A stretch of 64,000 nucleotides of DNA from Acidobacteriota bacterium. Its GTDB lineage: Bacteria > Acidobacteriota > Terriglobia > Terriglobales > Acidobacteriaceae. The position numbers were made by a program, and so were the translations under genes. Shown here in pieces: positions 1-64,000 of this stretch. The notes below the pieces were generated by a model, which saw nothing but the letters and a program-made list of their open reading frames with translations, did not search any database and was not told the DNA's origin. The stretch spans positions 1-64,000 of the forward strand of contig JABCZH010000013.1 in NCBI GenBank assembly GCA_013289795.1. The letters run 5' to 3'. Position 1 is the first letter of the stretch. Every line of letters starts with the position of its first letter.

Positions 1-890
1 CAGGTGTAGTTTAGCGATTCGCACGCGGGGCAGGTTTAGGAAGCAAAAGCAAGGACAAGTCCGGTGGGATAGTCCCGTTCCGCCTGTTGGGAGACTGTCG
101 GCATCTCGGGAGTTGCTCAAAGATGTTCCCTTTCGACCTTCCCACGGGTTCCTTAAACAACCTGTCTGGTTTGTTGAACCTTTCCATGCCGAAACCCCTG
201 AACGGCAATTTCGCCGGTTGGCCGACCCCCAGCGGGGCTGGCTTAATCTGGAAAAGGAAATCCGGTGCTGTACGTCAGTTGGATAGGCGTTTGCCTATGG
301 CCAGGTCTAGCTGGAGACTAGCGACGCGCCTACGGGGCACAGAATGGCGGGGCGGGTCAGCAGAACGGCCCATTCCGACAATCGGCTGTCTGTTTGCAGC
401 GGCGAGCGAGGGCACGCAACTGTGGGGACTTTTGTGGGGACCACTCATGCATCCCGACACACGTAGGAAGAACTTGGTGCAACTTAAAGCACAAGCCAAA
501 ATGGCTGCGAAAAAAGGGGTTGCAGGATTCCTGTCGTACGTTCAGTCAGTTACGAAATCAGCTAGAAAAGATTTTCAAGACCACCCGTTTCAACCGCTCA
601 CGCATCCCTCCGCTTAAGGGGCCCAATGACGTGCAGCTTCGGCTAGTTTACATGTCGTACCGCTGGCCAACCAAGTGTCGGATGGCGAATCCTGACAGCC
701 TGCTCAAACGCTATCATCACCGCGTTTGTTCTCGGCGCTAGGCCGATATGAACATCCACCTCACTCGGCGAGTCACGATGCGTGCCCGAGCACACGTCCA
801 CTGGAAAGGACAGGAAGAACCGTTTAAGATGTCCACTCCTTTTCTTTCCGTCGTACACTGGGACGGCATCCATTGGGTACGAGGTTCACC
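1..890. other. Region without a convincing gene
   Basis: Several open frames cross this stretch on both strands, but none gives a protein with a recognisable domain, membrane segment or signal peptide, and composition is irregular compared with the genes that follow. The best small candidate runs from the ATG at 447 to the stop at 617 on the plus strand. It would be 56 residues, Lys/Gln-rich, with a GGGGA sequence about 8 bases upstream. I do not recognise it. The region could be intergenic or hold a decayed gene. Confidence 0.4.
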
Positions 891-1385
891 ATGATGACGA
901 ACGCAAGCTCAACGCAAAATGTGGCCAACCAGCCCGTCGCGGCAAATGGCCTGGCGATAGTCCGCGTCACCATCGGCGCGATGTTGGTGTGGGTCTTCTT
1001 CGAAAATCTGGGGAAGGGTCTCTACACTCCCGGGGGCTATGCAGGACTGATCAACTTTTACATAACGAAGAGTCACTCGCCGGCTGTGTGGAAGGCAGTG
1101 ATGGGTTTGGCGGCGAGTCATGCCGCGATGGCGGCGCCCATGCAGGCGGTGACCGAGATCGGTCTCGGGATCCTGCTCGTCATAGGTTTGCTTACCCGAC
1201 CCGCCGCATTTGTGGCTTTTCTGTATCTCGGCAGCCTTTGGGTGTCTGAGTGGGGCACGTCGTGGATTTGGGAGCTGCTGGTTTCCGTGCTCGCGTCGCT
1301 TGGAGTCGCGGTGGGGCGGGCCGGTCGAGCGTGGGGTGTCGACGCCTGGCTGGCGCGGCGCTGGCCGTCCTCCCCGTGGTGGTGA
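891..1385 (+). CDS. DoxX family membrane protein
   Basis: Predicted 164-residue inner-membrane protein of the DoxX type. These are small four-helix proteins, related to the quinol oxidase subunit DoxD, whose function is usually undefined. Hydrophobic helices lie near residues 20-40, 75-95, 98-115 and 120-140. The Arg and Gly-rich N-terminal helix (GLAIVRVTIGAMLVWVFFENLGKG) is split here by a kink at the FFENLGKG motif typical of DoxX proteins. The ATG at 891 is preferred because GAGG lies 6 bases upstream; an upstream TTG at 873 has no such site. The gene ends 31 bases before the glycosyltransferase start, so the two are probably cotranscribed. Family assignment is fairly sure, function is not. 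Confidence 0.75.
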   Translation: MMTNASSTQNVANQPVAANGLAIVRVTIGAMLVWVFFENLGKGLYTPGGYAGLINFYITKSHSPAVWKAVMGLAASHAAMAAPMQAVTEIGLGILLVIGLLTRPAAFVAFLYLGSLWVSEWGTSWIWELLVSVLASLGVAVGRAGRAWGVDAWLARRWPSSPWW

Positions 1386-1416
1386 CTTGGGCCAGAATCA
1401 CTTGAATCGGGATCGA

Positions 1417-2124
1417 GTGCGAGTGTCGGTCGTAATTCCTACCCACAACGAAGCGCAGTCCATCAGTCGCGTCTTAGCTGATCTCCCGGCCGATATTGTC
1501 ACGGAGGTCCTCGTTGTAGATAGCAATTCAACCGATGGGACTCCCGATATCGCCTCAAAGATGGGGGCCCGCGTCCTCCACGAACCTCGTCGCGGATACG
1601 GTCGCGCCTGTTTGACCGGACTGGCTGCTGCCAATAACCCTGACGTTGTAGTGTTCCTCGACGGCGACTACAGCGATCGGCCCGCTGAGCTGCCAGTTCT
1701 CTTGACTCCAATCATTGACGGCCGTGCCGATATTACGCTGGGTTCGCGCCTGGGGAAGCTGAGCGTTCATGGGGCGTTGCCCTGGCATCAGGTGTTTGGT
1801 AACCGTCTGGCGGCGGGCCTGATCAGGCTTTTATATGGTCTAAAGATAAGCGACCTTGGACCGTTCCGTGCCGCGCGAGCCGATGTCCTTCGTCGGCTTG
1901 AGCTGCAAGAAAACACGTATGGCTGGGCGGTTGAAATAATTCTAAAAGGTACGCTCGGGGGAGTCCGCATCGTCGAGGTGCCAGTGAGCTATTACCCGCG
2001 CATTGGGAAATCGAAGATTAGCGGTACGCTGAAGGGCACAGTCGGAGCCGGGTGGTTCATCCTCTCTTTGATAGTGCGCTACTACCTTCGTCACCGAAAG
2101 GCCGGGACACCACGGCCAGCGTAG
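1417..2124 (+). CDS. GT2 family glycosyltransferase (polyprenyl-phosphate glycosyltransferase-like)
   Basis: About 235 residues forming a single GT-A glycosyltransferase domain. It opens with VSVVIPTHNEAQSI, followed by VVDSNSTDGT and the metal-binding motif FLDGDYSD, all typical of family 2 enzymes that move a sugar from a nucleotide donor to a polyprenyl phosphate. The C-terminal part (VEVPVSYYPRIGKSKISGT) matches the acceptor-side motif of dolichol/undecaprenyl-phosphate mannose or glucose synthases. No long C-terminal membrane region is present. The frame is open further upstream, but that part overlaps the DoxX gene. The start is therefore placed at GTG 1417, which has GGGA 5 bases upstream; TTG 1402 is the alternative. 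A product made here could serve the GT87 enzyme at 4193, an inference from proximity. Confidence 0.8.
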   Translation: MRVSVVIPTHNEAQSISRVLADLPADIVTEVLVVDSNSTDGTPDIASKMGARVLHEPRRGYGRACLTGLAAANNPDVVVFLDGDYSDRPAELPVLLTPIIDGRADITLGSRLGKLSVHGALPWHQVFGNRLAAGLIRLLYGLKISDLGPFRAARADVLRRLELQENTYGWAVEIILKGTLGGVRIVEVPVSYYPRIGKSKISGTLKGTVGAGWFILSLIVRYYLRHRKAGTPRPA

Positions 2125-2173
2125 TCCCGGCAGACCGAACCACACCCACAATAAGGCGCAGGCCAACCCGATC

Positions 2174-2695
2174 CTAAGCTGCGGCGGCATCGCGGGCGAA
2201 GGTCTCAGCCGCCTTGGGCTGAGGACGTACCAGCCAATAGAGCGCAACGACGTGCGTGATCATCAGGATGGGCACGTAGATGATCGGGATTGCGTACGTG
2301 ACGCCCAACTGTCCCGCCATGGCAGGAAGCCCGACCCGGACGGCGTGGTAATAGTCGAGGATGAGGTCGGCCGTTCCCACCAGGTTGAAGGCCACCACGA
2401 ACAGCCAAAAGAGCGGGCGTATTCTAACGGTGAGAAGCGCCAGTATGGCCAGCAACCCCGTTGCCAGGTCCCAGTAGGCGGCGAAGGTGGCGAAGCTGGC
2501 TGGCAGATTGCCGACGACGCCTGGAAGGATGAAGACCATCCCGAAGAAACGGAAGCTGTGCAGAGTAGCGATGGCGCGTTGCGCCTCAACCCGCTCCATC
2601 GACCTGAGTCTGGGTAGGATGTACACACTGAAGCAAAGCAGCCACGCGACATAGCCCAAAACGAGGTGCAGATTGAAGATGTTTTCCGGCGACAT
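2174..2695 (-). CDS. Small integral membrane protein, function unknown
   Basis: Predicted 173-residue membrane protein with about five hydrophobic helices (near residues 8-27, 48-68, 78-95, 97-117 and 135-157) and an Ala-rich C-terminal tail. No catalytic motif or family was recognised. It is transcribed divergently from the TetR regulator at 2820. A perfect inverted repeat lies 22 bases upstream of its start codon, so it is probably the TetR target. A role in stress or solvent response would fit that arrangement but is not shown by the sequence. Confidence 0.7.
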   Translation of the reverse strand: MSPENIFNLHLVLGYVAWLLCFSVYILPRLRSMERVEAQRAIATLHSFRFFGMVFILPGVVGNLPASFATFAAYWDLATGLLAILALLTVRIRPLFWLFVVAFNLVGTADLILDYYHAVRVGLPAMAGQLGVTYAIPIIYVPILMITHVVALYWLVRPQPKAAETFARDAAAA

Positions 2696-2716
2696 TTTGG
2701 TTTCCCTATCCGCATA

Positions 2717-2734
2717 GGATTATAGACATAATCC
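2717..2734. promoter_or_regulatory. Inverted repeat, probable TetR-family operator
   Basis: GGATTATAGACATAATCC has perfect 7-base arms around a 4-base centre. It sits in the divergent intergenic region, 22 bases upstream of the start of the minus-strand membrane protein, and close enough to cover its promoter. Symmetry, length and position next to a TetR gene make it the likely binding site of that regulator. Confidence 0.6.
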
Positions 2735-2808
2735 CATAGATTCAGAATTTCTTTCTAGCCGGCTTCCGGGGGGCGGAGAATTGTATCGTGAGATGATCGC
2801 CAGCATCC

Positions 2809-2814
2809 TATAAT
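2809..2814 (+). promoter_or_regulatory. -10 element of the TetR gene, implying a leaderless transcript
   Basis: A perfect TATAAT ends six bases before the ATG at 2820. Transcription would therefore begin at or next to the start codon, with no room for a Shine-Dalgarno sequence. The -35 region is weak (TCGTGA at 17-base spacing), which fits a regulator expressed at low level. Confidence 0.45.
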
Positions 2815-2819
2815 CAGTC

Positions 2820-3395
2820 ATGCGTTACCGGCCGGAGCACAAAGTCGAAGTTCATCGGAAGATTCTCAAAAACGCCTCTCGGCGTGTTCGCGCTGAAGGC
2901 ATCGCTGGTGCCGCGGTTTCATCCATTATGCGAGGCGCCGGCCTGACCAACGGAGGCTTTTACAAACACTTCGACAGCAAGAATGAACTGCTTACGGAGT
3001 CGTTAAGCGAGTCGTTCCGAGAAATCGCCGACCGCCTGACTCGAGTTGCCGAAAAGTCCAAACCTGGGGAGGCGTGGAAGGCGATTGTGAAGGCCTACCT
3101 GAGTCCGGAACACTGCGATCATACTGAGTCCGGCTGCCCGTTGGCGGCACTTGCACCCGACTTGGCGCGGGCGAGCCACACAATCAAGGTCCCGATCCGC
3201 AGGGAGATGATCAAATACAAAAGTCGAATACTTCCCTTGATGCCCGGCCGACGGGCTGCTGACAAAGAGCGCGCATTCTCGGCGATCTTTTCAACCATGA
3301 TTGGGGCAGTTGCAATCGCCCGAATCTTACCAAGCCACGCGGAGCGGGCGAGGGTGCTTGCGAGGACACGTGACTTCCTCCTGCACAGCTTCTAA
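2820..3395 (+). CDS. TetR/AcrR family transcriptional regulator
   Basis: 191-residue TetR-type repressor. The N-terminal helix-turn-helix lies at about residues 10-57 and carries the typical IMRGAGLTNGGFYKHFDSKNELL recognition region split across two helices; the rest is an alpha-helical ligand and dimer domain. It is divergent from the membrane protein at 2174-2695. The symmetric site at 2717-2734 suggests that it represses that gene, and possibly itself, until an unknown ligand binds. A single Cys lies in the ligand domain (the SGCPLAAL segment). Sequences of this type often regulate genes for electrophile or solvent stress, but the ligand cannot be read here. Confidence 0.85.
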   Translation: MRYRPEHKVEVHRKILKNASRRVRAEGIAGAAVSSIMRGAGLTNGGFYKHFDSKNELLTESLSESFREIADRLTRVAEKSKPGEAWKAIVKAYLSPEHCDHTESGCPLAALAPDLARASHTIKVPIRREMIKYKSRILPLMPGRRAADKERAFSAIFSTMIGAVAIARILPSHAERARVLARTRDFLLHSF

Positions 3396-3464
3396 AGATC
3401 TGTGGGATTACCACTCAGCTTGAAGCAGCGCATATCCCGTCGTATATTATTGCCCCAACGATCT

Positions 3465-4196
3465 ATGAAATCTTCAAGCGAGAAGATAGCGCGTTCTTCA
3501 CGCAGTGATCGTGTGCTGGTCATCATGGCGAAAGCGCCCAGGCCAGGCATGGTCAAGACCCGTTTGGCCCAGAACCTTTCAGTTGAAGCGGTCACCGAGC
3601 TCTACCGTTGCCTTCTGCATGACACCTTGACTCTGGCGCGGTCGTTGGGCGATGTGGACGTTGCCATTATGTGCCCCGCTTCGGATGTCGAAGAACTAAC
3701 GCAGTTGGCGAGCGGCGTGGCAGGTGTCGTCGCGCAGAAAGGCGAAGGCCTTGCGGCCGGATTAACCTCGGTATTTGCACACTTCGCAGCGCCGGGCCGG
3801 CAACGCGTGGTTGCCTTTAACAGCGACAGCCCGCATCTGCCGGCCTCGGTTCTTGAGAATGCGTTCGAAGCTCTCACCGGCCATGACATGGTTGTTGGAC
3901 CGACACATGATGGTGGCTATTATCTCGTAGGCGCGAAGGCCGCTCATCCGGCACTTTTCGATGGCGACGGCATGGGCACTAAGAGCGCGCTTGAGGCCCT
4001 GCTGGCTCGCGCGCGCAGATTGCAGCTTTCCCTTGGCTTCACAGACCCCTTCTACGACATCGACGTGGAGAGCGACTTAACCCGGCTCGCCGCAGAACTG
4101 CGCCTGGCTCCGGCCAGAGCCCCACGAACGGCGGTCTGGCTGAAACAGTGGGGACAGATTGTGGCACAGTCGCGGACGGGCACGGGAGACCTGTGA
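3465..4196 (+). CDS. TIGR04282/DUF2064 family nucleotidyl- or glycosyl-transferase-like protein
   Basis: 243-residue protein of the TIGR04282 (DUF2064) family, a GT-A-like fold annotated as arsenosugar biosynthesis glycosyltransferase but found widely without arsenic genes. Diagnostic segments are MAKAPRPGMVKTRLA near residue 25 (nucleotide loop), NSDSPHLP in the middle (metal-binding Asp), GPTHDGGYYLVG, and DIDVESDL near the C-terminus. The ATG at 3465 was chosen because the conserved N-terminus begins soon after it. The stop codon overlaps the GTG of the GT87 gene by 4 bases, which implies coupled translation. No arsenic-related gene is visible, so an arsenosugar role is not supported here. 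Confidence 0.8.
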   Translation: MKSSSEKIARSSRSDRVLVIMAKAPRPGMVKTRLAQNLSVEAVTELYRCLLHDTLTLARSLGDVDVAIMCPASDVEELTQLASGVAGVVAQKGEGLAAGLTSVFAHFAAPGRQRVVAFNSDSPHLPASVLENAFEALTGHDMVVGPTHDGGYYLVGAKAAHPALFDGDGMGTKSALEALLARARRLQLSLGFTDPFYDIDVESDLTRLAAELRLAPARAPRTAVWLKQWGQIVAQSRTGTGDL

Positions 4197-5467
4197 AGCT
4201 CACGCCATCCCGCAGGCTATACGGGTTGGGCGTCATCTTGCTTGTGGCGTTAACGATCTGCTCACGCAACTCCGGTGACAGGGGTGGGCCATATTTCATT
4301 TCCTCTCTGGCAGTTGCCGGCATCGCGTACCTGCTAGCCGTTCGTGAGTTCTTCTCCACGCCGAGATTCCCGCGCCGCGTCATCGTCATCGGGCTCGCGT
4401 TGCCTGTTCTGTGGCATCTTCCATTTCTACTGACGCCGCCGGGTCCAGATGATGACATTCACCGATATGTTTGGGATGGCCGTGTGCAGCGGCTCGGCTA
4501 TAACCCTTATATTGTCATTCCCGGCGACCCCGCATTCGGCGCGTTGCACACACCCGAGACCCGCACGCTGAACCACCCGGATTTGCCGAGCCCATATCCG
4601 GCGGGCGCTGAGCTCTTCTTCCGTGCCGTAACGGCGATACATGAGTCTGTCTTTGCGCTGAAAGTAGCATTTCTACTTTGCGATTTGGCGATCGTTCTGG
4701 TTTTGCTCGATATATTGCATCGTAGTGGGCAGGGAGCGCACTGGGTTCTGGCTTACGCCTGGAATCCACTGCTGGCAACGGAAGTTGCGGGCAGCGGTCA
4801 CGTTGATATCGTCGGCGCGCTGCTGCTGTTGATGTCTTTCGCCGCGCTAGGACGTCGCTGGCGTACGGTTGCAGCCATGACCTTTGGGCTGGCGGTTGCT
4901 GTGAAATTGCTCCCGATTGTATTGCTGCCACTCTACTGGAGGCGGGTTCGTATACGCGATGCCGCGCTGACGGCAGTCGTGGTCGGACTGCTATACGTAC
5001 CATTTCTCGACCACGGGCGGATTCCGATCGGCTCGCTCGGCACTTACGTTCAGAGTTTCCGCTTTAATGATCCGGTGTTTGCCATGCTCGAGCGGGTGGC
5101 CGCTCCGCAGCTTGTAGCTGGGCTGGCAGTGCTCGCCGGTTTTCTTACCGCAATGTGGATGAGAAAAAAATCTCCTGAATCTGCGGACGCATTCGCGTGG
5201 CCCATGGCAGCGTCTCTTCTATGCGCGCCGGTCGTGTATCCCTGGTACCTCCTCTGGCTGCTGCCGTTCGTGCGGTCGGTTCCGACGGTTCCGATCATCA
5301 TTTGGACAGTCAGCATCATTCCAACGTATTACGTTTGGCATTTGCGTACGCTGGGACGTCCATGGCTGGTTCCTGGCTGGATTATGCTGCTGGAATACGC
5401 ATGCGTTGCGATGGCGGGTATAATTAATGCGTTTCGCTGGTTCAGACGGCCAGCCGCGCCCCAATAA
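4193..5467 (+). CDS. GT87-type multispanning membrane glycosyltransferase
   Basis: 424-residue GT-C fold membrane protein with about ten transmembrane segments. The first extracytoplasmic loop contains PPGPDDDIHRYVWDG and NPYIVIPGDPAF, the acidic catalytic loop and Asn-Pro motif seen in GT87/DUF2029 polyprenyl-phosphomannose-dependent mannosyltransferases. NHPDLPSPYPAG and the later AYAWNPLLATEVAGSGHVD also match this family. The GTG start at 4193 overlaps the previous stop (GTGA), with GGGAG 5 bases upstream. Together with the GT2 enzyme (1417-2124) it could form a lipid-linked sugar pathway in which GT2 loads a polyprenyl phosphate and this enzyme uses it on the periplasmic side. That link is inferred. 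Confidence 0.75.
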   Translation: MKLTPSRRLYGLGVILLVALTICSRNSGDRGGPYFISSLAVAGIAYLLAVREFFSTPRFPRRVIVIGLALPVLWHLPFLLTPPGPDDDIHRYVWDGRVQRLGYNPYIVIPGDPAFGALHTPETRTLNHPDLPSPYPAGAELFFRAVTAIHESVFALKVAFLLCDLAIVLVLLDILHRSGQGAHWVLAYAWNPLLATEVAGSGHVDIVGALLLLMSFAALGRRWRTVAAMTFGLAVAVKLLPIVLLPLYWRRVRIRDAALTAVVVGLLYVPFLDHGRIPIGSLGTYVQSFRFNDPVFAMLERVAAPQLVAGLAVLAGFLTAMWMRKKSPESADAFAWPMAASLLCAPVVYPWYLLWLLPFVRSVPTVPIIIWTVSIIPTYYVWHLRTLGRPWLVPGWIMLLEYACVAMAGIINAFRWFRRPAAPQ

Positions 5468-5551
5468 TCAAGCCGGCATACTCGTGTATCCCGACGCCTT
5501 TGGCCGTCATCTAAAACCGGCATCTGTTCAATTCACCGAGGAGCGAACTTT

Positions 5552-6280
5552 ATGAGAAATGCCAGCCGTTTGACCATGATGGGTCTTTTGCTTTGCGGAG
5601 TACTGGGTCTTACTACAACCTCCTGGGCGCAGACGCGCCCGCCAATTCTCGAAAAGATCGCCAAAACCTATGGTCTCGATTCGTACGGACAAATCGACGC
5701 CATCCGTTACACCTGGAACGGGGAAATTACCGGACTGTTCAAACTTTCTCGCAAGTGGGAGTGGGAACCCAAGACCGGCAAGGTCTCCTTTGAGGGCAAG
5801 GACAAAGACGGTAAGCCGGTAAAAGTGACCTACCTGCGCTCCGAGATCAACGACGACACGAAGAAGCAAACCGATGCCGGCTTCACCAACGATAATTATT
5901 GGCTCCTGTTCCCGTTACATGCTTACTGGGACACCAGCGCCAGCGTGACCGATGCAGGTATGAAGAAACTGCCGGCGGGGGCCGGGTCAGCAACGCTGGT
6001 CTCGGTGAAGTATGGATCAGAACTCGGCGGTTACACGCCCGGCGACACCTGGGACCTTTACGTCGCCAAAGACAACCGCGTCGAGTACCTTGTCTTCCAT
6101 CACGGCGGGGACAAAAAGCCGAGCCTCGTCACCGCAACCTGGACGGGTTACAAGAAAGCAGGACCGCTGCTTATCTCAACCGAGCACCGCGGCGCCGCCG
6201 ACGGCAAGCCGCTGCACATCTTCATTTCGGATGTGGCCGTTAAGCTGACGGGTTCGGACAAATGGATGGACGCAAAATAA
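5552..6280 (+). CDS. Secreted protein of unknown function
   Basis: 242 residues. The N-terminus is a clear Sec signal peptide (hydrophobic core at residues 9-21, probable cleavage after SWAQ near residue 27). The mature part is rich in Trp, Lys, Tyr and Gly, with repeated beta-strand patterns (YTWNGEITGLFKLSRKWEW, then GGYTPGDTWDLYV), suggesting a periplasmic beta-sandwich or barrel. Upstream, GAGGAGCGAAC gives a good ribosome site. No catalytic motif was recognised. It follows the GT87 gene by 84 bases in the same direction but need not belong to that operon. Confidence 0.7.
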   Translation: MRNASRLTMMGLLLCGVLGLTTTSWAQTRPPILEKIAKTYGLDSYGQIDAIRYTWNGEITGLFKLSRKWEWEPKTGKVSFEGKDKDGKPVKVTYLRSEINDDTKKQTDAGFTNDNYWLLFPLHAYWDTSASVTDAGMKKLPAGAGSATLVSVKYGSELGGYTPGDTWDLYVAKDNRVEYLVFHHGGDKKPSLVTATWTGYKKAGPLLISTEHRGAADGKPLHIFISDVAVKLTGSDKWMDAK

Positions 6281-6291
6281 GAAGCGGGTTT

Positions 6292-7350
6292 CTATCGGGC
6301 GATCACCACGGTAGTGCAGGAACTGTTTAGCTTCGGCAGGTCGCGGGCCGCGGCCATACGAATCCGCAGCCTCGGGCGCTGCCCGCGAATGATCGGACAA
6401 TAACAATCAGGTTCCAGCAGCGCGCCCTGGAGGCGTCGTCGTCCGGCACATCCACCATGGCATGAGTCCCGGAACTCGCAAGGCTGGCACGCCTCGGGAA
6501 GGGTGCGGGCCTGCTCGAATGGCACTGAGTCTAGAATGTCGAGCCCCATCGAGATCACTTCCGACAGCGGCTCCCCCGCTCCTGGCCAATAAACGCAGGG
6601 CTGTGTGGTAGCGCGCGGTGTAACCCTCACCGTATTTACGCCACATCCTCCGTGGAGCGGCGGAAGTCCCGCCATCGCTCGAACCAGCGGCTCGCCAATG
6701 GCGATCACGTCCGTTTCCGCAAACAGACGCTGGAACCCCTCCCAATACTCTTCGTAGGACAAGGCGTAAATGTCGGATCGCACCGCTTGGTAGACGTTCA
6801 CACGCAGGGGAGCGTCAAACTGTTTGGCGACTCGCGCGACCTCAGCCAAACGCAAGTAGTTCGACTTCATCATGACTGCGATGATGGTTACCGGCACGCC
6901 AAGCCTTACGCAACGTTCTGCCTGCCGGTGGATCAGCTCCCAATTGCCGTTTCCGCGCTGTGTGTCCTGTTCCGCTTGCGTCGGGTAATCGAGAGAAAAC
7001 TCGATGTCGTGAAAGGCGCGCAATTCGCCATCTTCCAAGACAGCGACGCTGTGGCCGTTGGAAGTGATGGTGAGCTTGACCGGTTGCGTTCTCAGGTAGG
7101 TCAGTATTGCTTTGAACTCCGGATGCATGCCGTTCTCACCGGTGCCCAGATTCACCGAACGGATCGGCAGTCGTTCCATGACCGACTTCACCTGATCCAG
7201 AGAAAGACGATCCGTGCGGGTTGGATCTCGGTAGCAGAAGGCGCAGGCCAGATTGCACTCGTTGGTGAGCCCGAGTCCGAGCGAAATCGTGACGTCAGCG
7301 GCACTCGCGCCGGATGAAATGTATGAAGACTTGCCAGCGACGTTATTCAT
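6292..7350 (-). CDS. Radical SAM protein with C-terminal SPASM-like cysteine cluster
   Basis: 352-residue radical S-adenosylmethionine enzyme. The [4Fe-4S] motif CNLACAFC lies near residue 33, followed by a GTGEN segment in place of the usual GGEP SAM-contact motif. The C-terminal third has a Cys-rich cluster (CGVN, QPC, CQPCEFRDSCHGGC, CYC) that fits a SPASM or twitch auxiliary cluster domain, as in peptide-modifying enzymes. The ATG at 7350 has GGTGGAG 9 bases upstream; in-frame ATG 7359 and GTG 7365 are too close to that site. It follows the methyltransferase gene by 21 bases and is probably cotranscribed with it. The substrate is unknown; a ribosomal peptide or a tRNA/cofactor are both possible. 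Confidence 0.8.
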   Translation of the reverse strand: MNNVAGKSSYISSGASAADVTISLGLGLTNECNLACAFCYRDPTRTDRLSLDQVKSVMERLPIRSVNLGTGENGMHPEFKAILTYLRTQPVKLTITSNGHSVAVLEDGELRAFHDIEFSLDYPTQAEQDTQRGNGNWELIHRQAERCVRLGVPVTIIAVMMKSNYLRLAEVARVAKQFDAPLRVNVYQAVRSDIYALSYEEYWEGFQRLFAETDVIAIGEPLVRAMAGLPPLHGGCGVNTVRVTPRATTQPCVYWPGAGEPLSEVISMGLDILDSVPFEQARTLPEACQPCEFRDSCHGGCAGRRRLQGALLEPDCYCPIIRGQRPRLRIRMAAARDLPKLNSSCTTVVIAR

Positions 7351-7371
7351 GAACCACATCTCCACCAGCCA

Positions 7372-8172
7372 TCAAGACAAACGTGCGAAGCATTGTGTGT
7401 AGCGTGCCACTGCGGCATACTCTGGCCGGCTGCCCAGTTTTCGCTCCAGTTCAAAAATCCGCTCGTAGTCTGCGCTGCGGGAAATCCGCGGCGGCAGGTA
7501 ATCCGCAAGGACGCGGACACCTCGCTCAGCAATCGCCTCCAGCGACGCCTCTGTCAGCATGGCCCGCAAGCGATCTGGCGTAAATAGTCGCACCTTGCCT
7601 CCGTACAGGGATTCTTGTCCCCACTCAGCAGTGAGATTATTTTCTGCTACCACCAAGTCGCCTGCCTGGATAGCGGCCTTGAACACATCGCCGGCGCGAT
7701 TCCGCACAAGGACTGACAGTATCGCTGATGAGTTCCGCAAGGCGCGAGCTGCGCCGAACAAGACAGCAATCGGGTCGTCCAGATATTCCAGGAGGTTGTG
7801 GCAAAGGATCAGATCGAACGAACGATCATGGAACAAGTTCGCCAATTGGATAGCGTCGCCGGGTTGTAGTATGACCTTGTCCGTAACCCCTGCTTCCCGC
7901 GCCGCGCACTTCGCAATATCGAGCATCGCTGGAGAGGAATCCAGCAGCGTGACCTGAATGCCAAGTCGCGCCAGGCGAACGGCAGTTGCTCCCGTGCCGC
8001 ACCCGAGATCAAGTGCACACAACGGGGGGTTGGCCTGCAGAGAAAGAAAATCCTGCAGGTTGGCTAAGGCCAAGTCGGAGCGCAACCGGCCCTCGGGCGT
8101 CTCGAGGTAGACGGCATACTGGTTCGCGCCGCTCTGGAAGCGTTCACTGTCGGCGTTGCCAGTCATCTTCAT
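7372..8172 (-). CDS. Class I SAM-dependent methyltransferase (CmoM/SmtA-like)
   Basis: 266-residue Rossmann-fold methyltransferase. Motif I is LDLGCGTGATAVRLA near residue 55, followed by VTLLDSSPAML (acidic loop) and LILCHNLLEYLDDP (motif IV). The N-terminal segment ERFQSGANQYAVYLETPEGRLR, placed before motif I, resembles the leader of CmoM (SmtA), which methylates 5-carboxymethoxyuridine in tRNA. That assignment is tentative, since no CmoA/CmoB partner is nearby. GAGGG lies about 5 bases before the ATG. The start overlaps the stop of a short upstream frame by ATGA. Cotranscription with the radical SAM gene raises the alternative of a joint modification pathway. Confidence 0.75.
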   Translation of the reverse strand: MKMTGNADSERFQSGANQYAVYLETPEGRLRSDLALANLQDFLSLQANPPLCALDLGCGTGATAVRLARLGIQVTLLDSSPAMLDIAKCAAREAGVTDKVILQPGDAIQLANLFHDRSFDLILCHNLLEYLDDPIAVLFGAARALRNSSAILSVLVRNRAGDVFKAAIQAGDLVVAENNLTAEWGQESLYGGKVRLFTPDRLRAMLTEASLEAIAERGVRVLADYLPPRISRSADYERIFELERKLGSRPEYAAVARYTQCFARLS

Positions 8173-8297
8173 GCGACCCTCAAACGAAAGTCGTTCCTCA
8201 ATCCAATCGCTCGTAAGAACCAGTCTCTACAGCCAAGAGCAACAAGACACCGCACAGAGAAAATGTCGCAGTAAGCTTCGTACAAGTTAGGAGCCAT
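8169..8297 (-). CDS. Possible 42-residue peptide, function unknown
   Basis: A short frame on the same strand as the methyltransferase, starting at ATG 8297 (the frame is open to 8375) and ending in an ATGA overlap with the methyltransferase start. The product would contain YCDIFSVRCLVALGC and DWFLRAIG, that is three Cys, several aromatic residues and no signal peptide. The overlap and the neighbouring radical SAM/SPASM and methyltransferase genes make a modified-peptide precursor conceivable. The ribosome site (AGGA about 10 bases upstream) is mediocre and the frame may be chance. Confidence 0.25.
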   Translation of the reverse strand: MAPNLYEAYCDIFSVRCLVALGCRDWFLRAIGLRNDFRLRVA

Positions 8298-8364
8298 TTC
8301 CGCCGCATCCTGGAACTTCAGCAGCTCGGAAGAGTCTGAAGTGCGTAACCCGTGGCGCGTGGAA

Positions 8365-8898
8365 TTACTTCGCAACCACCAGATTGTTGGTCACGGAGAA
8401 CACTCCGGGGACGCCGTTAGCGCGGATGTTGGCGATATTCTTGTCCCCCTGGCTATCCACTACTCCTTCCAGCGTCACGTGGCCGTTTTTCACGATAATG
8501 CGGATGGGTTTGATAGTCGGCAGAGCGTACTTCTGCATCGGCGCGTAGCCGTAGATGGCGCGAAAAAGCCGACGGCGCAGACCGTCGTCTATAGGGGAAA
8601 CCGGCAGCACTTCGATCTGGTTCTCAACCTTCTCCACACCTTCAATTTTCTTCACCGCGTTTTCGGCGTCGGACTTCACCGTGGGATTGGTGACTTGCCC
8701 GAACAAGGCAACAGTGTAGCCGTCGACCTTATAAGCGAGATTGTCGAACACGTCCAGATACGGCAGCATAACCAGTTCATGGCGGACCTCTTTTTGAATG
8801 CGTTCCACCGCTCTTGGGGAAACCTCCCTCTGCTGTCCGAACACTGGGAGGGACGCACTCGCCAATACAACCAGCAAGAACCCGGAATTGAGTCGCAT
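8365..8898 (-). CDS. Exported BON-domain protein
   Basis: 177 residues with a Sec signal peptide (residues 1-21, cleavage near PVFGQ) followed by two BON-like modules. The first contains YKVDGYTVALFGQVTNPTVKSDAENAVKKIEGV and the second VKNGHVTLEGVVDSQGDKNIANI; these are written here only as family hallmarks (the Gly-x-Val/Leu strand, then the Ala-x-x-x-Val helix). BON domains bind phospholipid or peptidoglycan-proximal surfaces, as in OsmY. The ATG at 8898 has AAGGAG 9 bases upstream and is preferred to an upstream in-frame start at 8958 that would bury the signal peptide. A periplasmic envelope-stress role is likely. Confidence 0.8.
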   Translation of the reverse strand: MRLNSGFLLVVLASASLPVFGQQREVSPRAVERIQKEVRHELVMLPYLDVFDNLAYKVDGYTVALFGQVTNPTVKSDAENAVKKIEGVEKVENQIEVLPVSPIDDGLRRRLFRAIYGYAPMQKYALPTIKPIRIIVKNGHVTLEGVVDSQGDKNIANIRANGVPGVFSVTNNLVVAK

Positions 8899-9276
8899 CG
8901 CGGTATGCTCCTTAATAAAGAGGATAAACATTCCACAACGTAGTGGTGATTCGCGCACAAGTATAGATCAACCGTTTCAGGGTTGCAGCCGGGTCCCGGT
9001 GGGGACAGCCGCTTGCCTCAGATGACCGAGGTAACGGTTACCAACTCGGAACAAACGCTTCCCTTTGAGTCATTTGCAGTTGCCTCAGGGGCCGGACCAG
9101 CGCATAGAATGTAAATCAGTGTTTCCTTTTGCCAGTAAATTACAGGGGTAACCCGGAGAGCATGCAACCCAGGCGGCCCCAAGAAAATCCTAGTTGAAAA
9201 GCGCAACAAAAGGCGATGCGTTGGGTTAGGTACACAAAAGGGGCGACCCCGTCATTGGGAACAAAAGGTGAATCTT
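8899..9276. other. Intergenic region with possible structured leader
   Basis: This 378-base gap separates the minus-strand BON gene from the plus-strand DUF2844 gene. No gene was found. It holds a 13-base palindrome at 9030-9042, AACCCA/TGGGTT arms about 60 bases apart near 9170-9230, and a GGGG-CGA-CCCC hairpin near 9240-9250. The length and the hairpins would fit a long 5-prime leader for the DUF2844 transcript, but no known riboswitch consensus was recognised. Confidence 0.35.
9030..9042. promoter_or_regulatory. Palindrome, possible operator
   Basis: GGTAACGGTTACC is a perfect 13-base palindrome. It is flanked by CCGAG on the left and CTCGG on the right, which are also complementary, so it could be a protein-binding site or the stem of an RNA hairpin. 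It lies 235 bases upstream of the DUF2844 gene. Confidence 0.35.
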
Positions 9277-9771
9277 ATGACAATTCTTAAGCAGCACGAG
9301 GTAAGCCGCGGGTTAGCGTGGGTGAAGGCGACGGGCATCGCCCTCATAGTGTTTGGGCTTTGTCTGCCCGGGTTCGCGGCCCTGGGCGGCGATCTGAGTT
9401 CGGTGCAAGTCGACCAGGCGCAAATGAAGGCCAGCCTGAAGACAACAACAGGGCAGGCCTACACCACGCATGAAATCAAGACTCCAATGGGGAGCATCGT
9501 GCGCGAATATGTTTCCCCCGATGGAAGAGTTTTCGGCGTCGCCTGGCGGGGCCCGTCCATGCCCCCGATGCAGCAGATACTTGGCACCTACTTCCAACAG
9601 TTTTCTGACGGAGTTCAAGCCCATCACGTGGCCCACGTGGGCCGCAGTCCCCTAAACATTCAACAGCCGGGGTTAGTGGTGCAGAGCAGCGGGCATCCGC
9701 GGGGGTATTTCGGAAGGGCTTATGTTCCCCAGATGTTGCCGCAAGGCGTCACCCCGGACCAAATTCGATAG
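9277..9771 (+). CDS. DUF2844 family exported protein
   Basis: 164 residues. The N-terminal hydrophobic segment (residues 15-36, GIALIVFGLCLPGFAALGG) is a probable signal peptide. The mature part has the DUF2844 pattern: a start rich in Leu/Gly/Ser (LGGDLSSVQVDQ), then YTTHEIKTPMGSIVREYVS with its continuation FGVAWRGPSMPP and the LGTYFQQF segment. AAAGG lies 9 bases before the ATG at 9277. It is followed after 26 bases by the DUF3443 gene. These two families are commonly adjacent in proteobacteria and acidobacteria, so they probably act together outside the inner membrane. No biochemical function is established. Confidence 0.8.
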   Translation: MTILKQHEVSRGLAWVKATGIALIVFGLCLPGFAALGGDLSSVQVDQAQMKASLKTTTGQAYTTHEIKTPMGSIVREYVSPDGRVFGVAWRGPSMPPMQQILGTYFQQFSDGVQAHHVAHVGRSPLNIQQPGLVVQSSGHPRGYFGRAYVPQMLPQGVTPDQIR

Positions 9772-9797
9772 TCTGCAGATATATCAAGGAGGCAACC

Positions 9798-11078
9798 GTG
9801 CGCACGTTCTTATCGTTGGTTATCGTTGTGAGCCTGGCATTCCTGGTTGGATGCGGAGGTAGCGGAACTCCGGCCGGTGTTCCCACGGGCGGTGGCGGTG
9901 GTGGCGGAGCGGCGAACGTGCAGTCCATAGCGGTTGATGGTGGGCCGGTGGCGACCACCATTTATCCCAATGGCGCCTTCACCAGCGTAACCATCTGTAA
10001 TCCCGGGACCACGACCTGCCAGACGATTGACGGAATTCTGGTGGACACCGGCTCGTTTGGTCTCAGGATACTGTCGTCGGCGATAACGCTTACTGGCCTC
10101 CAGGTATTCACCTCTGGTAGCAGCACACTCTACAACTGCATCAATTTCGCAGACGGCTCTTTTCTGTGGGGCACGGTGGCCCTAGCCGACGTCAAGATGG
10201 CGAGTGAATTAGCCAGCTCCGCGCCGATTCAGGTGATTGCAGACCCATCCGCGGGAACCTTTACCATCCCCGCCAATTGTTCGAACGGTGGGATCGACGA
10301 AGACACTCAGGCAACCTTGGGGACCAATGGCATCCTCGGAGTCGGCCCGGAACCGGTGGATTGCGGCCTGGCCTGTGATCCCTTCGGTGGCAACCAGTTT
10401 GCTCCGGAGCCTTTTTACTACTCCTGCGCCAGTGGCACACCTTGCACACCTGTCTTCGCAAGTTGCGGGGCGATTTGCGCAGATCCCAACCAAAATCAGC
10501 AGTTGACCAATCCCGTGGCATTGTTTGCAAACGATAACAACGGTGTGATCGTTCAGCTGCCGGCTCTTTCCGGAGCAGCGGCCACCGAGAGTGGCTCGCT
10601 GATTTTTGGCATCGGGACGCAAACCAACAATCAAATACCCAGCACGGCAACCATATTTACCCTCGACTCGCTGGATACCTTCTCAGTCACTTACAAGGGA
10701 GTGACCTACAACAGCGCCAACAACACTCCGAGTTTCATCGATCTCGGATCCAATGCTTTCTTCTTCCCAGACGCCACCATACCGGCATGCACCGACGTGA
10801 CGGCCTTCTATTGTCCGACCAGTCTGCTGAGTCTTTCTGCCACCAACCAGGGGGCGACCAGTGGAACTGGCACCGTCAATTTCAGCATTGACAACGCCGA
10901 CAACCTATTCGCGGCAGGCGGCGGAGCCGATGCCGCATTCAGCACTCTGGGCGGACCGAATGCCGGAGGCGGATTCGACTATGGCTTGCCCTTCTTCTAC
11001 GGCAAGAGTGTGTTCACTGCCATCGATGGAGCGGCGGTTCCATCGGGTGCCCCGGCGGCGCCCTGGTGGGCGTACTAG
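9798..11078 (+). CDS. DUF3443 family lipoprotein with pepsin-like motifs
   Basis: 426 residues, starting at GTG 9798 behind AAGGAGG. The N-terminus is a lipoprotein signal with lipobox LVGC (Cys19), followed by a Gly-rich linker (residues 20-38). The mature part carries [11 protein letters not shown] at about residue 81, NGILGVGP at 177, GSLIFGIGT at 267 and [11 protein letters not shown] at 313. Order and spacing match the two-lobed A1 aspartic proteases: DTGS in lobe one, DGILGLG, GGxLxFGG, then the second Asp loop, here D315-L-G-S instead of DTG. Ten or so Cys suggest disulfides and an extracytoplasmic location. DUF3443 assignment is firm; protease activity is inference. Confidence 0.8.
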
Positions 11079-11104
11079 ACCACTACGTTCGAGCGTTTCC
11101 CACT

Positions 11105-11137
11105 AGCCCACGGCTCATCCCCGTGGGCTTTGTTCTT
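11105..11137 (+). terminator. Rho-independent terminator after the DUF3443 gene
   Basis: AGCCCACGG and CCGTGGGCT form a perfect 9-base stem around a 7-base loop, followed by TTTGTTCTTGTT. It lies 26 bases after the DUF3443 stop codon and before the mbfA start, so it ends the DUF2844/DUF3443 transcript. Confidence 0.75.
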
Positions 11138-11173
11138 GTTGGCGTCGGTCGCAGCCCTAGTTACACTATCCCG

Positions 11174-12130
11174 ATGAAGAACTTTGACGCTCTTTCCGAA
11201 CAGGAGATTCTGGCGTTGGCGATTTCGCTCGAAGAGGAAGACGAGCGGGTGTACGCCGATTTCGCCGAAGGCCTGCGGCAGGACTTCCCCGCATCCGCAA
11301 CAGTATTCGACGGAATGCGAGTAGAAGAGTCCGGACACCGGAGGCGGCTGATCGAGTTGCACCAGCAGAAGTTCGGGGAACACATCCCACTGGTCCGGCG
11401 GCAGGATGTGCGAGGTTTTGTTGAGCGGAAGCCGGTCTGGCTGGTGCGGCCGCTGGGACTGGACACCGTCCACAAGACTGCGAGTGCCATGGAGGTGGAA
11501 ACTCGACGCTTTTACGAGAAGGCAGCTGCACGCACGCAGGACGCCGGGATTCGCCAACTGCTCGACGATCTGGCGCAGGAGGAACGGACGCATGAAGACC
11601 GGGCCCAGGAATTGAAAGCCGAAGAACTGGGCCCCGCGGTCAAGCAAGATGAGGAACGGGCGCGGCGTCGGCTGTTCGTGCTGCAGATCGTACAGCCCGC
11701 CCTGGCCGGGTTGATGGATGGATCAGTATCTACTCTGGCGCCGGTGTTCGCAGCCGCTTTCGCCACTCGCAACAGCTGGGACGCGTTTCTGGTCGGCATG
11801 GCTGCTTCCATTGGGGCCGGAATCAGCATGGGTTTTGCCGAGGCCCTCTCCGATGACGGCAGTCTCACCGGCCGCGGACATCCCTGGGTACGTGGCGCGA
11901 TCTGCGGCGCCATGACAGCTCTGGGCGGAGTCGGCCACACCCTGCCATTCCTGATCCCTAACTTTCACCTTGCTCTGATCGTGGCTTCGATCGTGGTAAT
12001 TGCCGAGCTCAGCGTTATCACATGGATACGGCATCGTTACATGGACACGCCCATGATTTCGGCAGCCATGCAAGTGGCCCTCGGAGGAGCATTGGTATTC
12101 GTAACCGGAGTGCTGATCGGCAGTTCATAG
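11174..12130 (+). CDS. mbfA: MbfA-like membrane ferritin / VIT1-type iron exporter
   Basis: 318 residues in two parts. Residues 1-150 are a ferritin-like four-helix domain with the diiron ligand pattern of rubrerythrin-type proteins: [13 protein letters not shown], then EESGHRRR, then [13 protein letters not shown] and EERTHEDRA. Residues 175-318 are a VIT1/CCC1-type membrane domain with about five helices ([22 protein letters not shown] is the first). MbfA of Bradyrhizobium and Agrobacterium has this architecture and exports iron and protects against peroxide. The ATG at 11174 is chosen because it opens the ferritin domain. The gene converges on the diguanylate cyclase with a 5-base gap. No Irr or Fur box was recognised upstream. 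Confidence 0.85.
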
Positions 12131-12135
12131 CCGCA

Positions 12136-13464
12136 TCAGGCAATGCTGCGCTTGAATCGTGAGCCACGGCTGCGGGATGGAGTGGCCATTTCGACCCGGT
12201 TACGGCCCGTCCGCTTGGCGCGATAGAGAGCCTTGTCCGCTGTTTGCACTACCTGTTCAACTTCTTTGGCCCCGGGGCTTGGCTCGGCAACTCCCATGCT
12301 GACCGTCACCGAGAATTCCTGCGTGGAAGGCTCGGCAAGCGCACGGCGAAGCAGTTGAGAGCTTGCAACTCGCCTGCTGCGTTGGTTCCTCCGATCCATG
12401 CCTCGATCAACGCTGCGGCGTTCGGGCAGACCTCGCAGGTGGAATACCGATTCCTGAATCGTCACGCGCAGTCTCTCGAGATGGGGCAAGACTTCTTTCA
12501 TGGACTTGTCACGGAAGAGAATGCAGAACTCTTCTCCTCCCACTCGATAGGCCTGGCCGCCTCCTGTCACCTCGGCTAAGCGCGTGCCCACCATGCGCAG
12601 GACCTGGTCGCCAGTGTCATGGCCGAAGCTGTCATTGAATTTCTTGAAATGGTCGATGTCAACCACCGCGATGGCATACGGCGCTTCGAGGCGGAGCAAT
12701 GCATCGTTGAAAGCGCGGCGCGAAGGCAGCGCAGTCAATTCGTCGTGATACGCGAGGAGGTAGGAGTTCTCGACGATCGAACTCAGCAGAATCAGACCGG
12801 CAGTGGCGAAATACGCACTGCCGATTCGACCTACTCCGCCTGCCTGCAGGCCGGCGAAGGCCGCTGCCAATGACCACAACAGGCCGCTCTCCAGCGGCTT
12901 GGGGCGCATCACAAACTGAATCAGCAGGACCGAGAAGCTGACGGCGAACGCCAGCAAGGCAAGTTGCGGAATTGGCGTCCATGAAAGCAAATCACGCTTC
13001 AGGAGGGCGGCGTGAAGAAGCCATGGGCTGGTGGTTGTTCCCGGCCGGCAAATGAGGGCCGCGAAAACCGACTCGAAGAAAAGCAGCGCCAGCCGCGATG
13101 TGATCGCGGGCACGGCCCATCCGCGCTCACGAGCCAGCGAAAACAGAACCAGGTTGATCGGCAACAAGAGCGCGATGGCTTCAAACGCGATGCGCCCTGG
13201 CCCTGTCGAGAGAATTCGACCGTTGGAAAAGAACTCCAGAGACCGGTGTGCCAGCAGTAAAGTGAGCAGCACGAACATCACGCGACTGGAATGGAAACGC
13301 CAGGCCAGCAGGAGGGCGGCGGCAAAAACGGTGTAGTAATAGAAATCGATGACCGAGGCCGAAATGGCCACGAATCCGCCATGCAGCAACACTGCGGCCA
13401 AAAGCAGGAGTACGCCTCCAGGCGCGCACAGTTGCTGCAACGTTTTTCTGTTTGTAAACTCCAC
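12136..13464 (-). CDS. Membrane-bound diguanylate cyclase (GGDEF)
   Basis: 442 residues, GTG start with AAGG upstream. Residues 1-235 form six to eight membrane helices with no recognised sensor fold. The GGDEF domain follows, with LTALPSRRAFN at 243-252, VVDIDHFKKFND at 267-278 and the catalytic GGEEF at 309-313, so cyclic di-GMP synthesis is expected. No RxxD inhibitory site precedes the catalytic loop. Between residues about 345 and 385 there is an Arg-rich insertion (RRSVDRGMDRRNQRSRR), absent from standard GGDEF domains, before VTVSMGVAEPS. The OmpR-type regulator gene lies just upstream on the same strand, so the two may share a transcript. Confidence 0.9.
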   Translation of the reverse strand: MEFTNRKTLQQLCAPGGVLLLLAAVLLHGGFVAISASVIDFYYYTVFAAALLLAWRFHSSRVMFVLLTLLLAHRSLEFFSNGRILSTGPGRIAFEAIALLLPINLVLFSLARERGWAVPAITSRLALLFFESVFAALICRPGTTTSPWLLHAALLKRDLLSWTPIPQLALLAFAVSFSVLLIQFVMRPKPLESGLLWSLAAAFAGLQAGGVGRIGSAYFATAGLILLSSIVENSYLLAYHDELTALPSRRAFNDALLRLEAPYAIAVVDIDHFKKFNDSFGHDTGDQVLRMVGTRLAEVTGGGQAYRVGGEEFCILFRDKSMKEVLPHLERLRVTIQESVFHLRGLPERRSVDRGMDRRNQRSRRVASSQLLRRALAEPSTQEFSVTVSMGVAEPSPGAKEVEQVVQTADKALYRAKRTGRNRVEMATPSRSRGSRFKRSIA

Positions 13465-13553
13465 GCTGCGGGATCCTTATTAGATTATCCGCAACGCCGG
13501 GAGTGGCAAGTGAGTGGCAGGGCAGGTTCCCGTAGGCCTAGCGGGTTTTCGTT

Positions 13554-14231
13554 TTATTTCCTGTTCCCACTCAATTCGTAGCCTACCCCGCGGATAGTGT
13601 GAATCAGGCGCAGGGCAGAGCCATCATCGATTTTTCGCCGCAGGTAATTCACATAGACATCGACAACATTCGTGCAGGTGTCGAACGACAGGTTCCACAC
13701 GTGCTCGATGATCATGGCCCGGGTCACGCGCCGTCCGGCATTACGCATCATGTATTCCAGCAGGGCAAATTCCTTGGAGGTCAACTCGACGCGTTGCCCC
13801 GCCCGCTCCACTCTGCGCTCGACGCGATCGAGCTTGAGGTCTTCGACCGTCAACACCGATTCCACCGGAAGACGGCTGCGCCGCAGCAAAGCACGGATCC
13901 GAGCCGAAAGCTCAGAGAAAGAAAAGGGCTTGCCGAGAAAGTCATCTGCGCCGAGGTCCAGACACTGCACTCTCTCCTCGACGCGAGTGCGCCCGGTGAG
14001 CACCAGAATCGGCATGCTCGGCTTGCGGGTGCGCACCGAGCGCAAGACGGAAACACCATCCATGCGGGGCAGGCCGAGGTCCAGGACCACCAGGTCAAAA
14101 TCGAATTCACTCGCCATGGCACGGGCTTGCTCGCCGTCGGCAGTAGTATCAACGGCATAGTGTTCCGCTTCAAGACCTCTTCTGACAAAGCTGGCGAGTG
14201 ATGCATCGTCTTCGGCGATCAGAATGCGCAT
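13554..14231 (-). CDS. OmpR/PhoB-family response regulator, orphan
   Basis: 225 residues. The receiver domain (1-118) has the acidic pair EDD near residue 7, the phospho-acceptor Asp in VVLDLGLPRMDG at about 51, Thr in LVLTGR and Lys in GKPFSF. The DNA-binding winged helix (130-222) contains LTSKEFALLEYMMRN and VDVYVNYLRRKID. This matches CopR/CusR/TctD-type regulators. AGAGG precedes the ATG. No sensor kinase gene is adjacent; the next gene in the same direction is the diguanylate cyclase. The divergent neighbour is the flagellar AAA+ activator, and the 249-base region between them could carry its binding sites. Confidence 0.88.
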   Translation of the reverse strand: MRILIAEDDASLASFVRRGLEAEHYAVDTTADGEQARAMASEFDFDLVVLDLGLPRMDGVSVLRSVRTRKPSMPILVLTGRTRVEERVQCLDLGADDFLGKPFSFSELSARIRALLRRSRLPVESVLTVEDLKLDRVERRVERAGQRVELTSKEFALLEYMMRNAGRRVTRAMIIEHVWNLSFDTCTNVVDVYVNYLRRKIDDGSALRLIHTIRGVGYELSGNRK

Positions 14232-14412
14232 AAAAATCCTCTAAGGAAAGACAAGTCGATTCTAGACAAGGAATATACGAAGAGAGGGTTTCGGGGCGGG
14301 CACGAAGGTCGCTGCTTCCCAACCCGGAACAGAATACCGAATAAGACTGTTGGGTCGGACTAGATCGGATTCGGCGGGTGTCCTCCCGTTTTGACCTGAG
14401 TTCCCGCGAACA

Positions 14413-14425
14413 GGCAAAACTTGCC
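14413..14425. promoter_or_regulatory. Palindrome in the divergent regulator region
   Basis: GGCAAAACTTGCC has 5-base perfect arms around AAC. It lies between the OmpR-type regulator (minus strand) and the AAA+ activator (plus strand), 56 bases before the latter start. It could be a regulator binding site. The rest of 14232-14480 shows no gene and no consensus promoter. Confidence 0.3.
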
Positions 14426-14480
14426 GAAATAAGAGATTCTTCACGTTCTTCTAATCGGTTCCTTATCCCCATCCGATGAA

Positions 14481-15692
14481 ATGATCCTCATGTCCTGTCA
14501 AGCAATATTGCCCCCGGCGAACCGCGGCGTTCTTGTGGTCAGCCCCAGCATCACTTTGCGAGCGCAAGTGCTCAGGAATCTCGACCACGGTGCGGGGCCT
14601 GTGCAGGAAGTGAGCGGAGGCGCGGATGCACTGGTCAAGCTGGAAAGTGGGCAGTGGCAGCTTCTATTTCTCGACCGGCGGCTTCCTGATCTCGACGCCG
14701 AAGAACTGATTCAGATCATTAAGGTTCGCTTTCCCGGGATCGAGGTGGTTATGCTCGACTCGGATGGGGATTCCGCGCTTCCGTGGCTTATTCAGGGTGG
14801 CGCAGGACCAGCGTCGCGGAGCGAAGCGTCGATGCATACAGAAGAACCTCAGCTCGCCCGCACCAACAAATCCACTACAGAGACCCAGCCCTTGCCGGGG
14901 ATGATTGGCGCCAGCGAAGTTATGCGGCGCCTCTACCGGCTAACCCGCTTGGTTGCTCCGCACCCGACCACCGTCCTGGTGATGGGCGCGACCGGTACGG
15001 GGAAAGAACTGGTGGCTCGCGCCATTCACCAATTGAGCCCGCGCGCGGCCGGTCCGTGGGCGGTGGTGAACTGCGCCGCCATTCCTGAGGCGCTGCTCGA
15101 GTCTGAATTGTTCGGTTACGCTCGCGGCGCTTTCACCGGTGCCGTGCAAGCCTATGGCGGCCGAATTTGCTCCGCTCAGGGGGGCACGCTTTTCCTCGAC
15201 GAAGTGGGAGAGTTGCCGCTCAACCTGCAGGCCAAGCTGCTGCGCTTCCTGGAGCAAAAGGAAGTGCAGCGTTTGGGCAGCGCCGAGACTCTGCGCGTCG
15301 ATGTGCGCGTGGTCGCGGCCACCAACGCCGACCTGCAGGAGCAAGTGGAGGCCGGCAAGTTCCGCTCTGACCTTTATTACCGGCTGTCGGCGTTTCCTCT
15401 GGAGCTGCCGCCACTGGCCGAGCGCCGCGATGACGTAGTTCCGCTGGCTGAGCACTTCCTGCGCGGGGTGGCGGCGGCTTCCCATTGTGTCCCTCTGCCA
15501 TTGACGGCCGAGGCTGGCCGCGCGCTCCGCGCCCATACTTGGAGTGGCAACGTCCGCGAATTGCAGCAGGTCATGGAGCGCGCCGCCATTCTTGCTGAAG
15601 GCGGCGATATCTGGCCTGCTCATCTGAATTTCCCCAGCCGCTTCAGGGGGCGTCCTGTAGGGGAAGAATGTGCCCAGCGGCGGGCATTCTGA
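14481..15692 (+). CDS. Sigma-54 AAA+ activator lacking a DNA-binding domain (flagellar regulator)
   Basis: 403 residues. Residues 15-105 look like a divergent receiver domain: LVVSPS replaces the usual acidic pair, though an Asp in [10 protein letters not shown] (residue 65) is kept. The AAA+ domain follows, with Walker A GATGTGKE at 169-176, the sigma-54 contact loop GAFTGA at 216-221, Walker [12 protein letters not shown], and [15 protein letters not shown]. The protein stops about 30 residues later with no Fis-type helix-turn-helix. FlgR of Helicobacter is a flagellar activator that also lacks this domain. No good ribosome site precedes ATG 14481; ATG 14490 is possible. It heads the flagellar locus and probably acts with sigma-54 on its promoters. 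Confidence 0.8.
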
Positions 15693-15720
15693 GAGAAATC
15701 TTAGCTGGTTCGCGCCTCCC

Positions 15721-15736
15721 TGGCACGGCGGTTGCA
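15721..15736 (+). promoter_or_regulatory. Consensus sigma-54 (-24/-12) promoter
   Basis: TGGCACGGCGGTTGCA matches the sigma-54 consensus TGGCACG-N4-TTGCA at every defined position, with the required 10 bases between GG and GC. Transcription should start near 15747, five bases before the kinase ATG. It therefore drives the kinase, the NtrC-type activator and the downstream flg/fli genes. Since both neighbouring regulators are sigma-54 activators, autoregulation is likely. Confidence 0.85.
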
Positions 15737-15751
15737 CCCTATTCTGATTTC

Positions 15752-16684
15752 ATGGCCACTGCTCCCACATTGCGTCCTGCGCTCGCGCCGGTTCCGGTCC
15801 TCCGTGACGGTGAAGAGCAAGTTCTAGCCCAGGCATTTGCCGACTTCGGCCGGGTGGCGGCATCGCTCGAACACTCCTACTCGCGGTTGCAGACTGAGGT
15901 GGCCCGCCTGCGCGAAGAACTGGAAGCCAGCCGCCGCGATCTGGCGCATTCGTTGGAAGAAAACCGCTGCATGCGGCAGCATTTCGATCAGGAACGCGAG
16001 AGTCTGCGCCGACGCCAGGCGCTGGCCGAAATGTCAGCCGTGCTGGCGCATGAGATACGCAATCCGCTGGGTAGCCTGGAACTATTTGCTGGCTTGCTGG
16101 CAGACGCGGATCTCGCGACCGAGCCACGGCAATGGGTTGAGCATCTGCAGGCCGGGCTGAGGACGCTCGCGGCCACGGTGAATAACGTTTTGCAATTCCA
16201 CAGTCAACCCCCGCCCGGTTTAGCGCCCACCGATCTGGGCGCGCTGCTTGACTGGCTCGAGCTTTTCTTGCATCCCCTGGCCCAGCGCGCCCATGTGCGC
16301 ATAGAGCGCATTGCCTCGCTCCACGGCGTGGGGGTGGCGGCCGACCGCCATCGTCTGGAGCAGGTGTTGCTAAACCTGGCCTTGAACAGTTTCCAATTCA
16401 TGCCTGGTGGCGGAGTGTTGCGCATTTCCGGTGGTCCCAGTTTGACCGCCGAGGGACGCGGGCCTTGGCTGGAGATGGCCGACACCGGACCCGGAATCGC
16501 CGCAGAGAATCTCGAGCGCGCCTTTGACCCAGGATTTACCACCCGTCCGGGAAGCCCGGGGTTGGGCTTGGCAGTCTGTAAGACGGTCATGGAGCAACAT
16601 GGTGGGAGCATTCGCGTGGCCAACGGTGCGGGACCCGGAACTACCTTCACTTTGGAATTTCCTCTCTCTGGAGAATTCGCATGA
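15752..16684 (+). CDS. Soluble sensor histidine kinase (FlrB/FleS/FlgS-like)
   Basis: 310 residues with no membrane segment. A coiled coil (about 36-92) precedes the H-box LAHEIRNPLGSLE with phospho-acceptor His100. The ATPase domain has the N-box LLNLALNSFQFMP, the G1 box DTGPGIA and the G2 box GLGLAVCKTVMEQHGG. This size and layout match cytoplasmic flagellar kinases FlrB, FleS and FlgS, which sense assembly state through the export apparatus. The start overlaps the expected leader of the sigma-54 promoter, so the mRNA leader would be about 5 bases and a downstream start cannot be excluded. The stop overlaps the next gene (ATGA), giving a kinase-regulator pair. Confidence 0.85.
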   Translation: MATAPTLRPALAPVPVLRDGEEQVLAQAFADFGRVAASLEHSYSRLQTEVARLREELEASRRDLAHSLEENRCMRQHFDQERESLRRRQALAEMSAVLAHEIRNPLGSLELFAGLLADADLATEPRQWVEHLQAGLRTLAATVNNVLQFHSQPPPGLAPTDLGALLDWLELFLHPLAQRAHVRIERIASLHGVGVAADRHRLEQVLLNLALNSFQFMPGGGVLRISGGPSLTAEGRGPWLEMADTGPGIAAENLERAFDPGFTTRPGSPGLGLAVCKTVMEQHGGSIRVANGAGPGTTFTLEFPLSGEFA

Positions 16685-18042
16685 GTTATGCCGCCACAAA
16701 TAGTCTCCCTCTCCCCCAAGTGCTGGTGGTCGACGACGATCCCAGCATGCGCACTGCGCTTGAAACCAGTTTTCTGCGTCATGGCTGGCGGGTGGAGACC
16801 GCATGCGGGGCCAGTGAGGCCATGGCCAAGTTTCATCGCCGTCCGCATCCGCTGGTGGTCACCGACATCCGCATGCCCGGTAGCGACGGCTTCGCGCTGC
16901 TGCGCCAGGTGCGAGCTGCAGAGCCGGGCACGGCAGTGATTCTGCTGACCGCCTTCGCCAGCGTCCCCGAGGCGGTGGCGGCAATGAAAGATGGAGCTTG
17001 CGATTATCTGGTGAAGCCCGTGGGTTTTGACCGGCTGCAACAAAGGGCTCAGCAGATTCTGGCCCGCGCTTCAGAACTTGACGGCGACGGGGTGCAACTG
17101 GTGGGACGCTCGCCGATCTGGCAACGGGCGCTGCAACGTGCCCGCCAAGTGGCCGCAAGCGATGCTGACATTTTGATTCAGGCCGAGAGTGGTACCGGCA
17201 AGGAACTGCTAGCCCGCTTGATTCATCGCCTCAGCCCGCGCCGCGATCGCCCCTTCATTGCGGTGAACTGTGCCGCGTTTCCTGAGAACCTGTTGGAGAG
17301 TGAATTGTTCGGCCACACCAAAGGCGCGTTCACCGGGGCGGCGGCGGCGAAGCCGGGAAAGTTCGAACTAGCACATGGGGGAACGCTTCTGCTCGACGAA
17401 GTCGGCGAAATGCCGCTGGCTCTGCAACCGAAACTCCTGCGGGCGCTGCAAGAACGTGAATTTGATCGCCTGGGAGACACACGGTCGGTGAAAGTGGATA
17501 TCCGCGTGTTGGCCACTACCAACCGCTCGCTGGCGCGCATGGTTGAGCAGGGCGAGTTCCGCGCCGATCTTTTTTATAGGCTGAATGTGATTCCGCTCTC
17601 TTTGCCGGCGCTGCGTGACCATCCCGAAGACATCCAGGAACTGGCCGAGCATTTTGCCGCGCGCTACGCACCTGCGGGGAAGGCTCCGGGCATGGCCCCG
17701 GAATTTCTTACCCGCCTCGGGCAACACACCTGGCCGGGTAACGTCCGCGAACTGGCCAATTTGATGCGCCGCGCCGTGGCATTGTCGGGGAGCGAGTTGA
17801 ATCTGGATGTGCTCGACCCTTCGGAGTGGGCGCCGGGCTGCTCAGCTTCTCGTGAGGAAGAACCCTTGCGAGCGGGAAATTCACTGGAAAGCGTGGAAAA
17901 GCGTCTGCTTGAAATGACGCTCGACGCCACCTCTGGCAACCGCTCCCGCGCGGCCCTCATGCTGGGGGTGAGCCTGCGCACGGTGCGCAATAAGATTCGC
18001 GAGTATGGTTTGCCCCCGAGGAGGCACTATGTCTCTGCTTGA
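16681..18042 (+). CDS. NtrC-family response regulator (FlrC/FleR-like)
   Basis: 453 residues with the full NtrC layout. The receiver (12-125) has VVDDDPS and phospho-acceptor Asp62 in VVTDIRMPG. The AAA+ domain has Walker A AESGTGKE at 168-175, GAFTGA at 215-220 and GGTLLLDEVGE. The C-terminal Fis-type helix-turn-helix (about 395-440) has GNRSRAALMLGVSLRTVRN. It pairs with the overlapping kinase gene and should activate sigma-54 flagellar promoters, as FlrC and FleR do for rod, ring and hook genes. Its 3-prime end overlaps flgB by 14 bases, so translation of regulator and structural genes is physically linked. Confidence 0.9.
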   Translation: MSYAATNSLPLPQVLVVDDDPSMRTALETSFLRHGWRVETACGASEAMAKFHRRPHPLVVTDIRMPGSDGFALLRQVRAAEPGTAVILLTAFASVPEAVAAMKDGACDYLVKPVGFDRLQQRAQQILARASELDGDGVQLVGRSPIWQRALQRARQVAASDADILIQAESGTGKELLARLIHRLSPRRDRPFIAVNCAAFPENLLESELFGHTKGAFTGAAAAKPGKFELAHGGTLLLDEVGEMPLALQPKLLRALQEREFDRLGDTRSVKVDIRVLATTNRSLARMVEQGEFRADLFYRLNVIPLSLPALRDHPEDIQELAEHFAARYAPAGKAPGMAPEFLTRLGQHTWPGNVRELANLMRRAVALSGSELNLDVLDPSEWAPGCSASREEEPLRAGNSLESVEKRLLEMTLDATSGNRSRAALMLGVSLRTVRNKIREYGLPPRRHYVSA

Positions 18043-18388
18043 AGATCCCGGCATTTCCGCCCTGACGCGTTTTCTCGACGCCAACATGCTGCGCAGCGAG
18101 CTGGTGATGTCGAATATGGCCAACATCGACACCCCTGGCTATCGCACGCGCGATATTGATTTTCACCTGGAATTGGAGCGTGCCGGCGGACTCGAATACG
18201 CTTCCTTCGCACCCGCTGTCCATCAGGTGCGGGGGCTGATGGAGCGCCCAGATGGCAACAACGTGAGCCTGGAGCGCGAGAGCCTGTTGCTGGCCGATAC
18301 TCAGATGCGCTTCAACCTGGGAGTGCAGTTGCTGCGAGACCGCTTCAAGGGAATCTTGAGCGCCATCCATGAGGGGACTACATCATGA
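18029..18388 (+). CDS. flgB: Flagellar proximal rod protein FlgB
   Basis: 119 residues. The conserved rod-protein N-terminus is present: MLRSELVMSNMANIDTPGYRTRDIDF, recognisable by NxANxxTPGY. The C-terminal heptad helix for rod packing is LLADTQMRFNLGVQLLRDRFKGI. FlgB assembles with FlgC and FliE as the proximal rod in the periplasm after export by the flagellar type III apparatus. GAGGAGG lies 6 bases before the ATG at 18029, which sits inside the regulator gene. The stop overlaps flgC by ATGA. Confidence 0.93.
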   Translation: MSLLEDPGISALTRFLDANMLRSELVMSNMANIDTPGYRTRDIDFHLELERAGGLEYASFAPAVHQVRGLMERPDGNNVSLERESLLLADTQMRFNLGVQLLRDRFKGILSAIHEGTTS

Positions 18389-18819
18389 ACTTATTCGGCA
18401 TGCTCGAAGTCAGCGGGTCGGCCTTGACCGCGGAACGCCAGCGGGCAGAGGTGGTGACCAGTAACATGGCCAACGCCGAGACCACCCGTACTCCCGAAGG
18501 CGGCCCCTATCGCCGGCAGTTGGTGGTGTTTCAAACCCGCCGCATGCCACGCTTTCCCCTGTTGCTGGCGGGCCTCGGATCGGGAGCCCCGCGCGGAGTA
18601 CAAATCAACCAGGTGATGGCCGATCTTAAACCGGCGATCGAGCGCTATCAGCCTGGACATCCCGATGCCGACGCCAGGGGCTATGTGGCCTACCCGGCGA
18701 TTGATCCGGTGGAGGAAACCGCAGACTTGCTGGGAGCAGTGCGCGCTTACGAATTGAACGCGTCAGCAGTGCAGTCCACCAAAACCATGATCCAGGAGTC
18801 GGTGGACCTGCTGCGCTAG
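18385..18819 (+). CDS. flgC: Flagellar proximal rod protein FlgC
   Basis: 144 residues, close to the usual FlgC length. It has the N-terminal signature LTAERQRAEVVTSNMANAETTRTPEGGPYRR broken by family-typical TPEGGPY, and the C-terminal rod helix ending in AVQSTKTMIQESVDLLR. The mature middle contains NPVMADL-like VNQVMADLKPAIERYQPGHPDADARGYVAYP, recognisable by PGHPDAxxxGYV. It partners FlgB in the proximal rod. It starts in an ATGA overlap with flgB and is followed 16 bases later by fliE behind AGGAAGG. Confidence 0.93.
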   Translation: MNLFGMLEVSGSALTAERQRAEVVTSNMANAETTRTPEGGPYRRQLVVFQTRRMPRFPLLLAGLGSGAPRGVQINQVMADLKPAIERYQPGHPDADARGYVAYPAIDPVEETADLLGAVRAYELNASAVQSTKTMIQESVDLLR

Positions 18820-18835
18820 GCAGGAAGGAAAAGCA

Positions 18836-19132
18836 ATGGCAATCCCAATTTCCAATTTAGGTTCTTTATCCGCCCTTCCGAGTGTGACCTCGGCTGCGTC
18901 CGGTTCGCGGGAGTGGGGCTTCGTCGAAACTCTGCGCGGGGCCATGGACCAGGTGCAGCAGTTGCAGACAGCTGCCGACAAAAGCACCGGGGCGTTGATT
19001 GAGGGCAGCGGCATGGACGTGCACAGCGCCATGATCGCGGTCGAAAAGGCCGACTTGTCATTTCAACTCATGATGCAAGTGCGGGGCAAGATCGTGGCCG
19101 CCTATCAGGAGATTTCGCGCATGCAATTCTGA
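18836..19132 (+). CDS. fliE: Flagellar MS-ring/rod junction protein FliE
   Basis: 98 residues, the usual FliE size. The C-terminal half has the family pattern GSGMDVHSAMIAVEKADLSFQLMMQVRGKIVAAYQEISRMQF, recognisable by DVHxxMIAxEKAxLSFxLMxQVRNK and YxEIxRMQ. FliE links the MS ring to the rod and is among the first proteins exported. AGGAAGG lies 8 bases before the start. fliF follows after 22 bases. Confidence 0.93.
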   Translation: MAIPISNLGSLSALPSVTSAASGSREWGFVETLRGAMDQVQQLQTAADKSTGALIEGSGMDVHSAMIAVEKADLSFQLMMQVRGKIVAAYQEISRMQF

Positions 19133-19154
19133 GTTCGGGAATCAGGAGTTTTGA

Positions 19155-20780
19155 TTGGAAGCACCCAAATCATTGGGCCAGGCGGGGCAACAGGCGAGAG
19201 AGCTTTGGCACGGCTTAACTCCGGGGCAGCGAGGATGGCTGATCGGCGGGGCTGCGCTACTGGGTCTCGCGCTTTGGGTGTTTGTTGGCCTGCTGGGACA
19301 GCCGAAATACGTCACTCTTTACTCCGGGCTGAAGCCGGCCGACGCCCAGGCGCTGGGTAGTCGCTTGGGCGCGCGCAATATTTCCTACCAACTCTCGCCC
19401 GACGGCAGCAGTTTGCTGGTGCCCGCCGAGCAACTCGATGCCAGCCGCCTCGAAACCGCGTCGCAGGGCCTGCCGCGCAATGCTCGTTTGGGTTTTGAGC
19501 TCTTCGACACCCCCAATTGGGCGGGGTCGGATTTCACTGAGAAGGTCAACTATCAGCGGGCGCTCGAAGGCGAACTGGAACGGACCCTGCAGACGCTCGG
19601 GGAAGTGGAAGCGGTGCGGGTGCATCTCGTGTTGCCGCGGGAGTCGCTATTCACCGAACAGGAACGCGAAGCCAAAGCCGCAGTGATTCTGAAGACGCGA
19701 GGCGGCGCGCTCTCGCAACAGGCGCAACTGGCGATTCCGCAACTGGTGGCGAGTGCGGTGGACGGGCTGCGTCCGGAGAATGTCACTGTTGTCGACGCCG
19801 ACAGTAATACGCCGCTGTTGCACGCCCGCGGCATGAGTGGAGGTGCTGGATACGATCTAGATGAACAGTTGCAAAAGACCCTGCTGCGAACCCTCGAACC
19901 CGTGGTCGGGCTCGAGCACGTGCGCGCCAGCGTGCATGTGGAATACGACCTCAGCAGCAGCGAAAACACGGAAGAGGTTTATGACCCCAAGACCACGGCC
20001 ACACTCACCCAGCAGAAGTCGGAAGAGATCATGGGCGGAGGCGGGCCTGCCGGCATTCCCGGAACCGCCAGCAATCTGCCCACAGGCGCTGGTGTAGCCA
20101 AACCGGCGGTGACCATATCGGACTCCCAATCCTCGCATTCCGAGAGCGAGACCTATGCGGTGAGCAAGAGTGTGCGTCACACCGTCCAACCTCCGGGACG
20201 AGTAAAGCGGATTGCGGCTGCGGTGTTAGTCGATGATGCAGCGGAGGTGGCTGATCCCGCCGCAACCAAGCCGGTGGTGCGGCGCAAGCGCACTGCCGAC
20301 GAAATGAAAGAGATCGAGCAACTGGCCGCCGCTGCCATCGGCCTCGATACTCAGCGCGGCGACGTGCTGGCAGTACAAAACCTGTCGTTCGAGGAACTGC
20401 CTCTGCAGAAGCCGGTGCCACCGACCAAAATTGAGACCACCCGCCGGGTGGTTCTGGAATGGCTCGGCTTGCTGCGCTACCTGGGGATATTCGCCCTCTT
20501 CCTGATCGTTTATTTCCTGATGCTGCGCCCGGTAAAGAAACAGATTCTGACCACCCTGCGCGAGCTACCTGCGCGCATCGTGGCCGGCAACAAGAAGTCC
20601 AATGAGCCGGGAGCGGTTCCGCTCGCGGCGGGAAGCATAGAGATCGAGTTGCCGGCAGGAGCGGAGCAAGCGCAGCGGGCCGGTGTCCTCAAGAAGCAGC
20701 TTGCCGACAAGGTGAAGGCCCAGCCCGCCACCGCCGGACGGCTGGTGCAAGCCTGGATCCGGGAGGCGGAAAAGTCGTGA
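19155..20780 (+). CDS. fliF: Flagellar MS-ring protein FliF
   Basis: 541 residues. A first transmembrane helix (about 34-54) precedes the YscJ-like ring-building motifs (SGLKPADAQALGSRL; ARLGFELFDTPNWAGSDFTEKVNYQRALEGEL in family order). A Gly/Ser/Pro-rich linker spans about 290-330. The second helix (about 436-458) is followed by a cytoplasmic tail that binds FliG. The start is TTG at 19155, with AGGAG about 8 bases upstream. FliF forms the inner-membrane base ring and houses the export gate. The stop overlaps the GTG of fliG. Confidence 0.93.
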   Translation: MEAPKSLGQAGQQARELWHGLTPGQRGWLIGGAALLGLALWVFVGLLGQPKYVTLYSGLKPADAQALGSRLGARNISYQLSPDGSSLLVPAEQLDASRLETASQGLPRNARLGFELFDTPNWAGSDFTEKVNYQRALEGELERTLQTLGEVEAVRVHLVLPRESLFTEQEREAKAAVILKTRGGALSQQAQLAIPQLVASAVDGLRPENVTVVDADSNTPLLHARGMSGGAGYDLDEQLQKTLLRTLEPVVGLEHVRASVHVEYDLSSSENTEEVYDPKTTATLTQQKSEEIMGGGGPAGIPGTASNLPTGAGVAKPAVTISDSQSSHSESETYAVSKSVRHTVQPPGRVKRIAAAVLVDDAAEVADPAATKPVVRRKRTADEMKEIEQLAAAAIGLDTQRGDVLAVQNLSFEELPLQKPVPPTKIETTRRVVLEWLGLLRYLGIFALFLIVYFLMLRPVKKQILTTLRELPARIVAGNKKSNEPGAVPLAAGSIEIELPAGAEQAQRAGVLKKQLADKVKAQPATAGRLVQAWIREAEKS

Positions 20781-21793
20781 GCACTCCGCAAAAGGCGCCG
20801 AGCGGAGTCCAAAAGGCCGCAGTGTTGGTGGTCTTGTTGGGAGAGGAAACCGCCAGTCAAATCTATCGCCAGCTTCCCCAGCCGGATCTGGAGCGGCTGA
20901 CCCAGGCTATTACCGAACTTCCGCACGTCGATCCAGTCACCGCGCTGGCAGTGCTCGAGGAATACCGTGGCATGACCCTGACCCAGGATTATCTGGCCCA
21001 GGGCGGCACTGAGTATGCCGAAAAACTGCTGGTGACCGCGTTTGGCGAGGATGGTGCAAGACAACTGCTGAAACAAGTCACTCGCACCGCCGAAATGAGT
21101 GCCGGCAACCTTGATTCCCTGCAGAAAACCGACCCGCAGCAATTGGCGAAGTTCCTCGAGGAAGAGCATCCTCAGACCATCGCCCTCATTCTGGCTCACC
21201 TGGAGTCGAAATCGGCTTCAACCCTGTTGATGCGTTTGCCGGAGACGTTGCGCGCAGAAGCCATCAAGCGCATGGCCCAGCTGCGACAATTTTCCCCTGA
21301 AATCGCCCAGAAGGTTTCCCTGGCCCTGCACCAGCGGCTGGAAACGCTGGGGGAGCAGCACCGCCGGGCCTATGCCGGGTTCCAAGGAGTGGCGGATCTG
21401 CTGAATCACATGGATCCGGCGCCGGCCAAACTCATTCTGGAGGCCGTCGAAAAGGAAGACCCCAAAGCGGCTCTCGGCATCCGCAATCTGATGTTTACCT
21501 TCCAGGACCTGTTAAGTGTGCCCGAGACTGGCATCCGGGATTGGTTGGGGCAAATGGACAAGAAGACCCTGGCGCTCGGTCTACGCGGGGCCAGCGAGGA
21601 GTTAAAGAACTACATTTTCAAGTCCATGTCTTCGCGCGCGGTGGAAATGTTGAAGGAAGACATGGAGGTGCTGGGACCAGTGAAGACCCGTGACGTCAAC
21701 AAGGCGCAGCAGGAGGGAGTGGCGGTGATACGCAAACTGGAAGCGGAAGGCAAGATCAGTCTGGAGGCCCAGGAAGATGAGTTCGTCGTCTAA
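20777..21793 (+). CDS. fliG: Flagellar motor switch protein FliG
   Basis: 338 residues with N, middle and C domains. The middle domain has the EHPQTIALILAHL motif, and the C domain has the charged torque helix near DKKTLALGLRGASEELKNYIFKSMSSRA (only the KKTLALGLRG part is quoted as hallmark). FliG converts ion flow through MotAB into rotation and joins FliF to FliM. The start is GTG in a GTGA overlap with fliF. It overlaps fliH by 17 bases. Confidence 0.94.
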   Translation: MSTPQKAPSGVQKAAVLVVLLGEETASQIYRQLPQPDLERLTQAITELPHVDPVTALAVLEEYRGMTLTQDYLAQGGTEYAEKLLVTAFGEDGARQLLKQVTRTAEMSAGNLDSLQKTDPQQLAKFLEEEHPQTIALILAHLESKSASTLLMRLPETLRAEAIKRMAQLRQFSPEIAQKVSLALHQRLETLGEQHRRAYAGFQGVADLLNHMDPAPAKLILEAVEKEDPKAALGIRNLMFTFQDLLSVPETGIRDWLGQMDKKTLALGLRGASEELKNYIFKSMSSRAVEMLKEDMEVLGPVKTRDVNKAQQEGVAVIRKLEAEGKISLEAQEDEFVV

Positions 21794-22463
21794 CCCGGCC
21801 CGCGAAGCGGAAACCAAGCCGGAAATCCGTCCCTTTCCCTATGCCGAGCTTTCCGCTCCTCCGGGCGCAGAGTCTGGGGTGGTGCAGGAGACCCGGAGCC
21901 AGGCGGCGGACGCGAAAGAATCTGCGCCCGGCAGAGACGGCGGCAGGGCGCCCATCGAGAACGCCGTTGCACTAGCGGAGCGCCAGCAGTGGGAGGCCCA
22001 GGTGCGCGCCGGGTTCGACCAGCACTTGCAGGAAACCCGCGAAAATGTGCGAGCCGCGCTGGCTGATTTTGCCGGCAAACACGCACTCTACTTCCAGCAG
22101 GTCGAGGCCGAAGTGGTGCAGTTGGCGCTCGGCATTGCGCGCAAGATCCTGCGGCGGGAAGCGGAAATCGATCCGGTGCTCCTGGCCGGCATGGTACGCG
22201 TGGCCTTGGAACGGGTCGAAAGCGGGACCAAAGTCACGGTGCGAGTGCATCCCCAACAAGTGTCGGAATGCAGAGCCTATTTTGCGCAGCGCATGGAAGC
22301 TCACAATGTTCCAGAGGTGGTGGAGGACGCCAAGCTGGCCATGGACCATTGCATTCTGCAAACCGAACTGGGCACTACTGAGTTGGGCCCGGAAGTTCAG
22401 CTCAAAGAAATTGAGCAGGGGCTGCTCGACTTGCTGGAGCGGCGTCCGAAGGTTGGAACATGA
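21777..22463 (+). CDS. fliH: Flagellar export ATPase regulator FliH
   Basis: 228 residues. The N-terminal part is Pro/Ala/Glu-rich and variable, as is usual. The helical middle (about 65-115) leads to the conserved stator-like C domain with VVQLALGIARKILRRE and ITDPxxL-like EIDPVLLAGMVRVALERV. FliH binds FliI as a dimer and connects it to FlhA, FliM and FliN. It overlaps fliG by 17 bases and fliI by 4, so expression is tightly coupled. Confidence 0.9.
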   Translation: MSSSSNPAREAETKPEIRPFPYAELSAPPGAESGVVQETRSQAADAKESAPGRDGGRAPIENAVALAERQQWEAQVRAGFDQHLQETRENVRAALADFAGKHALYFQQVEAEVVQLALGIARKILRREAEIDPVLLAGMVRVALERVESGTKVTVRVHPQQVSECRAYFAQRMEAHNVPEVVEDAKLAMDHCILQTELGTTELGPEVQLKEIEQGLLDLLERRPKVGT

Positions 22464-23773
22464 TTGTCCCCGGCTTGCTTGCACCCTACTTCCACCAACT
22501 CGATGCCTGTTCGGCGCTACGCTGGACGGGAAGAGTCACACAGGTGCTCGGTCAACTGGTCGAATCCGACGGTCCCTTCTGTTCGGTGGGGGAACTGTGC
22601 CGTGTGGTTAACGCTGAGGAACGCATCTTCCCGGGCGAGGTTGTTGGCTTTCGAGGGACCACTGTTCTGTCCATGCCTTTAGAGCGCCCGACCGGCATCC
22701 GCTTCGGCGATCAGGTAGTGACCTGGGGGGCGAGGCCGGTGCTGCGCGTAGGACCTGACCTGCTGGGGCGAGTGATCGATGGTACGGGCCAGCCACTGGA
22801 TTCGCTGGGCGCTTATTCCGGGCGAGAACCGCAGTTGCTGGACGCGCCGGCACCCTTACCTTTGGAACGCCATCTCATCCACGAGCCCATTGGATGCGGC
22901 ATTCGCGCCGTCGACGGATTCCTCACTTGCGGACGCGGCCAGCGGGTGGGGATTTTCGGTGGCAGCGGAGTGGGCAAGAGCACTCTGATCGGAATGATGG
23001 CGCGCAACACCAGCGCTGATCTCACCGTGCTGGCGCTAGTCGGAGAAAGAGGCCGCGAAGTGCGGCAATTCCTGGAAGAGGCCCTCGGTCCAGAAGGCAG
23101 AAAGCGTTCCGTCGTTGTGGTCTCGACGTCAGACCAATCGCCGCTGTTACGTATCCGCGCAGCTCTGGCGGCGACGGCCATTGCGGAATACTTCTGCGGG
23201 CGGGGCAAGAACGTCCTGCTGGTGGTGGATTCCGTTACGCGTCTGGCCATGGCACAACGCGAAATCAGCCTCGCCGCGGGTGAACCACCAACCGCAAAAG
23301 GCTATACTCCCTCGGTCTTCACTTTGCTGGCCCGGCTCATTGAACGTGCCGGCAAGTTCAGCACCGGCAGTATCACCGCGTTCTACACCGTGCTCATGGA
23401 GAGCGACGATCAGCAAGATCCCCTGGTGGATGGAGCCCGCGCCTTGCTTGATGGCCACGTCATGCTCGACCGCCGGCTGGCGGCCAAGAACCACTATCCT
23501 CCGATTGCCATACTCGATAGCGTCAGCCGACTCATGCCCGCTGTTTGTTCGCCGGCCCACTTGGAGAAAGTCAACTGGTTGCGCAAACTTCTGGCGGCGC
23601 ATGCAGCGTCGGAAGACCTGATTCGGGTGGGCGCCTACCAGAAGGGTAGCGACCCCATCCTCGACCAGGCGCTGCTTTTGCTCCCGGAATTAAATCGCTT
23701 TCTTGAGCAACGGTCCGATGAAGCAGTCACGCTTGAGGACGCAGTAAGCCAGCTACTCGCTATTTCCGCTTAG
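22460..23773 (+). CDS. fliI: Flagellum-specific export ATPase FliI
   Basis: 437 residues of the F1-beta-like ATPase family. Walker A GIFGGSGVGKST lies at about 166-177, Walker B is VLLVVDSVTRLAMAQREI with the DSVTR motif, and the family motif EPPTAKGYTPSVF follows. The N-terminal barrel and C-terminal helical domain (KVNWLRKLLAAH, then VGAYQKGSDPILDQAL) are complete. FliI unfolds and delivers export substrates at the cytoplasmic face. It overlaps fliH by ATGA and precedes fliJ by 5 bases. Confidence 0.95.
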   Translation: MIVPGLLAPYFHQLDACSALRWTGRVTQVLGQLVESDGPFCSVGELCRVVNAEERIFPGEVVGFRGTTVLSMPLERPTGIRFGDQVVTWGARPVLRVGPDLLGRVIDGTGQPLDSLGAYSGREPQLLDAPAPLPLERHLIHEPIGCGIRAVDGFLTCGRGQRVGIFGGSGVGKSTLIGMMARNTSADLTVLALVGERGREVRQFLEEALGPEGRKRSVVVVSTSDQSPLLRIRAALAATAIAEYFCGRGKNVLLVVDSVTRLAMAQREISLAAGEPPTAKGYTPSVFTLLARLIERAGKFSTGSITAFYTVLMESDDQQDPLVDGARALLDGHVMLDRRLAAKNHYPPIAILDSVSRLMPAVCSPAHLEKVNWLRKLLAAHAASEDLIRVGAYQKGSDPILDQALLLLPELNRFLEQRSDEAVTLEDAVSQLLAISA

Positions 23774-23778
23774 TCTTC

Positions 23779-24225
23779 ATGGCCTTCCAATTCTCTCTCG
23801 ACGCAGTATTACGCCTACGACAAAGTCTGCAGCGTCAGCAGGAACTGCTGCTGCGCGAAGCCAATCAGCAGTTGACCGCGTTGCAGGTAAGAATCGACGA
23901 CCTGAACGCACAGATCTCACAGCACGCCACCCAGGAAAACCTGAAACTTGCATCTACGTTGAGTGCCGCGGAATTGCAGTTCATGCAACTGTGCCGCTCC
24001 GTCCTGCTGGGACAACGCGGCGGCCTGGAAAAGAGACTGGCCACGGCACAAGCGTTACGCGATTCGCGTATGACCAGCTTTCGGCAGGCTCGTCAGCAGC
24101 GCGAAGTGCTGGAGACGCTATGCCAGACCCAAGCGCAAGTCTATGGACAAAGCGAGGCCCGACAAAACCAACGGCAGCTTGACGATCTGCTTCTCCTGCG
24201 CCGCGCCTACCTTCGGCGGAGCTAG
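23779..24225 (+). CDS. fliJ: Flagellar export chaperone FliJ
   Basis: 148 residues, almost entirely a two-helix coiled coil rich in Gln, Leu, Arg and Glu, with the family opening MAFQFSLDAVLRLRQSLQRQQE (FxLdavLrlR is the hallmark). FliJ fits in the centre of the FliI hexamer like the gamma subunit of F1 and escorts export chaperones. Position directly after fliI supports the call, since sequence conservation in this family is low. Confidence 0.88.
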   Translation: MAFQFSLDAVLRLRQSLQRQQELLLREANQQLTALQVRIDDLNAQISQHATQENLKLASTLSAAELQFMQLCRSVLLGQRGGLEKRLATAQALRDSRMTSFRQARQQREVLETLCQTQAQVYGQSEARQNQRQLDDLLLLRRAYLRRS

Positions 24226-24373
24226 TTCTTGCCGAGTTCGCTGGGCAAACCTTTCCTTGAAGTCCCACCTCGGTCACTACTTCAGAGTCGGCGATTATCG
24301 ACAGAATCTAGTTGAACTTGAGTTTTCAAGAGGTTAATTGACACTGGTCACCGCCCGGAACCGGCATTCGGTT

Positions 24374-24389
24374 TGGCGTTCAGCATGCT
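24374..24389 (+). promoter_or_regulatory. Possible sigma-54 promoter upstream of fliK
   Basis: TGGCGTTCAGCATGCT keeps the invariant GG and GC with 10 bases between, and TGGC at -24 is exact, but the -12 element ATGCT differs from TTGCA. The predicted start near 24400 leaves a 25-base leader before the fliK GTG. The remaining intergenic bases 24226-24373 hold no other signal. Confidence 0.35.
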
Positions 24390-24424
24390 TTGCTCAGAGC
24401 TGACAAGCCAGTGATGAGGTCGAA

Positions 24425-26137
24425 GTGGTCACGAATCTGATCCAACCCGAAGCCCCGCTTGCAATCGAGCCAGGAAGGCCGATTTCTCCTTCCGCCGGGA
24501 GTCCTGACAATCAAGGATCCTTTGCCACGGCCTTGCACAGCGCGGTAAACAGCAACTCGCCGGCGAAGACAAACTCGCCCGCCAGATCTGAGACGCCCCT
24601 AAAACTTTCCGACGGAGAAAACAGCGCGCGCAGCCTGCAGCAGATGCTCGGGCCGCTGAATGTGCCGTTGGCTCCTGCATTATCGGTTCCTGCGCCTAAA
24701 GTCAAAAGTCCGGAGCCGCCTTTTTCTCCCCTACCCGGCAAAATTGGGAAACGTGATGCCACACAAACTGCGGCTAGCGAACCCTCTACCACGAACGACG
24801 CAAGACGTCAGCCGCCGCCGTTCCCGTTGATCTTTCCAGTGCCGGATCATGGCACCACTGGGGATGCGCTATCGGTCACTCCACCGGTATCAGTTGCTCC
24901 CGCGCCGGGCCTGCCTCCAGGCACTCCTAACGGTTTCACGAATGCGGCCGACCCGTTAATGCGATTAGCTCAAATGGCCGAGCTCGCACCGCCCATTCCT
25001 ATTGTCGCTACAGCGCTTTCTGGCAGCGACCTTCAATTCCGCGGTTTGTCGGCGGCGGAGCTCCTAGTTGATCGATCGGCGACTCAGCCGCCCACGCCAG
25101 ATTCGTCCGCACTGACGGCAACGCCTACCAAGGTAGCGGTTGGTAGCCCGGCCGATCCGGCGCAGATTACGCCAGAGCAGGCTGCCGCCTTCTTGCTTTC
25201 CCCAGATACTGGGACGGTGACGTCCGCAACTACGCCACAGCCTCCGGCCAGTCTTCCGGTTGCCAGTAAGCCGCCGCGGGTTTTGGACACTGAGGCTCGA
25301 AGAGTAGGGTCGTTACCCTTACGCGATCTGACTGCGATCGCGTCGATGTTTCCCCAAGCCTCAAGAATGATGGTGCCGCCAGCCCAACTTCAGACGGGAG
25401 CAGCGGCACTTACCTCTCCGGTACTTGATTTCGCAAAAGGCGCTCAGGGGTCGCATCTGTCTCCGAGTCCCGACCACAACGCGGTCACGGGGAAGGCTCC
25501 GGTTCCTGATAGTCCAGATCTTGCCACTCCGCCGGCCACCTCAGCTCCGGGCAGTCCGGCGCTCCAGCGACAAATCGACGTACAACCTGACAATCTGCCG
25601 ACGGCAAGTCCGTTGGTGAATCCAGCGGCGACTGGGCAAACCCCAGGCAGTCAGGCTCCCGCGACGAATGCAGCGGAATTATCGGCCCCACATCCCATCC
25701 CGACCTCCACCGAGGCCGCGGCTGGTGGTGCCGCGTCGGTCGAAACCGCGCGTGTGGTGCAAGGCGTGGCGCAATCGGAAATGCACATCGGGTTCCGTTC
25801 GCCGGCGTTTGGCAGCGTGGAAGTCCATACCGCAGTGCGCGACACACAGCTCGGTCTGGCAGTGAGCAGCGAGCGCGGGGACCTGCGAGGCTTTCTCGCC
25901 CAGGAAGTCCCGGGGTTGCAGACTGTATTTCATCAACAGGGCCTGCAATTCGATCAGATTCGATTCATGGCGCCCGGCAGCGGAACCGGAACTGGCTTTT
26001 CGGGCGGCTCTAACTCAAGTTCGCCGGAGAATGGACGCAGCCCGAGATCATGGTTCTCGCAAGACGCTGCGCCTGCACCGGACACTGCAACATCCGAGAT
26101 CCAGATCAGCACGACCCGACTGAGCGTGCACGCCTGA
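24425..26137 (+). CDS. fliK: Flagellar hook-length control protein FliK
   Basis: 570 residues. The first 430 or so are a Pro/Ala/Ser/Thr-rich low-complexity ruler. The C-terminal Flg_hook domain contains MHIGFRSPAFGSVEVHTAVRD and LRGFLAQEVPGLQ, with the typical Leu/Val-Gly-x-Val-x-Val pattern that senses hook length and switches FlhB specificity. The start is GTG 24425 behind GAGGT. Its place before flgD and flgE is standard. Note that the FlhB partner here has an unusual cleavage motif. Confidence 0.87.
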   Translation: MVTNLIQPEAPLAIEPGRPISPSAGSPDNQGSFATALHSAVNSNSPAKTNSPARSETPLKLSDGENSARSLQQMLGPLNVPLAPALSVPAPKVKSPEPPFSPLPGKIGKRDATQTAASEPSTTNDARRQPPPFPLIFPVPDHGTTGDALSVTPPVSVAPAPGLPPGTPNGFTNAADPLMRLAQMAELAPPIPIVATALSGSDLQFRGLSAAELLVDRSATQPPTPDSSALTATPTKVAVGSPADPAQITPEQAAAFLLSPDTGTVTSATTPQPPASLPVASKPPRVLDTEARRVGSLPLRDLTAIASMFPQASRMMVPPAQLQTGAAALTSPVLDFAKGAQGSHLSPSPDHNAVTGKAPVPDSPDLATPPATSAPGSPALQRQIDVQPDNLPTASPLVNPAATGQTPGSQAPATNAAELSAPHPIPTSTEAAAGGAASVETARVVQGVAQSEMHIGFRSPAFGSVEVHTAVRDTQLGLAVSSERGDLRGFLAQEVPGLQTVFHQQGLQFDQIRFMAPGSGTGTGFSGGSNSSSPENGRSPRSWFSQDAAPAPDTATSEIQISTTRLSVHA

Positions 26138-26173
26138 GGCAGGCCCGGGCCAAAACTTAGAGGAGACATAGCG

Positions 26174-26509
26174 ATGAACGTTGCTCCAGTACCAGGCCAC
26201 ACCGTCCTTTCAACGCCCAACACACTTACCGGCGGAGGCACCGCAGCCGGCACCCAAGCCGCAAACAATGCGTCAGACCCGGTCAATACGCAAGGCATGT
26301 TTATGCAATTGCTGACCGCGCAACTGGAGAACCAGAGCCCTCTCGACCCCGTCGACCCCTCGCAGTTCACCTCGCAACTGGTGCAGTTCAACATGCTCGA
26401 CCAGTTGTCCCAAATCAATCAGACCTTACAGACCGCGTTGACGCCAACCGGGACGCCCCTTCCCAGTGCTGGCGGCAGTTCCAATCCATCCACCCAAGGA
26501 GTCTCCTAA
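26174..26509 (+). CDS. flgD: Flagellar hook-cap/scaffold protein FlgD, minimal form
   Basis: 111 residues, about half the usual 220-230. Only the conserved N-terminal region is present: FMQLLTAQLENQSPLDPVDPSQFTSQLVQF, recognisable by LLxxQLxNQDPxxPxDxxxFxxQLAQF. The C-terminal Tudor and fibronectin-like domains are absent, replaced by a short Ser/Pro/Thr tail. FlgD caps the growing hook. GAGGAG lies 8 bases before the ATG. The stop and the flgE start share TAATG, so this is a finished gene and not an interrupted one. Confidence 0.85.
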   Translation: MNVAPVPGHTVLSTPNTLTGGGTAAGTQAANNASDPVNTQGMFMQLLTAQLENQSPLDPVDPSQFTSQLVQFNMLDQLSQINQTLQTALTPTGTPLPSAGGSSNPSTQGVS

Positions 26510-27783
26510 TGCCGAATTTTTCAATACCGCTTTCTGGGCTGACCGCCGAATCGACCGCGCTGTCGACCATCGCCAACAATCTTGCCAACCAGAGCACCAC
26601 GGGATACAAGGACACGCGGGTGCTGTTCAGCGATTTGTTCTATCAGAATCTGGGTACCACCGGATCCGGAGATCTTGTCCAGCTGGGAGCCGGAACCCAA
26701 GTCGGGTCCTTGCCTGCCAACTTCACCCAGGGCAGCGTGAGTTCGACCGGAGTCCCCACCGATGTGGCCATTCAAGGCGACGGCTTCTTTGTGGTGCAAC
26801 AGGCCGGAGTCACCAGCTATACGCGTGCCGGCAACTTTGCCGTAGACCAGAACAACTTCCTGGTTACTTCCGCGGGGCAGGACGTACTCGGGTATCCAGC
26901 GGTGAACGGAGTGGTGAATACCGGCCAAGCCGTTGCACCGATCCAGCTGGGAGCCGGAACCATCAGCCCACCGGCATCGACTAGCGAAGTGCAGATTCAA
27001 ACCAATCTCGACGCGGGTGCGACCGTGGGTGGCAGTGATGGGACTTTCTCGACGCCCGTGACCATTTACGATTCGCTGGGTACCGGCCACACTCTGACTT
27101 TCAGCTTCACCAAGACCGCGGCGAACACCTGGAGTTATTCGCTTTCCATACCCTCGACTGACCTAAACCCCATCGGTGGGGTTCAGCAAAGCGGCATCCT
27201 GGCGACCGGCACCTTGACCTTTGATGGCAATGGCAACCTCATCGGCCCGGTCGATGCGAAAGGAAATCTCATCAACATTACCGGGATTAAGGCTACATCT
27301 TTCGCGGACGGGGCCAATGACCTGACCTTCAACTGGGATTTGCTGAATGGAACGACTCCAGTAATTTCCCAGGTGACCGCACCCAGCAGCACCTCTTCAA
27401 CGCAGCAGGATGGCGCCAGCAGTGGTACGCTGAGCAACTTCAGTATCGGCGCCGATGGCACCATTACCGGTTCATTCAGCAACGGGAAGACTGCGGCGTT
27501 GGGCCAGGTGGCGCTGGCCGGCTTTGCCAATGACGAAGGGTTGGAGCGGGTAGGCAACACCGACTATACCCAAACCTTGGCTTCAGGACAGGCGGTGCTG
27601 GGAGCGCCGGGCACTGGCGGAAGGGGCAGCCTCGCCGGGGGCTCATTGGAGCTTTCGAATGTGGATATCTCCACCGAGTTCGCCAACCTCATCGTGGCCC
27701 AACGTGCCTTCGAAGCCGATGCCAAGGCCGTCACCACCTTCGACCAAATCACACAAGACACCATCAATTTGAAACAGGCATAA
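26509..27783 (+). CDS. flgE: Flagellar hook protein FlgE
   Basis: 424 residues. The N-terminal rod/hook signature is LTAESTALSTIANNLANQSTTGYKD (ANNLANxxTxGYK hallmark), then GDGFFVVQ and YTRAGNF. The C-terminal helix has LSNVDISTEFANLIVAQRAFEADAKAV (hallmark VDxxxEFxxLIxAQRxFEA). The central variable domain is about 250 residues. FlgE polymerises into the hook outside the cell. A strong terminator follows the gene. Confidence 0.94.
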   Translation: MPNFSIPLSGLTAESTALSTIANNLANQSTTGYKDTRVLFSDLFYQNLGTTGSGDLVQLGAGTQVGSLPANFTQGSVSSTGVPTDVAIQGDGFFVVQQAGVTSYTRAGNFAVDQNNFLVTSAGQDVLGYPAVNGVVNTGQAVAPIQLGAGTISPPASTSEVQIQTNLDAGATVGGSDGTFSTPVTIYDSLGTGHTLTFSFTKTAANTWSYSLSIPSTDLNPIGGVQQSGILATGTLTFDGNGNLIGPVDAKGNLINITGIKATSFADGANDLTFNWDLLNGTTPVISQVTAPSSTSSTQQDGASSGTLSNFSIGADGTITGSFSNGKTAALGQVALAGFANDEGLERVGNTDYTQTLASGQAVLGAPGTGGRGSLAGGSLELSNVDISTEFANLIVAQRAFEADAKAVTTFDQITQDTINLKQA

Positions 27784-28093
27784 GCGATTTCGGGCGAATC
27801 CTGTCCTCAAACCGTTGAGGGCAGGATTTTTCTGTGGCCAGCTTAATGAAGACGTTCTAAGCTGCGCGCGACACAAATGGTGATCCGCCCTTCTACAAGC
27901 TCCGATCTCCGTGCCTGACAACAGCTTCGAAATCACCACCTTCGATCTCTGCGTGCGGTCAACCACGTGCACGATCGGTGGTGATCAGAGTTGGAACTGT
28001 CCATCGCTTGCTAACGCGCCCGCGTGCTTCGCTTGTGAGCAACGCAAGAATGGGAAAAAACAGGCGGCGAAAGTTCTGATCCGGGATTTCCTT
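27784..28093 (+). other. Gap after flgE holding a terminator
   Basis: Apart from the terminator at 27797-27831 and a weak AGCTTA/TAAGCT stem at 27840-27863, no signal is clear. The fliN frame stays open upstream to a GTG at 27911, but the extra residues are Cys-rich and do not resemble FliN. I found no consensus sigma-70, sigma-54 or sigma-28 promoter, although the terminator implies that the next operon needs one or depends on read-through. Confidence 0.4.
27797..27831 (+). terminator. Rho-independent terminator after flgE
   Basis: AATCCTG-T-CCTCAA pairs with TTGAGG-G-CAGGATT around the loop ACCG, a 13-pair stem with one T/G opposition, followed by a run of five T. It begins 13 bases after the flgE stop. 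The abundant hook protein therefore ends its own transcript here, while later genes may rely on partial read-through. Confidence 0.85.
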
Positions 28094-28375
28094 ATGGCAG
28101 GAACCGCGACTGGAGTGATGACTGAAGGTAATTCTGCGACGAGTTCCGAAACTTGGGCCCACGCACTCTTGCTGCTCTGCAAGTTGACGGTCGACCTGCC
28201 GCTTCATGGATTTACGGTAGCCGACATGTTGCGCTTGCAACTGGGTGCAGTGATCCCCACGCGTTTGCGCGTGGGAGCGGATGTCCCTCTGCGGGTGAAT
28301 GGCGTACTGCTTGCAAATGGGGAGTGTGAGGTTGCGGGCGAACACTTGGCTCTTCGTTTGACTGATCTGGTATGA
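28094..28375 (+). CDS. FliN-type switch protein (SpoA domain), short paralogue
   Basis: 93 residues if started at ATG 28094; ATG 28118 is also possible. Residues about 25-93 form one SpoA (FliN C-terminal) domain: LCKLTVDLPLHGFTVADMLRL, recognisable by xLPVxGxTVxxLLxLxxGxVI, then RVGADVPLRVNG and EVAGEHLALRLTDLV. A second FliN-type gene exists at 35560. This one sits directly before fliO, the usual place of fliN in fliMNOPQR operons. It could be a second C-ring subunit or an export-docking form. Confidence 0.75.
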   Translation: MAGTATGVMTEGNSATSSETWAHALLLLCKLTVDLPLHGFTVADMLRLQLGAVIPTRLRVGADVPLRVNGVLLANGECEVAGEHLALRLTDLV

Positions 28376-28397
28376 AGCCGGGCAACCCGGAGGCGAA

Positions 28398-28745
28398 ATG
28401 ATGAAAGCAGAAATGTCCAAAACGACGACACAGAAAAACCAGTTTTCCCGCAGCGGATTCTTCCAGCGCTTCAAGCAGTGGTTATCGTCTCGAGCACGCC
28501 CTTGGGGCGCGTGTCGGCAGCGGCAGTTGCGCTTGTGCGAGAACCTGCCACTCGGCGAGCGCCGTTTCCTGAGCCTGGTCGAGTGCGGACGACAGAAATT
28601 CCTGCTTGGGGGTTGCGTTAATTCTCTGGTGGTGCTGGCGGAACTCCCGAGCGAGGCGACCACTACCCCAACGAAAGATAGTGAAGACGTTCCCACCTAC
28701 AAATTTGCTGGCCGAGAACTGATCAAAGATGTGCTGTGCGGTTGA
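28398..28745 (+). CDS. fliO: FliO-like flagellar export component without a membrane segment
   Basis: 115 residues. The central part (about 45-85) matches the FliO cytoplasmic domain: RQLRLCENLPLGERRFLSLVE followed by KFLLGGCVNSLVVLAEL, as split here, with the hallmark LxLGxxRxLxLVxxGxxxxLLG. Typical FliO proteins have an N-terminal transmembrane helix; here the N-terminus is basic and aromatic (FFQRFKQWLSSRARPW) with no hydrophobic helix. GGAGG lies 5 bases before the ATG. The gene overlaps fliP by 17 bases, which supports the identification. Confidence 0.72.
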   Translation: MMKAEMSKTTTQKNQFSRSGFFQRFKQWLSSRARPWGACRQRQLRLCENLPLGERRFLSLVECGRQKFLLGGCVNSLVVLAELPSEATTTPTKDSEDVPTYKFAGRELIKDVLCG

Positions 28746-29526
28746 GGTTAAATCCGGTTTGCGAAAAATCAGAGTGAATAGGATCGCGTTGCGAGCGCTA
28801 CTGGCGGTGATGCTCATGCGGTTACCGGCGAACGCTTGGGCGCTGAACCTGCGGCCCCCCCACTCCGACGGAGGATTAACTCTCGGTGTAGGGAGTGCCA
28901 GCGGATCCGTGCCCTGGAACATCGTGGTGTTGCTCACCCTGCTCACGCTCTTGCCCGCACTGCTGCTGGCCATGACCCCATTCGCACGCCTGCTGGTGGT
29001 GTTTCACTTCTTGCGCCAGGCGTTGGGAACGCAGACCACGCCCAGCAACCAGACGCTGATCGGTCTGGCACTCATTCTCACGCTGTTTCTCATGCAGCCG
29101 GTGATGGCGACGATCGAGCACACCGCGGTCCAGCCGTTTGAGCAGGGCCGGGTGGACGTCATGGGTGCGATCGAACTGGGAGCGGGACCGCTTCGCCAGT
29201 TCATGCTGCACTCCGCCCGGCAAAAAGATCTGGCCCTGTTTCTGGAGTTGGCCCAACAACCACGTCCGGCGCGGCCCGAGGATGTGAGCATGCGGGTGGT
29301 GGTGCCCGCTTACATCTTGTCCGAGCTCAAAGCGGGATTTCAGATTGGCGCCGCGCTCTATCTTCCTTTTCTGGTGGTTGACATGGTGGTGGCAGCCATC
29401 ACCACCTCGGTGGGCATGCTGCAACTGCCGCCGGTGGTGATCTCGACCCCGCTCAAGATTCTTTTGTTCGTGATGGTCGACGGCTGGAACCTGCTGGTGG
29501 GTTCGCTGCTGAAAAGTTTTTCCTGA
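28729..29526 (+). CDS. fliP: Flagellar export gate protein FliP
   Basis: 265 residues with a signal-like N-terminal helix and four core membrane helices. Family hallmarks are LLTLLPALLLAMTPFARLLVVFHFLRQALG (recognisable by MTSFxRxxVVxxxLRxALG), the PYILSELK-like AYILSELKAGFQIGAALYLPF, and VDMVVAAITTSVGMLQLPP. FliP forms the pentameric core of the export gate. ATG 28729 lies inside fliO and lacks a clear ribosome site; GTG 28774 is an alternative start just before the signal helix. Confidence 0.92.
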   Translation: MCCAVEVKSGLRKIRVNRIALRALLAVMLMRLPANAWALNLRPPHSDGGLTLGVGSASGSVPWNIVVLLTLLTLLPALLLAMTPFARLLVVFHFLRQALGTQTTPSNQTLIGLALILTLFLMQPVMATIEHTAVQPFEQGRVDVMGAIELGAGPLRQFMLHSARQKDLALFLELAQQPRPARPEDVSMRVVVPAYILSELKAGFQIGAALYLPFLVVDMVVAAITTSVGMLQLPPVVISTPLKILLFVMVDGWNLLVGSLLKSFS

Positions 29527-29536
29527 GGAAAAAGCA

Positions 29537-29806
29537 ATGTCTCCACAACAAACCGTAGCTTTGGGCCGTCTCACTCTCGAAACTGCGCTCGGGATGGCCG
29601 CGCCTCTGCTGGTGATTGCCACCCTCGTCAGCCTGCTCATCAACATTGTGCAGGTACTGACCTCGTTGCAGGAGCCGACGCTGGCGACTGTCCCCCGCTT
29701 GGCCGCGGTGGCCACTGCCTTATTCCTGCTGCTCCCCTGGATGGTGCGCCGCCTCACCGTCTTCACCATCCTGCAGTTTTCCGATTTCCGGCCTTTCGTG
29801 CGTTAG
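29537..29806 (+). CDS. fliQ: Flagellar export gate protein FliQ
   Basis: 89 residues with two transmembrane helices, the invariable FliQ size. Hallmarks are LVISLLINIVQVLTSLQEPTL-like segments (here VSLLINIVQVLTSLQEPTLA without the leading residues) and the end FTILQFSDF. Four FliQ subunits surround FliP/FliR. GAGGAAAAAGCA precedes the ATG. fliR starts 7 bases after the stop behind AGGAGA. Confidence 0.92.
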   Translation: MSPQQTVALGRLTLETALGMAAPLLVIATLVSLLINIVQVLTSLQEPTLATVPRLAAVATALFLLLPWMVRRLTVFTILQFSDFRPFVR

Positions 29807-29813
29807 GAGAAAC

Positions 29814-30584
29814 ATGGGCGTTCTGCACCTCGATGTGGTAGTAATGGCGGCGTTGCTGGTGGGTCTGCGGGTGAGCGGGCTCATGCTCTCCGCACCCTTC
29901 CTGAGCAATCCGGGCATACCTCTTCCGCAGAAAGCCGCACTCACCCTGGCGCTGACCGCTTTGCTTTATTCAATCGGCAGGAATCCAGTTCTCGGACCGG
30001 GACATTCGAATTGGATCGAGATGGCGATCGCTGAAATCGGCCTGGGACTGCTGCTCGGTCTGGCGGCGCAGTTTGTAGTCGAGGGCGCGCAGCTGGCGGG
30101 ACAACTGGTGGGATTTCAGGCGGGGTATTCCCTGGTCACGCTGCTCGATCCGCAAAGCCAGGCGGACACGCCGGTGATGTCAACCTTTTTCGAACTGATC
30201 GCGCTGCTCTTCTTCCTGCAACTCGGAGTTGACCACTGGTTGTTGCGGGGTCTGGCGGCGAGCTTTACTTATCTCCCCGCAGGCGCAGCACTCGTCCGCT
30301 TAAAAACGGGCGCCAGTCTGCTGCAGGCGGCAGGCGGCATCTGGCTGCTGGGAATGCAACTGGCGGCGCCGGTGGTGGTGGCCACCATGGTGGTCGATGT
30401 CGGCCTCGCCTTCCTGGCCAAAGCGTCGCCGCAGATGCCAATACTGTTTATCGGGCTCTCCATTAAGACCATGGTGTCGCTGCTGGTCTTGGCCGGCGCG
30501 CTGCTGGTATGGCCGCAGATCTTCGGAAACCGCTTCGCGACCGTGGTCGGGTTCGGCGAACGCTTGTTGCATGGAGTGCAGTAG
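29814..30584 (+). CDS. fliR: Flagellar export gate protein FliR
   Basis: 256 residues with six or so membrane helices. Hallmarks include RVSGLMLSAPFLSNPGIP near residue 20, EIGLGLLLGLAAQFVVEGAQLAGQ, and LDPQSQADTPVMSTFFELIALLFFL, in the order expected for FliR. FliR completes the FliP5Q4R1 export gate. AGGAGAAAC precedes the ATG. flhB follows after 6 bases. Confidence 0.93.
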   Translation: MGVLHLDVVVMAALLVGLRVSGLMLSAPFLSNPGIPLPQKAALTLALTALLYSIGRNPVLGPGHSNWIEMAIAEIGLGLLLGLAAQFVVEGAQLAGQLVGFQAGYSLVTLLDPQSQADTPVMSTFFELIALLFFLQLGVDHWLLRGLAASFTYLPAGAALVRLKTGASLLQAAGGIWLLGMQLAAPVVVATMVVDVGLAFLAKASPQMPILFIGLSIKTMVSLLVLAGALLVWPQIFGNRFATVVGFGERLLHGVQ

Positions 30585-30590
30585 AAACAG

Positions 30591-31664
30591 ATGGCGAACC
30601 AGAACAAGACCGAGCAGGCATCACCGCGTAAGCGGCAGAAAGCGCGCGAGCGCGGCCAGGTCGCACATAGCCGCGACCTGATCTCCAGCCTGGCAGTGGG
30701 CGCCTGCGTAGTGCTGCTGGCGGCCAAAGCGGCCGGTCTGGTCGCGCAGTGGGGCGGTTTGTTGCACCAAACTTTGACGGCCGCCACTGCGGGCGATCTC
30801 GAGAACCAGGCTCCGCTGGTGGCGGCAATCGCGATTCGGGTCTGTGGTGCCGTGAGTTTGGTGGTGGGCGTGAGTTGGATGACGGCGGCGATGGGCGCGG
30901 TGGCGCAGGGTGGCGTTGTATTTGCGCCCGCCGCACTGCAGCCCCAAGCCTCGCGCCTAAGCCCGGCGTCGCGACTGCAACAACTCTTCTCTTTGCCTTC
31001 GGTCGGAAGGCTGGTGAAATCTCTGGTCCCCGGCGCCGCCATTGTTTACTTGACGGTCGCAATGCTGATACGTGAGTGGCCGAACCTGTTGCATCTGTCC
31101 TGGCTGAGCGCTCATGCGGTGGCGGCTTACGAGTCGCGGCACCTGTTCGAGGTGGCCTGGAAATCGGCATTGCTCTTGCTGGCCTGGTCGGCGGTGGACT
31201 ATGGCCTCGAACGGCACAAGCTGTCGACTGACCTGCGCATGAGCCGCCAGGATATGCGCGATGAATACAAAGAGACGGAAGGGCACCCCACAGTGAAGGC
31301 CCGCATTCGCCGTTTGCGGCGGCAGGTTCGGCGGCGGGGGATGCTCGATGAGGTCAAGCGGGCCTCGGTGGTCATCACCAACCCCAACGAGTTTGCGGTC
31401 GCTCTCGAGTATCGGCCTCTCCTGCCGGCTCCCCGGGTGGTGGCCAAGGGACGCAACCTGCTGGCGCACCAAATCAAGCAGGCGGCGCGCTGGCATGGCA
31501 TTCCGCTGGTCGAAAATCCGCCCCTGGCGCACGCGTTGTATCGGGCGGTGGAAGTCGGGCAATCCATTCCTCCCAAACTGTATGCCGTGGTGGCGGCCGT
31601 GCTCGCAGCCATCTACCGGGCGCAGACCCGCGCGGGTGAGAGCGCGGAAAGGGCGCGCGGCTAA
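30591..31664 (+). CDS. flhB: Flagellar export switch protein FlhB with atypical NPNE cleavage motif
   Basis: 357 residues. The N-terminus has the family opening KTEQASPRKRQKARERGQVAHSRDL (hallmark T-PrKxxkARexGqvakS). Four membrane helices follow, then the connector with MSRQDMRDEYKETEGHP and the cytoplasmic domain. The autocleavage site, normally NPTH, reads NPNE at residues 264-267 (bases 31380-31391), followed by FAVALEY as expected. Asn and Pro are kept; Thr and His are not. In the known proteins cleavage after Asn lets FlhB switch from hook to filament export. fliR is 6 bases upstream and flhA 3 bases downstream. Confidence 0.93.
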   Translation: MANQNKTEQASPRKRQKARERGQVAHSRDLISSLAVGACVVLLAAKAAGLVAQWGGLLHQTLTAATAGDLENQAPLVAAIAIRVCGAVSLVVGVSWMTAAMGAVAQGGVVFAPAALQPQASRLSPASRLQQLFSLPSVGRLVKSLVPGAAIVYLTVAMLIREWPNLLHLSWLSAHAVAAYESRHLFEVAWKSALLLLAWSAVDYGLERHKLSTDLRMSRQDMRDEYKETEGHPTVKARIRRLRRQVRRRGMLDEVKRASVVITNPNEFAVALEYRPLLPAPRVVAKGRNLLAHQIKQAARWHGIPLVENPPLAHALYRAVEVGQSIPPKLYAVVAAVLAAIYRAQTRAGESAERARG

Positions 31665-31667
31665 ACC

Positions 31668-33737
31668 ATGACCGCAGCAGCTCCCAATTCGCTATCGCCC
31701 ACCCGAAACCCGGTCGTGGAGTGGGCAGTTCCGGTGGCGGCCGTCGCCCTTGTTTTCGTGATGCTGGTGCCGGTGCCGTCGTTTGTCCTCGATCTCTTGC
31801 TGGCCTCGAGCTTCGCGATCTCAGTGCTGGTGTTGCTTTCCGCCATCCAGATCCTGCGTCCCGCGCAGTTTTCCGTATTTCCCAGCTTATTGCTCTTGTT
31901 GACGCTGTTCCGGCTCTCACTCAATCTGGCGTCCAGCCGCCGCATTCTGTTGCACGGCAATGAAGGTGCCGCCGCTGCGGGGAGGGTAATTGAGGCCTTC
32001 GGGCAATTTGTAGTCGGCGGCAACTACGTGGTCGGCTTCGTGCTGTTTCTGGCTCTAATCGCTATTCAATACATCGTGGTCAGCCACGGCGCGGTGCGCA
32101 CTGCGGAAGTAACCGCGCGCTTCACCCTGGATGCCTTGCCGGGCAAACAGATGGCCATCGACGCCGACCTCAATGCCGGGCTGATCGATGAAGTTGCGGC
32201 GCGCGCCCGCCGCGAGCAAGTTGCCCACGAAGCTGAATTCTACGGGGCCATGGACGGTGCCGCCCGCTTCAATCAGCGCGACGCGCTGGCCACGGTGCTG
32301 ATTACCGCGGTCAACATCATTGCCGGATTCCTGATCGGAGTCTTCCAGCTCGACATTCCGTTTCGCGAAGCGTTGAAGACTTACACCGTGCTCACGGTGG
32401 GCGACGGCCTGGTGACCATGATTCCCTCGCTGCTGGTTTCAATGGCGGGCGGCATCGTGGTGACTCGCGCTTCCTCGGGCACAACTCTTGCCAGCGATCT
32501 CGGCCGCCAGATGTTTTCCGGACGCCGCCCGCTGTTCATTGCCGCCGGTGTGATGGCTGCACTCGCAGCGGTTCCGGGACTGCCAAAATTCTCCTTCCTT
32601 CTCTTAGCGGCTCTGGTGGGCACGCTGGCCTGGCGCACCCCGCACAGCTTGCCCGACAAGCCGGGTGCCGATGGTGATGGCAGCAAAGAGGCGAAACCGG
32701 CGGGCGAGACCCTGGAAGATCTGCTCAAGCTTGATGAACTGAGCCTCGAAGTCGGATACGCGCTGGTGCCGCTGGTCGACCTCCAGCGTGGTGGCCAGAT
32801 GCTGGCGCGAGTGCGTGCTCTACGCGGCAACCTGGCGCAGCAATTGGGGTTCATCGTGCCGCCGGTGCATATCACCGACAATGCTCGCCTCAAGCCGCAC
32901 GAGTATGTGGTTTCGTTACGTGGAGTCGAGATTGCCCGCTGGGAATTGCACGAAGATTCGCTTCTGGCCATCAGTTCCGATGCTGTGCCGCCACCCCTGG
33001 CGGGCACTCCGACCCGCGAGCCCGCGTTTGGAGTGTCGGCACAGTGGATCGTCTCCGGGTTACAGAACGAGGCCTTGGCCAAAGGCTACGCGGTGGTGGA
33101 CCAGACTTCGGTGCTGGCTACGCATCTGGCCGAGATCATCAAGCAACACGCCGCCGACCTCTTGACTCGCCAGGAAGCCAAGCGCCTGCTCGACAGGGTG
33201 GCGGAGAGCCATCCCAAGCTGGTCGAGGAACTGGTGCCCAAGCTGCTGAGCCTGGGAGAAGTGCACAAGGTTCTGCAACAGCTTCTACGGGAGCAGGTTT
33301 CGATTCGCGATCTGGCCTCGATTCTCGAGACTTTGATCGACACTGCCGGGGTCAGTAAACACCCAGTGCTCTTGGTGGAAGCGGCGCGGCAGGCTTTGGG
33401 GCGGGCACTGGTGCGGCCGCTGCTCGAAGAAAACCAGCTGAAAGTAGTCACCCTCGACCACACTATCGAAGAAGAATTGAACCGTGCCTTCAGCGCTTCG
33501 CCGTCCGCTACTGCCACCGCGGGTTTGCAGCCCTCGCTGGTGCGGCGTGTGCTCGAGGGGTTGCGCCGCCTGGCAGGCGAGCAGGTGGCGGTGGCCAGTC
33601 CGGTATTGCTCTGTTCTACCCCGGCCCGTTTTCACCTGAAGCGTTTGCTTGAGCCCTTCTTGCCCAAGCTGGTGGTGTTGTCGCCGGGTGAGATTCCACC
33701 GGTGGTTTCGGTGCAGTCCCTGGGGGTAGTGCGATGA
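31668..33737 (+). CDS. flhA: Flagellar export apparatus protein FlhA
   Basis: 689 residues, standard length. The N-terminal half has eight membrane helices and the FHIPEP region: RLSLNLASSRRIL, then VVSHGAVRTAEVTARFTLDALPGKQMAIDADL (hallmark FxLDAxPGKQMAIDADLxxG), then the proton-related acidic loop. The C-terminal cytoplasmic domain (from about residue 345) docks chaperone-substrate complexes. FlhA forms a nonamer. The stop overlaps the fliA start by ATGA. flhF and flhG, often next, are absent here. Confidence 0.95.
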   Translation: MTAAAPNSLSPTRNPVVEWAVPVAAVALVFVMLVPVPSFVLDLLLASSFAISVLVLLSAIQILRPAQFSVFPSLLLLLTLFRLSLNLASSRRILLHGNEGAAAAGRVIEAFGQFVVGGNYVVGFVLFLALIAIQYIVVSHGAVRTAEVTARFTLDALPGKQMAIDADLNAGLIDEVAARARREQVAHEAEFYGAMDGAARFNQRDALATVLITAVNIIAGFLIGVFQLDIPFREALKTYTVLTVGDGLVTMIPSLLVSMAGGIVVTRASSGTTLASDLGRQMFSGRRPLFIAAGVMAALAAVPGLPKFSFLLLAALVGTLAWRTPHSLPDKPGADGDGSKEAKPAGETLEDLLKLDELSLEVGYALVPLVDLQRGGQMLARVRALRGNLAQQLGFIVPPVHITDNARLKPHEYVVSLRGVEIARWELHEDSLLAISSDAVPPPLAGTPTREPAFGVSAQWIVSGLQNEALAKGYAVVDQTSVLATHLAEIIKQHAADLLTRQEAKRLLDRVAESHPKLVEELVPKLLSLGEVHKVLQQLLREQVSIRDLASILETLIDTAGVSKHPVLLVEAARQALGRALVRPLLEENQLKVVTLDHTIEEELNRAFSASPSATATAGLQPSLVRRVLEGLRRLAGEQVAVASPVLLCSTPARFHLKRLLEPFLPKLVVLSPGEIPPVVSVQSLGVVR

Positions 33738-34579
33738 AGGCCTTGGGAACCAGTCCGGGGGGGAAGGAAGAGCCTATGCGGGAAGCCAACCGGCAAGCCA
33801 GCAAGCAAGCCTACGCTTCCTGGCAAAGTGAAGAGGAGCGGGAGCGCCTGCTGTTGGAACAGCTTCCGCAAGTGCGTTACATCGCGCGCCGCATCCATGA
33901 GCGCCTGCCTCGCCATGTTCCTTTCGAAGACTTAGTGCACGCCGGAGTGATCGGCCTGATTGACGCTCTGCACAAATTCGACCACAGCAAGCTGGTGCAA
34001 TTCGGCTCCTACGCCAAGTTCCGTATTCGCGGCGCCATCCTCGACAGCTTGCGGGAGATGGATTGGAGTCCGCGCGACTTACGGCGCAAGGCACGGCAAC
34101 TGGAGGAGACCCACCACCGCCTGTGCGCGGAACTAGGCCGCCATCCGAGCGAACAGGAACTGGCCGTGGGAATGGGTCTCGATCTATCGGGGCTGCAATC
34201 GTTGTTGGGAGAAATTGACGGCCTCGAAGTGGGCAGCCTGCGAGTGGTATCGCCGCGCGATGGTGGAGAAGAGGATCTTTGCGAATACCTGCCCAACGAT
34301 CCCGAGGATACACCCTTACTGGAATGCCTGCGGTCCGAAATGAAGGGACTGCTGACCCGCGCCGTCGAGGAGCTTCCCGAAAAAGAGCGTCAGGTGCTGG
34401 CCCTCTACTACTTCGAAGAACTCACCATGAAAGAAGTGGGAGTGGTGCTGGGGGTGGGAGAGTCCCGCGTTTCGCAGATCCACTCGGTGGCGGTAATCCG
34501 GTTGCGCGCCCGGATGGCGGAACTTACCCGCATGCGTGCACCGGCTGAGTATTCGGCAGGCGCAGCTGGGGGAGTGTGA
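33734..34579 (+). CDS. fliA: RNA polymerase sigma factor for flagellar operons (FliA/sigma-28)
   Basis: 281 residues. Region 2 contains LPRHVPFEDLVHAGVIGLIDAL and KFRIRGAILDSLREMDW (hallmarks DLxxxGxxGLxxAxxxFD and RIRGAxLDxLRxxDW). Region 3 has ARQLEETHHRLCAELGRHPSEQELA. Region 4 carries the helix-turn-helix FEELTMKEVGVVLGVGESRVSQIHSVAV. It should direct late genes such as flagellin and motAB, none of which lie here. No flgM anti-sigma gene was found in the window. It overlaps flhA by 4 bases and fliM begins 15 bases later. Confidence 0.93.
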   Translation: MKALGTSPGGKEEPMREANRQASKQAYASWQSEEERERLLLEQLPQVRYIARRIHERLPRHVPFEDLVHAGVIGLIDALHKFDHSKLVQFGSYAKFRIRGAILDSLREMDWSPRDLRRKARQLEETHHRLCAELGRHPSEQELAVGMGLDLSGLQSLLGEIDGLEVGSLRVVSPRDGGEEDLCEYLPNDPEDTPLLECLRSEMKGLLTRAVEELPEKERQVLALYYFEELTMKEVGVVLGVGESRVSQIHSVAVIRLRARMAELTRMRAPAEYSAGAAGGV

Positions 34580-34594
34580 GGCACTCGAGACACT

Positions 34595-35563
34595 ATGGAA
34601 AAAGTCCTCAATCAGCAAGAAATTGATGCCATGGTCCGCGACGCCCGTGGCGGTGCCGCCGGTGCCAAGTCAGCGGTGGTCACACCTTGGGATGTGCGGC
34701 AAGCGGGTCAAATGGGACGGGAACAAGTGCAATCCATCAGCGACTTGCACGAAAGTTTTGCCCGCAACCTGACCCAGGCCGTGGCCGGTTATCTGCGGGT
34801 AGAGTTCAAAGCCGCACTGGTGTCGGCCGAGCACCTGGCCTACAGGGAATTTCTGCAGCGGGTTCCCGAGGTCAGCTATGTGGCCACCTGCGCCCTGGCG
34901 CCGGTGGGCGCGATCGCGCTGCTGCAGATGGATTCGACGGTGGCCTTCCCCTTGATCGATGTGTTGCTCGGCGGCGAAGGCCGGAGCGCGCCGCCGGAGC
35001 GGCAGGTCACGGCCATCGAGGAGCAGATTCTGGAGACGGTGATGCGCATCATCTGTCGCGAACTGCAAACCGCGTGGCAAATGCTGGCGCTGCAGTTTGT
35101 TTTTGAGCAACGGCAGGCGGCCGCCCAACTCCAGCACCTGATGCCGGTGGACGAGCGAACGCTTTCGCTTAGTTTCGAACTCAGCGTGGCCGAGAGCCGG
35201 GGAACACTGAACCTGGTCTTTCCCGCGATCGTCTCCAATGCACTGCTCCGAAAAATGGCGGCTCAGCTGGGCCGCACCCGACGCCGCATCCAGCCCGACT
35301 CGCAGCGCGTGCTGGCGCGCTTGCTGGAATGCCCCTTCACCCTCGAGCTCGGGGCAAGAATTGCGAATGTTCCTCTGCGGGAGCTGATGCGTTTGTCTCC
35401 CGGCCAGCTGTTGCTCCTGGGTGCCTCCGTGGAACAGCCGGCAGAATTACAAGCGGCGGGCCATGCCATGTTTACTGCGATGCCCGCGCGACGCGGCGCT
35501 TCCCGAGTAGCGCAAGTGCTTAAGCTTTGCCCAGTTGATCCACCGAACGGAACCACCCGATGA
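34595..35563 (+). CDS. fliM: Flagellar motor switch protein FliM
   Basis: 322 residues. The N-terminal EXLNQQEIDAMV matches the CheY-phosphate binding peptide (LSQxEIDxLL). The middle domain has the FliG-binding loop LLGGEGRSAPPERQVTAIE, corresponding to GGxG and the following helix. The C-terminal SpoA domain spans about 240-310. FliM forms the C-ring wall and receives the chemotaxis signal, which fits the cheY gene 3 kb downstream. The stop overlaps the next FliN-type gene by ATGA. Confidence 0.93.
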   Translation: MEKVLNQQEIDAMVRDARGGAAGAKSAVVTPWDVRQAGQMGREQVQSISDLHESFARNLTQAVAGYLRVEFKAALVSAEHLAYREFLQRVPEVSYVATCALAPVGAIALLQMDSTVAFPLIDVLLGGEGRSAPPERQVTAIEEQILETVMRIICRELQTAWQMLALQFVFEQRQAAAQLQHLMPVDERTLSLSFELSVAESRGTLNLVFPAIVSNALLRKMAAQLGRTRRRIQPDSQRVLARLLECPFTLELGARIANVPLRELMRLSPGQLLLLGASVEQPAELQAAGHAMFTAMPARRGASRVAQVLKLCPVDPPNGTTR

Positions 35564-36444
35564 CCCGCGAACCTATTGCTCCGTCTCCGGCATCCGAACT
35601 GTCCCCGGATGGCGATGCTGGACAGTTTTCTCAACTGTGGGCCGACAGTCTGGCCCAGGTGCTGGGCCAGATTGCGACTGCGCCTCTGCCGGTTAAGACG
35701 CTGGCGGAGATGCCGGCGGAGGTTCCGGCGCCCGACGCCAACGACATCCAGATGATCGTTGTGGCAGCGGGGTCTCTGCGCGGGGAAATGAGTCTGCGGA
35801 TCCCCAAAGTTTCGGGGCTCGGCATGGCGCGACTCTTCCTGGGAGAGCCTCAGGACGCAGCGGCCGAATTTCAGCCCGATCATGGGCAGGCTTTGGAGGA
35901 ATTGCTGCGTCAGGTCGCCGGTCATGTGGCCACGGCAGTGAAACCCCGTTGGGGGGAAGTGCAGTTCCAGGTGCAAACTGCGCCTGCGCCTTCATGGGCT
36001 GCCGGGGCTAGCGGCTGGTGGGGTTCGACTGGTGCGACTCCCTGCCCGGTCTGGGTGGAGTGGAAACTGAGTGCCGCGCTACATACGGCACTGGTCGCAG
36101 CAGCGCAACCGAAAGTGGATGCGCCCGTGGAAGCGCCTGGTCTGACTGACAGTCGTGTTCCCCCCATCGGCGCTGCTGGGCTGGGCAATCTCGATTTGCT
36201 GATGGACGTCGCTCTCGAAGTGACCTTGCGATTCGGCCAGCGCAGCCTCTTGTTGCGAGAGATTCTCGAATTGGGAGCAGGATCGGTGGTGGAACTGGAT
36301 CGCAAGATTGGGGAACCCGCCGACCTGCTGCTGGACGGCAGAATTGTGGCCCGAGGCGAGGTGGTGGTGGTGGACGGAAAATACGGCCTGCGTGTGCTCG
36401 AGGTAGTCACCCCGGCCATAGGTGTACTGCGAGGGGAAGCATAG
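35560..36444 (+). CDS. fliN: FliN/FliY-like switch protein with extended N-terminal domain
   Basis: 294 residues, about twice a typical FliN. The C-terminal domain (about 210-290) is a SpoA/FliN domain: LDLLMDVALEVTLRFGQRSLLLREILEL (hallmark DVxLxVTVxLGxxxxxLxEIL), then LDRKIGEPADLLLDG and VARGEVVVVDGKYGLRV. The N-terminal part has LRGEMSLRIP and ALEELLRQVAGHVATAV, which loosely resembles one half of a CheC phosphatase, as in FliY of Bacillus. The CheC-like catalytic Asn is replaced by Gln, so phosphatase activity is doubtful. It overlaps fliM by ATGA. Confidence 0.85.
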   Translation: MTREPIAPSPASELSPDGDAGQFSQLWADSLAQVLGQIATAPLPVKTLAEMPAEVPAPDANDIQMIVVAAGSLRGEMSLRIPKVSGLGMARLFLGEPQDAAAEFQPDHGQALEELLRQVAGHVATAVKPRWGEVQFQVQTAPAPSWAAGASGWWGSTGATPCPVWVEWKLSAALHTALVAAAQPKVDAPVEAPGLTDSRVPPIGAAGLGNLDLLMDVALEVTLRFGQRSLLLREILELGAGSVVELDRKIGEPADLLLDGRIVARGEVVVVDGKYGLRVLEVVTPAIGVLRGEA

Positions 36445-36445
36445 G

Positions 36446-37360
36446 ATGTCGAACCCCATGAGCTGGAGGTCATTCTTCCGCAGCCCCTGCGAGGCTGCGG
36501 CTCCCCCGTGTGGAGACATGGACTGCAGTTCCACCCGAAGGCTATGGCGGCGATTCCGCTGGCGTCACGGCACCATCCGTCTACACGACTCTCTGTACTG
36601 TGCCCCCTCCTGTTTCGAAGCTGCCGCTCGTCAACGGTTCGCGCAGCTATGCGTGGCCACCATCCCCGCCGCTCCCATGCGCCACCGCGTGCCGCTGGGC
36701 TTGCTGATGATTTCCCGCGAGCAGTTGACCAACCAGCAGTTGCGGTCGGCCCTGGAAGCGCAGCGGGGCAACGGTCGTCAGCGATTGGGGGAGTGGCTGG
36801 AGCGACTGGGGTATGCCACCGAGCGGCAAGTCACGGCAGCGCTCGCACAGCAATGGGCTTGCCCAGTGCTGGCTTCCAAGACAATCTGTGATCCGAACTG
36901 CCTCCGGCTGTTGCCCTACCACATGCTGGAAAACTCCCGGATTTTGCCGGTGCAATTTGTGCCGTCTACGCGCATGTTCCACTTGGCGTTCAGTGACGGC
37001 ATTGATTACAGCGCGCTCTACGCGATTGGACAGATGCTCGATTGCCGCACTCAAGCTTGTCTTGCCACCCGCAGTGCCGTGGGTCAGGCTTTGCAACTCA
37101 TCGGGCACGAGCGCCGGCCCCGGGAACTGTTATTCGAGGGCTGGCGAGATGCTGCAGAGATGGCCCGAATCACCTGCGGATATGTGCTCAAACTGGGAGC
37201 TGAGGCCGTTCGCATGGTGGGCTGCGCGGGCTTCATCTGGGCGCGCCTTTCCACCGGTCCCGATGTTGCGAACCTGCTCTTCCCCCGGTCTGCGGAGACC
37301 CCACTGACGGCAGATCTGGGTCGTGACTCCTCCGGCGTACCTTTGCCAATCACTGGATAA
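36446..37360 (+). CDS. MshEN-type (GspE N-terminal) protein with Cys cluster, possible c-di-GMP sensor for the switch
   Basis: 304 residues with no ATPase domain. Residues 80-155 form an MshEN/T2SSE N-terminal domain: PLGLLMISREQLTNQQLRSA is the first half-motif and RLGEWLERLGYATERQVTAA (113-132) the second, followed by QQWACPVL. This tandem RLGxxLxxxG-LxxxQ pattern binds cyclic di-GMP in MshE. Before it, Cys22, Cys27, Cys52 and Cys56 are spaced like a zinc ribbon. The C-terminal half is helical and unassigned. GAGGGG precedes the ATG, 1 base after the fliN/Y stop. Its place between switch and cheY genes suggests motor control; the ligand is inferred. Confidence 0.65.
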   Translation: MSNPMSWRSFFRSPCEAAAPPCGDMDCSSTRRLWRRFRWRHGTIRLHDSLYCAPSCFEAAARQRFAQLCVATIPAAPMRHRVPLGLLMISREQLTNQQLRSALEAQRGNGRQRLGEWLERLGYATERQVTAALAQQWACPVLASKTICDPNCLRLLPYHMLENSRILPVQFVPSTRMFHLAFSDGIDYSALYAIGQMLDCRTQACLATRSAVGQALQLIGHERRPRELLFEGWRDAAEMARITCGYVLKLGAEAVRMVGCAGFIWARLSTGPDVANLLFPRSAETPLTADLGRDSSGVPLPITG

Positions 37361-37490
37361 GTCACCGGGTAAAGTCCTTTGCCGCCCCGCCGATGGAGCC
37401 AGAGACAGCCGCCGAACCCTTGGCAACAGAGTTCCCTACTCGCAGTCAGCAGCCGCAGCCCGGTGGTCCGGTTGTCGCCAGCGGAGGCCC

Positions 37491-37874
37491 ATGAACAAAG
37501 TACGTGCGCTAATCGTCGACGACTCTTCGGTAATGCGGAAAATCGTGGAACGCTCGCTACGCCAGGCTGGGCTTGACCTCTCTGAAGTGCGAGAGGCCGG
37601 CAACGGCGTCGAGGGTTTGGGGGCATTGAAAGACAGCGGTGTCGATCTCATTCTCTGCGACATCAACATGCCGGTCATGGACGGGGTTGAATTCCTGCGC
37701 CAGCTGCAAGGTCAGGAACACGCCAAAGGGGTTCCGGTGGTGATGATCACGACTGAAGGCAGTGAGTCCCATGTGGTGCAGGCGCTATCGCTCGGTGCCC
37801 GAGGCTATATCCGCAAGCCGTTTACTCCGGAACAGGTGAAGGAACACGTGATTCCACTTCTGGAAAAGAAATGA
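37491..37874 (+). CDS. cheY: CheY-like single-domain response regulator
   Basis: 127 residues, receiver domain only. It has the acidic pair VDDSSVMRKIV (residues 10-11), phospho-acceptor Asp in LILCDINMPVMDG near residue 55, Thr in MITTEGSE and Lys in IRKPFTPEQVKEHV. CheY-phosphate binds FliM and FliN to change rotation. GCGGAGG lies 4 bases before ATG 37491. The 130 bases before it (37361-37490) hold no recognised signal. The stop overlaps cheX by ATGA, pairing signal and phosphatase. Confidence 0.9.
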   Translation: MNKVRALIVDDSSVMRKIVERSLRQAGLDLSEVREAGNGVEGLGALKDSGVDLILCDINMPVMDGVEFLRQLQGQEHAKGVPVVMITTEGSESHVVQALSLGARGYIRKPFTPEQVKEHVIPLLEKK

Positions 37875-38359
37875 ACGGTGCTGATCAAGCCGCGGCGTCC
37901 TCCCCCGAGGCCTTCCCGGACTGGCAGCCTTTGCTTGAATTGGCCGCCCGCGAAGTTTTTGAACTCATGCTGAACTGCAAGCTAGAAAGCCACGGGGACT
38001 TGGAGTCATCCTCTGGTGAACTGATCGCCATGGTTGGGCTGGCTGGTCAGCTTCGCGGCCTCGTTAGTCTGCGGTGCACCGCCAAGACAGCGGCATTGTT
38101 GGCGTCCCGCATGCTGGGAGCCGAAATCCCGCAGGAAGATCAGCGAGTGTTCGACGCCGCCGGCGAGATCAGTAACATGGTCGCCGGCAACTTCAAGAAC
38201 AAGCTGACAGGTATTGCAGACAAATGCATGCTGTCTGTTCCTACCGTCATTATCGGGTCGAACTACAACTGTCACTCCATGGCCGACCGCGCTCCGTTGC
38301 GAGTGACCATGCTATTCGAAGGCGCGCCGCTGACCGTCACACTGGAAATCCACAGCTAG
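37871..38359 (+). CDS. cheX: CheX-like chemotaxis phosphatase
   Basis: 162 residues of the CheC/CheX/FliY family. The catalytic helix is DAAGEISNMVAGNFKNKL, with the ExxN pair (Glu and Asn in GEISNMVAGN) that positions water for CheY-phosphate hydrolysis. Other family features are GLAGQLRGLVSLRC and the later MSVPTVIIGSN-like LSVPTVIIGSNYN. A single catalytic motif fits CheX rather than CheC. It overlaps cheY by 4 bases and probably resets that regulator. Confidence 0.85.
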   Translation: MNGADQAAASSPEAFPDWQPLLELAAREVFELMLNCKLESHGDLESSSGELIAMVGLAGQLRGLVSLRCTAKTAALLASRMLGAEIPQEDQRVFDAAGEISNMVAGNFKNKLTGIADKCMLSVPTVIIGSNYNCHSMADRAPLRVTMLFEGAPLTVTLEIHS

Positions 38360-38559
38360 CATAACGGTGTGCCCGCCGGGCAGCCTTTGCCTGTCCGAAG
38401 GTGCTTTCCCGGCAAGACTTTCCCGCTGGGGCGCAGCCGTCATGTCCGAATCGCCCCTCACGACAGTTGAAATGCGTTGTTCCCAGAACTACTTATGTAT
38501 TGGCGCGACTAAAACCGTGGTTGGCGCAAGGCGTGCTTGAACTCCTGCGGAGAAGCAGA
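38360..38559 (+). other. Intergenic region upstream of flgF
   Basis: This 200-base gap separates cheX from flgF. It contains a GCCC-GCC-GGGC hairpin near 38370-38380 without a T-run and the possible sigma-54 promoter at 38522-38537. An in-frame ATG-like start exists upstream of flgF, but the region does not encode rod-protein sequence. Confidence 0.4.
38522..38537 (+). promoter_or_regulatory. Possible sigma-54 promoter upstream of flgF
   Basis: TGGCGCAAGGCGTGCT keeps TGGC at -24 and GC at -12 with the required 10-base interval; the -12 element GTGCT is imperfect. The predicted start near 38548 falls just before the GGAGAAG ribosome site of flgF. It would separate flgFGAHIJ from the switch operon. 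Confidence 0.4.
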
Positions 38560-39294
38560 GTGGACAGTGGATACTACGCAGCTTGCGCGGGACTCAGCGC
38601 ACAGACTCAGGCCTTGGACCTCATCGCCAATAACGTCGCGAACCTCAACACCACCGGTTATCGGGCGCAGCAACAAACCTTCCAATCACTGGTGGCCAGG
38701 GCATCCGGAGAGTTCGCCAGTCCCCTGAACCGCGCTCTCAATAACTTCAACGTGTTGGGCGATACGCGGACAGACCTGAGCAGTGGCACTCTGCAGGCGA
38801 CGGGTAATGCTCCCGACCTGGGGATCGAAGGGGACGGTTTCTTCGTGGTGCAGACTCAAGCGGGCCCGACATACACTCGAAACGGCAACTTCCAGATCTC
38901 CACCAATGGCCAGCTCCAGACCCAGGCGGGCAACCCGGTCCTGGGAGAGCAAGGACCGATTACCGTCCCCAGTGGGCCGCTTTCGATCAGCGCCGACGGC
39001 ACCCTATCGGTGAATGGCGCGTTGGTTGACAAGTTGCGCCTGGTCGAATTTGCCTCAGGCACCTCGCCGGTTGCGGTGGGTGCTTCTTACTACTCGGCGC
39101 CCGACAACGCATTGCATCCTGCCGCTCATTCCTCCGTCCGGCAGGGCATGCTCGAAGCCTCGAATGTAAATCCGGTCACGGCCGTAGTAGACCTGCTCGC
39201 GATACAGCGCCGTGCAGAGATGCTGGAACGAGCCATGTCGGCGTTCTATTCCACCTTTAACAAGGTTGCAGCCAACGATCTTCCACACGTCTAG
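38560..39294 (+). CDS. flgF: Flagellar rod protein FlgF
   Basis: 244 residues. The start is GTG 38560, with GGAG about 7 bases upstream, because the rod signature begins at once: YYAACAGLSAQTQALDLIAN and NVANLNTTGYRAQQ (hallmark NNVANxxTxGYR). The GDGFFVVQTQ and YTRNGNFQ motifs and the C-terminal LEASNVNPVTAVVDLLAIQR helix are all present. FlgF belongs to the proximal rod next to FlgG. flgG follows after 8 bases. FlgF versus FlgG was decided by order and by the divergent C-terminal helix. Confidence 0.88.
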   Translation: MDSGYYAACAGLSAQTQALDLIANNVANLNTTGYRAQQQTFQSLVARASGEFASPLNRALNNFNVLGDTRTDLSSGTLQATGNAPDLGIEGDGFFVVQTQAGPTYTRNGNFQISTNGQLQTQAGNPVLGEQGPITVPSGPLSISADGTLSVNGALVDKLRLVEFASGTSPVAVGASYYSAPDNALHPAAHSSVRQGMLEASNVNPVTAVVDLLAIQRRAEMLERAMSAFYSTFNKVAANDLPHV

Positions 39295-39302
39295 GAGAAC
39301 CA

Positions 39303-40094
39303 ATGTTTCGAGCCTTGTATAGCGCCGCCAGCGGCATGAGTGCCCAGCAGAATAACCTGGACAATATTGCCAACAACCTAGCCAACTCGAGCACGGCCGG
39401 TTTTCGCCGGCGGCGCCTGCAGTTTCAGGATCTGATCTACCAGAATCTAGTGATGCCGGGCGCCGCGGCCACTGAGCAGACCACGCTGGTCGCAGGCTTG
39501 CAGATCGGACTCGGCACCCGCACTGCCGCCTCCGAGGTAGTCCAACTGCAAGGCGATTTGAGTGCCACCGGCAATCCCCTGGATCTCGCGATTCAAGGCA
39601 ATGGATTCTTTCAAGTCACCTTGCCCACGGGCGACACCGCCTACACGCGTAGTGGAGAGTTTCACATGGATGCGCAGGGCAATGTGGTGACCGCCGACGG
39701 CAATCCCCTCACCCCGGGAATTACTATTCCGCCTGGCGTCACCTCCATCACGGTCGGTTCCGATGGCACTGTGAGCGTCACCCAGGCCGGCCAGCAAGCG
39801 GCGCAGCAAGTGGGATCGATACAGCTTGCGCTCTTCCCCAACGCTGGAGGACTGAACAGCGTCGGCGGCAACCTCTTCCTTGCCACTACTGCCTCGGGCG
39901 ATCCCATAGCCGGCACTCCCGGAGGCAGCGATGGCCTGGGCTCGATTCAGCAGGGATTCCTCGAACAATCCAACGTGGACGTGGTGGAGGAATTCGTTCA
40001 GATGATTCTGGCGCAACGTTCCTACGAAGCCAGTTCACGAGTTGTGCAGTCGGCAGATCAAATGCTGCAACAGCTCAATAACCTCTCACGCTGA
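39303..40094 (+). CDS. flgG: Flagellar distal rod protein FlgG
   Basis: 263 residues, exact FlgG size. It opens with MFRALYSAASGMSAQQNNLD and NIANNLANSSTAGFRRRR (hallmark MxRALYxAxxGMxAQQ, then NNLANxxTxGFK). QGNGFFQVTLP and YTRSGEFHMDAQGN follow, and the C-terminus is FLEQSNVDVVEEFVQMILAQ plus RSYE. FlgG forms the drive-shaft rod. AGGAGA lies 6 bases before the ATG. flgA follows after 8 bases. Confidence 0.93.
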   Translation: MFRALYSAASGMSAQQNNLDNIANNLANSSTAGFRRRRLQFQDLIYQNLVMPGAAATEQTTLVAGLQIGLGTRTAASEVVQLQGDLSATGNPLDLAIQGNGFFQVTLPTGDTAYTRSGEFHMDAQGNVVTADGNPLTPGITIPPGVTSITVGSDGTVSVTQAGQQAAQQVGSIQLALFPNAGGLNSVGGNLFLATTASGDPIAGTPGGSDGLGSIQQGFLEQSNVDVVEEFVQMILAQRSYEASSRVVQSADQMLQQLNNLSR

Positions 40095-40102
40095 GGATTC
40101 TG

Positions 40103-40918
40103 GTGAAATTCGCGACTGACAACTCGTGGCTGGAATGGACGCTGCTGGCGGTGCTGGCACTCGCCACCGAATACGGAGCGGGACAGACCGCAGTCCAGCT
40201 CCAGGACGCTAGCGTGGCACGCGACACCATTCGGCTTTCCGACCTCTTGCCGGCGAGGGCTCCAAGCGAGATGCGGCGGGCCGGCGAACAGATCGAGCTT
40301 GGACGAACTCCACTGTGCCACACCATCCGGTCCTTCGAGAAGGTCGACATTGAAAGGCGAACATCCTTATGGCCGGTGCTGCAGGGACTCACGCTTTCCG
40401 GTCCCGTCTCAGTTCAGCGGACCTGCTTTCCCATTCGCCGCGAAGCGTTGCAGCAAGTGATCTCTGAATTCGCACAACAGAAAGGCCTGGCATTGATGGA
40501 GTTCCCGCTGCGCTGGTCCGAGGTCATTTACGCTTCGCAGGAAAACCCAGCGCTCGAGATCGAGCTGGCGCTTCCCGATCCAGCCCGGCCAGTTTTGCAA
40601 GTGCGTTTGCGCTGCGTGGAACGCACAGTTTGTCCCAGCTTCTGGGTTTCCGTTCCCACAAAGCAGCGACCGCAACTTCTGTATGCTGCGCCGGTTTCTG
40701 CTACACCGGTCCAGCCCAAGGCCGGCAACGAGGCGCTGGTAAAATCCGGCCAACGCGTGATGTTGATTGTCGACGATCCTCCCATGCGTATCCGGTTGCT
40801 GGTTACCTGCCTCCAACGCGGTTCCTTGGGCGAGCAGGTTCGTGCCATGGATCCTTCCACTCACCGGGTATTCCAGGCGGAAGTCACGGGTTCGGGAACT
40901 CTCGTGGCGCATCTTTGA
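40103..40918 (+). CDS. flgA: Flagellar P-ring assembly chaperone FlgA
   Basis: 271 residues. The N-terminal hydrophobic segment (about 10-27, LEWTLLAVLALATEYGAG) is a probable signal peptide. The C-terminal part has the SAF-type fold of FlgA: VKSGQRVMLIVDDPPMRIRL, then GEQVRAMDPSTHRVFQAEV (hallmark V-xxGxxVxl and G-xxxxxxxxxSxxxxxAxV). FlgA works in the periplasm to help FlgI form the P ring. The GTG start follows GAGG. Position between flgG and flgHI supports the call, since this family is weakly conserved. Confidence 0.85.
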   Translation: MKFATDNSWLEWTLLAVLALATEYGAGQTAVQLQDASVARDTIRLSDLLPARAPSEMRRAGEQIELGRTPLCHTIRSFEKVDIERRTSLWPVLQGLTLSGPVSVQRTCFPIRREALQQVISEFAQQKGLALMEFPLRWSEVIYASQENPALEIELALPDPARPVLQVRLRCVERTVCPSFWVSVPTKQRPQLLYAAPVSATPVQPKAGNEALVKSGQRVMLIVDDPPMRIRLLVTCLQRGSLGEQVRAMDPSTHRVFQAEVTGSGTLVAHL

Positions 40919-40935
40919 TTCGGATTCGAGGACTC

Positions 40936-41628
40936 ATGCTAAGAAAGCACTGGCTCGCCGGGTTGATCATTATTTTTCTACCGGTGCCGTTCGCGCTGGG
41001 AAAAGCGAAGAAGATTCAGCGCGAAGATCTGGCCGCATATATCCAGCGTATGCAGCCCCAGGTACCCGAGTTGCCCTCCGGGAGTCCGGGAAGTCTTTGG
41101 ACCGACAATGGCCGTCTGGCGTTTCTGACCGGCGACTTCAAAGCTGGACGAGTCGGCGACTTGATCACCATCGTCGTAGTTCATGACACCACGGCCAATA
41201 ACGCCAATAGTGTCTCCACTGCCCGGACTCTGGCAGCCAGTTCCGGCATAACCGCTCTGGCCGGCAAGTTGAAAACGGGCGGTGTACAGGAACTTTTTTC
41301 GCCCAACTCGTCGCAGGCATTGACCGGCAAGTCGCAAGCTTCGACTACCTCCAGCCTGCAAACGACTCTGAGCGGACGGGTGATGGCCGTGCTCTCGAGT
41401 GACCTTCTGGTCATCGAGGCGGAGCGTCAGCTCACCATGAACAATGAGAATCAAACCATCTTGGTGCGCGGTCTGGTGCGCAGGGGCGATATCGGCCCGG
41501 ATAACACCGTCGCGTCCAATGCCATGGGCGATCTGGAACTGGAGCTTAAAGGCAAGGGCGTGCTCAGCGACGGAACCCGGCCGCCCAACATTGTCGTCCG
41601 CACACTGCTGCGAATTATTGGTTTCTGA
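40936..41628 (+). CDS. flgH: Flagellar L-ring protein FlgH lacking a lipobox
   Basis: 230 residues. The family core is clear: GSLWTDNGRLAFLTGDFKAGRVGDLITIVV (hallmark GSLW and DxRAxxVGDxLTVxI), then LTMNNENQTILVRGLVRRGDIGPDNTVASN and the end VLSDGTRPPNIVVRTLLRIIGF, both typical. FlgH normally is a lipoprotein acylated at a Cys. Here the signal peptide (hydrophobic core about residues 8-20, IIIFLPVPFALGK) contains no Cys at all, so acylation is not possible. FlgH forms the outer-membrane bushing. An in-frame extension upstream overlaps flgA and is discounted. Confidence 0.88.
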   Translation: MLRKHWLAGLIIIFLPVPFALGKAKKIQREDLAAYIQRMQPQVPELPSGSPGSLWTDNGRLAFLTGDFKAGRVGDLITIVVVHDTTANNANSVSTARTLAASSGITALAGKLKTGGVQELFSPNSSQALTGKSQASTTSSLQTTLSGRVMAVLSSDLLVIEAERQLTMNNENQTILVRGLVRRGDIGPDNTVASNAMGDLELELKGKGVLSDGTRPPNIVVRTLLRIIGF

Positions 41629-41636
41629 GATCTGAC

Positions 41637-42749
41637 ATGAATCGCATCCTCAGCTCGTTGCTGTTGCTTCTGCTCTTAAGAACCTTGCCGGCGAAAGCGA
41701 ACGAAACCCGGCAGGAGTCGTTGATCCGCGACGTCACTTCAGTCGAAGGTGTGCGCGACAACCATGTCCTCGGCTATGGAATGGTGGTGGGTCTCAAGGG
41801 CACCGGCGACCGTCAACAGACGATTTTCAGCGTTCAGACCCTGGCCAACATTCTCCAGCACATGGGGGTGCAGATCCCGCCTGCGACAGTGACCGTCAAA
41901 AACGTTGCTGCGGTTTTTGTGACTGCCAACCTGCCGCCGTTCGCCACCCCGGGAACTCGCATTGATGTGACGGTTGCATCCGTTGGCGACGCCAGAAGTC
42001 TGGAGGGAGGCTTGCTCCTGCTCACGCCCCTCTACGCCGCCGATGGCAAGACATACGCTGCCGCCCAGGGTCCGCTCACGCTGGGCGGTTACACCGCAGG
42101 ACGTGGCGGAAACACCAAGCAGGTCAGCCACCCCACCGTCGGACGCATCCCCGGCGGAGGAATTGTAGAGCGTGACAGTTCTCTCGATCTCCACGCCTTG
42201 ACCAAACTCTCCCTGATTTTAAACGAGCCGGACTTCGACACCGCAGGTGAGGTCGCTGGCAGCATCAACAAGGAATTTGGCCAGTCCATCGCTTCGGTCG
42301 TCGACAGCCGCCGGGTCGACATCGACAACACAGCCGCTGGCTCCGGCAGCGTTCCCGCTATCCTCGCGCGGGTGCAAAGCCTCACTGTAGCAGTGCACCA
42401 TCGCGCGCGAGTGGTCGTCAATGAACGTACCGGCACGGTCGTCATGGGCAAGGATGTGCGACTGGGCGCGGTCTCCATCCTGCATGGCACGCTCTCCATC
42501 GTCGTCGCCACCGAGTTGACAGTCTCGCAGCCCAACCCGCTTTCCCGCGGCAAGACCGAGGTAGTTCCGGAACAGACCGTCAAAGCCGAGGAAGCACCGG
42601 CGCGGCGGATCGAGCTGACGGAAGGCGCCAGCGTAGAACAACTGGTCAACGGACTGCAAAGAATCGGAGCCACTGCAACCGACGTGATTGCCATCCTTCA
42701 GGCCATCAAAGCCGCAGGAGCTCTTGAAGCTGATTTGGATGTGATCTGA
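41637..42749 (+). CDS. flgI: Flagellar P-ring protein FlgI
   Basis: 370 residues, standard size. A Leu-rich signal peptide (residues 1-22) is followed by IRDVTSVEGVRDNHVLGYGMVVGLKGTGD in the usual order (hallmark RIKDIaxveGvRxNxLxGYGLVVGLxGTGD). NVAAVFVTANLPPFA, GGLLLLTPLYAADG, and ERTGTVVMGKDVRLG are further family motifs. FlgI polymerises around the rod in the peptidoglycan layer. flgJ begins 4 bases after the stop. Confidence 0.94.
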   Translation: MNRILSSLLLLLLLRTLPAKANETRQESLIRDVTSVEGVRDNHVLGYGMVVGLKGTGDRQQTIFSVQTLANILQHMGVQIPPATVTVKNVAAVFVTANLPPFATPGTRIDVTVASVGDARSLEGGLLLLTPLYAADGKTYAAAQGPLTLGGYTAGRGGNTKQVSHPTVGRIPGGGIVERDSSLDLHALTKLSLILNEPDFDTAGEVAGSINKEFGQSIASVVDSRRVDIDNTAAGSGSVPAILARVQSLTVAVHHRARVVVNERTGTVVMGKDVRLGAVSILHGTLSIVVATELTVSQPNPLSRGKTEVVPEQTVKAEEAPARRIELTEGASVEQLVNGLQRIGATATDVIAILQAIKAAGALEADLDVI

Positions 42750-42753
42750 GCTT

Positions 42754-43095
42754 ATGAACGCCGCATCCCCTTTGACCGCCCATCCTCCCGCTGCTGCTAG
42801 CGAGCACTCGCGCAAGATCGCGAAAGCAGCCCACGACTTTGAAGCTGTGTTGCTCAACTCGCTGCTGGGTCCTCTGGAAAAGACCTTCTCTTCGCTTCCC
42901 GGAAAAGAAACAGACGTCGCGTCCGACAACTACCAGTCTTTGGGGATGCAGGCGCTGGCTTCGAGTCTGGCGGCGAGAGGTGGAGTGGGTATTGCGGGGA
43001 TGATCGTCAAAAGCCTATCCAAACGTGACAATGCAGTGGCTGCTGCTCATGAGAAAAGCCTCGCGAGAGGTGCTTCTCTCGCGAGGCCTTTCTGA
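42754..43095 (+). CDS. flgJ: Rod cap protein FlgJ, single-domain form
   Basis: 113 residues, corresponding only to the N-terminal rod-binding domain of FlgJ: KIAKAAHDFEAVLLNSLLGPLEK (hallmark AAxxFEAxFxxxMLKxM), then DNYQSLGMQALASSLAARGGVGIA. The C-terminal peptidoglycan hydrolase domain of enterobacterial FlgJ is absent, so another enzyme must open the wall. The last 13 codons coincide with a terminator hairpin, which dictates the sequence SLARGASLARPF. It is the last flagellar gene here. Confidence 0.87.
   Translation: MNAASPLTAHPPAAASEHSRKIAKAAHDFEAVLLNSLLGPLEKTFSSLPGKETDVASDNYQSLGMQALASSLAARGGVGIAGMIVKSLSKRDNAVAAAHEKSLARGASLARPF
43058..43092 (+). terminator. Rho-independent terminator overlapping the end of flgJ
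   Basis: GCCTCGCGAGAG and CTCTCGCGAGGC form a perfect 12-base stem around GTGCTT, followed by CTTTCT. The hairpin lies inside the last codons of flgJ and ends 8 bases before the end of its stop codon. It should stop the flagellar transcript and, read on the other strand, may also stop transcription of the small Lys-rich frame. Confidence 0.85.
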
Positions 43096-43129
43096 ACTTC
43101 TGATCCGTACGAGAACTTCTCGCCGGCTG

Positions 43130-43174
43130 TTAGTGTTTCTTTTTTTTCTTCGCAGCCTTTTTCTTGGTTGCCAT
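43130..43174 (-). CDS. Lys-rich micropeptide MATKKKAAKKKKKH
   Basis: A 14-codon frame encoding MATKKKAAKKKKKH, ten of whose residues are Lys or His. It is preceded by an excellent Shine-Dalgarno sequence, GGAGG, 7 bases before the ATG. It has a plausible promoter 100 bases upstream and the flagellar terminator hairpin just downstream. Nothing else explains such a ribosome site on this strand. Short Lys/Ala-rich tails of this kind resemble the C-terminal region of histone H1-like bacterial proteins, so nucleic acid binding is a guess. The A-rich frame could alternatively be a leader or regulatory ORF. Confidence 0.5.
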   Translation of the reverse strand: MATKKKAAKKKKKH

Positions 43175-43279
43175 GAAGTTATCCTCCGTGAGCTATTTTC
43201 CCTTGTGAGATTTCAAAACAAAAGCCTGTTACGCGAGGTCGCCCTACACTTCCAGTGTGAACGAAACCCTCACCCCAAG

Positions 43280-43308
43280 ATATTGAGGAGTATTGTTTTG
43301 AATGTCAA
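43280..43308 (-). promoter_or_regulatory. Promoter for the Lys-rich micro-ORF
   Basis: On the minus strand, a perfect TTGACA (43308-43303) is followed after 17 bases by CAATAT (43285-43280), a 3/6 match to the -10 consensus. The start would be near 43273, giving a leader of about 100 bases with a small ACACT-GGA-AGTGT hairpin before the ribosome site. Confidence 0.45.
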
Positions 43309-43313
43309 CACAA
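43293..43313. promoter_or_regulatory. Near-perfect inverted repeat over the divergent promoter
   Basis: The arms TTGTTTTGA and TCAACACAA flank ATG and match at eight of nine positions. The repeat covers the -35 element of the micro-ORF promoter and lies 67 bases before the hydantoinase-like gene on the other strand, so a regulator bound here could affect both. The regulator is not known. Confidence 0.4.
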
Positions 43314-43379
43314 TTCTGGCGACGAGGTTTCACTTTCAGGCGACCTCTCGCCTCCATTGTCGTAGACTTTCTTTCATCC

Positions 43380-44978
43380 ATGGCACACGATCCCATCGAA
43401 CTAGAGATCTTCAAGAACATTTTCCATTCCGTCGCGGAGGAAATGGGCGCGGCGCTGCGTCGTACCGCATTTTCACCGAACATCAAGGAACGCCGCGACT
43501 ACTCTTGCGCCGTGTTTGATTCCAGCGGAGAAGTTCTGGCTATGGGCGATCACATGCCGGTGCATCTGGGCTCAATGCCCATGTCGGTGCGCGCGGTTTT
43601 GCAGAGTCTCGAACTCGCGCCAGGCGACGTCGCAATGTTGAATGATCCTTTCCGCGGCGGTACCCACCTGCCTGACATCACTCTGGTGGCGCCGGTATAT
43701 GTGCAGCGCCGTCGCGCCCGATCACAGCCCGACTTCTATGTGGCGTCGCGCGCCCATCATGCGGATGTTGGTGGAGCTTATCCCGGTTCGATGGGCCTCT
43801 GCCGCGAGATCTACCAGGAGGGACTCCGTATTCCCCCGGTGAAGCTGATGCGGACAGGGGAAATGCACTCCGATGTTCTTGCGCTTCTGCTGAACAACAT
43901 CCGTACGCCGGTCGAACGCGAGGGTGACCTCGGAGCACAACTCGCCGCATGTCACACCGGAACAGAACGCCTGCGCGAAATTGCCAAACGTTATGGCTTG
44001 CCGCGGACCAGGCGCGCTGCTCGCGAGTTGCTCAACTACTCCGAACAGATAATGCGGGCATTTCTTGAGAACGTTCCCGGCGGAACCTATTACGCCGAGG
44101 ACTTTCTCGACAACGATGGCGTCAGCGACAAGCCAGTGAAAATTGCAGTCGAGGTCCGGGTGGCGCGCACACGAGCGTGTCCGGGCGATATAGTCACGGT
44201 GGACTTCACTGGCAGTGATCCGCAGGTGGAAGGCAGTGTGAATGCAGTCGAAGCCATTACCTACTCTGCTTGCTTCTATGTGTTCCGTTGCTTGCTCATG
44301 GAAGATGTCCCAGCCACAGCTGGCCTGATGCGTCCCATTCGAGTTATTGCTCCGGAAGGAACGGTGGTGAACGCGCGTCCGCCGGCGGCGGTCGCCGGAG
44401 GCAATGTGGAGACCTCACAGCGCATCGTGGACGTGCTCCTGAAGGCATTGGCGCAAGCTCTGCCAGACCGAATTCCTGCAGCGGCGGCGGGAACGATGAA
44501 CAACCTGACCATCGGCGGAATTGATCCACGAACTCACGAGCCGTTCGCTTACTACGAGACCATCGCCGGCGGAATGGGCGCGCGTCCCGGCAAAGCAGGC
44601 GTTTCCGGGGTTCATACTCACATGACGAATTCTCTCAACACGCCTGCGGAGGCTCTGGAATATGCCTATCCGTTGCGCGTCCGCACCTACTCGTTGCGGA
44701 CGGATAGCGGAGGCCATGGGAAGCACCGCGGAGGAGATGGCATCGTCCGAGAAATCGAAGTGCTCGCCGAGGCTGAAGTTACACTGTTGTCCGACCGGCG
44801 TACGCGGGGGCCTTACGGCCTGAGCGGCGGAGCCGATGGAACTTCGGGAAAAGCCACCATCAGTCGCTGCGATGGCTCATCCCAAACGATGCCTGGCAAA
44901 TTCAACGCGCGGCTGCGCAGGGGCGAGAGAATTCGCATTGAGACACCGGGCGGCGGCGGTTGGGGCGAAGCTGATTAG
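43380..44978 (+). CDS. hyuB: Hydantoinase B / oxoprolinase family protein
   Basis: 532 residues, the size of HyuB-type subunits. It starts MAHDPIELEIFKNIFHSVAEE, in line with the family (DPIxLEVxxNxLxxIAEEMG), and contains RRDYSCAVFDSSGEVLAMGDHMPVHLGSMP in part, DVAMLNDPFRGGTHLPDITL, and the C-terminal GGHGKHRGGDGIVREIEV. HyuB proteins act with an ATP-dependent HyuA subunit to open hydantoin, 5-oxoproline or to carboxylate acetone-like ketones. No hyuA gene is adjacent, so either it lies elsewhere or this subunit works alone. No ribosome site is obvious. ATG 43380 is chosen by homology to the family start. Confidence 0.88.
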   Translation: MAHDPIELEIFKNIFHSVAEEMGAALRRTAFSPNIKERRDYSCAVFDSSGEVLAMGDHMPVHLGSMPMSVRAVLQSLELAPGDVAMLNDPFRGGTHLPDITLVAPVYVQRRRARSQPDFYVASRAHHADVGGAYPGSMGLCREIYQEGLRIPPVKLMRTGEMHSDVLALLLNNIRTPVEREGDLGAQLAACHTGTERLREIAKRYGLPRTRRAARELLNYSEQIMRAFLENVPGGTYYAEDFLDNDGVSDKPVKIAVEVRVARTRACPGDIVTVDFTGSDPQVEGSVNAVEAITYSACFYVFRCLLMEDVPATAGLMRPIRVIAPEGTVVNARPPAAVAGGNVETSQRIVDVLLKALAQALPDRIPAAAAGTMNNLTIGGIDPRTHEPFAYYETIAGGMGARPGKAGVSGVHTHMTNSLNTPAEALEYAYPLRVRTYSLRTDSGGHGKHRGGDGIVREIEVLAEAEVTLLSDRRTRGPYGLSGGADGTSGKATISRCDGSSQTMPGKFNARLRRGERIRIETPGGGGWGEAD

Positions 44979-45088
44979 AACCTTTCGCAGGAACGGTTTT
45001 TGGAAAGACGCGGCTTGGCTGTCCCGCCAGGGATCGAGGTGCAGCTGCAATCTGCGACTCCTCCATTGCCCGCAGCATCTATTTGACT

Positions 45089-45658
45089 ATGACTGATCTT
45101 GCGCAGCACTACCTCGACGAAGCCCGCCGCCAGTTTCGTGGCTACAAACGTCTCGGCGAAGGCGCGCTTGCCCAGTTGAAAGACGAAGAGTTGTTTTTGA
45201 CCCTCGATCGCGAGTCGAACTCTGCGGCGGTCATCGTGAAGCACATGGCTGGCAACATGCGTTCGCGTTTCGCCGACTTTCTCACCAGCGACGGCGAGAA
45301 GCCCGACCGCCATCGTGACCAGGAATTCGAGCTGTCTTCGCAAATCGCCCGCGCTGACGTCATGCAGTGGTGGGAATCAGGCTGGTCGTACGTGTTGTCG
45401 GCGATCGAAGCGCTGCGCCCCGAAGATGTGCAGCGCACCGTCACCATCCGCGGCGAACCCCACACCGTGCTGCAAGCCATCAACCGCCAGCTTGCGCACT
45501 ATGCCTACCACGTCGGCCAGATCGTATTTCTCGCCAAGCATCTCCGCTCGACAGAGTGGAAGTCGCTGAGCATTCCACGCGGTGAGTCGGAAGCGGTCAA
45601 CCGCAAGCTCGCGGAACGGAAGCTGGGAACGTCTGGTCCCGGGGCGCGTCAGGCCTAG
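45089..45658 (+). CDS. DUF1572 (DinB-like) family protein
   Basis: 189 residues of the DUF1572 group in the DinB/YfiT four-helix superfamily. Features are VIVKHMAGNMRSRFADFLTSDGEKP (His in the first metal-ligand position of KHMAGN) and the late INRQLAHYAYHVGQIVFLAKHL (HxxYHxGQ, the other two His ligands). Members bind a divalent metal and are thiol-dependent transferases or of unknown role. Monocistronic placement with 110 bases upstream gives no context. Metal binding is likely from the three His; the reaction is unknown. Confidence 0.8.
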   Translation: MTDLAQHYLDEARRQFRGYKRLGEGALAQLKDEELFLTLDRESNSAAVIVKHMAGNMRSRFADFLTSDGEKPDRHRDQEFELSSQIARADVMQWWESGWSYVLSAIEALRPEDVQRTVTIRGEPHTVLQAINRQLAHYAYHVGQIVFLAKHLRSTEWKSLSIPRGESEAVNRKLAERKLGTSGPGARQA

Positions 45659-45717
45659 CCGCGCTTCCGGGGTGCTAGAATAGTCCGTTTTGCGATTGAG
45701 AAGTTGAAGTCCATTGA

Positions 45718-46779
45718 ATGGCCCTCATGCCCAAGACCATGCTCGCCGTTGTAAAGCCGCAAGCCGCTCCCGGTGCGGAGATTCGTGAAGTCAAAATCCC
45801 CGCCTTCGGGCGCAACGACGTTCTGGTCAAGGTCAAAGTGGCTTCCATCTGTGGCACTGACCTCCATATTTATGAGTGGGACAAATGGGCGCAGAACCGC
45901 ATTCATCCGCCCCTGATTCCCGGCCACGAGTTCTGCGGCGAAGTCGCGGCCTTCGGCGACGAAGTCACCAGCGTCAAGGAAGGCGATTTTGTTTCCGCCG
46001 AGATGCATGTGGCCTGCGGCAAGTGCTATCAATGCCGTACCGGCGATGCCCACATCTGCCAATTCGTGAAGATCATCGGAGTCGATACGGACGGCGCTTT
46101 TGCCGAATACGTGGTCATCCCGGAATCGAATATCTGGAAGCTCGATCCCGCCATCCCGCAGGAATACGCGTCCATCCTCGATCCGCTGGGCAACGCCGTC
46201 CACAGCGTATTGGCCGGTGAAATCGCCGCGAAGACGGTGGCCATCACGGGCGCCGGTCCAATTGGGCTGTTTTCTATTGCGGTGGCGCGCGCGGTGGGAG
46301 CTGCCGAGGTTTACGCCATCGAGGTCAACGAGCATCGGCGGCGCATTGCCAAGCAAATGAAAGCCGACGTCGTGCTCGACCCGTCCACGCAGGACGTAAA
46401 CGCCATCGTCATGGAGCGCACCGGCGGACTCGGCGTGGATGTGGTGCTTGAGATGGCTGGTCATCCCAACGCCATTCGCACAGCTTTCGACATCGTGCGT
46501 CGTGGCGGACGCATTTCGCTGCTCGGGCTTACCTCCAAGCCGATTTCCCTCAACTTCTCCGAAGACATCATCTTCAAGGGCATCACGGTGCAAGGCATCA
46601 GCGGCCGGCGCATGTACCAGACCTGGTATCAGATGACCGCGCTGCTCAAGCATGGCAAGCTCGACCTTCATCCCGTAATCACCGACCGCATCGCCATGAA
46701 GGATTTTTCCAAGGCCATGGACCGCCTGAAAACGGGCGAATCCAGCAAGATCCTGGTATTTCCCAACGGCAACATGTAA
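45718..46779 (+). CDS. tdh: L-threonine 3-dehydrogenase
   Basis: 353 residues, zinc-dependent medium-chain dehydrogenase. The catalytic zinc ligand Cys is in VASICGTDLHIYEWDKWAQ, and GHEFCGEV follows. Four structural-zinc Cys lie in ACGKCYQCRTGDAHIC. The NAD-binding GxGxxG is ITGAGPIGLFSIAVARAVGA. GTDLHIYEWD and the IxGRRMYxTWY segment near residue 300 are specific to Tdh, which makes 2-amino-3-ketobutyrate from threonine. No kbl gene is adjacent. A possible -10 TAGAAT lies at 45676. Confidence 0.93.
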   Translation: MALMPKTMLAVVKPQAAPGAEIREVKIPAFGRNDVLVKVKVASICGTDLHIYEWDKWAQNRIHPPLIPGHEFCGEVAAFGDEVTSVKEGDFVSAEMHVACGKCYQCRTGDAHICQFVKIIGVDTDGAFAEYVVIPESNIWKLDPAIPQEYASILDPLGNAVHSVLAGEIAAKTVAITGAGPIGLFSIAVARAVGAAEVYAIEVNEHRRRIAKQMKADVVLDPSTQDVNAIVMERTGGLGVDVVLEMAGHPNAIRTAFDIVRRGGRISLLGLTSKPISLNFSEDIIFKGITVQGISGRRMYQTWYQMTALLKHGKLDLHPVITDRIAMKDFSKAMDRLKTGESSKILVFPNGNM

Positions 46780-46805
46780 GCCCTGCTCCTTGCTGTCTGA
46801 TCGGA

Positions 46806-46811
46806 TACAAT
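46806..46811 (+). promoter_or_regulatory. -10 element upstream of aroC
   Basis: TACAAT ends 9 bases before the aroC ATG, so the transcript would have only about 3-5 untranslated bases. No ribosome site is visible in front of the gene and the -35 region is weak. This is one of several near-leaderless starts in the window. Confidence 0.3.
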
Positions 46812-46820
46812 CCTGATTCA

Positions 46821-47993
46821 ATGCTGCGCTACTTCACTGCTGGAGAATCGCATGGCGAAGCGCTAGTCGCGCTTCTTTCCGGCATGCCCGCCGGACTGAA
46901 AGTGGATCAGGCGTTTCTCGACCGCGAGCTGTGGCGGCGGCAGCAGGGGTACGGCCGTGGCGGCCGTATGAAGATTGAGCGCGATACCGCGCACATACTC
47001 TCCGGCGTGCGGCAGGGGAAAACCATCGGTTCCCCTATCGCAATCCTGCTGCAGAACAAAGATTGGAAGAACTGGCAGGAATCTCTTCCGGTGGAGGAAG
47101 GCGATTCGGACAAGCACAAAGCGGTCAAATCCCCGCGTCCTGGGCATGCGGACCTGGCTGGAGCTTTGAAATATAACTTTCCCGAAGCGCGCTATGTTCT
47201 GGAGCGCGCCTCGGCGCGCGAGTCGGCCGCACGCGTGGCCGTCGGTGGCGTGGCCAAACTGTTTCTGCGAGAACTCGGAATGGACGTTTTGAGCCACGTG
47301 AATTCGGTCGGTGCTGCCGCGATCAAAGGCGAAATCTCCTGGGAGCAAATCGCTGCGCTAGTTCAGCGGGAGGAAGTGCTGCTGAATTGTGCCGAGCAAG
47401 AAACCGAGCAGCGTATGAAAGAAGAAGTCGATCAGATCCTAAAGAGCGGAGATTCTGTCGGCGGCGTTTTCGAAGTGGTCGCCCACAACGTGCCGCCCGG
47501 CCTGGGAACATACGCGCAATGGGACGAGCGCCTCGACGCACGCCTGGCCGCGGCCGTCATGTCATTACAGGCGGTGAAGGCGGTTGAGATTGGCGGTGGA
47601 GTCACCGCTGCGGCTTCCCCTGGCTCCGCCGTGCATGATGAAATAGGCTATGGGGGATCAGACACGCTATCCGGATTTACTCGCAGCCGGAACAATGCGG
47701 GAGGAATTGAAGGCGGCGTTTCGAATGGAGAAGACATTCGCGTGCGCGGCTATCTGAAACCGATTTCCACGCTGCGCCGTCCGTTGCAGTCGGTGGATTT
47801 TAGCACCCGTGAGCCGGTGAAAGCCGCTTACGAACGGTCGGACGTATGCGTTGTTCCGGCCGCGGGTGTCGCCGCTGAGGCCATGGTGGCCCTCACAATC
47901 GCCGGCTGCGCGCTTGAGAAGTTTGGCGGCGACTCCATGACCGAAACATTGCGGAATTTTCAGGGCTACTGCCAACAACTGAAGAACTACTGA
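46821..47993 (+). CDS. aroC: Chorismate synthase
   Basis: 390 residues. It has the three family signatures: GESHGEALVALLSGMPAGL near the N-terminus, the SxRPGHADL region as KSPRPGHADLAGALKY followed by ARESAARVAVGGVAK, and the C-terminal RSDVCVVPAAGVAAEAMVA. The enzyme converts EPSP to chorismate with reduced FMN, ending the shikimate pathway. The peptide deformylase gene starts immediately after the stop codon, with no gap, so the two are cotranscribed although functionally unrelated. Confidence 0.95.
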   Translation: MLRYFTAGESHGEALVALLSGMPAGLKVDQAFLDRELWRRQQGYGRGGRMKIERDTAHILSGVRQGKTIGSPIAILLQNKDWKNWQESLPVEEGDSDKHKAVKSPRPGHADLAGALKYNFPEARYVLERASARESAARVAVGGVAKLFLRELGMDVLSHVNSVGAAAIKGEISWEQIAALVQREEVLLNCAEQETEQRMKEEVDQILKSGDSVGGVFEVVAHNVPPGLGTYAQWDERLDARLAAAVMSLQAVKAVEIGGGVTAAASPGSAVHDEIGYGGSDTLSGFTRSRNNAGGIEGGVSNGEDIRVRGYLKPISTLRRPLQSVDFSTREPVKAAYERSDVCVVPAAGVAAEAMVALTIAGCALEKFGGDSMTETLRNFQGYCQQLKNY

Positions 47994-48503
47994 ATGATTT
48001 ATTCCATCGTAAAGTTTGGCGATCCGGTCCTCGAAAGGCCCGCGGAGCCGGTGACGGTTTTCGACGACGATCTGCGAAAACTGATCGACGACATGTTCGA
48101 GTCCATGTATGAGGCTCGCGGAGTCGGCCTGGCAGCGCCGCAGATTGGCATCTCCAAGCGGCTCGCCGTCATTGACATCACTTTCAAGGAAGATCCCGAC
48201 GCCAAACTGGTGCTGGCAAATCCGGAAATTCTCCACGCTGAAGGGAAACACACCCAACCGGAAGGTTGTCTCAGCATCCCCGAGTTTCGTGAGCCGGTAA
48301 AGCGCGCCCAAAAAGTCACCATTCGTGCCCAGGACGCGCATGGCAAGTGGTACGAGAAGACCGGCGAAGACCTGCTGGCCCGCGCATTCCTCCACGAAAC
48401 CGATCACTTGAATGGCAAGCTCTATATCAGCCACATCAGCGCGCTGAAACGGGACTTGATGAAGCGGAAGATTCGCAAGCTGATCAAAGCCGGGGAATGG
48501 TAG
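47994..48503 (+). CDS. def: Peptide deformylase
   Basis: 169 residues with all three Def motifs: GVGLAAPQIG (motif 1), EGCLSIPEF (motif 2, Cys metal ligand) and LHETDHLNGKL (motif 3, HExxH metal ligands, here HETDH). It removes the formyl group from nascent proteins. The product works together with the Fmt encoded next, which adds that group to initiator tRNA, the common def-fmt pairing. The ATG directly abuts the aroC stop. fmt starts 10 bases downstream. Confidence 0.95.
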   Translation: MIYSIVKFGDPVLERPAEPVTVFDDDLRKLIDDMFESMYEARGVGLAAPQIGISKRLAVIDITFKEDPDAKLVLANPEILHAEGKHTQPEGCLSIPEFREPVKRAQKVTIRAQDAHGKWYEKTGEDLLARAFLHETDHLNGKLYISHISALKRDLMKRKIRKLIKAGEW

Positions 48504-48513
48504 GAGTGAGAGA

Positions 48514-49452
48514 TTGGCTCAATCTTTCAACTTGGTGTTTTGCGGTACTCCCCACTTCGCCGTTCCGACGCTGGAGACGCTAATCGCGTCCGGATTCAAT
48601 GTCTCTTTAGTAGTCACGCAACCGGATAGGCCGCGCGGACGTGGCCTGGCACTCACTCCCTCCCCGGTTAAGGCCCGTGCAGTTGAACTAGGGTTGCCCA
48701 TCACGCAACCGGATAAGATCAAGAACAACCCAGAGTTTCAGTCGCTGCTCTCTTCCTTGAGCCCCGAGGCGATCATCGTAGTCGGTTATGGACACATGAT
48801 TCCGCAGTGGATGCTCGACCTCCCACGTTATGGCAACATCAACCTGCACGCGTCGCTGCTGCCGAAGTATCGCGGGGCCGCGCCCATTCAGTGGGCGATC
48901 GCCCGCGGCGAGTCGGTCACGGGCGTGACCACCATGCGCATTGACTCCGGCCTGGACACAGGAGACATCCTGCTGCAAAGAGAAGTCCCAATCGCTCGCG
49001 AAGACAATGCTGAAACTCTGTCATCGCGTTTAGCTGCTATTGGCGCTGACCTGATGATCGAAACGTTACGCGGGCTGCAAACTGGGAAGGTGGAGTCTCG
49101 TCCACAGGATCATGCCGAAGCCACCCTCGCTCCGGTCCTTAATAAAGAAGACGGCCGGATCGATTTTCATCGCACAGCACAGGAGATTTGCCATCGCCTC
49201 CGCGGATTCCAGCCCTGGCCGGGCGCGTTCACGACATTTCGAGGTAAGACTCTGCAGGTGTGGGCCGCCCAACCCTCAGGGACCGAAATTGCACCCGGCG
49301 AACTCGCGGTCCAAGGTGACCGCTTGTCTGTCGGGAGCGGCAAGAGCACTGCGTTGGAACTGCTCGAATTGCAACCCGAAGGCAAGAAACGTATGCCGGT
49401 GCGCGATTTCGTTCATGGCTACCACCCCGAAACTGGCGAAAAGCTGGGCTAA
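48514..49452 (+). CDS. fmt: Methionyl-tRNA formyltransferase
   Basis: 312 residues. The N-terminal formyltransferase domain has VFCGTPHFAVPTLETLI, VVTQPDRPRGRG and the catalytic region NINLHASLLPKYRGAAPIQWAI with the invariant Asn-x-His-x-Ser-LLPxxRG and later DTGDILLQ. The C-terminal domain (from about residue 205) binds tRNA. The start is TTG 48514, supported by AGGAG 8 bases upstream and by the family N-terminus. It follows def by 10 bases; rsmB follows after 49 bases. Confidence 0.94.
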   Translation: MAQSFNLVFCGTPHFAVPTLETLIASGFNVSLVVTQPDRPRGRGLALTPSPVKARAVELGLPITQPDKIKNNPEFQSLLSSLSPEAIIVVGYGHMIPQWMLDLPRYGNINLHASLLPKYRGAAPIQWAIARGESVTGVTTMRIDSGLDTGDILLQREVPIAREDNAETLSSRLAAIGADLMIETLRGLQTGKVESRPQDHAEATLAPVLNKEDGRIDFHRTAQEICHRLRGFQPWPGAFTTFRGKTLQVWAAQPSGTEIAPGELAVQGDRLSVGSGKSTALELLELQPEGKKRMPVRDFVHGYHPETGEKLG

Positions 49453-49501
49453 CTGAAAACGACAACTGAGAACTGGCAACGGGGAACCGAGAACTGATTT
49501 T

Positions 49502-51112
49502 ATGGCCATTTCACCGGCCCGCATCGCCGCCTACGACATTCTGCTCCGGGTTGACCAGCAAGATGCCTATGCTTCCGAACTTCTGCACGCGTCCGACTAC
49601 GCCAAGCTTTCTCCGGCGGACCATGGCCTGGCAACCGAATTAGTCATGGGCGTGCTGCGCTGGCGGTCTCTGCTCGACGAACAGATTGTGCGGCGGTCTT
49701 CCCTGAAATTATCCAAGCTTGATCCTGAAGTGCTGACCTGCGTACGCCTCGCGGCTTATCAGTTGTTGTATTTGGATCGTGTGCCGGAACATGCAGCGGT
49801 CCACGAAAGTGTGGAACTTGTAAAGCGTGCCCGGAAACGCTCCGCCGTGCCCTTCGTCAACGCGGTGCTGAGAAAGTTCGCTGGCAAAGCCGCGAGCCGG
49901 CCCTTGGCAATTGAGGGTGCTGCAACTGAGGCGGAATTGGCTGAATCTTCGGCCCATCCCCAATGGCTGGTAGAGCGGTGGATTCGGACGTTCGGATTGC
50001 CCATCGCGCGCCAGATCTGCAGCTACGATCAGCAGATTCCCGCAAGCTGTGTCAGCCTCCGTGACCCCACGGTTGCAACTGAGCTTGAAAGTCATGGCGT
50101 CAAGCTCGCGCCTGGCAGTCTTTTAACTTCGGCACGTCGAGTCATTGCAGGCGGTCTCACCACAGCTCAGGCCTTTCGCGAAGGCCGGGTAGCGATTCAG
50201 GATGAGGCTTCGCAACTGGTCGCGCTGCTGGTGGGGCAAGGCTCACGCATCCTCGACTGCTGCGCCGCGCCGGGAGGCAAGACGCGATTGCTGGCCGAAC
50301 GCAATCCAGACGCCCCCATCGTAGCTGTGGAACTGCATCCGCACCGCGCCCGGTTGCTTCGCAAATTGGTTACCGCAAAGAATGTGCAAATCATCGCGGC
50401 CGATGTTCGCGGTCTTCCGACCGCCGAGTTCTTCGACCGTGTCCTCGTCGACGTGCCCTGCTCCGGCACCGGCACTCTCGCCCGCAATCCAGAGATCAAA
50501 TGGCGACTGAAGCCCGAGGACCTGCTGGATCTCCAAACTCGTCAAGGGGCGATTCTGAAGGCAGCCATGCAGCGAGTATCACCGGGCGGAAGACTTATCT
50601 ACTCGACCTGCTCTCTGGAGCCGGAGGAAAACCAGAAGGTGGTGGAATCCGCGCTCTCGTCCGATTCCTCGTTCCGCTTGCGAGATTGCCGCGAACGTCT
50701 GCGGGAGCTCTGTTCTCAGGGAGAACTGGCCTGGGGCGACATCGACTCACTCACCTCGGGGCCCTACTTGCGCACCATTCCGAGCGTGCATCCCTGTGAC
50801 GGCTTCTTCACGGCGATCCTTCAAAGATCTGATCGCCGTCTCATCGGACTTGAAGGTTCACCACAGAACCCGCAACCACCTTCCCGCCAGGTGCGGGATT
50901 CTGCGAAACAACGATGCTGTCCGGCGACGGCTGCGGCGCCAGAACCTGAGAAGGCACGTTCGCAGAGTCAGCAGGCGGAGGAGTTTCCGCGACTGTCCCA
51001 ACCCTCAGCCCCGCTTCCTTCAGAACGCCACTTACCTTCCCCAAGGTCTGACCCACGAAGCTGGGCATCACGAATGCTGCGGGCGAAGGAGGCTGAGACG
51101 CCAACAGGCTGA
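49502..51112 (+). CDS. rsmB: 16S rRNA m5C967 methyltransferase RsmB with C-terminal extension
   Basis: 536 residues. Residues 1-140 are a NusB-like RNA-binding domain. The RsmB/Sun methyltransferase domain (about 160-441) has ILDCCAAPGGKTRLLAE (SAM loop), VLVDVPCSGTGTLARNPEIK (motif IV, with the release Cys) and LIYSTCSLEPEEN (catalytic Cys). The usual protein would end at about residue 441 (FFTAILQR). Here about 95 Pro/Ser/Arg-rich residues follow, and they coincide with antisense coding of the PASTA gene, an overlap of 272 bases. The def-fmt-rsmB order is common in bacteria. Confidence 0.92.
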   Translation: MAISPARIAAYDILLRVDQQDAYASELLHASDYAKLSPADHGLATELVMGVLRWRSLLDEQIVRRSSLKLSKLDPEVLTCVRLAAYQLLYLDRVPEHAAVHESVELVKRARKRSAVPFVNAVLRKFAGKAASRPLAIEGAATEAELAESSAHPQWLVERWIRTFGLPIARQICSYDQQIPASCVSLRDPTVATELESHGVKLAPGSLLTSARRVIAGGLTTAQAFREGRVAIQDEASQLVALLVGQGSRILDCCAAPGGKTRLLAERNPDAPIVAVELHPHRARLLRKLVTAKNVQIIAADVRGLPTAEFFDRVLVDVPCSGTGTLARNPEIKWRLKPEDLLDLQTRQGAILKAAMQRVSPGGRLIYSTCSLEPEENQKVVESALSSDSSFRLRDCRERLRELCSQGELAWGDIDSLTSGPYLRTIPSVHPCDGFFTAILQRSDRRLIGLEGSPQNPQPPSRQVRDSAKQRCCPATAAAPEPEKARSQSQQAEEFPRLSQPSAPLPSERHLPSPRSDPRSWASRMLRAKEAETPTG

Positions 51113-51590
51113 TCTTCGGAACCGAGATGCTGCCTGCGCTCGGCGCTGGATCTTGAGCGATCACTTGATCCGCTTGCGCACCGGACAGTTGAATCTCCGC
51201 GACTGCACCCACATCCAATCCACGGCGGCGGATGTTGAGTTCTGCCGCTCGCTGACTTTGTCCCAACACGTTGGGGATCTCCATTCGCTGCGGACCCATA
51301 CTCTGGGCCACGCGAATCTGCCAGCCTCGGCGAATTTGTGTCCCCGCCGCTGGCAATTGCGACAAGATTCGTCCTTCCGGTACTCGCGGACTGTAGTACT
51401 GGCGTTCGACTTCAAACTGAAAGCCGCTGGCCTCGGCCACACGCCGTGCCTCCACCGGAGTCTTGCCTAACAAATCGGGGACAGCCACTTCGCGGCCGTG
51501 AATGGCAGACCGCATCGCGGTCAGCGCCGAGACAAGCGCCACCATCAACAAAATCAGCGCCTGCAGTCCGTGTCGAAAAAAGGATTTCAT
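50841..51590 (-). CDS. Membrane-anchored PASTA-domain protein
   Basis: 249 residues. One transmembrane helix (about residues 9-27, ALILLMVALVSALTAM) is followed by three PASTA modules: VAVPDLLGKTPVEARRVAE, MEIPNVLGQSQRAAELNIRR and FVMPSFVGQTLGKVSGVLKE are their openings (hallmark VPxLxGxxxxxAxxxLxxxG). PASTA domains bind muropeptides or beta-lactams and normally sit on Ser/Thr kinases or PBPs. No kinase domain is present here, so this is a stand-alone periplasmic form. The third module is encoded within the overlap with rsmB. TATAAT at 51608-51603 lies 12 bases before the ATG. Confidence 0.85.
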   Translation of the reverse strand: MKSFFRHGLQALILLMVALVSALTAMRSAIHGREVAVPDLLGKTPVEARRVAEASGFQFEVERQYYSPRVPEGRILSQLPAAGTQIRRGWQIRVAQSMGPQRMEIPNVLGQSQRAAELNIRRRGLDVGAVAEIQLSGAQADQVIAQDPAPSAGSISVPKISLLASQPPSPAAFVMPSFVGQTLGKVSGVLKEAGLRVGTVAETPPPADSANVPSQVLAPQPSPDSIVVSQNPAPGGKVVAGSVVNLQVR

Positions 51591-51602
51591 CTTACGAGCG
51601 TG

Positions 51603-51608
51603 ATTATA
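51603..51608 (-). promoter_or_regulatory. -10 element of the PASTA gene
   Basis: On the minus strand a perfect TATAAT ends 13 bases before the ATG at 51590. The predicted start lies about six bases before the ATG and the intervening bases GTAAG give no real ribosome site. The -35 (TGTTCT at 17-base spacing) is weak. Confidence 0.4.
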
Positions 51609-51691
51609 GCTTTCCCTTTTTGGGGAGAACAGACTCAAGATTGCTTCATCCGCCTGGGTGGCAGCGAGCAACCGCGCCTATACTTGTGGTC

Positions 51692-53596
51692 ATGCCCCCT
51701 GAAACTGATCTTCTGGATTGGTTGCGACGCTACTGGGGCTATGGCTCATTTCGCCCCTTGCAACAAGACATTGTTGGAAGCTTGCTGGAGGGGCACGACG
51801 CCTGCGTCGTCATGCCCACCGGTGGCGGGAAATCGCTATGCTACCAGCTACCGGCGCTGGTTTCGGAGCGGACCGCCGTTGTGATCTCGCCCTTGATCTC
51901 GCTGATGCAGGACCAGGCGGCACAACTGGCGCAAATGGGCATTCCCGCAGCCGTGCTGAATAGCTCGCAAGCCGCCAACCAACAATCGGCGGTCATGAGC
52001 AAAGCCAGCGCGGGCGAGTACCGGTTGTTGTATCTCTCCCCGGAACGACTGGCGCGGGCGGATACTATTGCCTGGCTGCAGCGCGTCCCGATCGCGTTCT
52101 TCGCGATTGATGAAGCGCATTGCATCTCTGAATGGGGACATGAGTTCCGTCCCGAATACCGGCAGTTGAGTTCTCTGCGGGCCCACTTTCCGGATCGGCC
52201 CATCGCGGCGTTTACTGCCAGCGCCACCCGGCGAGTTCGCCACGACATTCTGCGTCAGTTGCAACTCCGTGATCCCCATAAGTACATCGCCAGTTTTTAT
52301 CGCTCCAACCTGCGATACCTCATCAAGGAGTGTGAGGGCCGCGAGCAGCCCGGCCTGCTCCTGAGAGCGCTGCGGAACTACTCCGGCAGTAATGTGATTG
52401 TGTATGCGCCGACCATCGCCAAGGTCGAAGAGACCGTCGATTACCTGGAAGAGCAGGGAATTTCTGCAGTCGCCTACCACGGCAAGATGGATGCGGACGC
52501 CCGCAGACGAAACCAGGAGTGCTGGACGGCAGACGAAGTACGGGTGTTCGTGGGAACGATCGCTTTCGGATTGGGCATCAACAAGGCTTCGGTGCGGGCG
52601 GTAATCCATCTTTCGCTGCCCAAATCAATTGAGCAGTATTACCAGGAAGCCGGACGCGCTGGCCGCGACGGAAAGCCTGCAGATTGTATTCTGCTCTGGC
52701 AAAAGCGGGATACGGCGCTGCTGGCGTACTTCATCGACCAGATCATTGACGCTGCGGAGAAAGAACGCGCCTGGCAGCGCTATCATGCCATTCGCCGTTT
52801 CGCAGATTCCGGCAGCTGCCGTCACCGCCAGATTTGTGTGCATTTTGGAGAAACGCCGAAGTGGATGTCCTGCGAGTCCTGCGACGTGTGCGGTTGCGAA
52901 TCGGCATGGCTGGTGAAGTCACTCGGCGTTGCGGACAAGGTCGCCGGAGTGGCTAGGAGCACGCGCGGGCGGGAACCCGAAGAAAAGCCTTTGGCCGGCG
53001 ATGTGGACTTTGAACTGCGCGATTACCTTCGTGAGTGGCGGCGATCTGCAGCCAAACAACAGGGAGTTGCAGCATTTGTCGTCATGCACGACACTTCGCT
53101 CGACGAAGTGTGCCGCATGCGTCCAACCTCCATTGCGGAACTATTGCAGGTCCCCGGTTTCGGCCAGCGCAAGGCTGCCACGTATGGGCAGCAGATTTTT
53201 GACTCGCTGGAAAGGTTTCGTAACGGAGAGCGTGCCAGCGCGGTTCTGGTGAAGAAGTCAAAGCCGGTGGACGAGACTGTGACCTTGCTGTCCGATGGGC
53301 ACACTTTAACTGAAATCGCTGCCATTCGCGGCCGCCAGCTTGGCAGCGTGGTCAGCCTGGTGGCCGATCTGGTCGAGAAGGGAGAGTTGGAATTCCAGGC
53401 CACCTGGATCGATAAGGACAGGCAGGCGATCATCGAAGCTGCCTGCACACGGGTCGGTATCGAACGCCTCAAGCCGCTCAAAGATGTGTTGCCGCCCGAG
53501 ATTACCTTTGAGGAGATACGGCTGGTGGTGGCCCGGTTGCGCCGAAACCAGGCACGTGTCCCGAAGTTGACCGAGGATGTTAAGCAAGTCAGTTGA
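51692..53596 (+). CDS. recQ: ATP-dependent DNA helicase RecQ
   Basis: 634 residues. The superfamily 2 helicase core has motif I MPTGGGKSLCYQLPAL at about 41-56, motif II FAIDEAHCISEWGHEFRPEY and motif VI QYYQEAGRAGRDG. The RQC zinc region has four Cys in CRHRQIC and CESCDVCGC. An HRDC domain follows (FVVMHDTSLDEVCRMRP to VPGFGQRKA), then a C-terminal helix-turn-helix with LTEIAAIRGRQLGSVVSLV. RecQ unwinds DNA with 3-prime to 5-prime polarity in recombination and fork repair. ATG 51692 starts the standard domain; the open frame further upstream overlaps the PASTA gene. It converges on the PBP gene. Confidence 0.94.
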   Translation: MPPETDLLDWLRRYWGYGSFRPLQQDIVGSLLEGHDACVVMPTGGGKSLCYQLPALVSERTAVVISPLISLMQDQAAQLAQMGIPAAVLNSSQAANQQSAVMSKASAGEYRLLYLSPERLARADTIAWLQRVPIAFFAIDEAHCISEWGHEFRPEYRQLSSLRAHFPDRPIAAFTASATRRVRHDILRQLQLRDPHKYIASFYRSNLRYLIKECEGREQPGLLLRALRNYSGSNVIVYAPTIAKVEETVDYLEEQGISAVAYHGKMDADARRRNQECWTADEVRVFVGTIAFGLGINKASVRAVIHLSLPKSIEQYYQEAGRAGRDGKPADCILLWQKRDTALLAYFIDQIIDAAEKERAWQRYHAIRRFADSGSCRHRQICVHFGETPKWMSCESCDVCGCESAWLVKSLGVADKVAGVARSTRGREPEEKPLAGDVDFELRDYLREWRRSAAKQQGVAAFVVMHDTSLDEVCRMRPTSIAELLQVPGFGQRKAATYGQQIFDSLERFRNGERASAVLVKKSKPVDETVTLLSDGHTLTEIAAIRGRQLGSVVSLVADLVEKGELEFQATWIDKDRQAIIEAACTRVGIERLKPLKDVLPPEITFEEIRLVVARLRRNQARVPKLTEDVKQVS

Positions 53597-53597
53597 T

Positions 53598-53612
53598 GCC
53601 GGTAAATCCGGC
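53598..53612. terminator. Small hairpin between convergent recQ and PBP genes
   Basis: GCCGG-TAAAT-CCGGC forms a perfect 5-base stem in the 17-base gap between the two stop codons. It lacks a T-run on either side and may act as a weak bidirectional terminator. Confidence 0.4.
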
Positions 53613-53613
53613 C

Positions 53614-55842
53614 TCAGTGAAACTCTTCGGCGGCCGGCGCGGCATCCGGGGTGTCAACCTTTGCCACCCCAGACGCGAGCGCGGGAGCCGGTGCGAAGTC
53701 TCCGGAGTCTTTCCCCGCCAGCGCAACCTTCATGAAGTCCATCCATATGGGTAGCGCAGCCCGCGCCCCGCTCTCTTTCGCCCCCAAAGTTTTCTTCTCG
53801 TCATAGCCAATCCAAACGCCGGTTGTCATCGCCGGGGAAAATCCTATGAACCAGGCGTCTGTGAAGTCATTGGTGGTTCCGGTTTTCCCTCCCAGCGGAT
53901 ACTTCATGCTGGCCGCCGCGATCCCGGTTCCGTGCTGCACCACTTCCTGCAACATCGAAGTCATGATGCGAGCGGTGCGGACGCTGATCACGTCCTTCAC
54001 CTCAGGGAAATCTTCTTCCAGCACCCGGCCTTCGTAGTCCGTCACCTTGGTGATATAGCGCGGCATGACTCGCACGCCGTCATTCGGAAAGACGCTGAAT
54101 GCCGATGTCTGCTCGAACAGGGTCACCTCGGCCGCGCCCAGTGCCACCGGCAAGTAAGGAGGCATATTGGAAGTGATCCCGAAGCGGTGGGCATAGTCGA
54201 TGACCGTCTTGATGCCGAGGCCGTCCGCGATCTTCAGGGCTGGGATGTTGCGCGACTGCGCCAGCGCTCGTCGCAGAGTGATTGTGCCTTCGAACTTTTC
54301 GTCGTAGTTATGCGGAATATAGGGGCCGGATGCAGTTTCAAACGTCACCGGCGCGTCGAGCACCGTATCGTCCGGCTTCGCGCCCTGGTCGATGGCAGCG
54401 GTGTAAACGTAAGGTTTAAAAGACGATCCCACCTGCCGCAAAGCCTGCGTGGCACGGTTGAACTTCGATTCTTCAAAGTCGCGCCCGCCCACCATCGCTT
54501 TGATCGCCCCCGTAGCATTGTCAATCGCCAACAATGCCCCTTGGGCCCCGGAGTCCTGCTCCAGGCTGACGCGCGCCTTTCCATCACTGCCGAGCGAGAC
54601 AATTTTCACATACGCGATGTCGCCGGGTGTCAGAATGTCTGGAAGCTTGCGCTTGGTCCAGGCTGCATCGGCTTGCGAAAGAGATGCAATATAGCGGCCG
54701 AACCTTACGGTCGCCGCGCCCGGTCCAACTCCCAACACCAGAGCATGAACATATCCCTCAACCTCAGGCTCATCGTCCCAATCGGGATGCTGATAGTTAG
54801 CCAGCGTCACCTTCGGAGTCAGTACGTTGTTCAGACTATTTTTCCAGCCATGCCGGCGTTCATACGCGGCTAAACCGTCGAGTACGGCGTGGTTGGCAAA
54901 ACGCTGCAAGTCCATGTCCAGCGAAGTGTAAACGCGCAATCCGCCTTCATGGACCTGGTCAGTGCCATACTTATTTTCCAGATAGCGGCGAATCTCCTCC
55001 ACAAAATACGGCGCCAGCGAATTCAGGTCATGCTGCAATTTCAACTGAATCGGCTGGCTTCGGGCATCATTGGCCTGCTGGTGGGTGATCTTGCCATCTT
55101 CCAGCATGGCGTTGATCACCAGGTTCCGCCGCTTGATCGCCCGGTCAGGATGGTTGATGGGCGAATACAAACCGGGCGCTTTCGGCAAACCGGCCAGCAG
55201 CGCCGCTTCGTCCAGCGTTAGCTGTTTGGCGGACTTGCTGAAGTAATACTCCGAGGCAGACTCGAAGCCGTACGCTCCATGTCCCAGAAATATCTGGTTG
55301 GCGTACAGGGTGAAAATCTGTTCCTTGGTAAATCTGCGCTCGATCTGGATGGCTAGCAACGCCTCTTCGATTTTGCGACGAAACGACCGGTCGGGAGAAA
55401 GAAAAAGATTCCGGGCCAACTGCATGGTGAGCGTCGACGCCCCCTGCACCTTGCCTCCCGACTCGATGTCGCGGTACGCCGCCCCGGCGATGCGCCACAC
55501 GTTGACACCCCAGTGGTCATAAAAATCCTTGTCTTCGATGGAAATCAGCGCCTCGCGCAGCACTGGGGGGAAATCGCTATAGTTCGCCACCACCCGCCGC
55601 TGCAGCGCAAACGACCCGATGATCCGCCCCTGATCGTCGTAGAGCTCCGTGATTGAACTGGGCCGGTAGTGCTCCAGTTGCTCAACCTGCGGCAGGTCGG
55701 TGGTGTAAACCAGCAAGAGTCCGGCCGTGGCCCCGATTAGCGCCGACAACAGCACCAGCAAGCCGAACAAAACCCGCCCCACCAGTTTGCGTGGTGCTAC
55801 CTCGACTTCCTCACCGGGAAGGTCTTCGTAGATCAACTTCAT
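53614..55842 (-). CDS. Class A penicillin-binding protein (PBP1A family)
   Basis: 742 residues, bifunctional peptidoglycan synthase. A transmembrane helix spans about 23-47. The glycosyltransferase domain (about 70-240) has the catalytic Glu in ALISIEDKDFYDHWGVN, then QGASTLTMQLARNLFLSP and the IFLGHGAYGFESAS motif. The transpeptidase domain has the SxxK motif in VGSSFKPYVY, SxN as QSRNIPAL and KTG as GGKTGTTNDFTDAWFIGF. It builds and crosslinks glycan in the periplasm. The neighbouring PASTA protein could be a partner in cell wall sensing, an inference from proximity only. Confidence 0.93.
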   Translation of the reverse strand: MKLIYEDLPGEEVEVAPRKLVGRVLFGLLVLLSALIGATAGLLLVYTTDLPQVEQLEHYRPSSITELYDDQGRIIGSFALQRRVVANYSDFPPVLREALISIEDKDFYDHWGVNVWRIAGAAYRDIESGGKVQGASTLTMQLARNLFLSPDRSFRRKIEEALLAIQIERRFTKEQIFTLYANQIFLGHGAYGFESASEYYFSKSAKQLTLDEAALLAGLPKAPGLYSPINHPDRAIKRRNLVINAMLEDGKITHQQANDARSQPIQLKLQHDLNSLAPYFVEEIRRYLENKYGTDQVHEGGLRVYTSLDMDLQRFANHAVLDGLAAYERRHGWKNSLNNVLTPKVTLANYQHPDWDDEPEVEGYVHALVLGVGPGAATVRFGRYIASLSQADAAWTKRKLPDILTPGDIAYVKIVSLGSDGKARVSLEQDSGAQGALLAIDNATGAIKAMVGGRDFEESKFNRATQALRQVGSSFKPYVYTAAIDQGAKPDDTVLDAPVTFETASGPYIPHNYDEKFEGTITLRRALAQSRNIPALKIADGLGIKTVIDYAHRFGITSNMPPYLPVALGAAEVTLFEQTSAFSVFPNDGVRVMPRYITKVTDYEGRVLEEDFPEVKDVISVRTARIMTSMLQEVVQHGTGIAAASMKYPLGGKTGTTNDFTDAWFIGFSPAMTTGVWIGYDEKKTLGAKESGARAALPIWMDFMKVALAGKDSGDFAPAPALASGVAKVDTPDAAPAAEEFH

Positions 55843-55942
55843 GGGAGATCATGGTCAGGATAGCAGGAGGCGCCACAGCCAGCGAAACTTGCCGAGATAC
55901 GGTTCGATCCCGAGGGTGCGATATTTGGTGCAACATATTACA

Positions 55943-55971
55943 TTGACATACCCTGCACAGCCGCCAATAAT
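55943..55971 (+). promoter_or_regulatory. Sigma-70 promoter placing the start on the oxidase GTG
   Basis: A perfect TTGACA (55943-55948) is followed after exactly 17 bases by AATAAT (55966-55971), a 5/6 -10 element. The expected start is at about 55978, which is the first base of the GTG codon of the multicopper oxidase. A leaderless mRNA is predicted. Confidence 0.65.
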
Positions 55972-55977
55972 GCCCAA

Positions 55978-57882
55978 GTGCCGAAAACGCCCTGTTTTCA
56001 GTCCGGTATCGCCTTCCTTCTGTTCTGGACTCTTTCGGCATTGGCTCAGAGTCCCGAACCCATCGTCGCCAACCAGAACCGCTCACCCGCCGGAAAGCTC
56101 GAGTCTGGCGTACTTAATATTCAATTGGAAGTCCGTGAAGGCGTTTGGCATCCTGAGAACGAAGACGGCCCCGCCCTCTTCGTGCAGGCATTCGGCGAAG
56201 CGGGTCAGCCTGCGCAGATTCCAGGGCCGATGCTCCGCATGCTGGAAGGCACCACGGTTCACGTCACCGTGGCCAACAAACTCGATACTGCCGTGACGGT
56301 CCACGGTCTCAACACCCGCCCCGGCGACTCCAAGGATGTGCTCGACATACCTGCCGGCGAAACTCGTGAGCGAACTTTCCCCGCTGGCGCTCCCGGAACC
56401 TACTATTACTGGGCACGCAGCACCGAACCGCGCAAGAGCGGGTTAGGTTCGACGCCGCAGACGGTGTTCGAGGACGCACAATTGAATGGCGCGTTCATCA
56501 TCGACCCTCCCGGTGCCGTTCCCCCTGACCGCGTGTTCGTGGTCAACCTGATGTTTGTCGAACACGATATTTCGCATCCCCGCTTCGAGGTTGTCAGTAT
56601 CAACGGCAAGTCATATCCGTTCACAGAACCACTGGATTACACCGTGGGCGATAGTATCCGCTGGCGCGTCATCAATCCCGGTTTTGCGCCACATCCCATG
56701 CACCTGCACGGCGCGTTCTACAAAGTGTTAAGCCTGGGGGACACACAAACTGACATGCGGTTTGACGGCGACGATCGCCAGTCCGTGGTCACCGAGGGCA
56801 TTCAGCCTGGCGGCACCATGATGATGGAGTGGTCGCCGGAACATGCCGGCCGCTGGCTGTTCCATTGCCACTTCCAGTTGCATATGTCGAGCGCGGAGCG
56901 CGTTCCAGTGTTTACGCAGCCCTCTGAGCATAAAGACCCACTCGAAGGAACTTCGGGTTCGATGGTTCATGATGGCAACAAGATGGAAGGTATGAGTGAT
57001 ATGGCGGGTCTGGTTCTGATCATCAATGTGAGACCGTCCGCCGGAGCAGCCGCTCCGGTCTCGGCGAAGGCAGCCACCAGAACGCTCGACCTGATCATCG
57101 ACCCAGACGCTCAAGCCGCCGCCAACGAGCCGAAATTCAGCTGCGCCATACGCGAGAAGAACAAGCTGATCGCGTCCCAGGACCGGGGGGTGGGTCCTCC
57201 CATTGTCATCACCCGTGGCCAGCTCACCGAGATCACTGTCCTGAATCACCTGAAGTCGCCAACCACGATTCACTGGCACGGGTTGGAACTCGAAAGTTAT
57301 TACGACGGCGTAGTGGGCGGTGGTTTGGGCGATCAGGTGACCTCGGCGATTGCGCCCGGGGACAAGTTTGTCGCGCGCTTCACTCCCTCACGTGCCGGCA
57401 CTTTCATCTATCACACCCATGCGGGAGACCCGAGTCAGCTTACCGGCGGCATCTACGGCGCGCTGGTTGTTTTGGAACCGGGAGAGACCTTTGACCCGGA
57501 TTACGACAAACTGCTGGTTATCGGTACGCGCGATCAGCTCTTTAACGCCAAGCGCATCACCATCAACGGTTCGGAGGCGCCGCAACCGTTGACGCTAGCC
57601 CGAGGCAATACTTATCGCCTGCGCCTCATCAATATTGCCCCCAACCTAATCGGAAAGTTCCGCCTGGGAACTCAAGAGCATCCCGAGACCTGGCGCGAGT
57701 TGGCCAAGGACGGTGCATACGTTCCCGCCCGGCTGGCGAAGCCGGGAGATGCCATGCTGGACATCCTGTCGGGTGAAACCTACGATTTCCAGTTCCGCGC
57801 CGATGAGCCGGGAGATATCCCAATGGAAATTCAAAACCTGGTGAGTCAAGCGAAGCTTGTCACTCACGTCGTCGTCCGCTGA
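55978..57882 (+). CDS. Secreted multicopper oxidase with permuted copper motifs
   Basis: 634 residues with a signal peptide (1-23, cleavage near ALAQ). Four cupredoxin domains are suggested. Domain 1 (about 30-175) has VTVHGLNTRPGDS and YYYWARS, with the copper ligands lost. Domain 2 carries HPMHLHG at 239-245 and HCHFQLHM at 296-303, normally the C-terminal motifs. The second half carries IHWHG at 431-435 and YHTHAG at 478-483, normally the N-terminal ones. All four His pairs of a trinuclear centre and the type 1 Cys297 are present, in the reverse order from laccases. Substrate (metal ions or phenols) is unknown. The GTG start is supported by the promoter. Confidence 0.85.
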   Translation: MPKTPCFQSGIAFLLFWTLSALAQSPEPIVANQNRSPAGKLESGVLNIQLEVREGVWHPENEDGPALFVQAFGEAGQPAQIPGPMLRMLEGTTVHVTVANKLDTAVTVHGLNTRPGDSKDVLDIPAGETRERTFPAGAPGTYYYWARSTEPRKSGLGSTPQTVFEDAQLNGAFIIDPPGAVPPDRVFVVNLMFVEHDISHPRFEVVSINGKSYPFTEPLDYTVGDSIRWRVINPGFAPHPMHLHGAFYKVLSLGDTQTDMRFDGDDRQSVVTEGIQPGGTMMMEWSPEHAGRWLFHCHFQLHMSSAERVPVFTQPSEHKDPLEGTSGSMVHDGNKMEGMSDMAGLVLIINVRPSAGAAAPVSAKAATRTLDLIIDPDAQAAANEPKFSCAIREKNKLIASQDRGVGPPIVITRGQLTEITVLNHLKSPTTIHWHGLELESYYDGVVGGGLGDQVTSAIAPGDKFVARFTPSRAGTFIYHTHAGDPSQLTGGIYGALVVLEPGETFDPDYDKLLVIGTRDQLFNAKRITINGSEAPQPLTLARGNTYRLRLINIAPNLIGKFRLGTQEHPETWRELAKDGAYVPARLAKPGDAMLDILSGETYDFQFRADEPGDIPMEIQNLVSQAKLVTHVVVR

Positions 57883-57922
57883 TCGCAGACCGTACATTTG
57901 CCGGCTCGGTTGCTTCCATCCG

Positions 57923-59233
57923 TTAGTTGGACCGGTACACGATCTTCCCACTCACGATCGTGGCCACAACCTTGCCCGTGAAATGCCAGCCGTCGAACGG
58001 CGAATTGTTCGACTTCGAGTGCGACTTTGCGGCTTCAAAGGTCCAGCGCTTCTTGGGATCAAAGATGGTGACGTCGGCGTGGCTGCCTCGCGCCAGCGTG
58101 CCGCGCCCGCGCAATTCCACCACCCGGGCCGGGCCCGCGGTAAAGAGCTCCACAATTCTTGCCAGCGGAATTCTGTGCTCGCGATGCAACCGGGTGATGG
58201 CCAGCCCCAGCGCCGTTTCCAGACCTGTGATCCCGAACATCGCCTTCTCGAACTCAATGATCTTCTCGTGCGTCGCATGGGGGGCGTGGTCCGTGGCAAT
58301 CGCATCCACGGTGCCGTCGGCCAGAGCCACGATCAGTGCCTCTCGGTCGGCCGCCGAGCGCAGCGGAGGATTCATCTTGCAATAGGTGTTGTACTCGCCG
58401 ACGTCCGCATCGGTCAGGGTGAAATGGTGCGGCGTAACCTCGCAAGTTACATGCGCCTTGCTGCGCTTGCCTCGGCGCACTGCCTTAAGCGCGTCTGCGG
58501 TAGAAAGATGAGCCACGTGCAAGCGTGCTCCCGCGAATTGTTGCGCCAGTTGTACGTCACGATCCACGATGGCAGCCTCGGCAGCAACCTTCATGCCGCG
58601 CAGTCCCAGCCGGAACGAAGTGGAGCTTTCGTTCATCGAACAATTGTCCGTAAGCCGCGTGTCTTCGGCGTGCTGAATCACCGGCAGATTGATTTCCGCC
58701 GCCAGGCGGAGCGTATCCCGCATGGTAGTTTCATTCAGGATAGGCCGGCCATCATCGCTGACGCCCACCGCTCCGGCGCGTTGCAAGCCGCGAAAGTCCG
58801 TAAGCACCGCGCCCTTACTGGCCTGAGTCGCCGCCGCAATGGGAAACACATTGACCACCGCTCCACGCTGCGGCTGTTGGAGCCAGGTCACCCATTCCAC
58901 CGAGTCCACCACGGGCGAGGTATTGGGCATGCAACAAACCGAAGTGAATCCCCCCGCGGCCGCTGCCGCCGTTCCACTGGCAATCGTCTCTTTGTAGCTC
59001 TGGCCCGGCTCGCGCAGGTGCACATGCAGATCGATGAAGCCGGGCGTAACCACCAATCCACGAGCATTCAATGTCTGATCGGCGCTCCCGCGAATTTTGT
59101 TCGGCGGAGCGACGTCCGCCACGCGGCCATCGTGCAGCAACACGTCCATCGGGCCATCAATTTTCCCCGCCGGGTCGATCACGTGGCCGCCCTTAATCAG
59201 CAACCCACCCGATTTGAGTTTGTCGTGTGCCAT
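57923..59233 (-). CDS. pyrC: Dihydroorotase
   Basis: 436 residues, class I (amidohydrolase) type. The zinc ligands are in PGFIDLHVHLREPG (residues about 55-68), with later His in IQHAEDTRL, HVAHLSTADA and the catalytic Asp in IATDHAPH. The enzyme cyclises carbamoyl aspartate to dihydroorotate in pyrimidine synthesis. The gene follows pyrB by 37 bases in the same direction, forming pyrR-pyrB-pyrC. The complete set of metal ligands shows that it is active and not the PyrC-like PyrX pseudo-enzyme found beside some pyrB genes. Confidence 0.95.
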   Translation of the reverse strand: MAHDKLKSGGLLIKGGHVIDPAGKIDGPMDVLLHDGRVADVAPPNKIRGSADQTLNARGLVVTPGFIDLHVHLREPGQSYKETIASGTAAAAAGGFTSVCCMPNTSPVVDSVEWVTWLQQPQRGAVVNVFPIAAATQASKGAVLTDFRGLQRAGAVGVSDDGRPILNETTMRDTLRLAAEINLPVIQHAEDTRLTDNCSMNESSTSFRLGLRGMKVAAEAAIVDRDVQLAQQFAGARLHVAHLSTADALKAVRRGKRSKAHVTCEVTPHHFTLTDADVGEYNTYCKMNPPLRSAADREALIVALADGTVDAIATDHAPHATHEKIIEFEKAMFGITGLETALGLAITRLHREHRIPLARIVELFTAGPARVVELRGRGTLARGSHADVTIFDPKKRWTFEAAKSHSKSNNSPFDGWHFTGKVVATIVSGKIVYRSN

Positions 59234-59270
59234 CAGTTCAATCTTTCAAGTCCAGCGCAAGAAATTCTCG

Positions 59271-60182
59271 TCATGCCTTGCCCAGCGCTCGCGCCAGGAT
59301 CGCCATCCGCACCGGCACCCCATTCGCGACTTCTTCCACGATGACCGATTGTGGGCAATCCGCAACTTCCCAGGTGATCTCGAGTCCGCGAATGATGGGG
59401 CCAGGATGCATTACCATGGCGTCTCGCTTGGCCAGTTTCATCCGCGCCAGGGTCATCTGATAGCGGGCAATGTAGTCCTGCAAGCGGATCTTGAGTCCCG
59501 CCAGGCGCTCCTTTTGCACTCGCAATACCATGACGACATCCGCGCCCCGCACAGCTTCCTCGGCCGTGCGCGAAATGTGCAAATTTGGCGCCAGGCAGGT
59601 GGCCAACTCCGGCAGCAGTTCGGGCGGGCCACAGAGTGTGATGCGGGCGCCAAACTTGCTCAACAGATGAATGGCGGAACGCGCCACCCGGCTGTGATAA
59701 ATGTCTCCGATGATGGTGACCTGAAGGCCCTGCAGCTTTTTCTTGTGACGCAGAATAGTGTAGGCGTCCAGCAGCGCCTGCGAAGGGTGTTCATGCATGC
59801 CGTCGCCGGCATTGATGACAGGAATCTTCAGATGCCGGGCCATCAGCAAAGGCGCTCCCGCCGCGGGATGGCGAACTACCATCACGTCCGCTCCCACCGC
59901 TTGCAGCGTGTATGCAGTGTCGAGGAGCGATTCACCTTTCTCAATACTGGATCCGCTGGAGAGCACCAGCGTGGTCATCGCGTCCATCTCCTTGGCCGCG
60001 ATTTCGAAAGAGCTGCGCGTCCGGGTCGAGGCTTCGTAGAAGAGCAGCAGCACGCGCTTGCCGCGCAATAGAGGACGGGGCTTGAGCGGATTCATCCGCC
60101 GGGCCAATTGCAGCAGCCCCGTGATCTCCTTCGCGTCGAGATGTTCGATATCCAGCAGAGAACCGCGCGCAGTTTTCGTCAT
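59271..60182 (-). CDS. pyrB: Aspartate carbamoyltransferase catalytic subunit
   Basis: 303 residues. The carbamoyl-phosphate motif is FYEASTRTRSSFEIAAK (STRTR), with GSSIEKGESLLDT (Lys loop), DGMHEHPSQALLD and MHPGPI as further active-site segments. It forms carbamoyl aspartate, the first committed step of pyrimidine synthesis. The ATG at 60182 directly follows an in-frame GTG at 60185 and either may be used. No pyrI regulatory subunit gene is present, as in many class B or C enzymes that assemble with PyrC. Confidence 0.95.
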   Translation of the reverse strand: MTKTARGSLLDIEHLDAKEITGLLQLARRMNPLKPRPLLRGKRVLLLFYEASTRTRSSFEIAAKEMDAMTTLVLSSGSSIEKGESLLDTAYTLQAVGADVMVVRHPAAGAPLLMARHLKIPVINAGDGMHEHPSQALLDAYTILRHKKKLQGLQVTIIGDIYHSRVARSAIHLLSKFGARITLCGPPELLPELATCLAPNLHISRTAEEAVRGADVVMVLRVQKERLAGLKIRLQDYIARYQMTLARMKLAKRDAMVMHPGPIIRGLEITWEVADCPQSVIVEEVANGVPVRMAILARALGKA

Positions 60183-60199
60183 CACCTGCCCAGTTAAAC

Positions 60200-60222
60200 G
60201 GCAAGGGCGAAATGCCCTTGCC
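60200..60222 (-). promoter_or_regulatory. Strong hairpin between pyrR and pyrB
   Basis: GGCAAGGGC and GCCCTTGCC form a perfect 9-base stem around a 5-base loop (GAAAT on the plus strand) in the 73-base gap. It lies about 18 bases before the pyrB start on the coding strand. There is no T-run after it, so it is more likely an attenuation, processing or translation-control element, or a repeated extragenic palindrome, than a simple terminator. Confidence 0.5.
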
Positions 60223-60255
60223 TCAAATCTTTATGTAATCCTATGTAACCTTGAT

Positions 60256-60831
60256 TCAGCCCTGCTTTTCGACCAGTAGGACTTTTTCGTCGCCGTCAAG
60301 CTCCCGCAACTTTACCTCGATGATCTCCTGCGACGTGGTCTGCACCTTGCGCCCCACAAAAGTCGCTTCAATCGGCAGCTCACGATGGCCGCGATCGATC
60401 AGTACGCATAGCTGCACCTGCCGTGGTCGACCCTGGCGAAACAGCGCGTCCAGGGCGGCGCGCACTGTGCGCCCGGTGTAGAGCACATCGTCGGCCAGAA
60501 TGATGTTCTTGCCGGCGATGGGGAATCCGATGTCGCTCTTCTGCACGATCGGCTGCGGCCCCACCGTGGAAAGATCGTCTCGGTACAGGCTGATGTCAAG
60601 CGTGCCCACCGGCACCGGGGTCTTTTCAATGCGCTGGATCATTTCTCCCAGGCGCTGCGCCAGAAATACTCCGCGACGGCGGATGCCCACAATCCCCAGG
60701 TCCGCGGCCCCGTTGTTTTTCTCGATGATCTCGTGAACCAAACGGACCAGAGTGCGCTCGATTTCCGACGCCGACATCAACTGTGCCTTCTCTTTCAGGT
60801 TAGCGGGACGAGTCGAGGGTCGTGGCGTCAT
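60256..60831 (-). CDS. pyrR: Bifunctional PyrR: pyr operon regulator / uracil phosphoribosyltransferase
   Basis: 191 residues. The PRPP-binding motif is IILADDVLYTGRTVRAALD, and LGIVGIRRRGVFLAQRL near residue 60 is the conserved PyrR N-terminal loop with the basic patch. PyrR binds UMP-charged pyr mRNA to promote attenuation and has uracil phosphoribosyltransferase activity. Start ATG 60831 is preferred; the frame extends to 60870 but adds atypical residues. It is the first gene of pyrR-pyrB-pyrC, the order seen in Gram-positive bacteria and some others. Confidence 0.92.
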   Translation of the reverse strand: MTPRPSTRPANLKEKAQLMSASEIERTLVRLVHEIIEKNNGAADLGIVGIRRRGVFLAQRLGEMIQRIEKTPVPVGTLDISLYRDDLSTVGPQPIVQKSDIGFPIAGKNIILADDVLYTGRTVRAALDALFRQGRPRQVQLCVLIDRGHRELPIEATFVGRKVQTTSQEIIEVKLRELDGDEKVLLVEKQG

Positions 60832-60887
60832 GAACGCTGAATCATACGCGGGGAAAGCACTGCGGGGCAAGGTGGCGCGGACAGCCC

Positions 60888-61529
60888 CTACATCCGGTCC
60901 TTCCTGCGCATCATGGCCGCCGCAACTGCGCCTCCGAGGCTGGAAAGAATCAAGAATGCCACCAGCACGACCGCCAGCGACAAGCCCATCATCAAGACTA
61001 GGCCGGGTGGAGTCTTCAGGTATTCGAAGGCCTTCTGGACTTGCGGGTCAGGGCTGCGCGCAGCTGATTGCGCTATGGCGTCCAGCAGGGCCTTCCGCAA
61101 CTCCCCGCCGCTATGAAAAACCAACGTCCCTAGCGCGCTGAAGATGGCAAAAAAACCGAAGCCAAACGTTCCACCGACCGCACCCAAACGGGTTCCCATG
61201 GCGGGAGTGAGGTTGCTGGTTGGGTTGCGGCGGCGATAAAACACGACCGAAAGTACCCCCGCGGCAATCATGCCCAACCCAAACGCACCCAAGGGAACGA
61301 ACATCAGAAAAGCTGCAATCAGTCCGGCCAACCCCGCCGAGGGCAGGGCGTCCGACCATCGAATTACCGTTCCGCCGTGGTGGCCGGGGAGGGAACCGCC
61401 GCCTGGCTCTGCCGGAAAAACCGCTTCCGCGTTTGCTCCTCCGACGCGGATCTGCGGCGCATTGCACTGTGGGCAGAAGGGAATACCGTCTTCGACGTTC
61501 GAGCCACACTTATAGCAGGGATGTTCCAC
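60888..61529 (-). CDS. Zinc-ribbon membrane protein, function unknown
   Basis: 213 residues. The N-terminus is a four-Cys zinc ribbon, CYKCGSNVEDGIPFCPQC (CxxC-x11-CxxC). After a Gly-rich linker come membrane helices at about 63-83, 84-100, 115-137 and 178-205, ending in a basic tail (MMRRKDRM). This layout (zinc ribbon plus DUF-type membrane domain) is common among acidobacterial proteins of unknown role. It lies upstream of pyrR on the same strand with a 56-base gap, so cotranscription is possible. Confidence 0.75.
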   Translation of the reverse strand: MEHPCYKCGSNVEDGIPFCPQCNAPQIRVGGANAEAVFPAEPGGGSLPGHHGGTVIRWSDALPSAGLAGLIAAFLMFVPLGAFGLGMIAAGVLSVVFYRRRNPTSNLTPAMGTRLGAVGGTFGFGFFAIFSALGTLVFHSGGELRKALLDAIAQSAARSPDPQVQKAFEYLKTPPGLVLMMGLSLAVVLVAFLILSSLGGAVAAAMMRRKDRM

Positions 61530-61596
61530 TGGACTTCAAGGTACCGCAGGGCAGGGCAGCGCGCAAGGAAGGCGCCAACCGCTTGCAGATCGGCTG

Positions 61597-62229
61597 TTAG
61601 ATCTCCCCCTGCTTGCCTCGGGTGTGTACATACACCATTTCGAAGGTCGAGCCCTTTCCTTTTTCCGCGGGTTCGATGGCCACCACGTGCTGATTATCTT
61701 CGGTACCAACTTTAAGCTCGATCACGTTCCCCGTGTTGTCGCCCTCGCATTTCAGCTCCTTCGACTTGTTTGAGCCCTTGTCGTCGTCATCAATGTTGAC
61801 GCCACTCTTGACATTTCCACCATGCTGGCTGCTGTGGCACTCCAGCACCTTGCCGTATTTCTTCAGTTTCTCGCGATAGAACGCGACGATCTTGGAGGCA
61901 TCATCGTCCGAATCGTAATGCGCCACCACGAGCTTCACTCCGAATGCCGAAGTAAAGAGGGCAAGGTTGGCATTGCTCCGGTCCTCGTCGTGCTGCCGCA
62001 ACCGTGCTCCAGGATAGGTAGGCAAGCCGAGTTCCCGCTGGTCAACATCCGACCCAACATGCACGTCGCCCACGGTGCTCTTGAGGTCGAAGTTTTTGTC
62101 TTGGCCTGTATCGTCCGCAGCCTGTGCACTTACGCCGGTGGACGAGAATGCAAGCACCACGGCCAGCGCCAATCCAAATAACGGGGAATAGGAGCGTTCT
62201 TTTCTGCGGGTCAAACTGTTCAAAGTCAT
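61597..62229 (-). CDS. Exported protein, paralogue of the next gene upstream
   Basis: 210 residues with a signal peptide (about 1-36, cleavage near VSAQA). The mature part shares its plan with the 62262-62858 product: a VGDVHVGSDVDQRELGLPTYPGA segment, FGVKLVVAHYDSDDDASKIVAFY, then CEGDNTGNVIELKVGTEDNQH and a C-terminal VYVHTRGKQGEI, of which short parts are quoted as landmarks. No family with known function was recognised. The repeated YPGA motif and helix-strand pattern suggest a folded periplasmic domain. Two Cys may form a disulfide. Confidence 0.7.
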   Translation of the reverse strand: MTLNSLTRRKERSYSPLFGLALAVVLAFSSTGVSAQAADDTGQDKNFDLKSTVGDVHVGSDVDQRELGLPTYPGARLRQHDEDRSNANLALFTSAFGVKLVVAHYDSDDDASKIVAFYREKLKKYGKVLECHSSQHGGNVKSGVNIDDDDKGSNKSKELKCEGDNTGNVIELKVGTEDNQHVVAIEPAEKGKGSTFEMVYVHTRGKQGEI

Positions 62230-62261
62230 ATGTCCTCCAAAAGAATTACAGCGCGCGAATA

Positions 62262-62858
62262 CTAAATGGTGCCTTCCTTGCCTCTGGTTTGGATGAACAC
62301 CAACGCAAAATCCGATCCGTTGCCCTGAGGTTCAACCGATACCAGGTGCTGATTGTCTTCCGTTCCGACCTTGAGCTCGACTACGCTTCCATTGTTGTCG
62401 CCCTCGCACCGGACCTCGCGCGAACTGGAATTGTGGCCAGCCTTCACCGTGAGGTCACCACCGTGCTTGTCGGTCAGGCACTGAATGACCTTACCGAACT
62501 TCTTCAACTGGTCCTGATAGAACGCCTGTACTTTGCTCGGCGAATCGTCCGACTCATATTCGAGCGCCACCACCTTCACGCCAAAGAAACTGCTGGAGAT
62601 GTTGACGTTTGCGCTCTTGCTGTCGTTTCCCGTCTTCTCTTTCTTTCGCGCGCCGGGATAGACCGCCAGCCCCGTATCCTTGACATTGGCGTCTTCGTCA
62701 ACGTGGATGCCTCCCACGGGGGTCTGGATGTCGACCTTGCTATTGTTGCCGTCGCGATCTTTCACATCAACCGTGCAACCCAGCACGGTCAGCCACCCCG
62801 CGAACGCCACCGCAATCAGGGCCTTGGTCCTATTGTCGAGAGCTTTGGGTATGAGCAT
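62262..62858 (-). CDS. Lipoprotein-like exported protein, paralogue of the next gene downstream
   Basis: 198 residues. The N-terminal hydrophobic segment ends WLTVLGC (Cys28), a good lipobox (TVLGC), so lipid anchoring is likely, whereas its paralogue has an ordinary signal peptide. The mature part has TPVGGIHVDEDANV, GLAVYPGARKK, FGVKVVALEYESDDSPSKVQAFY and VELKVGTEDNQHLVSVEP, aligning along the whole length with the 61597-62229 product. The two genes are 32 bases apart. The start lies 29 bases inside the 3-prime end of the GH3 gene. Function unknown. Confidence 0.72.
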   Translation of the reverse strand: MLIPKALDNRTKALIAVAFAGWLTVLGCTVDVKDRDGNNSKVDIQTPVGGIHVDEDANVKDTGLAVYPGARKKEKTGNDSKSANVNISSSFFGVKVVALEYESDDSPSKVQAFYQDQLKKFGKVIQCLTDKHGGDLTVKAGHNSSSREVRCEGDNNGSVVELKVGTEDNQHLVSVEPQGNGSDFALVFIQTRGKEGTI

Positions 62859-64000
62859 GTTGAGAATCTCCTTCTGCGATATGCGCCGGGCGCTCTATCC
62901 CAGCGCCGCGCGCGGCGACCCCTGGAATCGTAACCGGGAGATGGCCGCGAATCGCGATCTCCCCGAACAACGCCTTCACCGCACTCACGTCCGCAATCGA
63001 CACATTAGAGAAAGCGCAAAGGTAATTCTGAATCGATGGGAAGCTTTGCGCCAAATACGGGCTTCCCATCGCCAAGACCACGGTCTTCTCAGCTCCCCGG
63101 TCCAGGATATTCTGCAACAGCGCCCCGCTTGCATCTGCGACGGTGACAGAGTTGACCAATCGGTTAGCCCCCTGGGCAGTGCTGCCGGGCGTTGGAACCC
63201 CGTACACCGCGGCGATCACGGCCTGCGCCTCATCCACCGCTCTCAACACGCCAGCCGACATGCCATCGATGATTTTGGAATCGACATACAGACCGTTGGC
63301 ATCCGGCACGCGTTCGCGAATCTGGCGCTCCATCGTCCGTCCCGCGTCCATGCGCACATCGTCCACAAGAATCACAACCACCAGGCGATTGCGTACTTCC
63401 TCCACTTTCTGATACGGCAGGCCGGGCGCAGCAGTTCCCATTTCTTTGAGAGGCAGGAGTCTGCCATTGTCGCGTACCAGTGTGACCGCATCATCTGCAA
63501 CGTGTTGGCCAATGGCCACATCGGCGGGTTTACCGACCAACTCTGAAAGGTTACCCAAGTTGACCAGTCGTACTTTGTTCAGACCGACGGAGGCCTTTGC
63601 TTTCAGTATCTTGAGCACTGACGCGTCGAGCTGCGAAGAGGAAATCTCGCCGCTCCGAACCGCCGCCAGCATCGCCCTATACGAGGCGTCCAAATCCGCC
63701 GGAATGAGCAACAGGTCATTTCCCGCTTTGAAAGCATCGACAGCCGCGCGGCCGATGTGGCCGGCATAGAGCCGCGTGAGCCCCGCCATGTCTAACGCGT
63801 CAGTTACCACAATTCCTTTGAATCCAAGCTGCTCCTTAAGCAGGCCCGTAACAATTACGGGCGATGTTGAAGCTACCCGATCCGCTTGCGCATCCAGCGC
63901 CGGAACCGTGACGTGCGCCACCATGATCGAGTCCACCCCCGCCTCGATAGCCCTGCGAAACGGCGGTAACTCGACCGATTGCAGTCGCGCGATGTCGCCC
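62830..64000 (-). CDS. GH3 family glycosidase (beta-N-acetylhexosaminidase-like), 5-prime end outside the window
   Basis: At least 390 C-terminal residues; the gene runs past the window edge, where the frame is open. The GH3 catalytic region is FKGIVVTDALDMAGLTRLY, in which the Asp of TDALDM is the expected nucleophile. SIMVAHVTVPALD, about 35 residues earlier, is the conserved VMxAHxxxP strand of NagZ and related beta-hexosaminidases. The second (C-terminal) domain from about residue 160 of the visible part is typical of GH3 enzymes with an extra alpha/beta domain, so this is a two-domain form rather than the short NagZ of enterobacteria. Peptidoglycan or amino-sugar recycling is likely. Confidence 0.88.
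   Translation of the reverse strand, partial: GDIARLQSVELPPFRRAIEAGVDSIMVAHVTVPALDAQADRVASTSPVIVTGLLKEQLGFKGIVVTDALDMAGLTRLYAGHIGRAAVDAFKAGNDLLLIPADLDASYRAMLAAVRSGEISSSQLDASVLKILKAKASVGLNKVRLVNLGNLSELVGKPADVAIGQHVADDAVTLVRDNGRLLPLKEMGTAAPGLPYQKVEEVRNRLVVVILVDDVRMDAGRTMERQIRERVPDANGLYVDSKIIDGMSAGVLRAVDEAQAVIAAVYGVPTPGSTAQGANRLVNSVTVADASGALLQNILDRGAEKTVVLAMGSPYLAQSFPSIQNYLCAFSNVSIADVSAVKALFGEIAIRGHLPVTIPGVAARGAGIERPAHIAEGDSQHAHTQSSRQ

Follow-up and report, generated by a model that had tools for sequence, protein, structure and literature searches.

Can a lysine-rich reading frame of only 14 codons be a gene in its own right and, if so, is it the peptide or the transcript that serves the cell? 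The question is posed by a short interval of the window, by which we mean the whole 64,000-nucleotide stretch of acidobacterial DNA that was analysed. An earlier note on this DNA had described a micro-ORF with its own ribosome site and promoter, had likened a nearby inverted repeat to an operator, had taken the hairpin that follows for the terminator of flgJ, and had considered a leader-peptide role. The 14-residue Lys-rich ORF and its ribosome site and promoter were confirmed in the sequence, and the unit proved to be conserved. What stands is a conserved micro-gene, served by a promoter and a ribosome site of its own, that we hold to be real with near certainty; the operator and the flgJ terminator found no support, the leader role is unlikely, and nucleic-acid binding, which the note had also raised, is plausible. 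The features of the locus are as follows, type A being the gene type of the window and type B a second type described below.

43130–43174, minus strand: micro-ORF MATKKKAAKKKKKH and its TAA stop; 14 codons, read directly from the sequence; conserved
43183–43187, minus strand: Shine-Dalgarno (SD) sequence GGAGG, 8 nt from the ATG (ATG at 43174)
43193–43205, minus strand: CAAGGGAAAATAG motif, of which the AAGGGA part is common to type A and type B 5′UTRs
43246–43258, minus strand: 5′UTR hairpin ACACT-GGA-AGTGT, a fold with weak covariation support across type A
43280–43308, minus strand: promoter TTGACA-17-CAATAT (TTGACA at 43308–43303, CAATAT at 43285–43280)
43054–43087, minus strand: intrinsic terminator, hairpin (43058–43087) plus TTTT, within the 3′ end of the opposite-strand 113-aa ORF
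43380–44978, plus strand: hydantoinase B/oxoprolinase, the divergent neighbour (Pfam PF02538, E 9e-211)
Stop codon at 43093–43095, strand opposite to the micro-ORF: 113-aa ORF ("flgJ"), convergent with the micro-gene

Eight of the 14 residues of MATKKKAAKKKKKH are Lys, and the C-terminal residue is His. The window contains no tRNA, and neither it nor 16 further loci gave an Rfam match at the gathering score, the three sub-threshold hits having E values of 0.24–0.45.

Distribution of the micro-gene

A 521-base DNA query found matches in 37 of 100 genomes, the window's own included, mostly at the SD, the ORF and the hairpin after it, and in a few cases at the neighbouring hyuB only. Counting the window's genome, 135 of 300 family genomes contain the pattern GGAG-N4-12-ATG NCN NNN AAR AAR AAR GCN, against 2 for the backwards control. 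Among the 30 loci returned directly by the pattern search, 27 open an ORF of 13–16 aa and 3 a longer one; at 134 distinct places in loci L002–L152, mostly from the family with a few from the order or class and many of them hand-picked for their SD, 129 ORFs have 12–19 aa and the remaining 5 exceed 30 aa. In a scan of named genomes, every ORF among the 80 matches listed is of 20 aa or less; 76 of these 80 matches bear Acidobacteria-, Terriglob- or Sulfotelmatobacter-type titles and 4 bear Chloroflexi or Actinomycetota titles. A single exact pattern, for the form ending in His, gave no copy in viral contigs.

These loci fall into two types by the sequence of the SD region: type A (GGAGG no more than 20 nt from the ATG; 69 loci) and type B (62 loci), with 2 loci left unsorted. 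The window's genome carries one A gene and one unlinked B gene (at G000:C2:214903, peptide MATKKKAKKAGKKKH), and a second, unlinked copy is frequent in the family too; the search that the earlier note had proposed, for the same peptide behind a strong SD in related genomes and at unlinked sites, succeeded on both counts. Because the search pattern itself selects for lysines, models of type B (R1) and type A (R2) were built from the promoter, the 5′UTR, the ATG and three codons. R1 found 243 of 300 family genomes, 174 of the 207 high-quality ones and 76 of 79 genera, nearly always as a single hit and with genera that lack the ORF at the B locus counted in; R2 hit the window at E 4e-20 and found 47 of 79 genera and 127 of 300 family genomes, 5 of the 127 genomes having only a hit weaker than E 1e-4, at least one of which is a B cross-hit.

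Most of the 42 B-model hits that were fetched came from genera lacking the original pattern, and 38 of them encode a Lys-rich micro-ORF of 12–37 aa, often MATKKAAKKPAKKAAKKAAKKK or a sequence near it, the exceptions being L388, L391, L392 and L393. Likewise, 18 of 20 fetched A-model hits, mainly from genera lacking the pattern, encode one of 11–27 aa (e.g. MKKKKAKKKKR and MVKKKKAKKKKH); the other two are L460, a B locus with its own micro-ORF, and L461, a weak hit (E 0.002) with no ORF. The A-model hit L452 has MKKMMKKKKKKKH behind AAGGAGG. The Lys fraction is 0.38–0.67 in the 38 B peptides, which were unselected for lysine past their first four codons. The recurrence of short Lys-rich ORFs among the hits of both models shows that the composition and the small size are conserved, whereas sequence and length (11–37 aa) drift. 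At L276 and L277 a second Lys-rich reading frame stands immediately before the micro-ORF, whose SD overlaps the end of that frame.

Codon substitutions

Codon changes concentrate at third positions in type A, in type B and in the R1-found loci. Outside the pattern codons, the differences at positions 1/2/3, which are pairwise counts and not independent events, numbered 390/300/991 in type A (695 synonymous, 425 non-synonymous) and 485/482/1112 in type B (647 synonymous, 622 non-synonymous), and the R1-found loci gave 380/247/1105 (756 and 473). Past codon 7, 622 of the 1269 type B codon differences, roughly half, alter the residue. For the first seven codons the counts of 985/469/2642 (A) and 285/81/1046 (B) are partly circular, because the pattern fixed Lys/Ala at codons 4–7 and left third positions free. 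The low complexity of the peptide might have suggested a chance ORF; conservation of the unit, of the ORF and of the codon pattern refutes that reading, to which we give next to no credence.

Transcription signals and RNA structure

A TTGACA-16..18-CAATAT-like promoter (at least 10 of 12 bases, with a −10 consensus derived from the loci themselves) precedes all 69 type A and all 62 type B loci, and a terminator-like hairpin follows 48 of 69 A loci (within 170 nt) and 60 of 62 B loci, compared with 5 and 2 after one shuffle each. The window's hairpin at 43058–43087 probably belongs to the micro-gene and not to flgJ, to judge by its sequence: the loop AAGCACC recurs at 26 of 69 A loci, whereas by tblastn the 113-aa ORF was absent from loci L001–L072 apart from the window's own copies. 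Pfam and NCBIfam gave no match to this ORF at the cut-offs applied.

A near-perfect inverted repeat, GCGAGGTCGCC / GGCGACCTCTCGC, lies on both sides of the window's promoter region (43233–43243 and 43339–43351). Arms around the −10 pair at 0.21–0.28 on average, which is the chance level, in each register tested; an operator dyad around the −10 of type A is not conserved in those registers, and the operator reading was rejected.

RNA structure outside the ORF is conserved in type B, whose 5′UTR forms two covarying hairpins with 24 double-changed cells versus 3.3 after shuffling and with 96% of cells paired versus 18–43% when slid. In type A the 5′ hairpin is weakly supported (46 double-changed cells versus 26.5 shuffled, 61.6% of cells paired), its structure having been chosen on the same alignment on which it was scored. 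The extended motif AGGGAGAAT is present in 36 of 38 R1-found B loci that bear the ORF; the presence of AAGGGA in all 62 sorted B loci is partly circular, since they were sorted by GGGAGAAT. AAGGGA occurs within the last 80 nt before the ATG in 38 of 69 type A loci, and the form AAGGGA(G/A)AA is common to the 5′UTRs of both types, beyond what an SD needs. In several A loci the motif could form the loop of a CCTTC-AAGGGA-GAAGG hairpin.

Such features raise the possibility of a dual-function RNA, in which the structured transcript is regulatory and either yields the peptide in addition or is translated mainly for the protection of the RNA. The two B hairpins favour this explanation, and together with AGGGAGAAT they exceed the needs of a plain SD, which counts against the polycation reading set out below; the weak support for structure in type A speaks against it. 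So does the finding that the AAGGGA motif is not a CsrA site: a role as a CsrA-binding or CsrA-titrating RNA was rejected, CsrA being present in only 2 of 290 genomes by a search that gave matches in E. coli, B. subtilis and T. maritima among 14 control genomes. On all the evidence, including that of the next sections, we regard a dual-function RNA as possible but somewhat doubtful.

Loci that lack the ORF

In genera g32, g45 and g92, R1 matched 22 of 30 genomes at E up to 0.5 (8 unmatched), several matches being weak (E up to 0.16), and a Lys-rich ORF (at least 8 aa and at least 30% Lys, with five start codons tried) was found in none of the 22 loci over the ~290 nt examined at each (L397 shorter). 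Most of these loci keep the promoter, a GGGAG-containing motif, GGCAA-type repeats and the terminator, and rsmE lies co-directionally downstream of 21 of the 22. In an alignment of 11 g32 loci, mean column identity was 0.77–0.82 in the promoter, 0.66–0.76 in the transcript and 0.95 in the terminator, compared with 0.41–0.55 in the adjacent intergenic flanks and 0.62–0.72 further upstream. Side observations at these loci include an apparent decayed remnant of the micro-ORF at L391, repeated GGCAA(A/C) motifs ahead of the terminator at L388 and L391–L411 (g32, g45 and g92), and, in part of g32, an element, GCGGTGGCAAAGGCCGC, that could present GGCAAA in a loop.

The persistence of a type B transcript without the ORF in three genera implies that the peptide is dispensable there and that the RNA may matter. 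Greater conservation of the g32 transcript than of its adjacent flanks favours a dual-function RNA, as does the recurrence of rsmE downstream; however, the stretches further upstream in g32 are equally conserved, and the loss of the ORF is confined to three genera in which several hits are weak. Either these loci make an RNA that is functional in itself, or the gene as a whole is slowly decaying.

Gene neighbourhoods

In type A, hydantoinase B (PF02538) is divergent at many loci, 32 of 69 falling in one ORF cluster, and a MerR-type gene is co-directional downstream in 48 of 69. In type B, 57 of 62 loci have a divergent thiolase and 52 of 62 a convergent UvrD-type helicase. At the B loci that R1 found and that bear the ORF (38), rsmE is co-directional downstream in 25, an arrangement that also favours a dual-function RNA, convergent in 6 and not found in 7, several of the latter loci being short; the identity of the gene as rsmE was established in L388.

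Lysine codons followed by a terminator, with a co-directional MerR-type gene or rsmE beyond it at many loci, would suit a leader peptide or Lys-codon attenuator. Nevertheless, the gene downstream in the window is convergent, as are the UvrD-type helicase and, at 6 loci, rsmE in type B; no constant co-directional gene follows the terminator, and none is common to A and B. The lack of a downstream gene shared by all loci argues against attenuation as the common function, and the leader role is very unlikely.

Secretion of the peptide as a membrane-active polycation, antimicrobial or signalling, would be in keeping with its high charge. The peptide, however, has no hydrophobic stretch, and among the recurrent neighbours whose identity was established (hydantoinase B, MerR, thiolase, UvrD and RsmE) there is no exporter or immunity gene; we consider a secreted role very unlikely.

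Occurrence outside the family

Micro-ORFs of this kind are also present in other families of the Acidobacteria and in genomes with Chloroflexi or Actinomycetota titles. In a phylum sample of 347 genomes (family and own genome included), 43 matched the pattern and 2 the reversed control. The 29 new loci from this sample included 22 outside the family, 10 of which open ORFs of 14–28 aa and 12 longer ones, several H1-like; micropeptides from elsewhere in the phylum include MATKKKAAKKKKKC and MATKKKAAKKTAKKKAAKK. Among 201 genomes of the phylum of the genome titled 'Chloroflexi bacterium CF_4', 15 matched the pattern, and 12 of 18 distinct places were ORFs of 15–24 aa, 10 of these 12 behind GGAGGTGA. 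Outside the family the peptide thus recurs with different UTRs, e.g. MPAKKKAKKSSKKKH behind GGAGGTGAT, and its presence on unrelated UTRs in Chloroflexi-titled genomes argues against a dual-function RNA. Such peptides being of low complexity, homology between phyla cannot be demonstrated. Four Chloroflexi-titled loci (L301, L313, L314 and L320) share a similar second downstream hairpin, GATCCG...CGGATC, with a T-run.

Longer H1-like Lys/Ala-rich proteins of 50–132 aa were seen at L287, L292, L295, L296, L298 and L299, with starts (MATKKKA, MAAKKKA, MAIKKKA) that resemble the micropeptides. These proteins may be the source of the micropeptides, or fusions of them.

Proposed function

We somewhat favour the explanation that the micro-gene stands alone and encodes a polycation of 14 residues, presumably disordered, that acts on polyanions by charge. 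The micro-ORF would be translated and its peptide made in quantity; the peptide would then act by its charge, coating or condensing DNA, RNA or polyphosphate, much as a tail of the histone-H1/AlgP type might, but without any attached domain. This proposal draws on the composition of the peptide and on AlgP. In the available text of one report, AlgP associates with polyphosphate granules, and peptides made of KPAA repeats bind DNA in vitro (PMC9239181).

The peptide might instead be a lineage-specific tiny ribosomal protein like bL37, being small and basic, with a widespread B gene and strong promoter-like signals. bL37 is likewise basic, and tiny ribosomal proteins of the bL37, bS22 and bTHX type have a stable length and sequence. 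However, bL37 occupies one rRNA pocket, whereas here the length ranges over 11–37 aa and mainly composition is kept, and three genera have no ORF at the B locus. We therefore judge a ribosomal role improbable.

Taken together, the A and B genes may tentatively be seen as a new class of dual-function transcripts, each a structured RNA with a function of its own that in most cases carries the code for a minimal histone-tail-like peptide as well. On this view the coding part can disappear, as it has in three genera, without loss of the RNA, and the peptide turns up on unrelated UTRs in other phyla. The micro-gene may be among the smallest conserved bacterial genes. A literature search returned analogues only, with no description of this gene and no match to the string MATKKKAAKK; three relatives of 23–28 aa matched no Pfam and no NCBIfam family at E up to 1, and a 50-aa relative had a family-model match far below cut-off (Pfam, NCBIfam). 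A micro-gene whose promoter/5′UTR model reaches 76 of the 79 genera sampled in a major soil family (at least three without the ORF), and to which no curated family model responded, illustrates how short a conserved protein gene can be and what automated annotation probably overlooks. The gene offers a minimal natural system in which to ask if free tails rich in Lys organise the DNA, RNA or polyphosphate of bacteria, and its ORF-less relatives may allow the functions of RNA and peptide to be told apart.

Comparison with known systems

Dual-function bacterial sRNAs, for which we take SgrS/SgrT and SR1 as the comparison, share with the micro-gene a short transcript with a micro-ORF, conserved structure and a terminator. 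Unlike them, the micro-gene has no known target, and its most widely shared part is the ORF and not a pairing region.

The GMSC smORF catalogue predicts ORFs from 30 nt (PMC11364881), a cut-off that could admit these peptides as unnamed entries; the available text on the catalogue holds no description of this family. The mycobacterial bL37, a 24-aa actinobacterial ribosomal protein that, in the available text of its report, went unidentified until a cryo-EM map (PMC5876184), is similarly very small, lineage-specific and overlooked; in contrast to bL37, the micropeptides have no fixed sequence or length.

In composition the micropeptides resemble the H1-like bacterial proteins (the AlgP/PhaF tail and Hc2), which are Lys/Ala/Pro-rich, presumably disordered and polycationic. 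The A and B peptides have the same Lys/Ala(/Pro)-rich, low-complexity composition, and type B relatives such as MATKKAAKKPAKKAAKKAAKKK resemble one stretch of an H1-like or AlgP-type tail. Unlike the AlgP/PhaF tail and Hc2, the micropeptides are 11–37 aa long, stand free of any attached domain and, in type B, are preceded by a structured 5′UTR.
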